DNA of 64,000 nucleotides, taken from Buxus sempervirens (Eukaryota; Streptophyta; Magnoliopsida; Buxales; Buxaceae). Below, in pieces: positions 1 to 64,000 of this stretch. Below the pieces are notes generated by a model. That model saw only the letters and a list, made by a program, of their open reading frames with translations, was not told the DNA's origin and searched no databases. Numbering within the stretch: position 1 is the first letter of the stretch; each line of letters begins with the position of its first letter. A program made the position numbers and the translations under genes. The stretch lies in contig OX387187.1 of NCBI GenBank assembly GCA_947561395.2, forward strand, positions 33,895,829 through 33,959,828. The letters are read 5' to 3'.

Positions 1-919
1 GGGGGAGAAGGGCTGGGAAGCAACCAAAATAATGCCAACCCTTGGAAAGGGGGCTGCTGCCCCCTTTTATAAAAAACTTAATGTATCCGGACTTGAAGTC
101 CGGATACACTATATACCCTGTGTATCCGGACTCCAAGTTCGGATACATTAAGCTTCCTTTGTATCCGGACTTGGAGTCCGGATACAAAACATAATAATTG
201 GCAAAATTGATTTCCGCCGCGAATTTGTCGGAGAATCGGCGCGAATCTTGCCGAGCAAATCTTCGTATCCGGCCTTGGAGTCCGGATATACACAAGGGTA
301 TGTGTATCCGGTATATTTGACCGGATACAAATCGAAAAATTACGGATTTGCCCTTCGACTTGACCGATTCGACCGATTCGACCGATTTGACACTTTTGGA
401 TATCTACGGATTGCCCCCTGCGAATTTTGGTTTAGTCCCTGAGATATTTGATGATTTTAGGATTTTTGAGATTTAGTCCCTGAGATATTTTGCTGCATTG
501 GCTGCCACGTGGGCAGTTCCTACGCCACGTGTGCAGTTTATGGTTTTGCTGCTCGGAAACTTCGACAGCTCATATCTCCTTCATCTGAACTCCGATTTGA
601 GCAAACTCAATTGCGTTGAACTCGTATCGGAGCCCTCTATTTAATGACATAGGGCTAAGCACTTGGCACGGGGTTCGAGGAAAAGTCAACTTTTGGCCTT
701 CCCTCAAGTTTGACCGCCCACAGAACCTTCATCCAGACTCTGATTCCAGCAAACTCAGTTGCGTTGGACTCGTGTCAGGATTCCCTATCCAATGGTATAG
801 GGCAAGGTAGTCAAATTTCACTTGATCAAAAAGTCAACTTCTTGTCCCCTTGGGGTTTGACTTTCTGCCAGGGTTTTTATTTTCAGCACTTCCAAGGGTG
901 CAAAAATAAGGTGCTTACA
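1..919 (-). mobile_element. LTR retrotransposon LTR, reverse orientation, cut by window edge
   Basis: Read on the minus strand the element starts TGTAAGCACC at 919 and runs off the left edge. The start resembles that of the LTR at 25858 (TGTTAGCACC, followed in both by a TTTTTGCACCC motif). It carries a minus-strand TATA-like TATAAAAGGGG at about 60-72. Immediately upstream of this, in LTR orientation, lies an array of five 27-nt palindromes (82-329). No coding sequence is seen; the short ORFs are shadows. Whether this is a solo LTR or the end of a complete element cannot be decided because the other end is outside the window. The expected 5-bp target duplication would be GGTAG (920-924). Confidence 0.75.
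82..329. repeat. 27-nt palindrome array, 39-bp period (5 units)
   Basis: Five palindromes of the form TGTATCCGG-N9-CCGGATACA start at 82, 121, 160, 264 and 303. Within each run the start-to-start distance is exactly 39 bp (27-nt unit plus 12-nt spacer). The first unit (82-108) is perfectly self-complementary over 13-bp arms around one central base. The array lies directly upstream of the minus-strand TATA box of the LTR. Confidence 0.95.
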
Positions 920-1994
920 GGTAGATCGATTAAGTCTAAGTGGCACGGTTTTGTTCTCTCCTGACCGTCCAATCAAGAACGATCAGATGATTCCCACCCT
1001 CGGATGGTTGAACCGGTTTGATTTTCAATTGGGTCCTCAAAACGAACGGTGTGCATTGCAACGGCGTAACGAGAATGTGGCTGCGGTAGCAGGGGATAGG
1101 CACTGCGAGAGTTTTAGGGTTCGTGGAAATTGCGATGTGGACTGGAGGTGCGATTTGGTGTTCCGACTCTGTTGTTTTTTTTGGACTTTGAGCAATTAGA
1201 ATCTGGAATCCACACCGTTTGATCAATAAAAAGAAATCAAGAGACCAGACACAGAAAGAGACAACTTACCGATGGAATAAAACCTGAACCGGACATTGAC
1301 CCGGTAAGGGGATGCGGGTCTAGTTCAAGTTCCAAGTTGGCTGGGGTTATCCTACTAAGGGGTATTTGGGGGGATTCTGAATTCTGATTATAATCCTAGA
1401 TTCTAGAATCCAGATCTTTTTTTGAATTTCGAATCTCATTTGCTCACGTGTCATGTAATACTTCCCTTGAAATCGTCTGTTGCCTTCTTCTATAATAAAT
1501 CCTTTCGTCTAAGTGAGATATTGCCACGTGTAGCATTTTTATACATGGAGAAATGTGAAAAGTCTTGTTAATACAAAGAACCCTGATTATAAAATGTCAC
1601 TTGTGACAGCATTTCACTCACGCAACAAGAGTATACTGCATGCTTTCATTCAGTAACGCTAAAGAAGGGATTCAGTTATCACTTCCAAATAAGGAGGCTT
1701 TTACTGATAGTAGCTTTTAGCTGATAAAATTAAGCTCGGTTGCCACCGATAAAAATTTACCAGCGAAAAAGGCTTCTGCCCTTCATTATTTCTCTCTTGT
1801 TTCTCTTTCTTTGCACTAATTATGAAAAGAATAACTGTCACTTGAGAGAGTATTATACACAAATAATCACAACTTACATGTAAGTTTGCCTTTCCATGGA
1901 TGCCACTTGTGAGTGGATGCGTTAACACTTTATTAAAAACATTTAATTGAACTTAATTGGAACAATCGTATATATATAGTTAATTGGCTATTTA
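920..1994. other. Intergenic, mostly unrecognised
   Basis: No convincing gene. A stretch near 1355-1420 (GGGGTATTTGG, then repeated GATTCTAGAATCC-like words) resembles on the opposite strand a sequence near 53480-53560 and may be a decayed hAT-type MITE. The interval next to 1929 is the 3' flank of the NPC gene. Confidence 0.4.
1929..1934 (-). terminator. Putative poly(A) signal of the NPC gene
   Basis: AATAAA on the minus strand, about 60 nt beyond the NPC stop codon at 1995-1997. Position and match are canonical for a plant near-upstream element; use not proven. Confidence 0.45.
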
Positions 1995-4900
1995 TCATGA
2001 ATTATTACAAGCAAAACAAGCAAACATTTTGTGAGCAAAGGATTTAGACGATGACCGTCTAACTGGGGGCTCTGGCACAATAGTCTCAGATTCATCCACC
2101 TGCTCCTCCTTAGCATTCTCACATTTTTCTAAATATTTCTTAAAGGCTCCATCACAGTATATAACTGCTTCTGAAACAGTCATGTCCTCCACTAGCTTGT
2201 CCGGGTTGATTCCCTTCTTGTAGTCTCCATTTAACGTGGATGCCAGTTGCACCAACTCTGCTTGAAACTCACTCAGTTTTCTATCCGCCTTTATTTCTTC
2301 CTTTGGCAACTTCTTTGGTTCCGACAAAGCAACTGCAATATAGATCAATACATCTAATCAATGGAGTCCATATATGAAATACATAAAAATATACCTCTGC
2401 AAGTCAATGTCATCAACTCAATAGGCCTAAATATTCGTTGTATGCATAGATTAAACATCTAAGTTGAACTTAAAAGCCCCAGATCCTATACATTCATTAT
2501 AGAAATAAACATGCACAACTAATGCATGCATAATACATGTAAACAACAAACATCATATAAGTACTTACATACATATATATACTGTATATAATGCGAGGCA
2601 CTTCCTTGGGAATCGTGCCAACCAAAATGTGGACTCTTCAAAATAGTCCATACACATCATTGTGAAGATTCATTAATAAAAGGGTATTATAGTCAAAATT
2701 GCCTTAATTTTTTTAGAACTTAATAATGCAAAATGGTTACCTCGCCATCTACCTCTTTCTTCACAGTGCAGTACTGCAGATGCACCCTACTAGTGTGAAT
2801 AAACACACATGCATTTGAATTTGTTTGTGCATACATACATACTAGGCGAGAGGCAAATGTGATGCATGTGGAAAAAAAAATAGCGCAATACCTTTTTATT
2901 TGCTAAATAGTTGTAATATATGTTTGAAACTACTTGATTAGTTTTTAAATACTTATCAAGTTAGATAAATATGGAAAATTAATGGGAGATAAAAATGAAT
3001 AAAAGTAAAGTGAAGGGCCATTTAGGCGGTAGAATTTAAGCCAGAATAACATACGTGTGAGCAACTAATTGAGTGATAAAAATGAATAAAAATAAAAGTG
3101 AGGGCCATTTTGGGTGGCAGAGGTCAGTCGAGAATCTTCGGATTCTCTTTATATAATAGTATTTATGTATATTCTCATGTAGATGTTTGCGCATATAAGT
3201 ATTAAAGGTTTGGAAGCTCACCTGGGCAATCTGTTCTTGGACTTGTTCTAGTTAGGATAGTCTCAAATGTCCCCGCCCATTCATCTCGCTTTGTTAAGAA
3301 GTTCTTCAGATTGAAGATCTTTTTGACTGTTGCTGGAATGGAGGAATGCTCAAATTCTGATGAAGGAAATGGCCCAAAAGGCTTATGCACAACTGTAAAA
3401 TAGCAACACAAAGAGCTTTAACAATGCAGATAGTACTGTGATGATCTATTAGGAAATCAAATTTTGCTGGAGAATGTTATAACTAACCTGTTCCTTTCTC
3501 AATCCATGGAGAAATCATGATGGTTGGTACTCGAACGCCAAGGCGATCAAACTTGAACTTGTAAGGCTCGGGACCTATTAAACCATCTGGACTGGGAACA
3601 TCCAAAACAGGAGTAGGAACATGATCATAAAAGCCACCATGCTCATCATATGTGATTATGAACAAGATTTCATTCCATTGCGGACTGGATCTCAGTGCTT
3701 CATACACTTGCTTTACAAATTTCTGCCCTTCTGCAACATCATGTGGCGGATGATCGTCGTTTCCGGGTACAATTGTATCGAAGTATCGTTGTTCAACCAC
3801 CACATAATTTGGAAGCTTTCCCTCCTTACAATGCCTCTTGAAGTCCAGATCAAATGGATGAAATTTTGTTATGTGTTTTAGCTTTCTAAGGTTCCTACAA
3901 TAGTTGGTACCAAATGTAAGAATTCAGAATGAGCAAACCAATTAGTGTTAGAACCATGAAACCAGATTTAACATGAGTAACTAAAAAAAAATTAGATAAA
4001 CAAAATTATACATATTAAAGAAAAAACATTAAGGAATAGCATAACTGAAAAATTCTAACAAAATTTCAAATGGGAGGTATTAAGTATCTTTTTTTTTTAT
4101 ATCTTTAGAAATTAATTATTACTCTTTTTATTGATAAACTAGAGGTTTAGAATTTTTTCACACTATTTCTAAATTAATTAATAGTGGTTTTTTGCATTGG
4201 GCTTAAATATGTTTACGTTTTAATTTTGTTCTAATACTTTTTTTAACTCAATATTATCCAAGTTTTGTTCACTTTTGCTCTTGTAAAGCACATATATGCA
4301 AGTATCATTACATTAAATGCTAACATTAAAAATAGCCTCTAGTAAAATTTGATCAGGACATTACCATATTTCAGCATTATATATATCTACATAAGATTTA
4401 TTGGATAAACTATACAGAAATCCTTGTCACAACAATGATACAAGTCAAATCCTTTAGTAAAAACTCATAGTGCTATCACTATTTGTTGGCAATTAATTAA
4501 GTTCATAATAATTCCATTACAGTCTAATTATGCTAAAATTTAATATGATGCACACAAATGCGTGGCTATACATCTATACTATTAGTAAAGCAAAGTAAGG
4601 AGAATATTCCTCACATTTTCTGTCCAGCCTATTTCGTTACCATGCATAGTCCTTCAAAATCCCTAAAAAGACTCCACTATTCTAGAGAAAACTACATTCT
4701 ATTTTATCAATAAGTACCCATGTTTATCCCGTAAGGGTTACAACCCAAAAGTCTTACATCAAACTATTGAATACGTGCAATAGTTATTCGTCTAGTTTAT
4801 AAAATATGAACCTAGTCAAGTTTTTGACTATATTTAGAAGCATATATAATTCAAGTTTTAAAGTATATCTTAAGCAAACCTAGCCTAACATTTTGTTTAT

Positions 4901-6086
4901 GATATGCTATATAACGCGTACACGTTCCATTGTTCCAACAGCCTTTCATTTATAGTTAAACCTACCATTCATAAGTTAAGCCTTGCACTTTCTAATCCCC
5001 ATTTTGCTATGTTTTATAAACTTGGCTAACCACCTTATAGTTTTCTTCAATTTTTCAAATAAGAGCCAAAATTAACTAACCTTTCTAGGTTGACTTCTAT
5101 ATGAACCCATCTATCTAATTAACTTTTTATTCCCAAAAAAGACAAGTAAATAAATAAATAATCAATCAAAGAATACTGGTCAACCAATCTTTTCTTGGTC
5201 AACCAACCACATGGGCTCACCATTTTTAAAAAGTCCTGCCTTGTTTTTGGAACAGAAATAAAAAAAAAAATTAACATATCACGTCAAGATTAAAATAATC
5301 TAAATAACAGTTTGTTTTTTTCCTATTACCAAAAAAAATAAAATAAAAATAAATAACAGTTTTTCCCACTTCAAGCTATCAAATCCAAAATCACCAAGTA
5401 ACAGCTGTTAACAGTTCCATCAATTAAACTAAACAAAGAAGAAGAAGTGAAGAATCTTACCTGTAGAACAGCGTAGAAGGAGGGAACTGATAGTAAATTC
5501 CGAAAGAGAAGCCAGCCTCGTCAAGGGACTCGAATATAGTCTTCTGAGGGAACCCTTCAATCAGCTTCAGGGTGTCGTTACTGATCAACCCATGAGACGT
5601 GGCCGAGTGCACAAACGATCTGTTCGGCTGAGTCGACGACGGAACTGACGCAAACCACCGGTCGAACACCGCAAACTCCGACACCAAATCCCTGAAAACC
5701 GGCACAGCATCGGGTTGGAAGCCGTTCATCACCGTCTCCGTCATTCCTTTCTCCATGCTTTGTGCCTGTTGAGCGAAGCCATTCATGGTTGGAACCTGGT
5801 CATTTGGAGCTGAAGAAGCTTCCCATTTGAGACCAAACACCTGCTCGTAGATTGCTTGGAAGGAGTGGCCTGGGTCGAGGTTAACGTACTCGGATTGGTC
5901 GCCGAAGAAGATCCTGTCCGAGTTGGGATCGGTTGTGGATATGGGGTTGGACTCGGTTCCTGTGACGCCATCGATTTCGGGGTTGAGGGTCTTCATCCAT
6001 CCCAGCATGTGATCGAATGAGCGATTCTCTTGGACCAGAACCACTACGGTTTTGATGGGGAAGGGAAGAGCTGGTTGGGGCGCCAT
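1995..6086 (-). CDS. NPC4: Non-specific phospholipase C (NPC3/4/5 type), 4 exons
   Basis: Exons on the minus strand: 6086-5461, 3894-3488, 3392-3222 and 2332-1995. Every junction is GT/AG and phases agree, giving 1542 nt (513 aa), close to the 510-540 aa usual for plant NPCs. The family (phosphoesterase PF04185) hydrolyses phospholipids such as phosphatidylcholine, and in some members sphingolipids, to diacylglycerol-type products. Hallmarks seen: ENRSFDH (residues 20-26), TQPNRS and HSATSHG (152-166), NDDHPPHD (254-261) and DEHGGFYDH (292-300). The N-terminus [12 protein letters not shown] has no signal peptide, unlike NPC1/2/6, so the cytosolic or plasma-membrane NPC3/4/5 subgroup fits best. 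The C-terminus is basic and Ser-rich and ends CFACNNS; its cysteines (507, 510) could be S-acylated, as reported for Arabidopsis NPC4 (known family fact, inferred here). The start ATG at 6086 is followed at once by the conserved domain. Exact orthology among NPC3/4/5 is not resolved. Confidence 0.95.
2560..2794 (+). mobile_element. Helitron-like element, 3' end at 2794 (in NPC intron 3)
   Basis: The 3' terminus shows the palindrome TGCAGTACTGCA (2767-2778) followed 12 nt later by CTAGT (2790-2794). Three other copies of this terminus occur in the window (7140, 51844, 55015, all reversed). The body shares short segments (a TATATACT region, CGAGG, GTGCCAACC) with the copies at 7140 and 51844. 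The 5' end is not exact. The base after CTAGT is G rather than the usual T. Confidence 0.55.
4573..4796 (+). mobile_element. Short complete Helitron-like element in NPC intron 1
   Basis: Starts TCTATACTATTAGTAAAG, a typical Helitron 5' end, and finishes CTAGT, with A before and T after, as expected for insertion between A and T. A short GAATA/TATTC stem lies just upstream of the 3' end. It is 224 bp, has no coding potential and is thus non-autonomous. No target-site duplication is seen, as expected for Helitrons. Confidence 0.65.
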
Positions 6087-6275
6087 CGCTGCTGCTTCAA
6101 TTTCTGCTTGGGTTTGGCTGTTTGGGACGATGGGAAGAGCTTTTAACGGTGGTTTCGTGTGTGTGCAAAAGAGAGAGAGAGAGAGAGGGGAGGCGCAGAC
6201 GTACGAGGAAAGTAAGGGGGAGGAAGAGTCGTCGAAGTTAATGAAGTCTTTGGATCTTGGGTGATATCATAACCA
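6087..6275 (-). promoter_or_regulatory. Probable 5' UTR/proximal promoter of the NPC gene
   Basis: Upstream of the NPC start codon the minus strand is rich in CT, with a pure (CT)n run at about 6171-6189, a common plant 5' UTR/core promoter composition. No clear TATA box was recognised. The transcription start is unknown. Confidence 0.4.
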
Positions 6276-6774
6276 CTTTGGATGATTTGCAGAAGGAAGT
6301 GGAGAGCTGGCATTAGAGGGTGGGTTGTTAGGATTTCTCAGCAAAGATGGCGGATTGGATTACGTGCACATCGTGGCCCCACAAATTCAAAAGAAATATT
6401 TCTCTGGATTGGCTGGGCTGGCATGAACATGTTGCATTCACAAGCCCTATCTGGCTTGGTCGTTATATGACATTTCACACTACCTTGCGTCCTTCAACCC
6501 TTTCACAATTTGTGATTTGTCCTTTGATTTTTTTTAAAAACAAGAACTTATTAATTTCCTTCTAAAACATAAGCCAATTTTATGCAGTGCTCCATTGTGA
6601 TTGTGCTGTTCTTGTTGTATAGGAATTGTAATATTCATGCCCGGCATATGCCCTCTTGTCTAACGTGACATATGCTCACATTGATATCACAAGGAGACGT
6701 CAAGTGTTAACAGAAATATTCAAATGAGGTAACATCACTTGTTATGCCCACGAAATTACTTTTCCATTAGTAAA

Positions 6775-6998
6775 GGGTTGAAATCTTCTGCAGTAGTTTC
6801 TTACTACATTGGTTATTGCTATGGTTCTGAGATATTACTATGTGGAGCATCTCATAGTTTTTTATTTTTCATTGTTGTAAATGTTTTCTATGGGGTGCAC
6901 TTAAAAAAAAACCGATCATGAGATGCTCCACACAATATCATCTCACTCCCACAGCAATAACCAATACTGCAATAAGAAACTATAGAGGATTTCATCCC
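6775..6998. mobile_element. Foldback MITE with ~85-bp inverted arms
   Basis: The left arm (6775-6860) and right arm (about 6913-6998) are inverted repeats of each other: GGGTTGAAATC against GATTTCATCCC at the tips, then GTGGAGCATCTCAT against ATGAGATGCTCCAC near the loop. The flanks ATTAGTAAA (6766-6774) and ATAAGTAAA (7000-7008) look like a slightly decayed 9-bp target duplication, suggesting a Mutator-type MITE. It lies 0.7 kb upstream of the NPC start and could form a long RNA hairpin. Confidence 0.75.
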
Positions 6999-7139
6999 GA
7001 TAAGTAAAATGATGGGATGAGGCTGCATGATGTCGGAGTGATTAATTTTAAAATGGTGGTGACGCATCAAACTGACTCGAAAAGTTCGGAGTTATATGGT
7101 AACTTATAGCTTTGTTGCAGTATCTGTCTTTTTCAAGTT

Positions 7140-7360
7140 ACTAGAAAGGTGCACATGCAGTACTGCACGTAGAGAGGGAGGGAAGAGTTTTACAACTGTC
7201 CCAATTTTAAACGAATAGGTAGAGTTTTGGTTATTTTAACCTATATTAATTATGTCTTAATAACAAACGGTAAGGCCTTTTTGGGAAGTCGTGCATAGTT
7301 GTTGGCACGTACACTTCCCAAGGGATCTGTTCTCGTTAAGTATAGTATAAATTAAATAGA
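7140..7360 (-). mobile_element. Helitron-like element, reverse orientation
   Basis: In reverse orientation the 3' end is CTAGT (complement of 7140-7144) preceded by the palindrome TGCAGTACTGCA (7156-7167). The body (7195-7345) is alignable to 52000-52230, for example AACGGTAAGG followed by GCATAGTTGTTGGCA in both. A plausible 5' TC end is at 7360 but is not certain. Confidence 0.6.
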
Positions 7361-8277
7361 AAAAGTTTATACAAATAGATGACTCAATAAGTTGCAAAGG
7401 TATATACAAAACGATTTTGCTTCTTCAATTTCTAAGCAATGCATTGTATTTGACCTATACAAAATGAAAATGAAAATGAGAATGAGACTGAGTCGTGACT
7501 TCTAGCCCCAGATATGAACTGAACGCCAGCTTCTTGTTGGTGCCTTTGCGAACAAACGTAGCTAACACTAGTGTGAAAATTATGTGTTCTTGTAGATTTC
7601 TTGAATAGGAACATAAGATAACATTCAAAGTACGGATGCCGTTTTTCTTCTTACTGTCCGGAAAAAGTAGAGGAGAAATGCTTTTGAAAGGGATATCCGG
7701 ATAATATTCTTGGGTTTCTATACAAGATTGTCTATGGAATTCAGAAGAAATTCACGGATGGATCGTAGATGTCCATCAATACGTCATAAGATCTTAAAAG
7801 TCAACAACTTAATTACCTTGTTCAAGAAAAGACGTTCTATGTGTGCCCTGATTGCAAACTATGGGTCCCATGGTGTCTTAGAATTCCATTTTGAATAGTT
7901 GATTTGTTGGAATTCTCACACAATAAGTCATTTATGCTAAAATTAATTGGTACAAGCAAACTCATAAAACCAAAACCTTATACTTGAAAAAACTAAACTT
8001 CAAAACCTTACCTTGGTAGTTATATTGTTTTGTCAGAATCATTTATTATTTTCATCTTCTTCTTTTTTTCTCTTCCAAAAGTATTAAAGTTTTATTATGA
8101 CAATCTTTAATATGTTGAAAATGCCATTGATTAATGTTAGATCCAAAATTATTTGTCAAATTGTAGAATCTTTCTTCTGCTCCATGTTGGTTAGTGAAAT
8201 TTGATTTCTCTTTGTAGATGACCATTTTTATATAACTTGACAAGTCACCTATATAATGATCTGGCATGGATTATTTG
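7361..8277. other. AT-rich intergenic, unrecognised
   Basis: No gene or terminal repeats recognised. Several poly-T or poly-A stretches and short ORFs without motifs. Confidence 0.4.
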
Positions 8278-9138
8278 TGTCACGTCCTAAATCCTCACCT
8301 CACGACTTACATTGCGTGAGTAGAACCGGGCATAACATTACTCGTAAGCGAATACCAAAGCATATTTAAGAGACATTAAAAATCTCTATTTCACATTAAT
8401 TATCATCAAAGTTCAATAGAAAACAATTAATGTCTAAACAACCCAAATCCAAAATTAAACCAATAATGTAATTCAACCACCCGATTCAATATCAAATTCA
8501 ATTACATGTTCTATAAAAATATAAAAGTACAAAGATCAAATAAAATCTGATTCATAACGGACAATTATCCTTTCACTTCTTTTCATTCCTCTTCTCTTGA
8601 TTATTTCCTGCAAAAATATAAGGGATGAGTATCAAAAAAAACCTAGTAAGTGAGGCTAATACACCTCATATGATAATATGCATAATATTCCTTATTTAAA
8701 TAATATATATACACTAAATAGATATTTAATATTATTATCAATAAGCATGCAAAGTTTTCCTAAGTTTGATTCATAACATATTTACATATATACCTTAATA
8801 TTAACGATATTCCACATAAGGGATCATGCATTCTAATGTAAAAACAATAAATTAAACATGATTAACATTAAATAATTAAACTTTAATCTAAATAATTAGA
8901 AATGCTTACCTATGATTTTATAGGCATATACCTTACAAAAAATATAAATAAAAGAATAAAATGACCCAATGTAAATAAATTCATAACCCAAGCAATATCA
9001 TCCTCACATCCCAGTAGACATCTAGGTCACGCTGGGTACTGAATTAGCAGTGTCTGCTAACAGTACAATCACCTCAAAATCCTCTTCTAGTGGATGTCCC
9101 TCACTGGGTATTGAACTAGTATATACTAGTAGTAATCT

Positions 9139-11371
9139 TGTAACGCCCTAGATCCGGTTCAATAGCCAAACCCAGAGTGTTAGTTAAAAAAAAAGGGCCA
9201 GAACAAACTAAAATTTATGAGGAATTTAAAAATTTTAATTATATCAGAGTACAATTGAAAGCATAGCATAATTAATCCAATTCAAACAAATTAATGTACA
9301 ATAAGAAATTCTTTAATCTGAATTAATTCTAGTGTCTTGAATCATAATTCTACCCATGTGTTCACTACCTCAAACTTGACAATCTCGCCCAGCATACCTG
9401 GAAAATAAGGAAAACCGGAGTGAGATATAAATCTCAACAAGTAGCAAGGTGTATGCAATAAAACAATCTATTTTTATGAAATAATCATGAGGTATATCGA
9501 TAAATCAAAGCAAGGATAAATAAATTCAAATTCATGTAAACAATCCCAACACAACGATAAAATATACATAAACACCACATGTGATATCACAGGACTCATG
9601 AAGCAAGATAAGTCTTTGAATAGATACTACTCATTCACTACGCCACCATGCGACTTATGAGTGAAGCTAGTAATATAATCCTTATACCCAACCGGAATAT
9701 GAGAAACAAGGCCTAGAATACGACTTATTGCGCACGAAACTGACTTACCAGCAACTCATATCTGAAATATGGAGTTCGGCATGTACCACCCAAGCATGCA
9801 GCCCCTAAAATCTGAACATAGGGATGGCCACTAATCTACACATACAGGGCACTTCACCAGCAACTCATATCTGAAATGAGACCCTATTGTACATAAAGAC
9901 CTCCCAGTGCGAACTCACTCGCAAAAGAAAAGCGAGTGCAAACTTGGAGTAATCAACTCAAAGGAAATACCCCTTCACTATCTAGCTTAGCACATGGATC
10001 CATATACAGCTATGCCTGCTAGACACAACTCACACGTATCACAACTTATTTTGTTTACAATTAATTTGCTAATCCATATGCATAATTCCATAATCCATGA
10101 TCTCAATTATAATAATTCAAAATCAATAATCATCTCTCATTTTCAGGTAATATAGATGTCTCAATCTCATTATTATAAACCCACAATAAATTCATTTTTA
10201 TCCTAAAAATAAATCCCTTTTAAGAAAACACATCCAAAACCACGATTAAATCTCCAAATCAGATTTTATAAATGTTATCGTACGTGAATCATGATTGTTA
10301 AGTTTTAGAAAAGTTGTATTTCACATTCATAAATAATAATAAGGTTCTTATGTCTTGACTAGAACTTCCCTAATTAATTTACCTATTAATGCTCAACATC
10401 TATATTTAAACCTAAGATATTACATTTTGTAATTTATGTTATTTTTCACTTCCAGCAGATCACATAGACTCATATTGAAGTTGAAGAGTTAGTTCTACTC
10501 CCCAAATTTATGTTTAACTAGATCTAATCTACTATATCCACACCTTGCCCTTTTAGACACCTATTTACATTCATCGTTCCAAATTATTAGTCTTCATTCC
10601 AAATTAAATTCCGTTAGTTCTTACACCTCAATTTAACTCCTATACAGGTGTTACAATAATTAAATTGCTAGGAAAAATTATAAAATATTAATTAAGACCT
10701 AAAATCCCCAAATTATTAAATCTAGCTTAGGTCGCTTTACAAGGGCGCCACTCGAGCGACCTGTTGAGCGCCCACCCAATTTCCGGCTGATTTCCAGATT
10801 TTACAATTTTCTGAATTTTATAATTTTTTTTGGACCTTTAATTGATCTAAATTTATCTATAATTAATTTAAATCATCTCTACAATATTCTAAACCTATTT
10901 TTATCAATTAACTACAGATTTATAGGTGTTTACAAAGATCAACATAATCAAACCAATACTTTTCTATTTTTCTCTCGAGAACACGAAAACTTGTCAAGGA
11001 AAACAACCCAATCCATGAAACATGCTTTAGTCTAATCAAATCAATCAGACACCAATCAAAACACATAAAACATGCAGTTCCTCTAGTTTTCAAGTGATTC
11101 TACTTGCCTTAATATGTGAAATCCATCTTTTCATTGAATCCAGAATTGAATCCAAATTTCTATTATTTTCACACCATCCTAGAGTTCTCCAAACAAGATC
11201 TCCACCGTTTAGATTGTAGCCCTACTAGTTGTGAACAAAACCACCAAATTTGAGGTCGATCTATCGAGTGACTCTCTCCCGATCTAACTTTGATGAATGC
11301 TGGTCGGAGGTTTCTGTAGCAGCGCTTCTTCTAATAATCTTTTGTCTTCTTCTTCTTCTTCTTCTTCTTCT

Positions 11372-11417
<46 letters not shown>

Positions 11418-12050
11418 CTCCAAATCAATGAACCCTCTTTTCTCTCATTTCCTCTCTATCTCACTTTAAAGAAACCCTAATTTCCCCTTTAATATCATAC
11501 CTAAATAATTAACCTAATAGATGTCAAATTAAAAAACTTCCTAATTAACTCCACCTGTCTCTCCTTCTAATTCTCTTTTTGATATCCTTTTCCTTAAAAC
11601 CCCTACAATTAAACTCATACTTTTAATAATTTTCATCCATATTTTATATCTATTTCTAAATATTGCCTAATCACCTTGTTAAGTCACTTTATCTCCAAAT
11701 TAAAGCCACTAATTAATTATAATTATCAAGTTGCCGTTTTTCTTCTTTTAGGCCATAATTATTGCTATTTAACTTCAAACCTAACCCAACTAAACTTTAA
11801 TTTCTAATTTCCATTTCTATTAATTATTTAATGATTTAATTCATTAATTTGTCCTTTTAGAATTTACTAAAATACCCTTTTATCCTCCTAGATTGATTTC
11901 CTTTCAAAATTCTCTTTTATTTTAAAATTATTATTTATTTAAATTACTAATCCTCTAAATTTCCTCTCTTTTATTTCCACTTTATTCATACCCCTATTTT
12001 CTTCTATTTATTTATGCCTTAATTATTATTCAAAAATTCGGGGTCTTACA
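9139..12050 (-). mobile_element. Solo LTR, 2912 bp, nested in another solo LTR
   Basis: Begins TGTAACGCCC and ends GGGGTCTTACA, with a perfect 5-bp duplication AATCT (9134-9138 and 12051-12055). Read on the minus strand it starts TGTAAGACCCCGAATTT, matching the LTR at 20242 (TGTAAAACCCCGAATTT). It shares the TACTTGTTGAGATTTATATC-type segment, so both belong to one family. Contains a (CTT)n(CT)n microsatellite at 11347-11414 and a repeated CAGCAACTCATATCTGAAAT segment near 9750 and 9855. No coding sequence. Confidence 0.92.
11347..11414 (+). repeat. (CTT)n-(CT)n microsatellite
   Basis: Uninterrupted CTT repeats followed by CT repeats. They produce a spurious Leu/Ser-rich ORF at 11250-11480. 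Confidence 0.95.
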
Positions 12051-13500
12051 AATCTCACTCCCAATAGAACGTCCTTGACAGACTACTTAACTAGTATGTG
12101 GCCTCACAACTAGAAGTACCACCACATAAGTCTGTTTTCCAGTCTTCATATTGGGTACTGGACTAGTGAATCTTTGTCACTAGCAGTACAATCACGTCTC
12201 AATCATCCCAGTGGTGAATCACACACCGGGTACTGAACTAACAAAGGCTAGCAATACAACTCAATCATCATCCCAGAAATCTCATGAATGTTGGGTACTA
12301 AACTGGCAATTCACATCAGCAGTACTATATATCATTTCATACCCCTGTTCTAAACAAAATAATCATCTATGCACATCTTGTCTTGATGTTAATACAATAA
12401 ATAGTAAATGGTTCATCAGTTTCAATAATCACAATGTTTCATTCATAACAGAAAAATATGCACACATTTACTTGGTTGAACCATAAACAATCTATATTTT
12501 GTAAATTCTCATGTTATAACCCAACCTGGTGTTGAACAGGAACTCAATAACATATGTGAAATAGAGCACTCAATACCCCACGCTTGACTCTTGGTCTAGC
12601 AATGAAATAACTAAAGTAACTAAAAAAAAAATTAAATAATGCTTAGTGGTGGGGGTGCTTGACCCCTTTGCTTGAGCATGGGGTTGGGCACCCTCTTTAA
12701 AAGAGTTCTTGGGTAGGTTGCTCAACACCCACACGCTCGAGTGGTGTGTCAAGCGGCCGAAACCCAGGTTCGTTCGACAGAAATTTTTACTCCATGTTTG
12801 CTCTTTGATTCAATCCATACTCAGTCAACTTCATAACAGATCAATATACCATCAATCTACAGCAAAATCCTATTAAATTATTCCCCAAAAACACATCTAC
12901 ATCAACATGATTCCATCTTGCATGATTAGGTCACCAACACAAACATGATACGAGTTCATAAATGACAACATATATAGAATAATCTCACACATAGCATACA
13001 CATCTAGATTTTTATCTAGAACAGATTTGAATAAGATAAGCAAGAGATCAATAAGAATAAGGAACAAATGCATAAGATCATAAAAAATATATTAAACCCA
13101 CTTACATGAACAAGCCTGAATCCTTGATACAAGAAGATAGGGTTCTTTAGGATCTCCAAGCACCAAAAGCTCTAAGCAACCCTTCTCCTTCAGCCGCCCC
13201 CTTCTCTTCTTCTCCTAGGCTTGATCGTCCAACAAGAGAAAAGAAAAAGTTAGGATTTCTATTCAACCCTAATACTCACTTAAAGGTTGGAAATGGCCAT
13301 CTAGCCCTTTTTATTAAGTTTTAATCTTGACCATCGGTTTCTTTTAATCTTAACCATTCAAAACTCATAACAAGGTGTATGTTCAAGTAGCATGAGCCCT
13401 ACACCCTATCAATCAAAATCAAGAGATATCATGACCCAAGGGTCTTGGCCAAGTTCTAACTTAATTTAATGACTTGGTTTGACCAAATCCTTACAATTTG

Positions 13501-13942
13501 TCACCTGACAAAGGTAAACCTATTGTAGGTAATTTGTCACTTGACAAAGATAGCCTGTCATGGGTTATCTGTCACCCAACAGAAATAATAATTAAATGTG
13601 GCATTATTTATTTTATCTTAAATATAAGACTTATCTGGCATATTGGAGTGGAGATCTTCGTCCCAGGCGAAAGCCCACTTATGGGATGGTTTCTGGCGAT
13701 CCTTAAGGCGTATTGGACACATAAGTGAGAATCGTCAGCAGCCAGTGACGAGTCTTGCCATGTCGATCTAAAGCAACCTATACATCAAGTGGCTTACAGT
13801 ACCACATGTTGACAAGCGAGACTTGGTGTACCAATCAGAGAGCTCTATCTTTTATCATCATTATCTCTTGCTTTATTCTTATCATGAACCTAGACATTTA
13901 TGAGCCTAGATTCATAATAGACATGAAAACATTCCTTAAGCC
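13501..13942. other. Repeat-derived spacer between solo LTRs
   Basis: Contains short tandem copies of a TTGTCACYTGACAAAG-like word (13498-13580). With 15932-17316 it probably forms one older LTR that received the insertions. No gene. Confidence 0.4.
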
Positions 13943-14045
13943 TGTAGACACCCCAAATTGCACTACAGGATGAGAAAATAAAAAAATTATTTAATTGGGA
14001 TTTGAAATAGTTCAAAAAAGTGAAAAAAGTAATCAAACCTGTATT

Positions 14046-14150
14046 GCCCGCATTAAGAATGCGGACTTGTGGTGACCGCATTTGATTTGTGGTCATTACG
14101 TGACTGCATTCAAAATGCGGTCAAGGCATGATCGCAATTCAAATGAGGTC
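14046..14150. repeat. 21-nt palindrome array, exact 28-bp period (4 units)
   Basis: Units at 14046-14066, 14074-14094, 14102-14122 and 14130-14150 have the form GACYGCATT...AATGCGGTC. Spacers are 7 nt, one being AAGGCAT. The same geometry and spacer occur in the LTR at 25858, although the palindrome arms there differ. Confidence 0.92.
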
Positions 14151-14354
14151 GCGTGTGTTTTATGCGAATTTGAAATTGCTCGATTTTTGAGCCATATTTA
14201 CCATTCGTGCCTCTCTTTAAGAGATTTGTCTGTCCTTTTTTACCCTTCGTTAGCTCTCATATTTACTCCAACTCAAGTTCTAAAACATAGTTGGAACATT
14301 ATGGAACCTATTTTTGTTCTGCCCTTGGGACCCCCCTTTGCCCTAGCTCTTGCC

Positions 14355-14362
14355 TATAAATA
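14355..14362 (+). promoter_or_regulatory. LTR TATA box
   Basis: TATAAATA in a GCCTATAAATAGAGGGCC context, matching the TATA boxes of the LTRs at 26634 and 58762. The leader that follows is conserved with the 57877 LTR. Confidence 0.75.
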
Positions 14363-14929
14363 GAGGGCCTCTCCTTTAGCAAATGGCTGAAAATTGAAGA
14401 TTGGAAGAGCTCCAAGTGAAGAAGAGAACCCCTGCCTCTTTGCTTTCTCAAGTCCAGGTAAGCCTCTCTCCCCTTTTATTTTCTAGTTTTAATTTCTAGG
14501 ATTATTCTAATCTTCTCCCTTTCTGTAGAATAAAGCCTATGTGTGATTGCAACCCCAAACCTAAATTCAAGTACCTCAAGTATCTTCTTTAGCCGTAAAA
14601 CGTGAAAAGAGTTCTAGGGGAAAGTAGGACAAGAATGGATCCGTAGGGCAAACCCCCATATACTCTAATCTTAGAACTGTGTAGTTTTAATATTTTGTTT
14701 AGATTGTGGGATTGCTTATTGATGAAATATGGAGGAAAACCATGGATCTATGCTGTTCATAGCATTAGATCTCATTTTCCTCCTAGAGTTTTGATTTTTC
14801 ATTGTTTTCTCCCTTTTTATGTTTTTTTTATTATTTTTATCATTAGGCTAGGATTTTGGATCTGCCATGATCTATATGGTAGATATGAAGTCAGAAGCCT
14901 TAAAGTAACCTCTAGGGTTTCATGAGGTG

Positions 14930-15440
14930 ATTTTTGAGTTATTTTTTATTTTTGAGAGAAGACCCTATGGTCTAAACTTTCCCCTTTTGATGTTTTTCAT
15001 CAATATGGGTGAATATGGCTCAGATCTCTTAATTAATGAGAAACCTAGACCAGATCTGTACCCTAGATGGTTTTGATTTATTCTTCAATATTAGGAGATG
15101 ATTTTGGAATTGTTTTGATTTTTTAGAGAAGACCCTATGGTCTAAACTCTCCCATTTTGATGTTTTTCATCAATGTGGGTGAATCTGGTTTAGATCTCTT
15201 AATTAATGAGAAACCTAGACCAGATCTGTACCCTAGATGGTTTTGATTCATTCTTCAACTTCACAAGGTGATTTTTGGTTTATTTTCAATTTTGAAAGAA
15301 GACCCTATGTCTAAACTCTCTCCTTTTGATGTTTTTCATCAACATAGGTGTATTTGGTATTAGATTTTTTAATTAATGAGAAATCTGGGCCAGATCTGTA
15401 CCCTAGATTGTTCAGATTCAATTTTATTTATTATGTAATT
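14930..15440 (+). repeat. Three tandem copies of a 170-bp unit inside the LTR
   Basis: The marker GACCCTATG occurs at 14961, 15131 and 15301, exactly 170 bp apart. Each is followed by TTTGATGTTTTTCATCAA and later GAGAAAYCTRGRCCAGATCTG. The copies are about 85-90% alike by eye. The 57877 LTR of the same family was not seen to have this triplication. Confidence 0.9.
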
Positions 15441-15931
15441 CCTAGATTTCAAGGATTTAACTTAGAGCTAGATTTTTGAAGTTTTTACTTTAGATTTGTT
15501 TTCTTTATCTTGATTTTAATCAATCATGAAGCCCAAAAAATGGAATATTCATAAGAAGGATCCAAAATTAATTGGATCATTCATATGGAAAAAGCCATAC
15601 ATTTTTTATGCTTTTTCTTTACTTTTGATTTGATTTTTATTAGCATGCCTTTTTAAAACATGAACAACACTTTCCAACCACCTTGTGTGGATGAATAAGG
15701 GTGCCTAACACCTTCCCCTATTCATAACCTAATCTCCTTACCCATCTCTGATTTATTTTTTAATTAGAGTTATTTTTACTCTAATTTTATTTTTTTATTA
15801 TTTATTTTATTTGATTATTTCGGTGTCTATTCACACCGTAAAATTGAATGGTGGTGACTCCATGATTTTTATTGAGTCGTGTGATGATTTAAGAAGTCAT
15901 TCAATTGATTTTTCCCATGTCTCACAAAGCC

Positions 15932-17316
15932 TCAGATTGTGACAAGTATCGCAATCCTAGAAACCGATACTTGCTATAAATATGAGAACCTTCTTCCATT
16001 TGAGGGACCCTTGACCTTTTAGCTACTTGGAACAAGACTAGATCCCTGATTCCTTGACGGCTAAGAGCAATACTTCTCTTCTCTCTTTCTTTGAACCTTC
16101 TCCAAGTCTACCAAGAATTCTCTAAATCTACCTTTGGATTTATTTGTCTTCTATACATTTTGCAACCATCAAAGGAGCTCTTTGGCTAGGTATACATGAA
16201 GATCACTTGAGTATCTCCTGTCTTTCATTTTAGCTACTGCTTACCTATCATGCATTATTGACTCCAACCCCTCTTCTGTTCAATAACTGTGTGGGAACGG
16301 CTGCTGAGTTGGTGGTTTAGGCCAACGTCAACATAATTCTCCTACTCAGAATCAAGGTTTGAAGACACGTCATTGACATTTCGAAACCATGAAGACAACA
16401 TTAGACACATGGACGCGGATTCAAAAAATGCACCTACACACTTATTTAGTCAGTACATAAATTGCATGACTACATCAAACTAGTTTTAATCTATACTGTA
16501 TCTGGTCGTTCTACAACAATCCAATCCGTTGTATATCTCGGCAAGGAAATTCTTGTTATTTACCCGTCGTGTATCTCGGTGAGGTCGTTCTTGTTATTTA
16601 TCTATCGTGTATCTCAACGTGGATTTTCTTTTAAGTTACCCACCGTGTATCTCGGTTTGGTATTTCCCCTTGATTATATTGTTGTAATTTGACTGGATTG
16701 TACGTGCTAGCCCAATACTGTATCTGGTTGGATGATCCATAATAAGACGGTGACCATGTATCTCTGCTTCGCAGTAAGTCGTCAGGTGGCAAGTTGGGGC
16801 AAGCCTTAGCTTAGTAAAGATATTTCAGTTCACGAGTCTTGCGATGTCACTTGTGTGGTTTGTTGTATGTCTTGGTTTTTTTTATCAATGCTTTGTTTTA
16901 TTGTTATACCTCATGAAAGTTATTTTATAAAAATTTATTGGATTGTTTCTAGCATGCATATTGCTATTTACTGAGATTTATATTTTACCCCAATTTTCCC
17001 TTATTTTTTAGGTATTCTTGGAAAGGACATCAAGAATTGGGTAGAATCTAGAAAAGGTAGAATTAACTTATGAGTAAGGCCCGATAAAGTGTAAAAGTGT
17101 GATAAGAATTTAATATTGAATGTACTGTTGAGAGTGAGAGTTAGATGACCTTATATGATATTGCAAAGATATTGATTGGTTATTTAATTCATGTTTCCGC
17201 ATTTCACTCCGATAAAAGAAAAAGTTTTTTCAAATTTACTAGCATTTTAGTTTGCTTGTGGCCCACCAAACTAACACTTTGGGTTTGGAAAACTAATCCA
17301 ACTTTGGGGCATTACA
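15932..17316 (+). mobile_element. LTR 3' portion (boundaries uncertain)
   Basis: Ends GGGGCATTACA at 17316. It contains the TACTGAGATTTATAT...CCCCAATTTTCCC...TTTTTTAGGTATTC sequence that also marks the LTR at 20242 (near 22078) and, reversed, the LTR at 9139. A TATA-like CTATAAATATGAG lies near 15974. The 5' terminus was not found, so this is probably an older LTR broken by the insertions at 8278 and 13943. A 45-60-bp tandem repeat (TGTATCTCGG units) lies at 16500-16665. Confidence 0.5.
16525..16665 (+). repeat. Imperfect tandem repeat, TGTATCTCGG units
   Basis: The word CGTYGTATATCTCGG or CGTGTATCTC recurs at about 16528, 16568, 16607 and 16645 with TTGTTATTTA between copies. About four units; arms diverged. 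Confidence 0.6.
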
Positions 17317-17470
17317 ACCACTACCTCCATACTACCATTATAGCCACCACATCAGCACTTCACAACTACAACCACGACCATGACCACAATCACCACAACC
17401 ATACTACTACCACTACCACCATCATTACCACCACTATCACTATTATTCCACCATTACACCTAGTACCAAC
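17317..17470 (+). repeat. (ACC/ATC)n cryptically simple sequence
   Basis: Long run of ACC, ACT and ATC triplets that continues after the hAT insert (18034-18060). It yields a His/Thr-rich spurious ORF. Confidence 0.8.
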
Positions 17471-18025
17471 TAGGGGTGGCAATCGGTCGAATATGGTACG
17501 GATCTGCTAAGATCCGAATCCGATCCGAAAAAAATTTACCGATATCCGAATTCGATCCGATATCCGACTGATCTTTAATACTTAAATCCGAATTCAAAAT
17601 TCAATGAATATCCGAAATCCGAATTCAATCCGATATCCGATCCTAAATCCGAATTCAAAACCAAAATCCGAATTCAAGCCTGTTTGAACCTGAAACTTTA
17701 AAAAATAATTTTAACAATTAAAGTAAATTTAACTATAAATTTTAACACCAATCCAAGTGTCTAATGATCAAATGATGATTTAACCCTTTTAACTTATGGT
17801 TGAACCATGGTCTGGGCTAAGTTTATATATATTATAAGTATGTTTTCGGTTCAGATCTTTTTCGGATCGGATACATGCATATTCGAATCCGAATCCGAAA
17901 AAATTCGGATCCGAAATTCGAGATCCGTATCCGAACCGTGGATCTAAATCCTATATCCGAATTCAGTAATTTCGGATCGGATTCGGGTCGGATTCAGATA
18001 TATATCCGACCCATTGCCAGCCCTA
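17471..18025. mobile_element. Non-autonomous hAT element, 555 bp
   Basis: Terminal inverted repeats TAGGGGTGGCAAT and ATTGCCAGCCCTA, flanked by a perfect 8-bp duplication GTACCAAC (17463-17470, 18026-18033). The interior is built from repeated ATCCGAATTC-type words. No transposase remains. Confidence 0.93.
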
Positions 18026-18033
18026 GTACCAAC

Positions 18034-19032
18034 ACAAACACCACCACTATTACCACCAAAATATCTCTTATTTTATGTGGCATTAATTTTTATACTAATT
18101 TCTTTGTATCAACCAAACGCCAAAATTGAAATTATAATGAAACCAAAGTTTTAGAATATTAATTTTCTATTACAACCAAGTAATGGAATTTAAATTCAAA
18201 GAATCATAATTTAGAGAACCACAAATATGTAGATTTTCATTCTACTTTCTAACTTTAATTCTTCGCATCAAACACACGTTTAACTCTAATCTTACATTCA
18301 TAGTTTTTTTTAATCCTTTTGTACCCCTATTTGTTGAATGAGATTGCCACGTGAAACCTTCCCTTTTTCCACTCTATAAAATACGATTTCAAAATTTCAG
18401 TATTTACAAATTTCGCATCAGAAAATATACAGTTCAAATGTGTAAATACAAATAAAAATAATTTTATTGATTTACAAAAAAATGTGGTATAGATCTTTGT
18501 GATTTCTCCTAATTCTTCTCTTTAAAATCTTTGATTTGAGGACTAAAATAGCTTAATCTAAACTCAGCCTTCAATTTTCCTTGATGAATATGAGAACACT
18601 TGAAAAAGACAAATTTGTTAGATTTGACACATAGAGTTGTGAGGGATTTGTTGATAAGTCTTTTGGTTGTTGAGTGGCTTGAGCCTATTAGATACAAAGT
18701 GCTTAATTTTTTATTTTTTATTTTTGGATCTTGAATGTAGCATCCAAGCAGTCTTTAAACCTTAAAAGGCTTGAGATCTTGAAAGCAAAGTGATATTTGT
18801 TCTTTGGATCTTTGAGTAAAATGAGAGACAACAACCTTATGTTCGATGAGAGAGAATGAAGTTATGAAAATCTCAAACTCATTGAGATAATTATTAAGAT
18901 TTTGAAGATAATTCTTGATTTAAAATTATTCAAACTTTATGTATGAATCTTTTTTTTTTCTTTTTTTTTGAGTATTATCAAAATAGAAAATTCTTTATAG
19001 GGCCCATTCAAGCGCAATTCATGTTTTTGTCC
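18034..19032. other. AT-rich intergenic, unrecognised
   Basis: No gene with recognisable motifs. The sequence just before the MULE is a T run (19033-19043). Confidence 0.4.
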
Positions 19033-19043
19033 TTTTTTTTTTT

Positions 19044-19280
19044 GGGAAAATTATGGAAAAGGGTTACTTTACACAAATATTTATAAAAACATGCCACTAA
19101 GATCCGAATTTGCATAAACATGCCACTTTTCAAGAATATTTGCTCTGAAGGGTCATTGTACTATTGGGCTTTTGCAAATGGCAAAATTGCCCTTGTTTAA
19201 AAGAGGGGGAAGGAGAGGGAAACACGTGATTTCCCTCTCCTTCTTCTCCAAAATCCCTTTTCTCCTATTTCAACGAAAAT
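19044..19280 (+). repeat. Left terminal inverted repeat of the MULE
   Basis: Inverted copy of 30242-30474 with scattered substitutions. Includes GATCCGAATTTGCATAAACA and CAATAGTACAATGACC (complement) in the shared part. Confidence 0.92.
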
Positions 19281-20241
19281 GAGCCAGTCGCCATTGTCGG
19301 CTCTCCTTCATTTCCATCACCCTCTCCCTCTCTCATTACACCAGCGGAAGGAGAAGGAAGATTCGTTCGTTTCCATTGTGCTAGTTCGTTTCAACCCTCA
19401 CCATCGGAAGGAGAAGAAGGCTCCACAAGGCATCGCTGCCATCCCCTAGGTCGCCACCGTCGTCCAGCTTGCAGTACTATTTGGAGGTATTGTTCCTTCT
19501 CTTCCTTGGCACACAAATAAAACTCATGGCACGGTTGAAATCGGTGTACATGAGTTGCACATGAATGTAATGAGTTATATCACATGCCACTAATGGTATG
19601 AACAAACGGGAAGGGTTTTTGGGACAACAAATATTAGTTGAAAATCTATGGGGTTCCCTTAATGGTATGAATGATTTTTTTTTTCCTGGAAATCGGTAAG
19701 AGTTGTATTTCCATCAAAAAGATATACAAGAGAAATATAAGAATTTACATGTTTAGATTTGTTTTGCTTTGAAGGACGACTCTAGATTGATTAGTGTTCA
19801 TGGAAGATTATGAAGGATGAATTACTATTGATTAGTGTTCATGGAAGATTATGTGCATGGGAACTCATCTATGAAGCTGTCAAATGGTTTACATTGATGA
19901 GTTATGGATGCCTTCTATTGAATGGTCAGTTATCTAGATTGTCAAGAAAACCTATATTTGATGAGATACATTAGAAACTAATTCAATCTATGTTTAAACT
20001 CTTAAAGTGAAATTCCAAGACTTTCTTTCATCCTTAATTCATCCAAAGAAAAAAAAAATTAAAATTTTGATTTTTATCATGTTCCCTTTTTTGTTTTGTT
20101 GGGAAATCCAAGCACTTCAGGTTAATTTAAGTTTGAGATATTAATCTAACTAATTAAGCTATGTGCTTGTTTTTGGTTTAGGTGAAATATGATTAGATAG
20201 CTAATCAACTTGGATATTTTGGAGAGACAAGAGTATACATA

Positions 20242-22590
20242 TGTAAAACCCCGAATTTCCCTTAAATAATAAATTAAATTAGTAAATAATATTACCCAGA
20301 GTTATGATTGATAGAAACATTTTAATATTGTAGGGGGTGATCAACTTAGCGGAGATCCAGAATTAGACGCAGATCTGACCGTCCGATCATGAGATATCAA
20401 GGTATGTATTCTGATTGGGCGTGTGTATGGAATTTGGTATAGGTGAGACACATGGGATAAGTGAGTATAAGTATTAGTTTAATAACCTAAATTTATACGC
20501 GTGTATTCTCGCTCGTATTGATCAGCCGCAAGCGACAAGCGACCGAAGGAGAAGAAGAAGAAGGGGAAGAAGAAAAGCTTGGGTTTTTGGAGTTCTTCAT
20601 CTTCCAGAGTGTTGCTGGGTGATAGAGAAGCGTGGTTGAGAGAAGAGAGGAAGAGGAACCTTCGTTCAAGAGGTAGGTGACACCGTTTTGGTTTTAAATT
20701 CGGATTTATCTCTGTTTAATCGCAAACGCATGTTTCTATGATATGTAAAGTTGTATTTAGTTAGCTAAGCATGTTATAAATATATTAGAATGAGTTTAGA
20801 CGAGAAAAATCGTGATTTAGAACTATTTCTGCTCGATTTGGTGAGACCGCCGACCTCGACTGTGCGAGGCGCTCATCGGCGATCTTAGGCGCTGGTTAAA
20901 GTTTTGAGGACGCTGTGGACCGCGGGACGACGGACCGTGGGCGCTCGAAATTGCACTACCGCCGACTGATGACCGCCCGGAGCGATCCCAGGCGCTCTCA
21001 GCAGAATTTCCAATTTTTCATAATTTCGAACCTAAATCAATTCTAAACCATTTTTAGACAACTTTAATGATTAATTAAGGTACTTTAAGACCAAAATAAA
21101 CTACCTAAATCCCTGTTTTACAGAAAAACAAATTAGGGAGATATTTAGGACATTAGTTGCCAAGTTTTGAAGGTATATGAGAAATGTGATTTTTGAAAAG
21201 CCTAACTACCCTTTGATTATCTAAACACTTCTAAATGACATTATAAATCATAAGACATTATAAAGAGAATTCAGAATCCGAATGACGGAATAATGAAGTG
21301 AATGTACAGATATAACCATTATATGCCGCTAGGCACCAACCCTTATAGAAATATGATACTTTAGGGAATTTTGGAGTCTAGTGGGCATAGCTGGTTATGG
21401 ATCCATAGTCGTAGCTAGATAGCTGAGGGATATGTCATTTGGGTTGAGTTACTCCTATATGCAACGCGCTTCCTTTGCAAGTTAGTTTGTCTGAGAAGGT
21501 CCTATGTCTGGAGGGATACCCCGGTGAGCCGCTGGTGATTCCCTGTACATGTGGATAAGCAACCACCTCCATGTATTGATTCTGGTGCTGCATGCTGGTG
21601 GTACATGCCAACTTTGATGGGTACGTGTGCAATAAGTCGGTGACTACGGCTCTTGTCTAAGCTGCGCTGCATGGGGCTTGAGTATCATTAGTAGCATCGC
21701 TCCTAAGTCGCACGGTGGTATAGCAATTGGTTGAGAATCATCTCAAAAGGTTTATCTTACTTTGTGAGTCCTACAATGACACTGAAAACATAACACTTGA
21801 TATGATTACTACTGTGCACGTGCGGGATGCATGTGATTGGGATATTGGTTGGATGTGACTGCTTAGTACATCCTGGCAATGCTTGGATTATGCTATTGAT
21901 TTGGCTATTGAGTTCTTATATTAAAACTTGCTGAAAATCATTTCTAGAACTGTTTATCAAACTGTTTTGTGTTCATGAATGGTATAAATGATTATGCGAG
22001 CCTGATTTATCGATGTTGCTTAATCGTGCATGAAATGTTACTTTGCTTATATTAACTGTTTAGTCATGCATGTGTTACCTACTGAGATATTCGTATCTCA
22101 CCCTACTTCTATTCCATTTTTTTTCAGCTGATACGCGAGAGGGGGATCTCTTAGACTTCCAGGAAGAGATAGCCGAGTATTCGCCGGAGGATTATTATTA
22201 TCCAAACCTTGTCTGAGGTGGATTGATGTTATAGACTTAGCATTTTTAATTGGTTTATTATCATTTATTGGATTTGATGTATGAGAGAGACAAGAGAGAG
22301 TTAGTAACCAGTTCATTCTACCAGACTTTGATACTATTGACTGATGGTCAAGCTTTATGCTTGTTTGAGGATTTTGATCTACACTTCCGCACATACTTGT
22401 TTCCGCACTCTGATAGTTTAATATATGGATTGGATTTATTTTCTTTGGTCTGGTATGTTATTGATGTTGTAATTGATATGGGCCAGTAACACCTCGGATT
22501 TGGTTGTTGAACTAAATTCGGGTTGTTACAGTAGCGAACCGGGTTCGGGTCGGGTGCCGGTTTGCACTGACCCGGGTTCGGGGCGTTACA
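20242..22590 (+). mobile_element. Solo LTR, 2349 bp, nested in the MULE
   Basis: Begins TGTAAAACCCC and ends GGGGCGTTACA, with a perfect 5-bp duplication ACATA (20237-20241, 22591-22595). Same family as the LTR at 9139 (opposite orientation). The 3' third contains the family marker TACTGAGATATTCGTATCTC. No internal genes, so solo. Its long LTR and TGTAA/TTACA ends suggest a Ty3-type element, possibly Tekay/Del-like (inference only). Confidence 0.93.
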
Positions 22591-22595
22591 ACATA

Positions 22596-23820
22596 AGAGA
22601 CAAAGGTAATCATTTTTTATTCAGCTGACTGTCTTTGTCTATTTTGTTTTCTATATACATGTTAGGAACATAAAAAATCATTAATTGTTCCTTCAGTTGA
22701 TTAAAATTTTTCTATTTAGTTCTTTTATGTATCAGGAAAGGTTCTCAGTTGTCATTCACCATGATATGAAATGATAACTTTTAACATGTTAATGACTGAG
22801 TGGTGTGTTCCTTCTAATTATTTGGAAGCCTCTCCTCACCTTCCTATTTCTCATGATAAAGCTTTTGGTAATGGGTCCCTTTGTTCTTCAACTTGTAGTG
22901 GTACCTTTCTGGATTTTGAAATTTAAATTAGAATGAATTTATATAGAAGAAGTCATGTGACATTGAGGGACCAGGAGAGAGAAAGAAGAGAAGAATACTT
23001 CAAAACAAATTAAAGCACACTGCTGGTGTGACTTTTTGAGGTGAGAAATGTTAGAGAGAGAGGAGTCATGGTCATGGAAGCAATCAGGTTTAGTAAGGTA
23101 GGGTTCCCCACAAGTCACAACCCCATTGCACCTTCCTTTGTTACTTATTTTGTTTTTAGTATCTTTTGTTTTGGGGAGGAGGAAGTTGGGTTTGAATTGG
23201 AGACAAAAACTAAATCTGCTTGGATTCTCTCACATGTTTTTCTCCCCCTTCTCTTTTTTTCTCTCTCATTGTCTCTCTCCATATTTCTCTGTTGTTCAAC
23301 TACTTCAAACTCTCCAACAAAAAATGTACTGGAATACATTTTCCTTCACTCTTTGAAATTGCAAATATCATTTTCTTTTACTTCATATTCTTTGTTTGCA
23401 GATAAATTCCAAAACCAAAAACCCATAAATGGTGAGGTCAAATTCAAGGTGAAGATGCTACAAATCACAAGGAATTTTTGGGTTTAGTTACAAATTACAA
23501 AGTGAAATAAATTTTGGAACATGTAAATCTTTATTTATCCAAGAAATTAAGGAGTACTATGAGACACAGGCATCCTAAAGATCTAATTAAGCCTCTGCAT
23601 GTTTCATTGTCTAATGGTTAAGAGACCAAAAGACAAATTTCAAAACCCTGAAAGGGGTCAAGCTAGGACTTCTAGGGCTAGATAGATTTAAGATTGGTCA
23701 AAGCTAGGAGACCTCTAATTAAGTCCCATGAGCCATGGATGTAGGTTCTAAAACATGGGTGTCATCCCTAGATTGCCCTTATGTGATTTAAATGTTATGT
23801 GTGTGAATCTTATGTGGCTT
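22596..23820. other. MULE interior, unrecognised
   Basis: AT-rich sequence. The Phe/Ser-rich ORFs at 23041-23487 have no recognisable motif and reflect T/CT-rich composition. Confidence 0.4.
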
Positions 23821-23824
23821 AGGC

Positions 23825-24442
23825 ATGGATGGTGCACAGGATCACAAGGGGGCAGATGATTTCACCGACGTGGCGAGTGATATTGATCCAGTAAGGCATT
23901 CCATTGCATTCTTTATTTGATTTTACACATTTTTCTATACATCTCCTTTCATCAATATGTTTTCATTGTCGTAGGTCCTACGAGCTCATATTGTTCGGAT
24001 GATCGGGTTTGCGCACGACTTCACAAGGCATTGTACTGCTTTTGCTGCCTCCTTACGCCACTCGCAGCCACAATGTCATAGGTCGGAGGCCACAGCACCC
24101 AATGCGGAGCCGGTAAGTCCCAGTTGTGATGATGTGCCTCCTCCTCCACCTCCAGATGCCGATGGCACACCTAATGCACACCCACACGTTCCATCGCCTT
24201 CTTTTGCTGTAAGTCTACCATGTGGTGGACCCTCAACTACATCTGACAGTCCAAGTACTATTCAGCCCCGTCCTAGAGGTAGAGGAAAGCAAATAAAGCA
24301 CCTTGCACACAAGTTGCGGTCACCCTTTGTCGAGGAGCATAGATTCCCCACCCCCATTACAGGAAGCAGAGTCAAATGCGTGGATGTATGCCATGTCAAG
24401 GGGGTCACCAATGTAAGTACATGTCTTCTGTGTTTGACATAA
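23825..24442 (+). pseudogene. Proline-rich gene fragment inside the MULE, function unknown
   Basis: ATG at 23825; a good donor after 23890 (CCA|GTAAGG) and acceptor at 23974 (GTCGTAG) join two open segments in frame, giving about 177 aa. The start reads MDGAQDHKGADDFTD, followed by a helical segment (RAHIVRMIGFAHDFTRH), then a Pro-rich stretch with PPPPPPDADG and a basic RPRGRGKQIKHLAHKLRSPF segment. The last part resembles the linker before the C48/Ulp1-like protease in some plant MULEs, but no protease domain follows, so I do not call it. It could be a captured host gene piece or a decayed MULE accessory gene. Confidence 0.4.
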
Positions 24443-24900
24443 TAGAGATCCCACAAGAAATAGTATGAATACCCGCTGGAAGGCATGGCCAGACCCTAGA
24501 GTGTCCAATCTAGACCCTATATTAGATAGTGCTATACCATGCCATCAAAAGTAAAACTTGCATGAAGCTGTGCAAGCTACTCACTGGGTCCATCTATGAC
24601 AACCATGGGGCTTTCGCTCCTGAGGCCCAAAATGGTACTCACATCGACGGAGGTAATGGGGACAACCGAGGAACCAATCCTCAAACTACAACTACCTACA
24701 TCAATGTGGTTCACTAACTAGGCGCAAAGCTTCACACAAAGGGATGTGCAGTGCATTTGGAGAAGAGAACCAAATCCTATTTTAACAACTGCACCTCTCT
24801 GCTCCTCGTCAAGTGAAGTCACGAAATTCACAAATCTCTTTGGGGAGCATCTTGTTCCCAAAGAGGCCTGCCGTGATAAACGTGTGTTAGTATAACGCAA
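24443..24900. other. MULE interior, possible further gene-fragment sequence
   Basis: Higher GC than the surroundings, with an open stretch at 24529-24717 (ending YINVVH), but no domain recognised. Confidence 0.3.
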
Positions 24901-24937
24901 ATGTATAAAAAACATTCATATTGTTCAAGAAATCATA

Positions 24938-25394
24938 TTAAACCTTTCCCCTTAATTTTCCTTTTGGAGGAGGAGCATCTGCCAACCACTCTGTCATTTT
25001 TTCATTGTATATGTCCTTATACTTTTGTTTGGCACTATCATCCATTGCTTTCCATAGCCCTTTGTGCCTCCCGCGTAATCTACAAAATAGAAATGCATGC
25101 ATATTTATTACGATTGGAACTATGTACATTATCATTTGATGTAAAGTACTTTAACCAACTCACAGTAGTGACATTTATGGAAGACATATTCTCCTTGCAC
25201 GTTTCAAGGTACTCATTCCTATAAGAAGTAAGTAAGCATAACATTAGAAATCCCCCAAGTTCGGGTTTGTAGGAGAAAAAAACAATGCTTTATCACAAAA
25301 TACTTCATCACCTGAATATGAGAAACGCGTTGGTTGGACACGATGGGCAACTAGAAGAACTAGTAGACGCATCTTTCTTCGTGTTCTTCCCCAT
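24938..25394 (-). pseudogene. HMG-box-like gene fragment carried by the MULE
   Basis: Three exon-like pieces on the minus strand: 25394-25312 (MGKNTKKDAST... ending PTNAFLIF), about 25218-25163 (NEYLETCKENMSS...) and about 25079-24938 (GRHKGLWKAMDDSAKQKYKD..., ending in a stop). Together they resemble an HMG-box: a PxxAFxxFxxE helix 1 start, then a GxxWKxMxxxxKxxYxxxxxxxxxEW helix 2/3 pattern. The first splice junction keeps the frame (AG|G). The second does not join cleanly in the frame of the third piece, which suggests decay. HMG-box proteins bind DNA non-specifically in chromatin. Capture of such a fragment would make this a Pack-MULE-like element. Confidence 0.55.
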
Positions 25395-25857
25395 TAATGA
25401 GTTGCAACTAACTAGCTTGAGGCTCAAGGATAATAAAACCAGGGAAGGTTAGTAGTAATTAAATGGCTGGTAAGATTACAAACCCAAACAGTCATAATAT
25501 AGCAATATTACAAACCCCAAAAGTCATAATTAACACAACTCAATGTTTCACAATGTCACTAAAAACCCACAAATTGCAAAGTAAATATAAAGGTTAACCA
25601 CAACATAATTTATGTGTCAAATGCTACGATATCATAAAACAGTAATAAAAATAACAACGAAATGATCCAATTTTGGCACATACTACGACCTCCACCATAA
25701 CATATTGCACCAACCTGCAAATTAGACATCGACCGACCTATCCAGGAGTGGTACCATCCTTAAGATAATGGAATGCCTATGACACAGAATTTAAACCCCT
25801 CTAGAAAACATTTCACTTGCTAGCTAATCTATGGATCCATGCAATTGCTAAGCCCAC
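25395..25857. other. MULE interior, AT-rich, nothing recognised
   Basis: No motif-bearing ORF. Ends at the target duplication CCCAC of the next LTR. Confidence 0.4.
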
Positions 25858-26403
25858 TGTTAGCACCTGATTTTTGCACCCCTAAAATGGAGAAAAATGA
25901 AAATTCAAACCTTGAGGGGGTCAAAAATTGACTTTTTGATTTAAGTAAATTTGGCCATCAAACTTCATCTCATTGAAAAGAGCACTTTGACACGGTTCCA
26001 ACGCAACTGAGTTTGCTGGAATCGGAGTCCAAATGAGAAAGTTATGAACCGGTCAAACTTTTGGGGAGTAAAAAGTTGACCCCAATTCAACTGCCCAAAT
26101 TGATTCCAATGGATAGTGGGTTCCGAGCCGATTCCAACGATATCAAGTTTGCTGAAATCGGACACCGGACGAAGAAGTTATGGGCAATTGAAGTTTCAAG
26201 AAAACTGCTCGTGTGGCAAAAAGCAGAATAAATCAATAAAATAAATAAAATAAAGGTGTTTGTTAATATATTAAATATTTTAATAATATTTTAATTAAAT
26301 AATCTCATTTTATAATAAAATAGTCAAAGAAAATCGGATAAAAATCTTACAAAAAATCAAATTTAATGAAAGGTTTGAAATCCAACATTTTAAAAACGTG
26401 CTC

Positions 26404-26619
26404 GCCCGTATTTGAAGTGCGGGCAGGGCATGCCCGTACTTCAAATATGGGCAAACCTTCTGGAAGGGACACGCATCGCTGTACGGCGAGACACGCGTCC
26501 TGTACGGGCGATTCGCGCGAGATTTGCGCACGAGGGCGGTTCACCCGTATTTGAAATACGGGCAAGGCGTGCCCGTAGTTCAAATACGGGCAAGACATGC
26601 TCGCACTTCAAGTACGGGC
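26404..26619. repeat. 21-nt palindromes, 28-bp period, upstream of the LTR TATA box (5 units)
   Basis: Units GCCCGTATT-N3-AATACGGGC (with variants) at 26404-26424, 26432-26452, 26543-26563, 26571-26591 and 26599-26619. Spacers are 7 nt and close to AAGGCAT (AGGGCAT, AAGGCGT, AAGACAT). The last unit ends 14 bp before the TATA box at 26634. A diverged 90-bp stretch separates units two and three. Confidence 0.95.
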
Positions 26620-26633
26620 ACGACTTTTTTGCC

Positions 26634-26641
26634 TATAAATA
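26634..26641 (+). promoter_or_regulatory. LTR TATA box
   Basis: TATAAATA in GCCTATAAATAGGAGGG, the same context as at 14355 and 58762. Confidence 0.75.
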
Positions 26642-27447
26642 GGAGGGCCAGCCTCCCCATTTTGGGTAAGCTGGTCCCCCCTGTCCATTTCCTTGCTCTT
26701 CCCCCTCTTTATTGACTCCTTCCACATCCACACCCTGACCAAATCCCGTTAACCCAAAAATAATACCCATTTTGCCCTTGAGCCTCTACCTTTCACCCTT
26801 CCATTTCACTCTGTCTAACCGAAAGATGGTGAACCCCTTTTCAAATCAATCTTGGTGAATCCACAGAGACGCGGAAGCGCTACCAAAATTCTAGGAGAAC
26901 CGCTACACATCAAAAGTAGAAGGTAATAGAAAAAGTGTACTTCTCGTAATTTCTTCTTTAACATATATGCAAATTTTCTTGTTTAAACAATTTTTAAGCT
27001 CCTCTTACTTTATTTTGTCATTACTAACTTGTTTGTTTGATTCTTGCATACCATGAGAGACCCCATAAAAATGGATGTCTCTATATGAAAGGGAAGAAAG
27101 TGTATTCATAGAACAAAACAAGCAAATTTGCAAACTAACCTATCCTGGTTACTTGACTTCAAAATGCAAGAGGGATATGTCCTCTTTAAGTTATCCAATG
27201 TAACCTCATCCCATTCCCTCTTTCCTTTCTCATTTCAAACAATCATAAAATGACTTAGTAGAACAAAGAATAGTGGAACTTAGCTCCAAAACATCGGGAA
27301 GCAAAGAAGAAGTTTTGAAGACAAAGGAAGGAAGATATTTGCATAATAAAAAGTATGCTGGAACACCTGCAGAAGTTGCCGAACATCCCAGGAGACCTTC
27401 CGGAGTGATCCCAAGTAAAATCGGCATAAAAAATGCAAATCTGGCGT

Positions 27448-27552
27448 GCCCGTATTTTCTGTACGGTTTGGGCATGCCCGTATTTGCTATACAGGCAAGC
27501 CTGAACCGTATTATACTTACGGGCAAGACCAGCCCGTATAGCAAATACGGGC
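27448..27552. repeat. Second 21-nt palindrome array, 28-bp period (4 units)
   Basis: Units at 27448-27468, 27476-27496, 27504-27524 and 27532-27552, with the same CCCGTAT/ATACGGG arms as the first array in this LTR but a different centre (TTTGCTATA in place of TTTGAAATA). It lies downstream of the TATA box, so it would be transcribed. Confidence 0.92.
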
Positions 27553-28282
27553 AATTTTAAAAATAACTTAAAAATGTAATTTTTCGACCCGGTTGGGCTT
27601 AACCTGACCCGAGCTGGCTTGAACCAACCTTTTAGATGTTTTGGGTTATTTTAAACCCATTTGTGGACCGTGGGCCTAAATGGGCCCACCAAGATACCTT
27701 GGGCCCACTTATGGGGCTCACCTCTGACCGGCCCAAAACCAAGTCTGTTTCTAACGAACGGGCCCAAGGCCACTTGTATAATATTTCATGGGCCCAGACC
27801 AAGCCCGTTGAGCCTTATAACTTTGGTAAATCAAAATAAAACCCAAAAGGGTTACCCAATAACCCTACTGGGCCAAAGCCCAAACCTGGGAACCCATGGG
27901 CCTTCCAACGGGGCCTGCACCCAACCCACCTCACTTAAAATAAAAGATTAAAAATGAAATAAAAGGGCCCATACCTCCAGAGGGCCCCACCAGACCACAA
28001 AATGGCATGCTGGTCTAGGAAAGGTAAAATTGACTTAAAACCAGGGAGACTCGAGGGACCCGTCAAACCAACAGGGCGGGCCGGGGTGTCTTCGGACTTC
28101 CCCGGACGTAACCGAGGACTTAGCTAGATCTCTTATAAGCCGCATACCAGACTTAAACCCGGATAGGCAATCCTGTGTCTGCCTGCACCTCTCAGGTAGT
28201 GGCGACTCCGAAAGTCCCGAGGCACGCACGAACATATGTGCGCCCCGTGTGCGATCTAGGATTTTTAGGTGCGCACACCCAC

Positions 28283-28800
28283 TCAACAGTGGAAAACAAA
28301 CCAGGTGATGGACATATTCTCCAATAACACCTGCATACGCTGAGACACAGCTATGTCAAATAATAAACCCGCAACTGCGGAATAAACAAATCAGGCAATA
28401 GCCTTGTCACAATTGTGACCAAAAACCCACACAAGTGGAGCCAAGTCATATGTCCAAACTCCAGGTTTCAATGGGCAACTATGTCCCGGATGTGTATCGA
28501 ATCCTTCGATGCACAAAATACACTCAAATAACCTAAATACAAGTGCAGGAACTCTTAAAATCAAGTTTTGTTCAAAAGGGAATTGTTTGGAACAATGATT
28601 CTAAGTTAAAAAGCCTATTTGGTAAAATATACCCAAAATATTTGTAAAAATTAATTTTAAACATCCGCTAATGCAAACTATCTTCAAACACTCTAAAGGT
28701 GTAGTTGTCCTGAAATTACAAAATATATGACTATCACTATTTGCAATATAGAGTAAGCGTAATTAATGTATGGTTAATGTAAATTACCTCCCTCAAGATT
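28283..28800. other. MULE interior between LTR insertion and transposase fragment
   Basis: No gene recognised. It may include the remainder of the transposase gene region (minus strand), too decayed to read. Confidence 0.35.
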
Positions 28801-28804
28801 CTCG

Positions 28805-29122
28805 CTATTGTGATGATCCTTCATCGTCATAAACATAAATGTTGGCGGCACCCTCGTTGAAGTTCAGTGGGTACGATAACCCATCTTGATCAGTGAGTGC
28901 GAGTAGAATGCTCTTGTCAAACTTGACTGAGTACTTCAAACTTACACTCACCGGGGATATATTGAATAACCCACAAACAACTTCAATGAACTTAGTATAA
29001 TTCATGTTGTTATTTAGAATTATACCCTTACTAAATCCCCCACCATACCCCACCGACCCATCTTCCTTGATGATTACTTGTCCTCCAAAGTGACAAAAAC
29101 ATAATAGACCCGGTGCTGACAT
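28805..29122 (-). pseudogene. MuDR-type transposase N-terminal fragment
   Basis: 105-aa open frame starting MSAPGLLCFCHFGGQVIIKE, with a YGGGFSKGI segment, a central helix (YTKFIEVVCGLFNI) and an end like LNFNEGAANIYVYDDE. This order matches the N-terminal domain that precedes the zinc finger and DDE transposase in plant MULE proteins (usually 600-900 aa in total). The frame stops at TAG close to a GT donor-like site (GGAG|GTAATT), and no zinc finger or DDE region was found. It reads inward from the right inverted repeat, the usual position of a MULE transposase gene. Confidence 0.6.
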
Positions 29123-29129
29123 TGTGTAC

Positions 29130-29730
29130 TATCCACCGCATTAAATTAAAATTTTCATATGAAAATATTATGAAGAAAATCTAATTTGAAATATTATAAC
29201 ATAGTAAAAAAAAACCACATTTGAAACCAAGTATATTAAATTTAAACACATTGTTTCACAAAGCAAAATGTTATTATCCATGATTAAGATGTCTAGGGAA
29301 GTGATTATCTGCTTATTGGGAATTAAAAATGCTTTTCTATGGTGAATGTGGTTATTATTATTTTATTCTAACGGATTATAACACTTAATAGGAAAGCATA
29401 TGGAGATGCGAAAAGCTCAGGATATATGTGTGATACAACTTTTCAGTTCATAAATTATTGCAATGGGTAACGCAAAAACACCCAATTCTAACGTGGAGTC
29501 AAGCCACAATAACAAAAAACGAGCTACTATAAATTCTGTTAATTTCGAATCTCAGCATGAGGATTTCAACAAGATGGACTCATGTAAACAGAATGTAAGT
29601 TTACAAACCCAAACAATAATTTTTATGCAAATGCAGAGCAAGTGAAGCAAAGGAACAACAAATATAACAAGTAAACCCATTGCAACTAAAACAGATAAGT
29701 TAACAGATCAATTTAACAAACGATGGATTG
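29130..29730. other. MULE interior, 5' side of the transposase fragment
   Basis: AT-rich, nothing recognised; possibly promoter and leader of the former transposase. Confidence 0.35.
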
Positions 29731-29734
29731 CTCA

Positions 29735-29880
29735 CATTGGAGGAGATGGGGACGACAACATTGGGGATCACATTGGAGGAGATGGAGATGGGGACAACAA
29801 CGTTGGGGGATCACATTTGAGGAGATGGGGATGGCAACACAACGGAGGAGATGGGAATGGCAACATTGGGGATTAGGGCA
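29735..29880 (+). repeat. GGAGATGGGGA-type minisatellite in the MULE
   Basis: About five imperfect copies of a 30-40-bp unit containing GGAGATGGGGAYGRCAACA and TTGGGGATCACATT words. Confidence 0.7.
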
Positions 29881-30114
29881 TTTTGTTCAAAGAAGTAAAT
29901 GAAGTTAAATCTGCAAACCTTGATGCCAATGGCCTCCAAATGAGCGAAGCGTGCGGCAAGCTATTGGACGGCAGCAACCCGGTTGATAGTGACAAGAATC
30001 CCCACGGCGATGCCTCGTCGACCGCAACCTTCTTGTTCCAACAAACAACAATGTCAATGAAAGAGGGAGAGAGAGATTGTATGAGTGAATGGTTCAATGT
30101 TCGTTGAGATGGAA

Positions 30115-30210
30115 GGGTTTCGACTGAGTGACTGGTTCGATGTTCGTTGAGATGAAAGAGGGAGAGGGAGATGGTATGAACATGAAAGAGGGAGAGGGAG
30201 ATGGTATGAG
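30115..30210 (+). repeat. GAAAGAGGGAGAGGGAGATGGT repeats next to the right TIR
   Basis: Two near-identical ~31-bp copies (about 30151 and 30183) plus a related GATGTTCGTTGAGATG segment before them. Confidence 0.75.
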
Positions 30211-30241
30211 CAAAAACGGCAATGGCCTGTGCGACTAGTTC

Positions 30242-30474
30242 GTGTTCGTTGAAATGGGAGAAAATGGTTTTGGAGAAGGAGAGGGAAATCACGTGTTTCC
30301 CTCTCCTTCCCCCTCTTTTAAACAAGAGTAATTTTGCCATTTGCAAAAGCCCAATAGTACAATGACCCTTTAGAGCAAATATTCTTGAAAAGTGGTATGT
30401 TTATGCAAATTCGGATCTTAGTGGCATGTTTTAATAAATATTCGTGTAAAGTGACCATTTTCCATAATTTTTCC
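30242..30474 (-). repeat. Right terminal inverted repeat of the MULE
   Basis: Inverted counterpart of 19044-19280. The start of the match lies near TTCGTTGAAATGGGAG at 30242. Confidence 0.92.
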
Positions 30475-30748
30475 TTTTTTTGTTGTTGTTATGGGTAATG
30501 AAAAGTTAAGAGCAAGCTAGGTACTTCTTTACTTTGAGGCAAAAAATTCCGTTTTTTTTTTTAAATTTGAAAACTCTTACCTCTAAAGGTGTTCACCTTT
30601 GGAGGACCTTATATGCTACGTGGCAATACTTTTTCAATCCGAAAAATTTCTCTTCCTACACATCAATTGATAACCTACTTTCTTCCTTAGAAATTAGAAT
30701 CGCATTTTAAGAAACTGAAAATTTGGCCGTTATAAGCAATGTTTTGAG

Positions 30749-31263
30749 TTTCGGCGGCACGCCACGAAATTTCGTTTTTTTTCCCCTCAGTGATGCATTT
30801 CGCTCAATGGCGGAACCAGGACTCCAAAGCTGAGGGGGCAAAAAAATTTTTCAATTAACACTTATCATAAAATATAGAAATTTTAATGAGTTAGGGGGTA
30901 AACTAGAAATTTTAGAGGGGCAAAACATAAATTTCAATTAAAACATATAGGAAAAAATATTTTTTAAATTAAAAAATAAAATTTTAGGGGGGGCAATTGC
31001 CCTCTCTAGCTCTAAGGTGGTTCCGCCACTGGTTTCGTTGGGGGAATTTGTCAAGTAGTTTCCCTGGTGATTTTTCGATGAAACAAGACAGTGTGCCGAG
31101 CAAAACGGGTAAAATAAAGACGAAAAATGCAAATTTATTTTAGTTTTATTAGCAAAACGGAGAGGCATGTCGGTGAAATTTCTCCAAAATCCAAAAAAAA
31201 CCTAATTTTTGTCCGTTTAAAATTTTCCGGCGTTCGGCGGCACGCCGCGAAATTTCGTTTTTG
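30749..31263 (+). repeat. Direct repeat TTCGGCGGCACGCC... upstream of PIGW
   Basis: A 30-bp sequence TTCGGCGGCACGCCRCGAAA followed by TTTCGTTTTT occurs at 30749-30779 and 31233-31263, 484 bp apart, with the hAT-like MITE between the copies. Probably part of an old repeat or a duplicated upstream region. Confidence 0.7.
30805..31031. mobile_element. hAT-like MITE, 227 bp, upstream of PIGW
   Basis: Ends CAATGGCGGAACCA and TGGTTCCGCCACTG are inverted repeats. The flanks ATTTCGCT (30797-30804) and GTTTCGTT (31032-31039) agree at 6 of 8 positions, a decayed 8-bp duplication. No coding sequence. Confidence 0.72.
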
Positions 31264-31382
31264 CCGATTGGCAGCACGCCCATTGACACCGAAACAGTAA
31301 ACCGACTCAATTATAAGCGATTTGTCGCTCCCATGCTCTCGGCATCTATCGCCAATTTCTTCAGGACCTTCTGCTATCATCG

Positions 31383-34300
31383 ATGGATCCTCACGGGAAG
31401 TCCTTCAATTCCAACAAACTGCTAAAAGAAGCGTAAGATGTCTCGATCTCTTTCTCTTTTTGGATCCGGCCTTTCAGTTTGCCTTTGAAGGATCATCTCT
31501 CTAACATTTCCTCGTTTTCGTTTTCAGATTCGTCAGTAACTTGACTGGATCTTCCATACTTGAAATCGTTGCGCTCTCAACGATTGTACCTGTAAGTTTC
31601 CACGGTTTCCCTTCGATTCATTTTCCGAATTTCGCTATCAAGTGTCACAAATTTTATGCTTGTTCAATACTATTTTGACTTACCAGGCTCTGATTGTTCT
31701 TCGGCATTCGATCAGCTTCAATAACCTTTATGGTAAGTCCTACGAGATTTTCTGTTGTTGTTATTGCCTTATTCTTTATTCGGATGTACGACGAGGAGCT
31801 TGCTTGATGAAGATTGCCTGTTCTGCATATATGCTCTATAATTTGGATGTTTGGCACTCTTTTATCAGAAGAAGATATTCTTTCTTTCAGAATAATATCA
31901 TTTTTAACATTTGTTGACTATTATGGAATATGTGAATCGACATATGATTGATGTATTCCTTTCAGACAAAAGAAAATTTCATATGACAAAGATTAAGCTT
32001 GCTCTAATTTATGAATGTTGGGCTATGAAGGAGCAAGATATGCACAAGATGAGCAATTGTAAAATGAAGGCGTTGAAATGGACATGTAGGAATGCTATGA
32101 AATATGAAGTGAGTAATGAATATATTTGAGAGTGTTTAGGTGTTGCTTGCCCTAAAAGGAGTAAGCAAAGGAAAGCAGGTTAATATAGTTTGGGCATGCT
32201 AAGCAAAGACCTAGAAAAGTAACTGTAAGAAGCTGTGAGGGTATTCATTGAAGGATCTAAGAGGACTAGAGGAAGGCTAATGCCAACCTAAATCAGATCA
32301 GTTAGATAGGATTTAGACACTTATAATCTGATTGAATATATAATTTCTGATATATTGGGATGGAGGAACTGGCTTGTGGTCCTGGCCCCAACTAGACGGG
32401 ATAAAGTATTTTGTGTTATTGTTTTTCTATCATTTTTAACATTGTTTTTACTGTCGTAGTTGCTGTTATTATTTTCCTCTCCCTTTCTCACAAATCCTTT
32501 GCCCAGCTTTATGTGTCACATGGAAAGAGTAATAGTTGGTTTTCTTCACCACGTTATCTGCTATTTCCTTGACTAAAATTTCAGAAGAACCGTATAAGGC
32601 ATCTAAATAATTAGAATGATAAATTTTTTTTGTTATTAGTGATTACAGACCTGAAGCATCTATCTACATGTATAGCATCCTAAGTCCCAATGATAGGGAG
32701 GTGAAGAGATAAGATGGTGATACATGCTTGTTGTGTGTTGGGGATGTTTACTTAAATAGAGCTTGTATCTGCATTTGCATATCTATTCCTGTAAATGACA
32801 TTCTTTGTTGCCTAGACATTGGGTAAAAAGAAGTTCCTTTTAACATAGTCAATTTGTGCAGTAAACCTCTAATGCCTTTTCTTGACTAGTGTTAGTTAAA
32901 AGTTCATATTCATGTTGAGTACAATATTGACCAAGACAGTGACTTTGTATAAGATGTTCAGAGCTACTCTCTCTCTTTTCCTCTTTGTTTGTTTATCTTT
33001 TTCTTTCTGTGTCTCTCTCCCATCTGTCTGAACATAATCCTACCCACCCCCAACACCCACGCTGCCACTCCCTGCCCCACAAACCCAGCCAAGCCAAAAC
33101 ACCCTTTGCTACTTGGAGGAGGAGAAGTGTAAGAGATAAGAGGAGAGCTTGCTATTGTACTGTTTTCTTCTCAACCTGTTTCTCTTTGTAAAAGACTGCG
33201 GTGAAGACTATAAATCACCTCTCTCAAACATGGACACAACATGTGTATTACATGCATATCAAACACTATACAATAATATATGGTATACATGAGATACATT
33301 TCAACTCTCTTAACCTACTAGAACATATTACCTTTTATTGATATATCAGCTAGCTGATAATGGATGAATTATTGCAGCAATAAATTCTTTGCTTATCATC
33401 TTCTCTTGAACAAAATGTTAATCTACCTCAATTGCTTTATTCATTCCTGAAAACAGGATTATTAAGAATACATGAGGCTGTTTAATTATCAGTGCCTAAC
33501 TTCACAGATGTTGCAACAAGGAATTCCTCTTCATCCATGAGAGATCATAGTCAAGTCATTTGGCAAAAAGTATGAACAATGCCATTTATTCAACTTCTGC
33601 GTTGGAGCTTTCAATCACATGCTGCTTTCTACTTTTCCATGCAGCTACATTACATATATGTATAGCATTAAACTTATTGGAGCATATTTCTGACATCAAT
33701 ATAATTTGTCCTGCTACTTGAATTTTACTGTTTTGTAAAATCAATGATTAATTTGCTATGATCCTCTAGATATGTGGCAAGTGATGAGCACAGTTCCATT
33801 TCCTTTGTACTGTATTGGAACATTGTTGTTCGCTTCACTAAACTATCTTTTTTAGTGTGTCATATCTTTTTATCTGCGAAATTTATTCAGTATGAAGGAA
33901 TACTCACATGGATGTTTTTGGGCTACATCGCCACTGGAACTAGGTCAGGAGTTATTTTGGTACATGGTGAATAATTTTAGTTTCTTTTCTTCAGATCCCT
34001 TGGGTGTCATGGAGTCCTTGCTGAAGAAAAATGATAACGCAACTGTTCATAGGGACTACAGGGCTTACATGGCAACACTGATTGTGGATTTTCTCTTTGT
34101 TGCGTTTCCCATCCTCTTGTTTTTCACTGTAAGTATGTTCAAGTACCACGGGAAACTTTTGAGTTCTGTAGATATAAGAGATTGAGTGATCTCTTTGTTT
34201 CCTTTCTAATGTTTCTTCAATTTGTGAATTGAAAATTTTGATATCCTAGCTTTTTTTTTTTTTCCAATTTTATGATCCTTTAGCCTGTTTGTCTATGAAT

Positions 34301-36696
34301 CTAGTTATGACTTATGATCAGGAATGTACCTCGTATTTAGTGAAACCTGTATCCATTACTGGTTTATGCTTAAGTGTTTTTTCATTTATTGATCTTTCCT
34401 TGTCTGGTAGAATAAAAGGAAAAGAGAAAAAAAGGAGGTTGGGGTGTGTTGGGGGTGGGGGAAGTTGAAACTTTTCACTGCTTTATACTGCATGATGAAT
34501 CGAGAATATGCTTTTTTCTAAATATAGTTATTTACTCTTTCCAGGTTCTATCAGAGTGGACACACATATGTGCAATTTTATTGATGTTACTGCTGCTTTT
34601 TGTCATTGCAGTTAAAAGGTAAAGTCATCAGTCATATGGAAAATTGGTTATTCTATACAGATAAATTCTTATGTATCAAATGTCTTGCATTTCCCAGGAT
34701 TTTGCATGAGCAGTGAGAATATATAGTTTTAGTTGTTGATCTAAAGTTCTGTACACCTTAATTCAGATTCCATTCTACATCTCCTTTGCATGGAGGAGGG
34801 TCTCAAGCTGTATCTAATCTCAGGACATATGTTTCATCATATAGAGTTTCAGTGGTATGGCCTATTTTACTTTACAAAGTCCATTCATTGAAGTACTTTA
34901 TTAGCACTTTTTCAACATGTTTCTTGTTACTTATGTAAGATGTTTCATTGTAGATGATTGTAACATGTTTGTGCATTTTGGCTGTTGACTTCAAAATATT
35001 TCCCAGAAGATATGCAAAGACTGAGACTTATGGTACTAGTTTGGTATGCTCCTCAACCCGTGCTGGCATTAAAGTTATTATTCTCAAATTACATGTCATA
35101 GAGATACACTTCTTTTAATTCTAGTTGCTATTCACTTCTTTTCTGAAAAACAAAAATTATACAAATCATTTTAGAAACATGATTGACTGGATCTTGCTAT
35201 TGAATAGTTTTATCTGAAATGTAATTTCCCCTTCATTGTTATCCATGTAATTTAACTATTTCATATAATTGAAGCTTGATGGCAGAATGTGAGATGCTTT
35301 AATATTCAGTTTTCAGTAGCCAGTAGTACTCCACATGTAAATTTGTCACCCCTGAGATCTTCCAAAGTTCTGTTTAATATGTTTCTAGACAGTTTAATAA
35401 TAATAAACCTGCTAAGACAATAGCTGTTACATTTATGATTGAGACACCTGTAAAAGATCATAAACTTGGATTTTGAATATACGGAACCATACAGAAGGAA
35501 AGGAATAGAAGGATTTTCAAGGATCAATCTAACCCTAATAGATTCATTTTTCAGTCAGCTATCAGATTTATCCTAATCTGGTTGTCTGACACAGAATCAT
35601 GCTAAGATTTGGATCTCCATGTAGTCATGAAGTGTTTTAACTTTGATGTCCTGTAAGGGTGCTGTCTGTCATTTTGTGCACCATTTGTGCACATGTTCTG
35701 TTACCTCTTTTTGGGCTTTAGCCTGTACTTAGTATAATCTTCTTATTATCGATCCAAAAAAAAAAAAAACATACAGAAGATCAAGATTATTCATGCTAGT
35801 GTAGTTTAATGTCATCTGGAACTGAAACTAAATACTTTTTATAATTTGTGTTCTCTGGTTGGTCACATAATCGAATTTGACCATAGGATGACCTGATAGA
35901 GAAACCAATGATTTTATGCATTTATTTACTATAACTGATGAGTAGCAAATAAACCAAAAAATTAAGAGAAATGAGAAGATTGGTACATAGATGCATAAAA
36001 TCTCAATTACATTTTGTTTTACTAAAGGGCGAAGAGTCTATCAGGCTTTCTTGTGGATTATTTCGTGTTTTTTCAATCTTTCAAAGACTTCATGTAGTGA
36101 CCTTCAAGAGAAGCTCTAGTCTTGATTTTCTTGAAATTTGGTTCACATATTGAAGTTACAAATACGTCAAAAAAATTTTTATTTTTCTTTTTGATAAGGT
36201 TCTTATCCTTGATAAAATTTTCACGGTGGACAACTTAATCAACAAGGGTAAACCTATCCTAAATTGGATTGTGCTTTATGAAGTAGCTGAGGTGACACCA
36301 TATCTTTTATTCATTTTAAAAAGTCTAGGGGCAGTTTAGCCCTTTTAAATCTCTTTTCAGAATCTCCTGAATATTTTCCAAATTTGTAGGGGATCCTTTT
36401 GCTTCTTGGGGAGGCTGTTGTTTGATACATGATTGCCTATTTTGCATTTTGTGTATTGTCAGAGGATTTGCGAGGAAAGCAGCAGGGGGATTTTTGATGG
36501 AAATATCTGAAGTCTTCAGTAAAATTTATAGGATTATTGACCATTCTTTCATGGAGTGGTTTCTTCTAAAAAGGGACTTCTGAGGTTATATAGTGGGATG
36601 ATTTCTTTTGAACTTGGGTTTTACATTTTTGCTGGTATTAGGATTTGGGTGGCTAGAGAAATGTTCCCTTCTTCCTTCCCTCCCTCCCTCGCTCTT

Positions 36697-36727
<31 letters not shown>

Positions 36728-39700
36728 ACCCTTCCTTTGCCTTCTCCTTCTTCTTCTTCTTCTTCTTCTTCATCTTCTTCTTCTTCTTCCTTCCATTCTT
36801 ATGGATATCGAGTATCACTTGATTCTTAATAACTGTTTTTTCCACTGTGCTCGTTTAATAATTGCCTTTCCAAAAAATTACTACATTTTTTTTGTTAGTG
36901 GTAGAGAAAAAAGTATTTAAACTGTTGTTTGCCCTTTGATCTGTGCCTTCTTAATTTAGATTAATTTAGTTCCTTGCGCCTTACTTTTATTGAATATGGA
37001 CATGTTCTGTCGTACAATGCCATTTATAAGTAGCTGTTTCGTGAATTTGTTTTTTGAACTGATGAAATTTATACTTGTTTTTTGGTTCCTACAGATGGAT
37101 CTTGGGGTAGGGTCATTTGTATTAGCAAATTCGGTTGTTTCACGACAAGCGAGAGGTATCTTTTCTGCGTAAGTTATTTTAAAATTGATTCCTTTATGAG
37201 TATTTCTTAACTTCATTTTCTACTAGAAAGTGCCTATTTTCACTTTTATGTTCATTTGTAGCAAGTGTTATAGAAGTGCCTCATTGCTTCCATATTATTT
37301 TCTGCAGAGTATGTAAACAATGCACTTTTTTAGAGTTTCTATTCTTGTGTGTTTCAATCTCTTTCATTGTTTTGATTTGACTTAATTTAATATGCAACAG
37401 ATTGCTAGAATCACACTTAATTTGATAGAATGGACCATTATGATCCCATTTGATTTGAATTTTTTTGAATAACCTAGGACTATCTTTTGTTAAAATTTAA
37501 TGACCCATTAGCATCTGATTTACTTGGACTTGATTTAATTTAATTTTAATCAGAAAATCAAGGATCCTATTGTGTAATATTTCAAGTGATAATTGGCATT
37601 TTAGGAACAATTGATATGATCTTTTGAATGCCTGGATCTTTAGATTTGATCTAACACCTGGGCACTGTTTGAATGTTTTGGCCATCCAGATCATTGGATT
37701 TGATCTTGGGTCACTAGGACTTTTGATTTGACATCAGGCCAATATGACCTTTAGATTTTATCTTAGGCTGCTATAGCCACCAGCTTTGATCTTGGGCCAT
37801 TATTTACATTTGATTTAATGTTTGGCCACTGGGCTGTTCTCTTTGATCTTTATTCATTGGATTTGACTTTGGGCAGTTAGGACATTTTGAGTTGATGCTA
37901 GGCCATTAGGACTACTCAATTTTGCCTACGGTTTTAGATCTGATTTTAGGCTACTTGAACTGTTGCATTTGATATTCAAGCCATTATTTCCATTGGATAT
38001 GATCTTGGGGGTGTTAAGGAACATTTGATTTGATCTTTTTAATGTGGCATTTCAACAGGTTCTGAAAATTAATGAGTTCACTATGCGTGTATTCATAAGC
38101 ATATTTTATCTTTTGCACTTTAAACAATGGACCATTTAATGGGCCTCTAGCCCAGTTAGTTGATGGAGTCCTTGACTGTGTAGGTGTACATTTGAGCAAG
38201 GTCTGCCATGTAAGTTTTGACGCAGTTTCACCTGAGACCCATTGTGTTGTTTTACCAAAATTTCTCTAGCATGCCGCTCGTGCCATTGCAAATTTTGTGT
38301 CAACATGTCAACAAATTCTAAAAAATTTTAAAAATTATAATAAAGTTGAAAAAAATTAAAAACAAATAGACTTGTGACTTTTAGAAGCTTCTTTGGCCTT
38401 TTTTGAATTTTCTAAATTTTTGTAATTCTTTGATTTTCATAATTTTTAATTGTATATTATTATTTAAATATTTAATTATGCAAATCACATTTGGACCAGT
38501 AAACTCACATTATACACTTCCATGGCCTTTTCTTAATTTTTCTAGGTTTTTAAATTTTTTGTTAGTTTTAGTATGAAAATATTATTTAAACAATTACAAA
38601 TCTGACATCAAATTTGATGAGTAAATAGCTCCTTGTTCATTTTCATTATCTTTTTCTAATGATGATGATTTGTGATTTTCTAAATTTTAAGATTTTTTTT
38701 AATAATTATTGACTACGTAATTACACCACTTTTATTTATGAAGTACCCTATATAAATGTCTAAATATTTCATATTTGTTTATCAAGTTTTTGCATTATGT
38801 GTTATTGTATAAGACAACATGGGCGATTTAAAGCATTTACTACTAAATTAATTAGCTTTTTAAAAGCGTGGGTTGAATTTCAGCCCATTCCATTAACTGG
38901 CAGAAATGGGCAGCACAGGTGGAACGTGCTTTCCATTTGAAATATCTCCTATTTTGCTTATGGAGCCTAATCTATTTTTTTTTACTTGAAACTGGTTGTT
39001 CACCAAAACCACTTTGCATCAGCGTGGGTGAAAGTTCACCGTAGTTGTATTCCTTGCATTTTAGTTCGAAGTTATCATCAAATTTTGTGATTTATGTTAA
39101 AGATGCAACAATTATCTTTGGGTCGAAAGTCCATACTTATTATTAGGAATTTTCCTTTGAATATCTTGTAGAATCCTTTGAATAATCGGGTGAAAAACTT
39201 CTCTTTTTTCTCCTGGGTTGGGGGAAAAGGAGAGAGGAAGAAGGGTGTTGTTGGGGGGCGTGGTTGGGTTTTCAGCCAATAGAGTGATAGAATCTCTATA
39301 ATAGAATTGGATGTGGGGTTATTATACCATCCTTTTTCATTGAGCCTCTCGTGCAGGATGTGTATAAGCTCATTCGGTTTTGCCAAAAAAGAAAAAAAAA
39401 AAATAAAAAAGAGAGATGGATGGGAGAGCCAAGATCTTTGATGAATTTTAGAGATGTAATTCTAGAGTGGGGAATGGGTGAAGTTGTTGTTTTAGGCATA
39501 AGATTTGGTGTGTTGTGACGCCCCCTCTGGTTCATACCTTCTAACCTGTACTGTTTGTCCACTAACAGAGTTGGTGAGGGATTGTATGAGTAGGGAAGTT
39601 AATTTGGTGAATTAGAATCCTTTTTGTGTAATACTGTCAAATGATTGGGAATTTGCTTAATGGTGTTTTTAGCTCAGCTCATGTCAAACTCACTGATGCA

Positions 39701-42700
39701 GATAACCCCAATGGTTTCCTTTAACCTTTCAGTCAAGTCACTTCGACAATTGCTTTGAATCCAAGGCCAGATATTTCTCATCTTAAATGTCATTTGGGAG
39801 ATGACTTCTTTCGAAGGTGGCATTTCATGTTGAATGAATCTCTGAAAATACCCCTACTTTAAACCACCCGATTTTTAGAAAGTGTCTCTTCCTAAATTAC
39901 AACTGACTTGAGGGATGTCACACTTGATAACATCATGGTAATGATAATCATAATGGATTACTAAACTCATTGTTTAATAGATTGGGGTTTTATTTCAGCT
40001 TCATCTCCAACTAACTGCTTAAAATCTTCCTCTCTCTCTCTCTTTTTTTTTCTGGCTGTGTGTGTGTGTATATAACTCAAAAGCTTGTTTGATCACCATG
40101 GGTCTAGTCTATATGTTGGTGTCTGTGAGCTATCACATTATTAACATTTAAGTTGTATAAGCTCCTTTTATCTTTCTGCTGGAAGAGTAATGATGAATAT
40201 CATGTTTTAGAGTTTTTGTCATACCGTAGTCTCTTAGGGTGTAGGAATCTGATTTTCCAGAATTTATGTCATTTTCATTTATTTGATTGCTTTGGTCCTT
40301 AATGTTATTTTCTTTATTCCTGACTTTATGGTTATCATTAGAAATAATGAAGACTTTGAAATCCTCTAACATGTGCAATATAATGAGAATTTTTTTTGGG
40401 GTCCTCTTCTTGCTCCTTTTAGGAAATGGAGGACTTCACTTCAATCTATAAGTCCATTAATCATTCTAGGATTTGCTCGTCTCATATTTACTTCTGGTGT
40501 TGACTATCAGGTAAGCTAATTTTCATTGGTTTGCCTTTATCCTGTGATTGCATGTTTCCCTAATTTTATAGATGATGCTGTTTAATTATTTCAGTGCTTT
40601 ATCCAAGATTCACCACGGACATAGCTTCAATACATCACTAAATACAGCATTATATATGAATTTTCGGATGTCAAAACACCACAGCATAATAGCAAAATAC
40701 AGCATTAATGGTTTACTGTTCTCTACCTCATTTTCCCCTTTTGTTTAAAAATGATATTTTATCAATTTCTGTCTTGCTTTTTGTGACGATTAAGAAGAAT
40801 AAGAAAAGAAATGTCACTCCAGAGCTCTTGCATTAGCCTTCTTTACATATGTTGACAAGATCCCAAATGAAGCTGATTGTTTTTATTGCTGCTAATTTTT
40901 AATTGGTAAACTGTAAAAGTAATGAAATATATTAACATCATGGTAAATTATGGGCAATGCCCTATGATGACACAAAGTGTGTAACAGACCAGTGATTTTA
41001 ACAAGCTATTAGTCACTGAAAGACTTTGCAAGCTAGATCAACCAAAGTTAACATACATCCTACCAAGTGTAGAAGCCAATTGTATGTAAGCCAATATCCA
41101 ACTTCAACACTTACTAGCAAAGTCTATTCTGCCCATCAAATGTTTAAGAAGTGGTGAATCTGCGTTCCCCAATTATTTCACTTGTCTATTTTATACGCAC
41201 CAGGGATATGCAATGAGTGCAGTAAAAATATCAGAACTGAAATGAAGCCAATTATGTCTCCTAAGTTCCATTTCTGCACTCACCAACAATGCCATTTCTA
41301 TGGTTCTACCTATTAGTAATGGAGGAACAATCACTTGCTTGGTCATATGGAATCTTCACATCAGAGCTGGCAACAAGTGACCCGACCGGATTTAAACGGG
41401 TTTGGGTTGACCCGTATATTAATTGGGTTGGGGGTTTTCCAACCCGCCCGTAATCAGGTCAACCCGATTATAACCCGGTAACCCGAGGGGTTACCCGATT
41501 AAGCCATTTAGTCATTTACTTAGATTTTAAAGGAGAACCGTTGAGCCGACGAACCATAAATGTGGGTTTATTACTAATGAGTTTAGTTGATAAAAAAGAA
41601 CTTGGTATAATGTGGGTTTATTATCCTTGAATATTGATGCATTAGTGTCCACGCCCACGGAAGTATAATTGACGATTGGTTGGTTAGCAATCAGCATGGG
41701 TTTGGGTTAGTAACGCTAGCATGCTTAAATTGAACCTGGATTTCCGACCAGTGAATATCCATATATTTTTTTACTAATGATAGAATTTTAAGTCTTTAAT
41801 GTTTAAAGATGGTTCCTAGTACATGAAATTTTTAGTAGAATCCAAATTCCAAATCCAGAATGAGAACATGATTATCATGTAATTTTTCTAATCATATTTT
41901 TTTGCAAAAAAAAAAAAATATAATAATAATTGGGTTGGTGGGCTGGGTTCGGTTTGGGGGTTTTCCAACCCGCCATTAATCGAGGTTCAACCCAACCCGG
42001 CCAACCCCAACTCAATTATGACCCAACCCGAACCCGACCCGTTGCCAACTCTACTTCACATCTCAAATTTTAAAATTTTTGAATGACATAATTCTGATAG
42101 ATCAGTAACATATTTCCAAGATGCGCACCTTTCAACTTTTTGGTACAATATCTATTTTGTTTGTTGAGACTTTGGACCAATCTGTTCCTTTATCATGGAT
42201 TTGAATATTTATTGTCATCCCTTGTTTTTATTAAATCACCTTTACTAATTGGTCTTTCTTTTCGCTTTCTAAAATATTGAAATACAACTACAACTACTTT
42301 GGACAGTCTTTGCTTAATTTTGCTAGCATTATGCTAGATAGATCTTAACAGATTATAAGGCCAGTTCTGGGACAAGGAAAACGAGGAAAAGAAAGGATGA
42401 AAGACTATAGACTATAGGGCAGAAAATAGGAAATATGTGCTGCAGATTAATTTTCCAAACATGTTACCTGTTGATTCTGTGCCTTCGCGAACATGTTGAA
42501 CATCAAAAGCTAATGGTCCGGATAACAGAGTCCCATCATATAAACAATTCATTCCATTGAGTATTCTGAGGCAGTATATAACTGGACTAAAATGTGGAAA
42601 TTCCTAACATTTCTTCTGATTCAAAATTTGTCCAAATTGCCTAAACTTGATAAAAGTCATTTCCTGAATTCAGTAAGTTTCTTGTACTTGTTGGTTTTGT

Positions 42701-45700
42701 AGAGCACTAAAGATCAATCAAGGTTTCAAACATCAATACCACGAGATATGCACAAGAGATATATTGGGGGAACATGTGTAAGATTATAATGATGGATTTA
42801 TATGGCCCCCCACGGAATGGGGTACATTGCTAGATATATCATGATAAATCAATATATAAAACCAATGAGCTCAATCTTGTGGAATAGCAAGTAGGATATT
42901 TTGATATGCCATTAATAATATAATATATTATATTTCTATACTAGCTTTTCTGCTGCTTGAATCATACTGTCACTAGGTTCCTTCCCTATGGTTTGAGGAT
43001 TCTTTTTTCCTCTTTTGAGAGAAGTTGACCATGCTGACCATATTGGTACACTGTTGAAATTCTGAGTGTGCAAAACTTTAAACTTTGACCTTTAGGCTCG
43101 AAAATGTGTTTGTTGATCTTTTCCAACTTAAACAAGTTCTTTTCTAGGCTTAATTCATGAACATGTTTACCTTCAATTTTTGATTTCTAGTGAGAAAAGT
43201 GTGGAGACATCACTAGAAGTCTCATAAATTTGAAGCTGATGCAAGATTTCATCACATTGCTTATTGGGTTTGAAATGTATTGTTGTTGAACACACCAAAT
43301 ATGCCAAGAATTGTCTAAATGGCTCATGATGAATATGAAGCCAAAGGCTGATTTGTAATTAAAAGTTTAAGACCTATCTCAGTTATAATTTATACAGTCA
43401 AACTATATGAGCCTCCTCAAATAGATTGGGATCTTCCTTTTCACTTTTATTCTTTTTATTTCCTTTTACATTTTATTATTTATTATTTTAACTGTTAACA
43501 TTCCTGTTATTTTACTTTTATATATATTCGAGTTCCTTCTATCCTGTATTTTGCTTCACAATGTTCTGATGCATTTGGTTCTATTTCCATAAAGCTGTCC
43601 TCTAATTTTGTGTGCCTCACCTAAGAAATTCTTTTGCCTAATATGCAAACAAATACATATACAAACATGATCTGGTAAGGGTTTGTTTTTCAAATATTGC
43701 CTTGGAAATTAGAAAGTGTAGTTAATGTAGCAGTGTATTCTAAAGTGACCTTCGTCTTCGTTCTGACATATTTTGGACTTCTAACTGACTATATGATTGT
43801 CAGCTTTTTTAGATAATATTGACTTACCACTGTAATAGACAACTCTTGCTTCAAAAGCTTAGAAATCATGGAATCTTAAGCAATCATTTAAAGTAATAGA
43901 TGGGTTTGAAGAATTATGCTACAACATGAAGCCCAATAATAACGATAACAGGATAGTGATGCCTGATTAGGACTGCATGTGTAAATTATGATGCAACACA
44001 ATTCTACAAGCATGAAACTATATCAGTAATATTGAGCATTTATAGTGTATGGATCAGAATGTTGGGTTACAAAGAAGCAACATATGCATAGGGTAATGCT
44101 GTAGAAATGAGGATATTAAGATTGATGTATGAGAAGAATGAGAAATTTAAAAGTGAGAAATGATCATATCCAAAAGTGTCTAGGTGTTGCCCAAATAGGA
44201 GATAATATAAAGGAAAGTAGTTTTAGATGGTTTTGGCATGTAAAACAAAGATCTAAGGAGGTAATAGTAAGAAGTGATGGGATGCTCATTGAAGGACCCA
44301 AGAAAGTGAGGGAAGACCAAAAAGAACTTGAATGGGGTTAGTTTGTACGAACTTGGATACACATAGTCTAACTAAGGAGGCTATTTTGTCAGATTGGGAT
44401 TGAAGATCAAAATTTCTCATCCCAGCTGATGGAAATTAGCTGGGTCCCTTGCAAAATGGAAATTTTCCTTCGTTCTTTAGTTTGTTTTGCTAGTTCTATT
44501 GAGGTCTAGCTGGGCCCTTGCAAAAGGGTTGGATTCTTTAGTTGTCTATCATTGACCGCTTCAGCTCTGCAATCAAGAGCCAAAAGCTGATTGTAGAACA
44601 TGCATACTTGAAGAAATTATTTCCTGAGACACGAGGAATTACTTGCCTATAATTAGAAAACTTAAATTCATTTCATTCACATTGCTATTCCAAAGCCTTG
44701 ATGTTGGTGAAAGCTAAATCAGTAACCTTTAACCAGGTTCTCATTATTCTCCTCTAATTGTGAACCATGTTTCAGAATGTTATCATGTGATGCTCCATGG
44801 TGCCATAGTTTGGTGTTTATGCCTTATCTATTTATGGATCATACTTTTATAATGACAGTTGTTAATGGCTCTCTAATTGTGCACATCTATTGTTTCTTTA
44901 TCATTTGTAGGTTCACGTGGGGGAATACGGAGTGCATTGGAATTTCTTTTTTACACTTGCTGCCATTTCAATATTAACATCCATTATTAATGTTCATCCA
45001 CGACATTGTGGGGTTTTTGGTTTATTAATTCTGATAGGTTGACCTTTGTTGGCTTTATTTGATATAACTTCCTTTTTTCTGCTTGGAATAACATCTCATG
45101 TCATGTAGACTAATGATGATCCGTATTTCTTCTAGGATACCAGACATGCTTGATGTGTGGATTAAACAAATACTTGCTTTCAAATGAAAGGGCAATTGAC
45201 ATTATTAGCCAAAACAAGGAGGGCATTTTTAGTATTTTTGGTGAGGATTACTTGAAACTATCCATTCCGCATATCGACTTGATATTTTCTTTTTGAATTA
45301 CGAATTGACTTGTTCATTCAATTAATTTTGTATTGAGTTTTGATTTTAATTCCAAAAATATTTCTGAACTATTTGTGAAGGTTAGCTTGCTTCTTAGCTA
45401 TGGAAAATTTAGTTTCTCAATTGTTTTGGGGGCTACGGCCTTGAATTGTTTATTTTGGATCTGGATGAGGGACTTGATAAATTAGCAACTGAATGAGGCA
45501 TCTATATAAGTTGCTACCTTTTTCTCCTTTTTTCTTTCAATTTTCATTTCTCTGGTTTCTAATTAAAGTGGGCTTGAGAACTTTTATTAGGTCTCCTTGT
45601 CTTAGGAAATGAACGTTTTCATCTAGAATTGGTTTTTTGCACTATTACCATTTTTATTAGGTTAACTTTATATAGGGAGCGTGAAAGTAGCAAAGAATCA

Positions 45701-48700
45701 AAATGTTTAGAAGATGAGTGTTACAGTTTTGGATTGCGTTGGAAGACGTTAGGAGGTGTGGAATATCTTGTGGTTTAGAATTGGTGATTTTAACGTAATT
45801 GAAACAATGAGAGGAAAAAGGATGTAGCAGAGTCATGAGGAAGATGAAAAACTTCTTAACTTTTATCAAAAGGAAAGAGTTGATTGACATGAATTTATTG
45901 GGGGCTAAATATATTTCATCTATCGTGCAGAAAGAGTCCACGTCTGCAGCACGTTAGAAATACTCATTCTATGCATGCCTTGTTTTTTTTTCTGTTACCT
46001 AAAATTCTGATCCATGCATCAAAATAGGCCTAATGATTGTTTTATAAAAGTTTTCTTTTAGTTTAAGTGGGACAAGTCATTCGCATAACATCCTAGATTC
46101 CCCTCTCCACTTAAGCCACCAAACTATAATTCTATGTGCAACATTTTCATCATATCTCCTATGCACTTGCACCGCTTCAATTGGAATATCATCAAATTCA
46201 AGTGCGTTTCTTATTTTCATCTTAGTTAAAGCTCCTGTGGGAGCCTTAATCCAGAAATATGATAATATTTTCTTGGCACTTAATGAATCTAACTTGTTTT
46301 AAATCTCTTGCCTTCTTTTATCTTATTTTTTCAAAATTTATCTATGAATTTCTCACACTCTTTTATACATAGCATATTATGGAAGCTATTATATGCCTTT
46401 TTTTTTCATCTAAGTCTTTCTAATCTTTTATATTTTCCAAGTTTTAAACTAAAGTATTTTCTTCTCTATAGAGTTTTGAACAATACAATTTTATAGCCAA
46501 GTCTCTATTTGTAATTAAATTTTACATCTAGATTTTTATAAGACCTATTTTCATATTTTTTTTAATGCAAATTATGCAATTGGCTATTTCATCCCAAACC
46601 TGTGTTCGTTGTATGTAGATGATTTTCTTTTTCTTTTTTTTTTTTAAATCAATTTATCTTAAAAATTGCTAAATATTCTCCTAAGTTCCACCACTCTATT
46701 TTTGGATTGTGTTTATATGTTTTGTTCTCTTTTGACTCCTTATGTGAACATCTATAACCAACAACCTAATATAGTGAACCCAAGACTTTCCCCTAGAACA
46801 ACTTTATGGTCTTGGCAAGTTCTTAATTCATTTCCTGTAAGAAAAAATGTCAATTTGATTTGACAACTTGTTTTACTACTAAAAGTTATTGGATGTTTAA
46901 TTCTCTTTTGGAAAGAAGCATTTGCTAAAGCAAGATGTAAGCTACTACAAACTCAAGGTTTGCTACTCCCATCGCATTCGTAGGTCCAAAGCCTTGTCGT
47001 CCATTTATTCCATCATATCCTCTACTTTTCCCACCAATGTGACCATTTAGATCCTCACATATAAATATTATCTTCTTATTAGGAATTCTTTGAACTAAAT
47101 CATTTATTTTTCTTCAAAATTGTCTTTCAATGATGTTGAAAATCTCATCTTAGAATTAATTTAATTACCTTTAGCCTTTCGCTATTTCTTGTAACACCTG
47201 TAATATTATCCTTCATTTGCTTGTCTATTATGATTTCAATACCATTTATATATTTTGTTTCCCTATGAAGTAGATTTTATAGTTATCAACCTCTTTACCC
47301 TTGTCTCCTTTCTTTTTTGTCTCTTGGGGGACATTACATTAGTTTTCTCCCCTCATTACATCTATCAGTTAAAGTCCATGCATTCCATGTCGCTAGACTA
47401 ATCCTTTTCTCTTGGACAAGCTTCTTTATCTGTGCTTGTCCATTTTGGCACAAAAACCTTTACGGCCCTACCTACTTACCATAAAACCAGCTGTTATTGC
47501 AGTGCATCATTTCATAAGGATGCCTTATCTAACCCTTGCTCACTTGTCTCGTTGCAGTACTTCACTTCTGGAGGATACCCTAGAATAAGATTGAGATAAT
47601 TGTCCAGGACTCCAGGATTCATGCCAAAGTAAATTTAGTGAAGTTTTACTCCAGTTTCCAACCTGACACAACCTTCCTTGTTTACTCGGGCTTGGGACCT
47701 AAAATTTCCAAAAGCTATAGTAATGCAAGCAACATTGTATGGGTTAGCTGTACCATAGAATTTCCCACGTATTAAGTGTATTATTTCATGTTTCATCAAT
47801 TTATTGAATGAAGCATGTTTCTAGGGCCTTTTTTAAATTTGGTAAACATTTTGTTAAATGATTCATCTTTTACCATGCCAGGATATTGGGGTTTGTATCT
47901 TCTTGGTGTCCAATTAGGGAATTACCTATTCTTTGGGAAGATGAAAGGCAACCATTGGACCACAATCAGAGTGTGGTTTCTTTGTCTTCTCCTATGGTAC
48001 ATCTACTGTTGTGAAAAGAGCTCTTTTTAAAAAAATTGAAACCATTTGTTTCCTTCAACAGTTATAATGATATCAGAATTCCTTCTTAGCCCTTTATCTA
48101 ATTCATGTTACAGGGCATCAACCATCATTCTAGACAAGTATATTGAAAGAGTTTCACGTAGAATGGTAATGTCCTATGGCTCGTATTTATGATGTTGACT
48201 CAATGATTATAACATGGTAGTTTGAACTTGAATCTCACAAAAAACCGTTTATGCAGTGTAACTTGGCATATGTTACAATGGTGTTGGCTCAGAACCTACA
48301 GGTAAGTTAATGAATCTAGGATCTCTTGGAGAGTCCTTGATGTTTTGTTCTTCAAGTGACAATATTTAGGATCTTCCTCTTTTCTATCTTTTCCCCTCTT
48401 TTTTCTCTAAATTGAAAGCATAAAAATTTTACGGTGTTTATTTTAATGCACAAGCACAATTCCTCTGATCTTTTGATCATAAAAAAGTGAATTTTATTGG
48501 AAAGGAGAGATACACGGAAGAAAAAAAGAAATATCTTGTGGATTGAGTAATATCTCCTCTCAACTAAGATACCAGTTTAAGCAAGTGTATACTTTCTAAT
48601 TTTTTGATCTCTATATTCTAGAGAATGAGCTGTTCTTTGTGAAATCTTAGGAACAGAGTTTTTTCACAAGGTGAAAGTTTCTCATTACATCTTTAGATTG

Positions 48701-49523
48701 ATGGCCAGCAAATGGCTCCCTCTATGAACACTCATATAAATGATATAACAAAAAGACCTTTGTGGAGAGGCTGGACTGAGTTGAGCTTTAAGTGTGCATG
48801 GATGATATTATTCCAATTGTCATAGTGCATACTCGCTATACCAATGAGGCCCCCAGGCAGCATGCCAAGGTGATTCCATGGCCCCCAACAGCATGCCGAG
48901 GGGCTTGGGTTCCTTTTTGTGCACCTGTTGGAGTTTATTATGAGACTTTATTGGTGGATTCTGCTTAAGGATTACATAGAGATAAAAGCTATATCACTTG
49001 GCAATTTGCAGAACCTTCTTCCTTGCGGTTTCAGTAGTGTGTGCATGTTGTTTTTTCTGCGTCTGTCTGTGTGACTCTGTGCGCACATGCTTATGTGTGC
49101 TTATATTATATTACCAGTAGTATTTGGTTCAGTTATTTTCATAACCAAAAGTTCCAAGTTTTACAGATATTGGCAATCCTGATGCTTTCTGATTTTGTCC
49201 CTGGACCAAAAACTTCATTACTTGAAGAATCATTTAACCGGAATCTACTGGGTTCATTTCTTCTGGTAATCGAGGCACCCATTTAGTGCTTTAATTTAGT
49301 TAAATTTGTTTCCTCCCCCATGCTCCACAAACAAAATCTTACTATTGTTTTGCAATATTTATCCATGCAGGCCAATGTGCTTACAGGGCTGATAAACTTG
49401 TATCTTGATACCATCTTTGCTTCTGCACTTAAAGCCATTGTTATCTTGGTTGTCTATGCATTTTTGTTATGCACTCTCACTGGACTGGCAGAATTTTCAG
49501 GAATTAAGTTGAAATTTTGGTAG
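31383..49523 (+). CDS. PIGW: GPI-anchor inositol acyltransferase PIG-W/GWT1, 16 exons
   Basis: Exons: 31383-31432, 31528-31591, 31687-31732, 33995-34128, 34545-34618, 34767-34854, 34954-35043, 37095-37168, 40423-40510, 44911-45037, 45136-45240, 47882-47996, 48114-48165, 48257-48301, 49167-49265 and 49371-49523. All junctions are GT/AG and phases agree (1404 nt, 467 aa; human and yeast relatives are near 490-504). The enzyme acylates the inositol of GlcN-PI in the ER membrane, an early GPI-anchor step. Recognisable parts: the N-terminal [19 protein letters not shown], the [13 protein letters not shown] loop, [76 protein letters not shown] and the terminal membrane helix before [10 protein letters not shown]. 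About a dozen hydrophobic segments. The ATG at 31383 begins [19 protein letters not shown], in family register. Long introns 3, 8, 9 and 11 hold transposon remnants. Confidence 0.95.
31965..32430 (+). mobile_element. RTE-type LINE 3' remnant (PIGW intron 3)
   Basis: The translation [20 protein letters not shown], followed by ALKWTCRNA, matches the C-terminal part of plant RTE reverse transcriptases (the ECWAxKxQxxxKMxxxEMxMLRWMCG pattern). The 3' tail CCCAACTAGACGGGATAAAG followed by TTRTTGTT is typical of RTE ends. Frameshifted and stopped; 5' truncated. Confidence 0.72.
36676..36800 (+). repeat. (CT)n-(CTT)n microsatellite, PIGW intron 7
   Basis: CCCT repeats, then CT repeats, then CTT repeats. 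They create Ser/Leu-rich shadow ORFs at 36556-36829. Confidence 0.95.
37380..38050 (+). repeat. Degenerate minisatellite, PIGW intron 8
   Basis: About fifteen loosely repeated 35-45-bp units built around TTTGATCTTGGGCCAYTAGGAC-like words (for example near 37690, 37770, 37790, 37860 and 37900). Strong divergence indicates age. Confidence 0.6.
40024..40072 (+). repeat. (CT)n, T-run and (GT)n microsatellites, PIGW intron 8
   Basis: CT repeats, a T run, then GT and TA repeats in succession. Confidence 0.85.
41362..42053. mobile_element. Non-autonomous hAT element, 692 bp, in PIGW intron 9
   Basis: Ends CAGAGCTGGCAAC and GTTGCCAACTCTA with a perfect 8-bp duplication CTTCACAT (41354-41361, 42054-42061). 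The terminal repeats resemble those of the hAT at 17471 (core TGGCAA). The interior near both ends is made of GGGTTGACCCG/AACCCG words. No transposase. Confidence 0.92.
44010..44425 (+). mobile_element. RTE-type LINE 3' remnant (PIGW intron 9)
   Basis: A stopped frame reads [18 protein letters not shown], then [19 protein letters not shown], then [17 protein letters not shown] and [14 protein letters not shown], the C-terminal signature of RTE reverse transcriptases. Several frameshifts. Same orientation as the remnant at 31965. Confidence 0.75.
46100..47430 (-). mobile_element. RTE-type LINE remnant with endonuclease region (PIGW intron 11)
   Basis: On the minus strand, decayed fragments in order: [13 protein letters not shown] (endonuclease start, near 47400), [18 protein letters not shown] (near 47200), an EDxNGHIGGK-like patch (near 47040), QIDIFSYRK...[20 protein letters not shown] (46860-46740), [11 protein letters not shown] (near 46660) and a DDIPIEAVQ patch (near 46190). 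This follows the RTE order of endonuclease, linker and reverse transcriptase. Many stops and frameshifts; opposite in orientation to PIGW. Confidence 0.7.
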
Positions 49524-49539
49524 GCCTGAGCTGCCTAAG

Positions 49540-49700
49540 TTGAAATTAGGTTGCTTCATTGTGGCCTAAAGGTCATGGGTTCGACTCACAGAGAACAGCC
49601 TTTCCACTTGTGGGGGTAAGGCTGCGTACATCAAACCCTCCCTAGACACTACACAGCGGCAGGAGCCTCGAGCACTGGGCTAGCCCCTTATGTTAGGGAT
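49540..49700 (+). mobile_element. tRNA-derived SINE remnant (Au-like), 3' of PIGW
   Basis: Contains a B box GGTTCGACTC (49578-49587). Downstream it has the conserved body AACAGCCTTTCCACTTGTGG, GGTAAGGCTGCGTACATC, ACCCTCCCTAGAC and GGAGCCTCGAGCACTGGG, which matches the widespread plant Au SINE pattern. It begins about 15-20 bp after the PIGW stop codon, so it may lie in the 3' UTR. Confidence 0.8.
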
Positions 49701-49769
49701 TTATATTAGGGCATTATACCTGTAGTTCTCTTGGTGGTCATACATGGGTTTTTATTACGCTTTCTTGCT

Positions 49770-49820
49770 TGATTGGCAGAATTTTCTCGAATTAAGTTGA
49801 AAATTTGTAAGCCAGACTTT
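49770..49820 (+). pseudogene. Duplicated tail of the PIGW terminal exon
   Basis: TTGATTGGCAGAATTTTCTC, followed by GAATTAAGTTGAAAATTTGTAAGCC, repeats the end of exon 16 (CTGGCAGAATTTTCAGGAAT, AAGTTGAAATTTTGGTAGGCC) at about 85% identity, 275 bp downstream and beyond the SINE. It does not extend the reading frame. Confidence 0.7.
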
Positions 49821-50347
49821 CAGAGCTCTTGGTTGTAAATTTTTTGTAACATGCTATCATTTAGGCGTGACTCTGTTGAAATTTGTGTAATTGATTCATT
49901 AATGGTTTCTGGTGATTACTTTTCTTCATGCCGTCTGGTCAGTATTAACTTTCTAACTTCAAATTATAGATCCATCAGCAGATTGTTCACGTTTTACCTA
50001 AAAATTACCAATATAATCTATTTTTTTATAGAATCTGCCAACTTGCTTCTTTACGAAATCTGGTTTCGGGTGCAGACTATTTCCATCAAATGAAATCTGG
50101 TTGGTGTAGAACTCTACTATTTTAAATTACAGATTCATCAGCCAAATGTATATGTAATGTAGCATAAAAGTTGCTAATGATTCTATGTAGGAAGAAAGAT
50201 CCACACAATGAAATCGAAAGAAATCTCCAATATTAAATTTCCCAAATCTCTGGGTCTTTATTAATTAACTCTTGTAAATGTTTTCCATTTGCAACTGCCA
50301 ACGAATAGTTTTCTTTTTTCTTAATTTACACCAATCGTGAAGATAAA

Positions 50348-51439
50348 GGTACCGTTTGGCAATGCTTTTCAGAAGTGGTTTTTTGCTTTGGAAAGCAAAA
50401 GTGCTGTTTGGTTATGCATACATGAAGCAATTTATAAGAAGTAAAAAAGTAATTTCATTGCTTTTCAAAATAAGCATAGAAATGTTGTTTCTCACTTTAA
50501 GTATAAATTTACTTTCCTGCTTCTAAAACCCTTGACACAAAATTAGACTGGGAAAAAATTGACCCATCATGTCCAATCCAACCCGAATAAATTGGTTCGA
50601 GTTGGCTCGTGTAATAGTTGAGTTGGCTTCAGGTTGGGGATTTAGTAACCCATTCGTATTTGGGTCAACTCGAATCTAGCCCAATAATGATTCGTTCAAT
50701 GCAATAATAACTTGTTTAACACGATAATGACCTGTTTAACCCGATAATGATCCGTTTAAATTGATAATGACTTGTTTAACCCAATAATAACCCACTAAAC
50801 CCAATAATGATCTGTTGAACCCGATAATGACTCGTTTAACACAATAATGACCCGTTTAACACGATAATGACCTGTTTAACTTGATAATGATTCATTTAAC
50901 CCGATAATGACCCGTTTAACCCAATAATGATTCGTTGAACCCGATAATGACTCGTTTAACTCGATAATGGCCCGTTTAACATGATAATGACTTGTTTAAC
51001 TCGATAATGACTCGTTTAACCCTAAATTGTATCACTAATTTATGTTATTTTCTATTGGTGTATTTTTTTTATAATTAAAAAATAAAAAATTTTAATCGGG
51101 TTGGTGATTGAACCCGATTATTGGCGAGTTGGGTTTTCCCAACCCACTAATAAACAGATTCAACTTGAACCGACCCGATTATTGTTCAACCCGTTACAAT
51201 ATATGTCAAGTATATTTTTAAGTAGAATGCATCAACTGTTTACGGTAATTTTATATGATAGCATACAAGTAATTTATATGCTACTATAGTTATTAAACAT
51301 GCTTTTTACTTCTTAGCAGCAAAGCAAAAGTTTACCAAACAGCTTTGCTTCAACAAAATATCTTTTGAAAAGTATAAAATTACTTTTTTGCTTTCTTGCT
51401 TTTGAAAGCAAGAAAGCAAAAGCGTTACCAAACGGAGCC
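50348..51439. mobile_element. hAT-like element with an internal 20-bp minisatellite
   Basis: Inverted ends GGTACCGTTTGGCAATGCTTTT and AAAAGCGTTACCAAACGGAGCC (written here in halves of a 22-bp match with 4 mismatches). A second inverted zone is rich in AAAGCAAGAAAGC. No clear 8-bp duplication remains. The interior carries GGGTTGACCCG-like sequence as in the 41362 hAT. Confidence 0.6.
50690..51020 (+). repeat. 20-bp minisatellite, about 16 copies
   Basis: Consensus TTAACCCGATAATGACCCGT. The TTAAC words at 50716 and 50736 show the 20-bp period. Copies differ by one to four bases. Confidence 0.92.
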
Positions 51440-51843
51440 AAAATCTATTTGTCAGATTTTCCTTTTGAGAGATTCCTGAGTTTATCCATTAGGTTTTGTT
51501 GTACTTTGATTGAGCTTTGTTAAAATAAATCAAATCACTAAGGCCTCGTTTGCCATTCATTCCATATTAGAAATTCCTTATGAGAATAAGTTCTTGGAAC
51601 TCATTTTGTGAATTAATTTTAATGAAATTAGTTCCGTGCAAGGAGAAGCATTGCCTCTATTAAATATTCTTCTTTTTCAGAATCTTCAATTTTCATGTTG
51701 CAGTGATAGAGAATTTGCTAGAAATCTGCTAGAGAGAGCATAGTTTTTATATTCAGCATGGTATTATATTAACTATAGTGAATAATATTTTGTTAAGGGA
51801 TATTGGAGAGCTCCAATCTTGCTTTTGTGTTCAGTTACATCCA
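51440..51843. other. AT-rich intergenic
   Basis: Nothing recognised beyond a GCCTCGTTTGCCATTCATTCC sequence (in part) at 51543 reminiscent of hAT-type ends, without a partner. Confidence 0.35.
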
Positions 51844-52245
51844 ACTAGAGGGGGTACGTGCACTACTGCACATCTACGCAGTGGTTAAAGTGGGACCCTA
51901 AGCAGTTTATTAAGTAGTTTTTTTAAGGGATAGGCATTTGGGTGGGTAGTTATTTTGGACAAAGGAGTCTTTTTAGGATTTCGTAAGGACTTATTATAAC
52001 TACTAGAGGGAATGAACAGTTCTGTAAATGTCCAGATTTTAAAGGAATAGGCAGAGTTTTGACTATCTAACCCTATTTTATGTCCAGATTTTAAAGGAAT
52101 ATGCAAAGTTTTGACTATCTAACCCTATTTTAATTATGTCTTAACAATGAACGGTAAGGTCTTTCTAAGAAAGTCTTGCATAGTTGTTGGCATGCTTCCT
52201 AAACTCGTTATATGTAGTATATATGAAAGAGGCGGGTGAGAATCC
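51844..52245 (-). mobile_element. Helitron-like element, reverse orientation
   Basis: In reverse the 3' end is CTAGT (complement of 51844-51848) followed by T, with the hairpin GTGCAGTAGTGCAC (complement of 51858-51871) upstream. It contains a 52-bp tandem duplication (52029-52080 and 52081-52132, starting TGTCCAGATTTTAAAGGAAT). It shares AACGGTAAGG and GCATAGTTGTTGGCA with the copy at 7140. The 5' end is approximate. Confidence 0.62.
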
Positions 52246-53717
52246 TGGGCAATATTCCTTATGTTCACTTTATAATAGTATGGATTAGAGTACAATGGAG
52301 TAAATCAAGCATAGTTTTTGAATTTAAACAAAATAATACCATCAAGGAAGTAATGGACATTAGCACCAAGGAAATAATAGAAGTTATAAGGATCTCTGTG
52401 GTCAAACTCCGTACAAAGATTCTTGAATAAACTTGGTACAGTCAAATGACTATTAAGGCAATTAGACTTTCTCTGTGAGTAAAGAAATCCATTTGCATAC
52501 GACAAGAAGCAGGTTGGGTCTAATCAAGAACAGGAGAGGCGCAGGTGCCATTTTGATCTGTAGAACAAAAAGGCGAATTTTGTGGGTTCTATCTTTAGAA
52601 TAGGTTGGAGATTGGTATTTTTTGAAATGAATAAAGGGTTGGTCTGATAAAAGTAAGGCAAGGAATCGTTAGGAGACGCAGGAGGATTTGTCGGAGAAAC
52701 AGTAGAAGAAGAAAGTAGGACAAGCCTTGTAGAAATCTTTGATAAGTTGAAGGCTGTTGAAAAGGAATTGGGGCAAGAGGGTCTTGAAGTTGCTCATGTG
52801 TGTGCATGCGGGCATGTGATTTGATGCTACATGGCATTAGCTTGTAAGGCCCTGATTCGTAAATTTAACCCGAACCACCCAATGCTTGCTCGAGCCAACA
52901 CGAATAAGAACCTGAATTGAGAATTCAGTTTGAGTTTGGTTTTGGGCTAAGTTTCATTTGTGACTCAAAGTTGAGTTTGGGTTGGGTTCGAACTCATACT
53001 ATGCAATAACCAACTTAATAATATGCATAAAAATAAAAGATATATTCAAAAATTTACATTTTGTTTGAGCCACTAAACCTAGCCCAGACTTGAATAATAA
53101 TCCTTGGGGTGAGTTTATTAAGTTCGAGTTAGGCAGTCTAAGGACGAATTTGGGCTCATTAATTGTAAATACGGTTAAGCCTGAACTTATAATAACCCAA
53201 ACCCAACATGCCCTACTTATAGCTCTAGATTGAGGGAGCCTTATTTTGTAGCCAATAATTTTTTTAATATGAAGCTTGAATATCAAAGTTTTAAGCCATC
53301 GGAAAATTCCCCATCCGGCCATAGGCATTTTGGAAAATTTTTTTTCCCTTATCTTTCTTTCATTTTGCAAATCCCAGTAAGTTCAAGTAACTATTAATGA
53401 AATAGCTATTCATTAGTGGTGGGTCCCACTTAAATAAAATCAAAAGTATCCAAACAAGATTTTAGATTCTAAAACCAGCAATGAGAATCTAGTTTTTCAA
53501 AATCCGAATTATAATCCAGAATCTAGAAACCAGAAACCCTACCAAACAACCCCAAGTCTTTTGCTTTTGTTTTTCTTCCGTGCATTTATGACTAAATAAT
53601 CCTGTTTATGAGATTCATTTAAATACTTAACTGCCCAATTTAAGTAAAATCAGAAACTATAATACTAAAACTTCTATAACTCAGTGCAACAATTTCTCTA
53701 CAGAAGAATAAGTTTGA
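52246..53717. other. Intergenic, repeat-like but unassigned
   Basis: 52850-53225 contains AACCCGAACC/GGGTTGGGTT-type words like the hAT interiors at 41362 and 50690, suggesting another decayed element. 53480-53560 resembles inverted 1355-1420. No gene; the 123-aa minus ORF at 52999-53370 lacks motifs. Confidence 0.4.
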
Positions 53718-53722
53718 GTCGT

Positions 53723-53943
53723 TGTTTACACCCTCCATAGCCTAGCAAATGAAAGAAAGCCATGTGGCACCTATACGGTCTAACCTTACCAGAGGAGCCA
53801 CATCAACGTCTACATACGCCAAACACACGACCGAAGCCATGTAAGCACATATAATGGGAAAATCAAAAGATACTTACAAGCCCGCACAAAGACACATTAT
53901 TCCCACGGCCACGTGTCGAGCCCGTACCAATTTGGGACCAACA
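53723..53943 (+). mobile_element. 221-bp miniature LTR (TRIM-like solo LTR)
   Basis: Begins TGTTTACACCC and ends GGGACCAACA, with a perfect 5-bp duplication GTCGT (53718-53722, 53944-53948). Its two halves match the first ~130 bp and last ~75 bp of the 1135-bp LTR at 60662-61796 (GAAGCCATGTAAGCACATAT; ACAAAGACACAT; CCACGTGTC). It therefore looks like the same LTR with the middle ~900 bp (TATA, R, poly(A)) missing. Confidence 0.85.
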
Positions 53944-54234
53944 GTCGTATTGTAAAAAATGCATAGCAGTTGGCACATGAGTGCTAATTGCTTTAAGTAC
54001 ATAAACATCATCGTTAAATTCGTGGGGTACCCCTCCATTATTTCTAAGGCACTTGAAAACTATTTGTTTTGAGTCTGTTACATCATGTTTGTTTCTGTTA
54101 CTGTAAATAAAAATAATATAGTACCTTTGATCCTCAAAAGATCAAAAACTACTTGGCTGTTAGAAAGAAAGCAATGTCTTGGGGTTGAAGACAGTCGCTT
54201 TCTCAAGCATGATTCATGCACATGCAAAAAAATA

Positions 54235-54588
54235 AAAATGGGTTTTTAGTGATACTTTTTGGAAAGAATTCTCAATCAGTCGTCTAATTCTTGTAAATTG
54301 ACAATTAGTGATACTTTTTAAAAATAATTAGAAATCAGTGTTATTTTACTATTTATGAAGAATATCTTCCGAAAATGTCCTCAAAAGACTTTGAAAACCA
54401 TTTTACTCATTTTGTTACCATTGAAGTTTACAAGTCTTTTGAGGGCATTTTTGGAAGATATTTTTCATGTACATTAAAATAACACTGATTTCTAATTATT
54501 TTTAAAAAGTATCACTAATTATCAATTTACAAGAATTGAACGACTGAATGAGAATTTTTTCCAAAAAGTATCACTAAAAACCCATTTT
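54235..54588. mobile_element. Foldback MITE with ~165-bp arms
   Basis: Left arm 54235-54400 and right arm about 54420-54588 are nearly perfect inverted repeats, starting AAAATGGGTTTTTAGTGATA and ending TATCACTAAAAACCCATTTT. The loop is only about 20 bp. The tips resemble Mutator-type MITE ends (GGGGCAAAATGG). Transcription would give a long hairpin RNA. Confidence 0.88.
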
Positions 54589-54599
54589 GCCCCACAAAA

Positions 54600-55014
54600 G
54601 ATCAGCGTGTCTACCCCAAGCACACAACAGTCCATAAACCATTATTACTTACTTAAATGGTTTTGTTCCAAGGATGAGTACAAGCAAAAAAAATCGTTAG
54701 GGCTTTGTCCTTTTTTTTATGGAAGTTAGGGCTTTGTCCAATCAGACAGACAGAACAGAGGAATAATATTAAGTGGTCAATCGTTTATATGCCTCAAGAA
54801 ATTAAACAAAGAAAATGGATATTTATATTGTCACTAAAGCCAACCTCGGAGAATATTCCCATTGGCCCTCCCTTTTTCTTCTCATAAATACCCTCCATAA
54901 CACATAAAACCCCAAATAAAACCACTATCCTAATCCACTTTCCAATTTTTACAACATACTTTTATGTTGCACGGTTAATTATCACCAACAAAAATACAAT
55001 TATCTGCAAATAAA
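54600..55014. other. Intergenic, nothing recognised
   Basis: AT-rich; a CTCATAAATACCCTCC segment at 54881 resembles a TATA context but no gene follows. Confidence 0.35.
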
Positions 55015-55125
55015 ACTAGAGGTGGGCTGACGTGCAATAGTGCAAGTGCCTCCACTATTTATAAAACATGAACAGCAATTCAAAAATGAGATGTCACAAC
55101 CGATATACAATTTGGTTTATAGTAA
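55015..55125 (-). mobile_element. Helitron-like 3' terminus, reverse orientation
   Basis: ACTAG at 55015-55019 preceded by A (that is, CTAGT followed by T in reverse) with the hairpin TGCAATAGTGCA at 55033-55044. Matches the ends at 2794, 7140 and 51844. The rest of the element is short or has been displaced by the MITE at 55126. Confidence 0.5.
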
Positions 55126-55758
55126 AGGCAAAATTGTTTTTTAGTTATACATTTTAAACATAATTCAGATTCAGTCATCCAATTTCGTATAATGGGACAG
55201 TAGTGATACTTTTTAGGGTATTTGTGAATGCTATTTTACTTTTCATGGAAAAAAAATGCCCTTAGTGTGTATCTCTTACAAATCCCCATATTAGATTTAC
55301 AAGTCTAATAATATGGCATACAAGTCTATAAATTAGATTTACAAGCCTCTTAGTTGGATTTACAAGTCTATTAAAGGGGTTTAAAGCCTCTAAAGTGGAT
55401 TTACAAGTCTAAAAAATGGGTTTAAAAGTCCCCGAAACTCAATTTACAAATCTACAAAATGGATTTGTAAGTCTCATAACATGGTTTACAAGTCTAGCAA
55501 AGCGGTTTTTATAACTATTTGAAGTTGATTTACAAGTCTATCAATGGAGTTTACAAGTCCCAAATTTGGATTTAAAAGTTTCATAAATGGAATTTACAAG
55601 TCCCGAATAGATAGAGATTGAGGGCATTGTTGACATGAACAATAAAACCACACTGTTTTCAAATATCTTGAAAAAGTATTATTATTGCATCATTATCTAA
55701 AATTTGGTCACTGAATCTGAATTATTTTAAAAAATATCACAAAAAATCAATTCTCCCC
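55126..55758. mobile_element. MULE-type MITE with a tandem-repeat core
   Basis: Ends GGCAAAATTG and CAATTCTCCCC with about 130-bp diverged inverted arms (ATAATTCAGATTCAGT in the left arm, inverted in the right). The flanks TATAGTAAA and GATAGTCAA agree at 7 of 9 positions (decayed 9-bp duplication). The core 55275-55610 is a run of roughly fourteen 22-26-bp units with GATTTACAAGTCT. Confidence 0.72.
55275..55610 (+). repeat. Variable tandem repeats GATTTACAAGTCT in the MITE core
   Basis: The 13-bp motif recurs about fourteen times with variable 9-13-bp spacers (for example AAAATGG, CTATTAAAGGG). Confidence 0.85.
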
Positions 55759-55810
55759 GATAGTCAACCGGTGTTAAAGAAAAACGGTCGACATAATTAA
55801 CTAGTCTTAT

Positions 55811-57126
55811 AGGCCATTTGGTAATTTTATTTTTTAAAAACAGTTTGAAAACTAAAAACGTTTCAACGGTTTTTTGGTTTTTGAAAACAACTAACAAAAA
55901 AACCGTTTGGTAACAATTATTGTTTTTTGGGTTTTTAAAAATAGATGACAAGAAACCCGTTTGGTAACAATTAATAAAAAAACAATTTAAGTTTTAAAAT
56001 TACAAAAATACGTTGGGATACAAAAAACAAGTTAAGTTCAATACGCCAAAATAATATCCTTTCCCATTGAGTAATAAAGAATGAACATGGTTAAATAATT
56101 TAACTTACTTAAGAATAGTAATTTTAAATTTAGTTTTGTTAACATTAATATGTTTAAGTAATTTTAGATTTAGTTTTGTGTATAAATAAAATAACTAATT
56201 GGTATAAGGGAAGTCTTGGAATAACAAGGGCTTCCAATAGTAAAATGTCACTATAATTTAATTATGTTGACAAATATTTCTTAAATGTTGGAACCTAGAA
56301 CATTTCAGACTGGATTTTAATTATTTTTATAACATATCACTAAAATTTAATTTTCGCTTTCTTCTTCCTCTAAACCCTCGACTATTCGTAGAAACAGTCG
56401 ACTATTCGACTATTCAATAGTCGATGTCAAATCCCTCTCGCTTTCGTATTCTCTCTATCTCTCCTTATTCCCCCCTCTCTCGCTATGTCTCTCCCTCACC
56501 CTCTCTCTCTTTCTATCTTTTTTTTTTCTCACTTTGTCAGTTCCGGTGGTCGGAGCCAAGCTCAAGAGCGACTGAATCTTACAAGGTTACACCCCTCTCT
56601 CTCTCTCTCTCTATCCCTTCTTTGTCTCTCACTCTCTGTATCATTTCTAAATGGCAAGATCGGAACTGACGAATAGTAGAGGGCGTTTTCATACCTGATC
56701 TTTAGTCATCTAAGGGTGATGCTGGTGAAATCAGAGGGGGGGGGGGGGGTTTCCTGATAGAAAAATACTGGATTTTGAAACCCTTGGATTTCGTTTCAAC
56801 ATCCACCGGAATCGACGAATAGCGGTAGATCAAGCAGAAGAATGTAAGTGAAGATGGAGGAGGTACTAAACTAGATGAAGTTGAAGACTGAGGAAGACGA
56901 CAGGAGTCGGGGAGAATTCGAATAAAAATATTACAAAACTACCATCATCAAAAACAAAAAAATGGTTTTGCGTTTTTAAAAACCTATATTTTCGGTTTTT
57001 AAAAACCGGGATGATTTTGAACTGTTTTTCTTTTAAAACAATTTGAAAACGAACAGTACCAAACACATTTTTGGTTTTGTGTCTAAAAACTGAAAAACGG
57101 TTTATGAACACGTTCCCAAACACCCT
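55811..57126. mobile_element. hAT-like element with CT-rich interior
   Basis: Left end AGGCCATTTGGTAAT and right end (complement) AGGGTGTTTGGGAAC are inverted. The subterminal zones on both sides are T-rich with GTTTTTAAAAAC-type words. No exact duplication is seen. The interior 56340-56900 is CT-rich with microsatellites and may include captured gene leader sequence; no transposase was recognised. Confidence 0.55.
56500..56640 (+). repeat. CT-rich microsatellites
   Basis: Several (CT)n and (CTCTCTC) tracts; the source of Ser/Leu-rich shadow ORFs. Confidence 0.85.
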
Positions 57127-57876
57127 CTTAAAAAGAAGACTAGTTAGGTTGATCAGTGACTAGAAAATCAGGTTGATCAGTTACTAACAAACTTGTCCCA
57201 TTTTTTATAATGACTCGAGCTAGTAATTTGGCAAACATACAAAATTAATATTCATCATTCTTAAATTTTTATTATTTTTAAATATCTTTCCTATTTTATT
57301 TTTATATATCTCGCCTCTCAAAACATAGCTATTATCTGTGTTTATAGCAAGTAAACGTGCCCCAAGACTTATAGAGACTTATTTGGTTAAGCCCTTATTC
57401 TTTATAATTGTAATGTAACCGATGTCCATGACAATGACCCAATGGTAACCCTTTTCCTCTTGGTAATATATGGTAACACTCACTTACGAGTCTTTGACGA
57501 AAACATCATGCTTATACATAATACCAAAACATTTTAATGTGTCCTATAAGTTGCCCCTCATAACTAGATTTCGAGGTGTGGTGTCTACTTCAATACCAAC
57601 TATTATAGGGGTAACCGTTGTTCCAAAAGCCTTAGGACGAAGACTTACTTGATTACATTCTTTAACCTTTAGGATCATTAGACACAAGAAATGTTGATTT
57701 TTCCATGAAGAGTATAAAAATAAATTACAAGATGCAGGATCTTAACCCAAATAAAGAAGCAAAAATGACCAGGATTGATGTGTTATTGAATTGTAAAATC
57801 AAAGACCTCCTTAAGTCTGCACGGTACACTTCTCTTTTTCTTCTTTTCTTTCTTCAATATTCCCTTTTTACGTTCT
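57127..57876. other. Intergenic, nothing recognised
   Basis: AT-rich without motif-bearing ORFs. Ends at the GTTCT duplication of the next LTR. Confidence 0.35.
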
Positions 57877-58452
57877 TGTAGACACCCCAAAATTGCACGA
57901 TTTTTGATAAATCTTGAAGGAGAGAAATATTTTATTGGAATTTTCAATTCTTTGCATTGGGTTTGAGATACTTAACCCATTTGAATCCAAAACGGAAAAG
58001 GAAAAGGCCCGAATTCAATCTTTTGTGCAAAGTCAAACTTTTTCCGGTTGAATTTTGTTGACTTTTGACCCCAGAAAATGAAATATTTTTTAAAGCCAGA
58101 TTTCAAGATAATTTTTCCCGTTAATCAGGTTTTTAGCCATGTTATTGCATAAAAGAATTTTTTGAGATTTTAAATCTTGACGAATACCTTGGTTTTAACA
58201 TATTGAACCTTTTTTCCAGACCTGAAAAATCGGAATTTTTCCTAGAACTGGAAAGTTGACTTTTTATTCACTTGGAATTTGGGTCTGGAACTATTTTTAA
58301 TGGATTCAAATGGGGGGGGGGGGGTGTTTGTTTATTTACATGTAATATCTTAAGTAAATGGAGATTAAAAAATACGAGGACATTTACTTAAACGATATTA
58401 CATATAAATAAGTATTGCCTGTGTTAAAATTCGGATAAAAGCTTCTTTTTTT

Positions 58453-58596
58453 TGTATCCGACAGATAATGCCGGATACAAGAAGACCTTAATGTATCCGG
58501 CAACATATGCCGGATACAAGCAGACTTTAGTGTATCTGGAATTATATGCCGGATACATTAAGGCACTTGTGTATCCGGCCTGATATGCCGGATGCA
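58453..58596. repeat. 27-nt palindrome array, exact 39-bp period (4 units)
   Basis: Units TGTATCCGG...CCGGATACA at 58453-58479, 58492-58518, 58531-58557 and 58570-58596. The 12-nt spacers (ending or starting TTAAG/CTTAA) resemble, inverted, those of the array at 82-329. It lies 166 bp upstream of the TATA box. Confidence 0.95.
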
Positions 58597-58761
58597 TAAG
58601 TTTTGCTCAAAATTAGGGTTTTCCGAGAGATTTCACTTTTTACCATCATGTCCTTCATTAAATGAGGGGAAATCTCGGAAATGGCCTTAGGGTTAAGGTT
58701 GGTGGGCTCTAGACATTATTTTGTGTCTACCATCACACCAACCCTAACCCTAGCCTTTGCC

Positions 58762-58769
58762 TATAAATA
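58762..58769 (+). promoter_or_regulatory. LTR TATA box
   Basis: TATAAATA in GCCTATAAATAGGAGG, matching 14355 and 26634. Confidence 0.75.
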
Positions 58770-60661
58770 GGAGGCTCCTCCTTAAGCAAATGGCCAAGAA
58801 GTTGGAGATCCAAGAGTTCCGAGTGAAGAAGGGAACTACTGCCGGATTGCTTCCAGAACCCCAGGTAAGCCTCAACCTCTTCTTTATTTTATGTCTTCAC
58901 ATTTCTAGATCTAGATCTCTTCTTCTACCTTTCTGTAGAATAAGGCCTTCTATGTGTGTGAAAACCCTTCCTCGGCTCAAAGTATCTCAAGACTCCCCCT
59001 AGGAGAAACGAGACTGGGGATTGATCCTAGTGCTAGAACCTATCTTGCATAAGCCTTTTGAATGATTGAAAACCGTTTCATATTCAAAGTACCCCAAGAT
59101 TATCTTGAAGAACCGTGTTTAACGGGGAGAGAGAACTAAGGGAAACGATAATGGAACGGAACCCTAGGTTGTTTTAGAACCTTATTTTGATGAAGATGAA
59201 TGCATGCTATGTTGATATATTGTTCTTGTATGATTTTTCACACTTGCACATACAGAGCACGATTTTGGCGGGATAGGCTCACATTCCGGGTTTATTGCAT
59301 TTATTGTGATAAATCTGAAATAAATGGCCTCAATCAATTCTGGAATGTCTTTGAATGATTTTTAAAGGATTTGTGTTCATCTTGCACGAATTCCACACAC
59401 TTTATCACAGTTTTGAATATTTTTTCTCCAAAAAAGGCTTTACTTGACAGCAACTATACCCTGACTTCGGACACTCATAACTTCATCATCCGGATGAATT
59501 TTGGAGTGATTCCAGAACCATGGGAAAGGTGAGGCTGTCTAGTTTATGCCAACTAAATTTCATTAATTTCTATCTAGTGGAGTTTTGACACCTCTCTGTC
59601 GAAGTTGATTGGACAGTTCAGGTTTAAATACGGAACTTGTCACTTCGACGGAGCGCCATGTGTTTGTTTTAAGTCCGATTCAAGTGATTTTTGTTTCTGG
59701 GCACTCCTTTATGAGTCTATTTTGAAATTCAGTTGGTTTTATAATTGTTTGACTCCATTTGCATTATTGGTAACAGATTTACTCAGAACTGCTCATCAGT
59801 ACTTTTCTGGGTAAATCTATGATCTTCGGGGCCTGTTCGGGAGACCACCCAAGGAACATCCGAATGAATTTTTGTATGAGGCTAGTTTCGTTCGAAAGAT
59901 GGTCATAGACTTCAATCACACCAAATTTCGTGGATTTTTATGGAGTGGATTTTTCTAGGTGATTTTCCAAACTTGCATGCTTATCACTTTTGATTTTCCC
60001 CAGCAGCAACTTTAAAGGAGCATAACTCCTAGGATTTCAACCAGATTTACTTGAAATTTTGCATGAGTCTCTTATTTACCATGATCTTTCACATGGATTT
60101 GGTATGATTCAATTTAAAATTGATTTTGAATGATTTCAAGACAAAAGGCATTGCTTTTTACCAAATTTCCCGGATTTGCCTCAACTTGGTTTTGTGCAAC
60201 TTTTGCTTTGACTTCCATCTTTTTGTGATATTCCAGAAGTGTTATTGACATAAAAGAGGATCTAGAATCCATTTGGATTCCTCAAGTAAAAATATCACAC
60301 ATTGGTTTAATTCTTTTCCAATGTTTTTAATGATTTTTAGCAAGCTTTCTTATCCTTTTTGCATGAACAAACACTTGGCAACCACCTTGTGTGGATGAAT
60401 GGGGGTGCTTAATACCTTCCCCCATTCATAATCTAATCCCCTTACCCATCTTTGGATTTGATTTTCAAGTAGGGTTATTTTTACCCTAGAATTTGCTTTT
60501 TAACCCTTTTTGCATATTTTTGAACATTTTGGTGTCCATTCACACCCCAAAATTCTGAATGGTGGCGACTCTCCCAATTTCGCGTTGAGCCCGTGTGTTG
60601 ACGGAGGGGGAATCATCTCCGGTGATTTTTCCCGTGTCTCACAGTTCTTGACATCTGAACG

Positions 60662-61796
60662 TGTTTACACCCTCTATAGACCGACAAATGAGGAAAGGCT
60701 ATGTGGCATCTACATGGCCTAATTCAACCAAATAGGCCACGTAAGGATCCACGTGGGCCAGACATTTAGCCGAAGCCATGTAAGCACATATGATAACCGT
60801 TCTCTTACATTTAAGGGATGATGTCACCATCAACATAAAATCGACCGTCGAGATCATATGAATGGGCAACGATGGACAAGGAAGTTATTTGTTTATGATC
60901 GTGGTGAAGAAGTTATCTCCTACGAACAAGAAGAAACAGATAAATAACCTCCAGAACAGACATGGAGATTGTGCAAAGAAGGGACGTTGAGCAACTGTCG
61001 GTGATTTGGCTATAAAAGGCACAACAACGAAGAACTCCAGGACAACCTCCATCAAACCGCAACCAGTTACTGTATTTATAATTTGATCATCCACAATCCT
61101 TATCCCATCTCCTACACTCAAACTGTAGCAAGAAAGGATAACCTAGGACTTCTCTCACTACTTCCAGTCGTAGTGACACTCTAGGCCTCAATTGACATCA
61201 GGACCTTGCCACTGGCGAGTAGGTTGCGGCCGCCCCTGTCTTGCAATTTTGTACTCTGACTATGGCTACAAGATTCCAAGCAGCCGGTCTCGAAACCGAC
61301 TTTGAACAAGCCAGGTGATTTACGGATTATCATTTGAATAGCAATCTTAGGTGAACCCCCGAGTTTACCTTGTTAACAGCCGCCCCCTGAATCTTTCCTT
61401 ATACTCCGATCACAGCTACAAGGACTAGAAAGGCCGGTACTATTAATATTGGTGACTTTCTTTTTCTCTTATTTTGGAGATTATCTATTGTAATCTGCGG
61501 TCGTGTTTCATCAGTCGATTTTCTAATAAAGTGCTTTGCCATTGATTGCACTTACTTTCAAACATGTATAAGAACCCAAACGAAGACCGAACCCCTAGTC
61601 TTCATTCTATCGCTTAACCGGTTTTATTACAGGTGACTTGCAGTACGGATGGGCCGACTCCGGTTTAGACTCGGAACAGGTGCCCGAGGTCAGGATTTGA
61701 CCCAAAATCTTTGTATCAACAGATACTGGCACGCTCGTACAAAGACACATCATCAACATCGCCACGTGTCCAACCCACCAAAATTTCGGAGGAACA
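60662..61796 (+). mobile_element. 5' LTR of a Ty3-type retrotransposon, 1135 bp
   Basis: Begins TGTTTACACCC and ends GGAGGAACA; the ends match the miniature LTR at 53723. It contains a TATA box TATAAAA (61011-61017) and a poly(A) signal AATAAA (61525-61530). It is followed after a few bases by TTTTTGGCACGCCTTGTGGG (61801), the kind of sequence found just inside plant Ty3/Tat 5' LTRs, and then by gag. An alternative is that only 60791-61721 (TGATAACC to ATCAACA) is the LTR. The element's duplication would be GAACG (60657-60661), with the partner beyond the window. Confidence 0.7.
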
Positions 61797-61845
61797 TCCT
61801 TTTTTGGCACGCCTTGTGGGACCCCTAGTCTTTGAAAGGGTAGTA

Positions 61846-63482
61846 ATGGCAAGAAGAAGTACTCGGCATGCTGACAATGTGATGCTAGAGGAACTTGCTG
61901 AATCATAGGTAAATCCTACCCTTGTACAAGAAATTCTTGCTGAAGGACCTTCGAATTTGCAGCCGGAACCTAATGAACGTCTTATCTAGGCCATACAAGG
62001 TCTCAGCCAACAAATTGCAGGATTTGGCCAAGGCCTTAATAAAATTTCTACCGATAACAGTAGGATCCTAGTAGCACTACATGAAGGGTTCTCTACAATG
62101 GCAAGACCGGCTGTGGTGGCCGAACGAGCCAAGATGTCTACCTTCGGTTCGAATGTTCATGGGAGGCTAAATATCCCAGAACAACCACCACCCTTGAATT
62201 CGGGTGGTAACGGTCGAAATAGAATGGCCAACAATGCTACTGCTGGGGGAGAAATTCCTCCTGATAACCCAGTCCCCCTTAACGTACCTCCCCTGAGGCA
62301 CACCGGGGGGGAGGGGGGCAAAAGGAAGTATATGAGAACCATAGGGAAGATTGAACCGAAATTATATCCAGAATGTAGTTCAGGAGATAGTCGGAGATCA
62401 TTATCACCGACGAATGACTAGACCGGTTTACTGGAAACCGTACCCAACCTGGATTGACCACCAATTTGAATTCCGTAGGGGTTATAAAATTCCTGAATTT
62501 ACCTTGTTTTCTATCGAAGACCAACAATCCACCATCAAGCACATTGGCCGATTCACGGTTCAATGTGGAGCGGTGTGCAGTAATGACTTCCTTAAACTGA
62601 GATTGTTTGGGAATTAATTAACTGGACAAGCCTTTACATGGTATATTACTTTACCGGCCAATTCCGTCCACAATTGGGCCATAATGGAAGAGAAGTTCCA
62701 TTCCCAATTCTACCGAACTGAGCTTGAAGTTACCATGGTCGACTTGGCTTGTTTGAGGTAGTAACCTGGGGAATCGGCTGATAAGTATATCGCCTATTTT
62801 AAGCGTTTGAAAAATAAGTGTCGCATTTTATTACCAGAATTAGAATTTGTGAATTTAGCCTTAAATGGTCTCGATTTTGAACTTCGAAAGAAGTTTGAAG
62901 GTGAACAGTTCGAGGACTTATTAGAATTGTCAGCACTCTTACAGGAGGATGGTGAAAAGAAGGCTTCATCCTATGGAACCTACTACAAAGACCTGAATTT
63001 TGAGTATGAAGTCAATTGAAGTTGTTGGAAAACAACCAATAACTTGTCCAATTCTTCTCCGAAAATCTAAGGATTCCGGAGAATCAAAGGCTATGAACAC
63101 TTTCAGCCGAAATTATTCCTTTGATACAAATAAAACGGCCGAAATATTCGATTACCTTTTGAAACAGGGATTTTTCCGATTAACCAGAGACCATCCCTTT
63201 ATTCCAACCAACGTAGCGGTTAAGGGTAAATCCTGTAAATGGCACAGAGTAAAAACTCATGAAACTAATGAGTGTGCTGTGTTGCATAATGTGATACAGG
63301 AAAATATTGAACAGGGACTCTTGAAGTTCTCAGAATCAGGAGAAGATGCAGGTGGACACGCAACCATTTCCTAAGAATGTATTAGTGAATATGGCCACAA
63401 TTGGCTTGCCGAATCAAACCCCCGCCATAAAGATTGATCTGAACGGGCCATCCTCGGAGAAGTCGGAACATAAGATGCCATC
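61846..63482 (+). pseudogene. Ty3-type gag, decayed
   Basis: ATG at 61846 (MARRSTRHADN...) after the LTR. The frame holds stops at 61906 and 61996, shifts near the G runs at 62304-62320, then continues with PTWIDHQFEFRRGYKIPEF, LRLFGN, stop, LTGQAFTWYITLPANSV, WAIMEEKFHSQFY, two stops, then PGESADKYIAYFKRLKNKC and LALNGLDFELRKKFEG. This is the retrotransposon gag (PF03732) core. A second frameshift leads to CKWHRVKTHETNECAVLHN and MQVDTQPFPKNVLVNM, the gag C-terminus of Tat-like elements. It cannot make protein. It is cut at 63482 by another LTR. Confidence 0.85.
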
Positions 63483-64000
63483 TGTGCGCACGTTGGAAAT
63501 GCCGCATGGGCGAGGCGCGCGGGAGCGCGCACGCCTCAGGAAAGGGTAAAACGAAAAGGGAGTCGCCACTGCCTGATGGGGTGCAGGCAGACACCTGGAT
63601 GCCCTAAGGATATCTATTTTGGTCAGCGGCTTGAGATTCTGAGAAAGGGCTTAGTTATGGTCCGGGGAAGTCCGTAAACACCCCAGTCCGCCCGTCGAGT
63701 GACGGGTCCCATTGGTCTTCCTGGTTTGCGAGTCAACTCAATTCTAAACTCACCATGCTTCTATGCCAGCCTGCACATTTTATTGGTCTGGAGGGGGACC
63801 ACCGAATTTGTGTGGGTCCCTTTATTTGATTTTATCTGGATTAGTTAGGTGATCTGGGTCTGATATGGGCCCCGTTGGAAGGCCCACAAAGCCAGGGTGC
63901 CACAAATCCGGGTGCACAATCTCAAAATGGATTTGGGTTGACTCTAAAAACCCCATAGGTTGGGTCATGTGCATTCGAGTCAGAATGAGTCCAACCGGGT
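63483..64000 (-). mobile_element. Reverse LTR inserted in the gag pseudogene, cut by window edge
   Basis: Begins TGTGCGCACG and is homologous to the inverted terminal ~400 bp of the LTR at 25858-28277 (shared GAGTCGCCACT, GTGCAGGCAGACAC, GGGGAAGTCCG, CACCCCRGYCCGCCC). Target duplication expected: CCATC (63478-63482). The rest lies beyond the window. The 70-aa ORFs here are shadows. Confidence 0.82.

Follow-up and report, generated by a model that had tools for sequence, protein, structure and literature searches.

The U3 regions of a group of Ty3-type LTR retrotransposons of Buxus sempervirens carry arrays of short palindromic units that are regularly spaced, abundant and built on a recurrent CCG...CGG framework. 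The letters at positions 1 and 2 and partly at position 6 of the half-sites are specific to the type of array and common to the units of an LTR. In one type of array (AA, see below) the half-site letters are also common to a separate cluster located downstream. We suggest that the arrays are operators for a symmetric, probably dimeric DNA-binding protein that has different specificities in different LTR lineages; we consider the chances of this reading to be evenly balanced.

According to this reading, U3 inverted half-sites NNCCGNA...TNCGGNN, forming a 21-bp unit repeated every 28 bp, would make up a cis-acting platform, and a longer form of the platform would repeat every 39 bp. The array would be bound as double-stranded DNA by the sequence-specific protein, i.e., the reader. 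Judging from the position of the arrays near the TATA box, the binding may drive or protect transcription, in the manner of an enhancer or an anti-silencing element.

The window, i.e., the whole 64-kb stretch of DNA that was analyzed (G000:C9:33895829-33959828; 36% G+C), contains five arrays in four LTRs, which we designate A, B, C, and D. LTRs B, C, and D have the TG...CA ends and target-site duplications of LTRs of LTR retrotransposons and are 1,984-2,767 bp long. The following features belong to LTR B and its array.

13943..15926, plus strand: LTR B, a solo LTR with TG...CA ends and the target-site duplication AAGCC on both flanks
14046..14066, plus strand: unit 1 of array B, mirrored at 8 of 9 arm positions
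14074..14094, plus strand: unit 2 of array B, mirrored at 6 of 9 arm positions
14102..14122, plus strand: unit 3 of array B, mirrored at 8 of 9 arm positions
14130..14150, plus strand: unit 4 of array B, mirrored at 6 of 9 arm positions
14355..14361, plus strand: TATA box of LTR B (TATAAA at 14355), 205 bp from the array end

An initial annotation of the window described this array as four 21-nt palindromes with GACCGCATT/AATGCGGTC arms that follow each other at exactly 28-bp steps, 205 bp upstream of the TATA box. The steps are exact and the distance is correct if counted from the array end to TATAAA. The palindromes themselves are imperfect: of the nine positions in each arm, 8, 6, 8, and 6 match in the four units. 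The arms given are therefore a summary and not a literal reading of each unit; unit 1 starts with GCCC. The spacer AAGGCAT is found in its exact form in only one of the three spacers of array B, and AAGGCAT-like spacers recur in LTR C.

The other LTRs and arrays of the window are located as follows.

25858..28277, plus strand: LTR C, a solo LTR with TG...CA ends and the target-site duplication CCCAC
26404..26452, plus strand: first U3 cluster of array C, two GCCCGTA-type units with a 28-bp step
26543..26619, plus strand: second U3 cluster of array C, three units with a 28-bp step, directly before the TATA box
27448..27552, plus strand: leader cluster of LTR C, made up of four GCCCGTA-like units that follow each other every 28 bp and lie about 0.8 kb beyond the TATA box
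1..919, minus strand: LTR A, which starts at 919 and runs off the left edge of the window; its backbone is related to that of LTR C
82..186, minus strand: three 27-bp TGTATCCGG...CCGGATACA units of array A with a 39-bp step, adjoining the TATA box
264..329, minus strand: two more units of array A, with a CG-rich insert between these and the other three
57877..60643, plus strand: LTR D, a solo LTR with the target-site duplication GTTCT; its backbone is related to that of LTR B
58453..58596, plus strand: array D, consisting of four 27-bp units of the TGTATCCGG type with a 39-bp step

LTR C has the 21+7 geometry of LTR B with GCCCGTATT-type arms, as the initial annotation stated. The 28-bp cluster at 27448-27552, which is presumably transcribed, and the arrays at 82-329 on the minus strand and at 58453-58596 are additional to it. 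LTR A has the layout of LTR C, with 2+3 units around a CG-rich insert. The unit centres of array D depart from the framework. If one mismatch is allowed, there are six GACCGCATT half-sites in LTR B, 12 GCCCGTATT half-sites in LTR C, and ten and eight TGTATCCGG half-sites in LTRs A and D, respectively; the half-site of another array type (A and D being regarded as one type) occurs 0-1 times in any LTR of the window.

Several other features of the window are recorded here for completeness. A hairpin around GGGTGCYTAAYACCTTCCCC is present late in LTRs B (15691-15725) and D (60395-60429), and the stem differences between the two copies are mirrored. The segment 63559-63886 on the minus strand is 70% like positions 27897-28209 of LTR C and is probably the end of a further LTR that leaves the window. 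A MITE-like inverted repeat of 162 nt with a 30-nt loop and 91% complementarity is located at 54235-54588. The segments 19044-19336 and 30182-30474 form an inverted pair (88% identity over 299 bp, 96% over 201) and are probably two copies of one repeat. A phosphoesterase (PF04185) gene lies in two open pieces at 3483-6266 on the minus strand.

Most units fit the framework NN-CCG-N-A-Y-TT-S-AA-R-T-N-CGG-NN, and units of the GA type (see below) and of the leaders often have centres unlike it. A scan of the window for matches at 10 of the 12 fixed positions found 16 array units and two other sites, compared with 0-5 sites in 20 mononucleotide shuffles and one site in the reversed window; at this threshold all four D units (58453-58596) and two others are missed. 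In the 676.5-Mb genome the framework core CCGNAYTTSAARTNCGG occurs 7,256 times vs. two occurrences of the reversed pattern, and the exact palindrome GACCGCATT-N3-AATGCGGTC occurs 155 times vs. none. A search of viral contigs with two patterns gave no matches.

Twenty arrays were picked by the framework irrespective of positions 1, 2, and 6 or of the backbone. The main type is GC in 16 of them, AA in two, GA in one, and AT in one, and 136 of 162 half-sites belong to the main type of their own array. Over 77 arrays (600 half-sites), the between-array differentiation is high at positions 1 (0.59), 2 (0.57), and 6 (0.64), 0.15 at position 8, and at most 0.06 at the remaining positions; these values include shared ancestry, and the low ones at the positions used for detection are partly forced. 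Helical phasing of the units was considered and dropped: the 28- and 39-bp steps differ by 11 bp, and other spacings show no clustering around the phase of the 28-bp step (R 0.52 and mean offset -2.4 for 24 spacings at period 10.5).

The relation between array types was studied in LTRs of the C family. The sample includes 39 LTRs that match LTR C over its first 300 bp and were chosen blind to arrays (the best 40 of 5,477 candidates, without the LTR of the window itself); 541-base U3 stretches were used. The usual layout starts with two units, followed by a CG-rich insert, about three further units, and the TATA box, with some LTRs cut or rearranged. By the letters at positions 1-2 we distinguish GCCCG (30 LTRs), AACCG (5), and GACCG (4) arrays, hereafter the GC, AA, and GA types. 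The letters of the own LTR are present in 228 of 254 U3 half-sites of the GC type, in all 40 of the AA type, and in 14 of 18 of the GA type, LTRs L066 and L091 being left out of these counts. Position 6 is mainly T in the GC and GA types and C in the AA type (25 of 40 half-sites).

A tree of the C family was inferred from the U3 with units removed for 37 of the 39 LTRs; L066 has two weak units and no regular array, L091 has a second LTR nested inside, and both were omitted. AA-type LTRs form one clade (100/100), and GA-type LTRs form one clade (99/93) beside the GC group. A tree that holds GC together, on one side of a branch, is not rejected by the AU test (p 0.09). The three array states need at least two changes on any tree. 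The contrast between types represents about two changes, and therefore the half-site counts are not independent.

The leader clusters, about 0.8-0.9 kb from the U3 arrays, were compared in 20 LTR stretches, with L091 dropped and L086 having no units. The leader half-sites are AA in 25 of 26 cases in AA-type LTRs vs. five of 62 in GC-type LTRs (Fisher p 6e-16, for sequences that are not independent). In the leaders of GC-type LTRs, GC is found in 34 of 62 half-sites, and the leaders of GA-type LTRs are mixed (six GA and eight AA among 14 half-sites). Leader units are not copies of U3 units, because their inner letters differ.

The initial annotation named three possible origins of the pattern: a selected hairpin, a dimeric protein site that has switched specificity, and a homogenised array. 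Under the last of these the array has no function, and its units are copied by unequal exchange, slippage, or template switching during reverse transcription, with hairpin-templated repair keeping the arms alike. Such copying would account for the resemblance of units within an LTR and for the variable number of units (up to six in U3) with spacings of 56 as well as 28. If whole units were copied, their inner sequence would be copied with them, so homogenisation alone fits the AA type poorly: the centres specific to slots 1 and 2 are retained there while the outer letters differ, and the leader has the half-site letters of the U3 with other inner sequence. In slot 2 the inner CCGCACTTCAAATACGG is identical in L071, where the flanks are GC, and in L090, where they are AA/TT, which we take as a case of in-place change of the outer letters. 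The AA-type spacers differ from the GC-type spacers, which leaves room for unit replacement. The GA type agrees better with homogenisation, as the inner letters of its slots 1 and 2 are unlike those of the sister GC group and have changed along with the outer ones; therefore, unit replacement is possible there. Simple change in place is a poorer description of the GA type and of array D. The recurrence of the framework in LTRs with otherwise unalike backbones also speaks against homogenisation. On the whole, we regard a functionless homogenised array as unlikely.

The hairpin alternative supposes that RNA or single-stranded DNA hairpins are formed by each unit or between neighbours and that selection keeps the base pairing. 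The folds of six array stretches on the LTR strand are very stable (z between -6.3 and -15.3). In LTR C, slots 1 and 2 form an ungapped pairing of 22 bp, and units 2 and 4 of the B family pair better mutually than each with itself. However, strong folding carries little weight, because any palindrome array folds well.

In the C family, the arms agree at positions 1 and 2 with frequencies of 0.896 and 0.903, compared with 0.697 and 0.634 in a global shuffle and with 0.902 and 0.903 if the right arms are permuted inside each LTR. The respective values for position 6 are 0.688, 0.651, and 0.713. Thus the agreement of arms is the same as in the within-LTR shuffle.

For the B family, 30 loci were taken from the best 40 of 4,751 candidates; framework units were recovered from the array stretch of 25 of them, and 15 have four regular slots. 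One of these, L011, has a GCCCGTA array and was left out, which resulted in 14 aligned LTRs including the window's own LTR B. L011 (G000:C4:47077150-47077443 and upstream) has a B-type promoter region behind its GCCCGTA-type array and is possibly a chimeric LTR or a nested insertion. The B family mixes GA and GT halves. At position 2 its arms agree at a level of 0.529 vs. 0.493 in the global shuffle (p 0.26), and this position is unpaired in seven or eight of the 14 LTRs in all four units. The test of arm covariation that had been proposed along with the initial annotation gave a result no better than shuffles within units of these 14 LTRs: one base pair of the local hairpins is changed on both sides vs. 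1.9 shuffled, with a covariation score of 0.083 vs. 0.087. Non-mirrored arm changes, which had been named in advance as evidence against the proposed pattern, are thereby found in part in the B family.

Pairing in the C family was compared in 31 LTRs (in addition to L066 and L091, five loci without an anchor and one without the slot pair were excluded). Within the GC type there is no significant excess of local or slot 1:2 pairing over shuffles. Across types all pairings exceed shuffles, because of the type change itself. G.T mispairs of the sense strand are not in excess over A.C mispairs in either the C family (56 vs. 90) or the B family (19 vs. 23). A small excess was observed for the helix between units 2 and 4 of the B family, with eight double-changed cells vs. 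5.2 shuffled and a covariation score of 0.112 vs. 0.096 (12 of 500 shuffles as high), but one column pair in one subfamily provides six of seven double-changed cells.

Three variants of the hairpin were set aside on these grounds: local hairpins as the main account, with no within-unit covariation beyond shuffles; the stem between units 2 and 4 of the B family, with covariation that is mostly one subfamily change; and the stem between slots 1 and 2 of the C family, which folds well with no significant covariation within the GC type. A selected hairpin appears to us quite improbable. Since the agreement of arms equals the within-LTR shuffle and the B family has no within-unit covariation and an arm position that is unpaired in half of its LTRs, it is the half-site, and not the stem, that is common to the units of an LTR. 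The statement that arms covary between LTRs is correct for the comparison of array types, but there is no base-by-base compensation beneath it.

The mirroring of substitutions in the two arms is also less strict than described. Mixed GA...GC units are found 459 times (248+211) vs. 147 GA...GA units; most of those listed among the 459 have one sequence, which suggests one widespread slot. Of the 81 units in the 20 arrays picked by the framework, 22 are mixed. Mixed units are common, and therefore mirroring is a tendency of arrays rather than a rule for each unit.

We prefer a protein site because half-sites share lineage letters across slots, arms, and AA-type clusters without base-by-base compensation. 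Among the three origins named initially, the dimeric site with switched specificity is the best supported, owing to the AA-type U3 and its distant cluster, with the reader itself postulated.

The protein could also be an ordinary one. The arrays could be enhancer boxes that serve transcription factors already present in the host and that are swapped between LTR families by recombination, which needs no co-evolving reader. This alternative overlaps with the operator reading, which is not tied to a particular kind of reader. It agrees with the location of the arrays upstream of the TATA box and with the distribution of arrays among backbones. In the window the backbones match in the pairs A with C and B with D, and the main matches of A with D and B with C are the arrays, apart from a few short weak matches outside them. 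From the first-listed of the 155 exact GACCGCATT palindromes we drew 24 loci; the backbone is of the A/C type at 17 of them, of the B/D type at four, and of neither type at three. To judge by these matches, the kind of array crosses the LTR backbone, which counts in favor of the operator reading as well. On the other hand, the change of outer letters in the AA type occurs on one backbone with the slot order retained and looks like substitution rather than exchange, and we identified no host factor for the arrays. We therefore treat host-factor boxes as possible, though somewhat doubtful.

The Tnt1 superfamily belongs to the Ty1/copia group. In Solanaceae, its U3 varies between subfamilies and the rest of the element is more alike; the accessible part of the paper interprets this as modular evolution (PMC1838419) and contains no word starting with "palindrom" or "tandem". 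Such modular U3 evolution is a further point in favor of host-factor boxes, and the LTR arrays resemble the Tnt1 modules in the modular change of U3. Unlike these modules, as far as the accessible text describes them, units and both arms differ in step within one layout here.

LTRs B, C, and D of the window are solo LTRs, and gag was read in the single LTR-paired copy examined. A 332-aa open frame of this copy (L114) is a PF03732-type gag (E 2.5e-12), as is characteristic of Ty3/gypsy elements. No pol domain was recognised in 19 ORF pieces of the copy, and a search with the gag protein found no relative at E 0.001. The LTR is followed by a primer-site-like TTGGCGACTC; a tentative assignment to the Tat/Ogre lineage would be based on this site.

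The internal region has tandem repeats of its own. Near the 3' LTR of one LTR-paired copy (L115:1494-2910) there are 104- and 164-bp tandem repeats that hold the palindromes CCATGT...ACATGG and CAATGT...ACATTG, the differences being mirrored here too. A second tandem array, with about 17 copies of a 47-bp unit, follows at L115:3032-3826.

Transposase_28 (PF04195) gave no match in the genome among 20 candidates scored, and no control genome gave a match either. The plant mobile domain (PF10536) was tested as the reader because Ogre elements often encode one, according to the part of the source that was accessible (PMC6317226). All 117 candidates scored, out of 8,447, were matches. An LTR start at the predicted place beside these genes was found in none of 12 stretches. 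LTR pieces are located elsewhere or inverted in three of the 12 (L139, L140, and L146), and the single LTR-neighbouring case, L136, lacks a purine tract in front of the LTR. The plant mobile domain was thus rejected as the element-encoded reader, since its genes are not constantly associated with these LTRs (0 of 12). The PF10536 genes themselves (G000:C8:40850704-40855195 and many other places) often have open frames of 575 or 590 aa with near-equal scores and are often paired about 3.4 kb apart; these multicopy genes are perhaps a separate mobile element.

A mobile element that encodes the binder of its own repeats is known from Arabidopsis, where this anti-silencing protein removes methylation. 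VANDAL elements are Mu-like DNA transposons that encode the binder VANC, and the VANC21 motif YAGTATTAY is arrayed in them in one orientation (PMC5735166); the accessible text of this paper contains no word starting with "palindrom" or "dimer". As described there, VANC targets are similar to the LTR arrays in that dense short motifs occupy non-coding parts of the element, motifs differ between related families, and the units of one element diverge together. The LTR arrays are likewise tandem, family-specific short motifs in non-coding DNA. They differ from VANC targets in being inverted pairs in LTRs, and not motifs of single orientation in Mu-like DNA transposons. VANDAL elements encode their binder, whereas none was found in the LTR elements by the searches for PF04195 and PF10536.

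Retand (Tat) elements have family-specific tandem arrays, antisense ORFs, and a putative element-encoded DNA-binding protein, TRP28, according to the accessible part of the source (PMC11963269). Both they and the elements studied here are Ty3-type plant elements with family-specific tandem arrays. As reported there, the Retand arrays are internal to the element, for the most part in the segment from pol to the 3' LTR, and Retand LTRs are 315-1,194 bp long (PMC11963269); the arrays considered here are in U3, in LTRs of the greater lengths given above for B, C, and D.

The initial annotation supposed that such arrays in plant LTRs had no prior description, and we found none in a search limited to titles and abstract openings, with subscription journals thinly covered. 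What appears to be new here is the palindromic, lineage-coded arrays of LTRs; regulatory tandem arrays of mobile elements as such are already known.

The operator reading can be extended, at a tentative level and with rather low confidence, to a lock-and-key relation. In this case the letters at positions 1, 2, and 6 would form a lineage half-site code matched by a dimeric reader that activates or unsilences only its own LTRs, and the code and the reader would switch together. The reader would be either element-encoded or a member of a diversifying host family.

If the operator reading is true, plant LTR retrotransposons carry codes of regulatory specificity that are a retroelement counterpart of VANC targets. 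The thousands of sites in one genome would represent a natural mutagenesis set, and the 21-bp unit, available in several types, would be a direct bait for the reader. The way in which LTR lineages within one genome keep their transcriptional control separate would then become testable.
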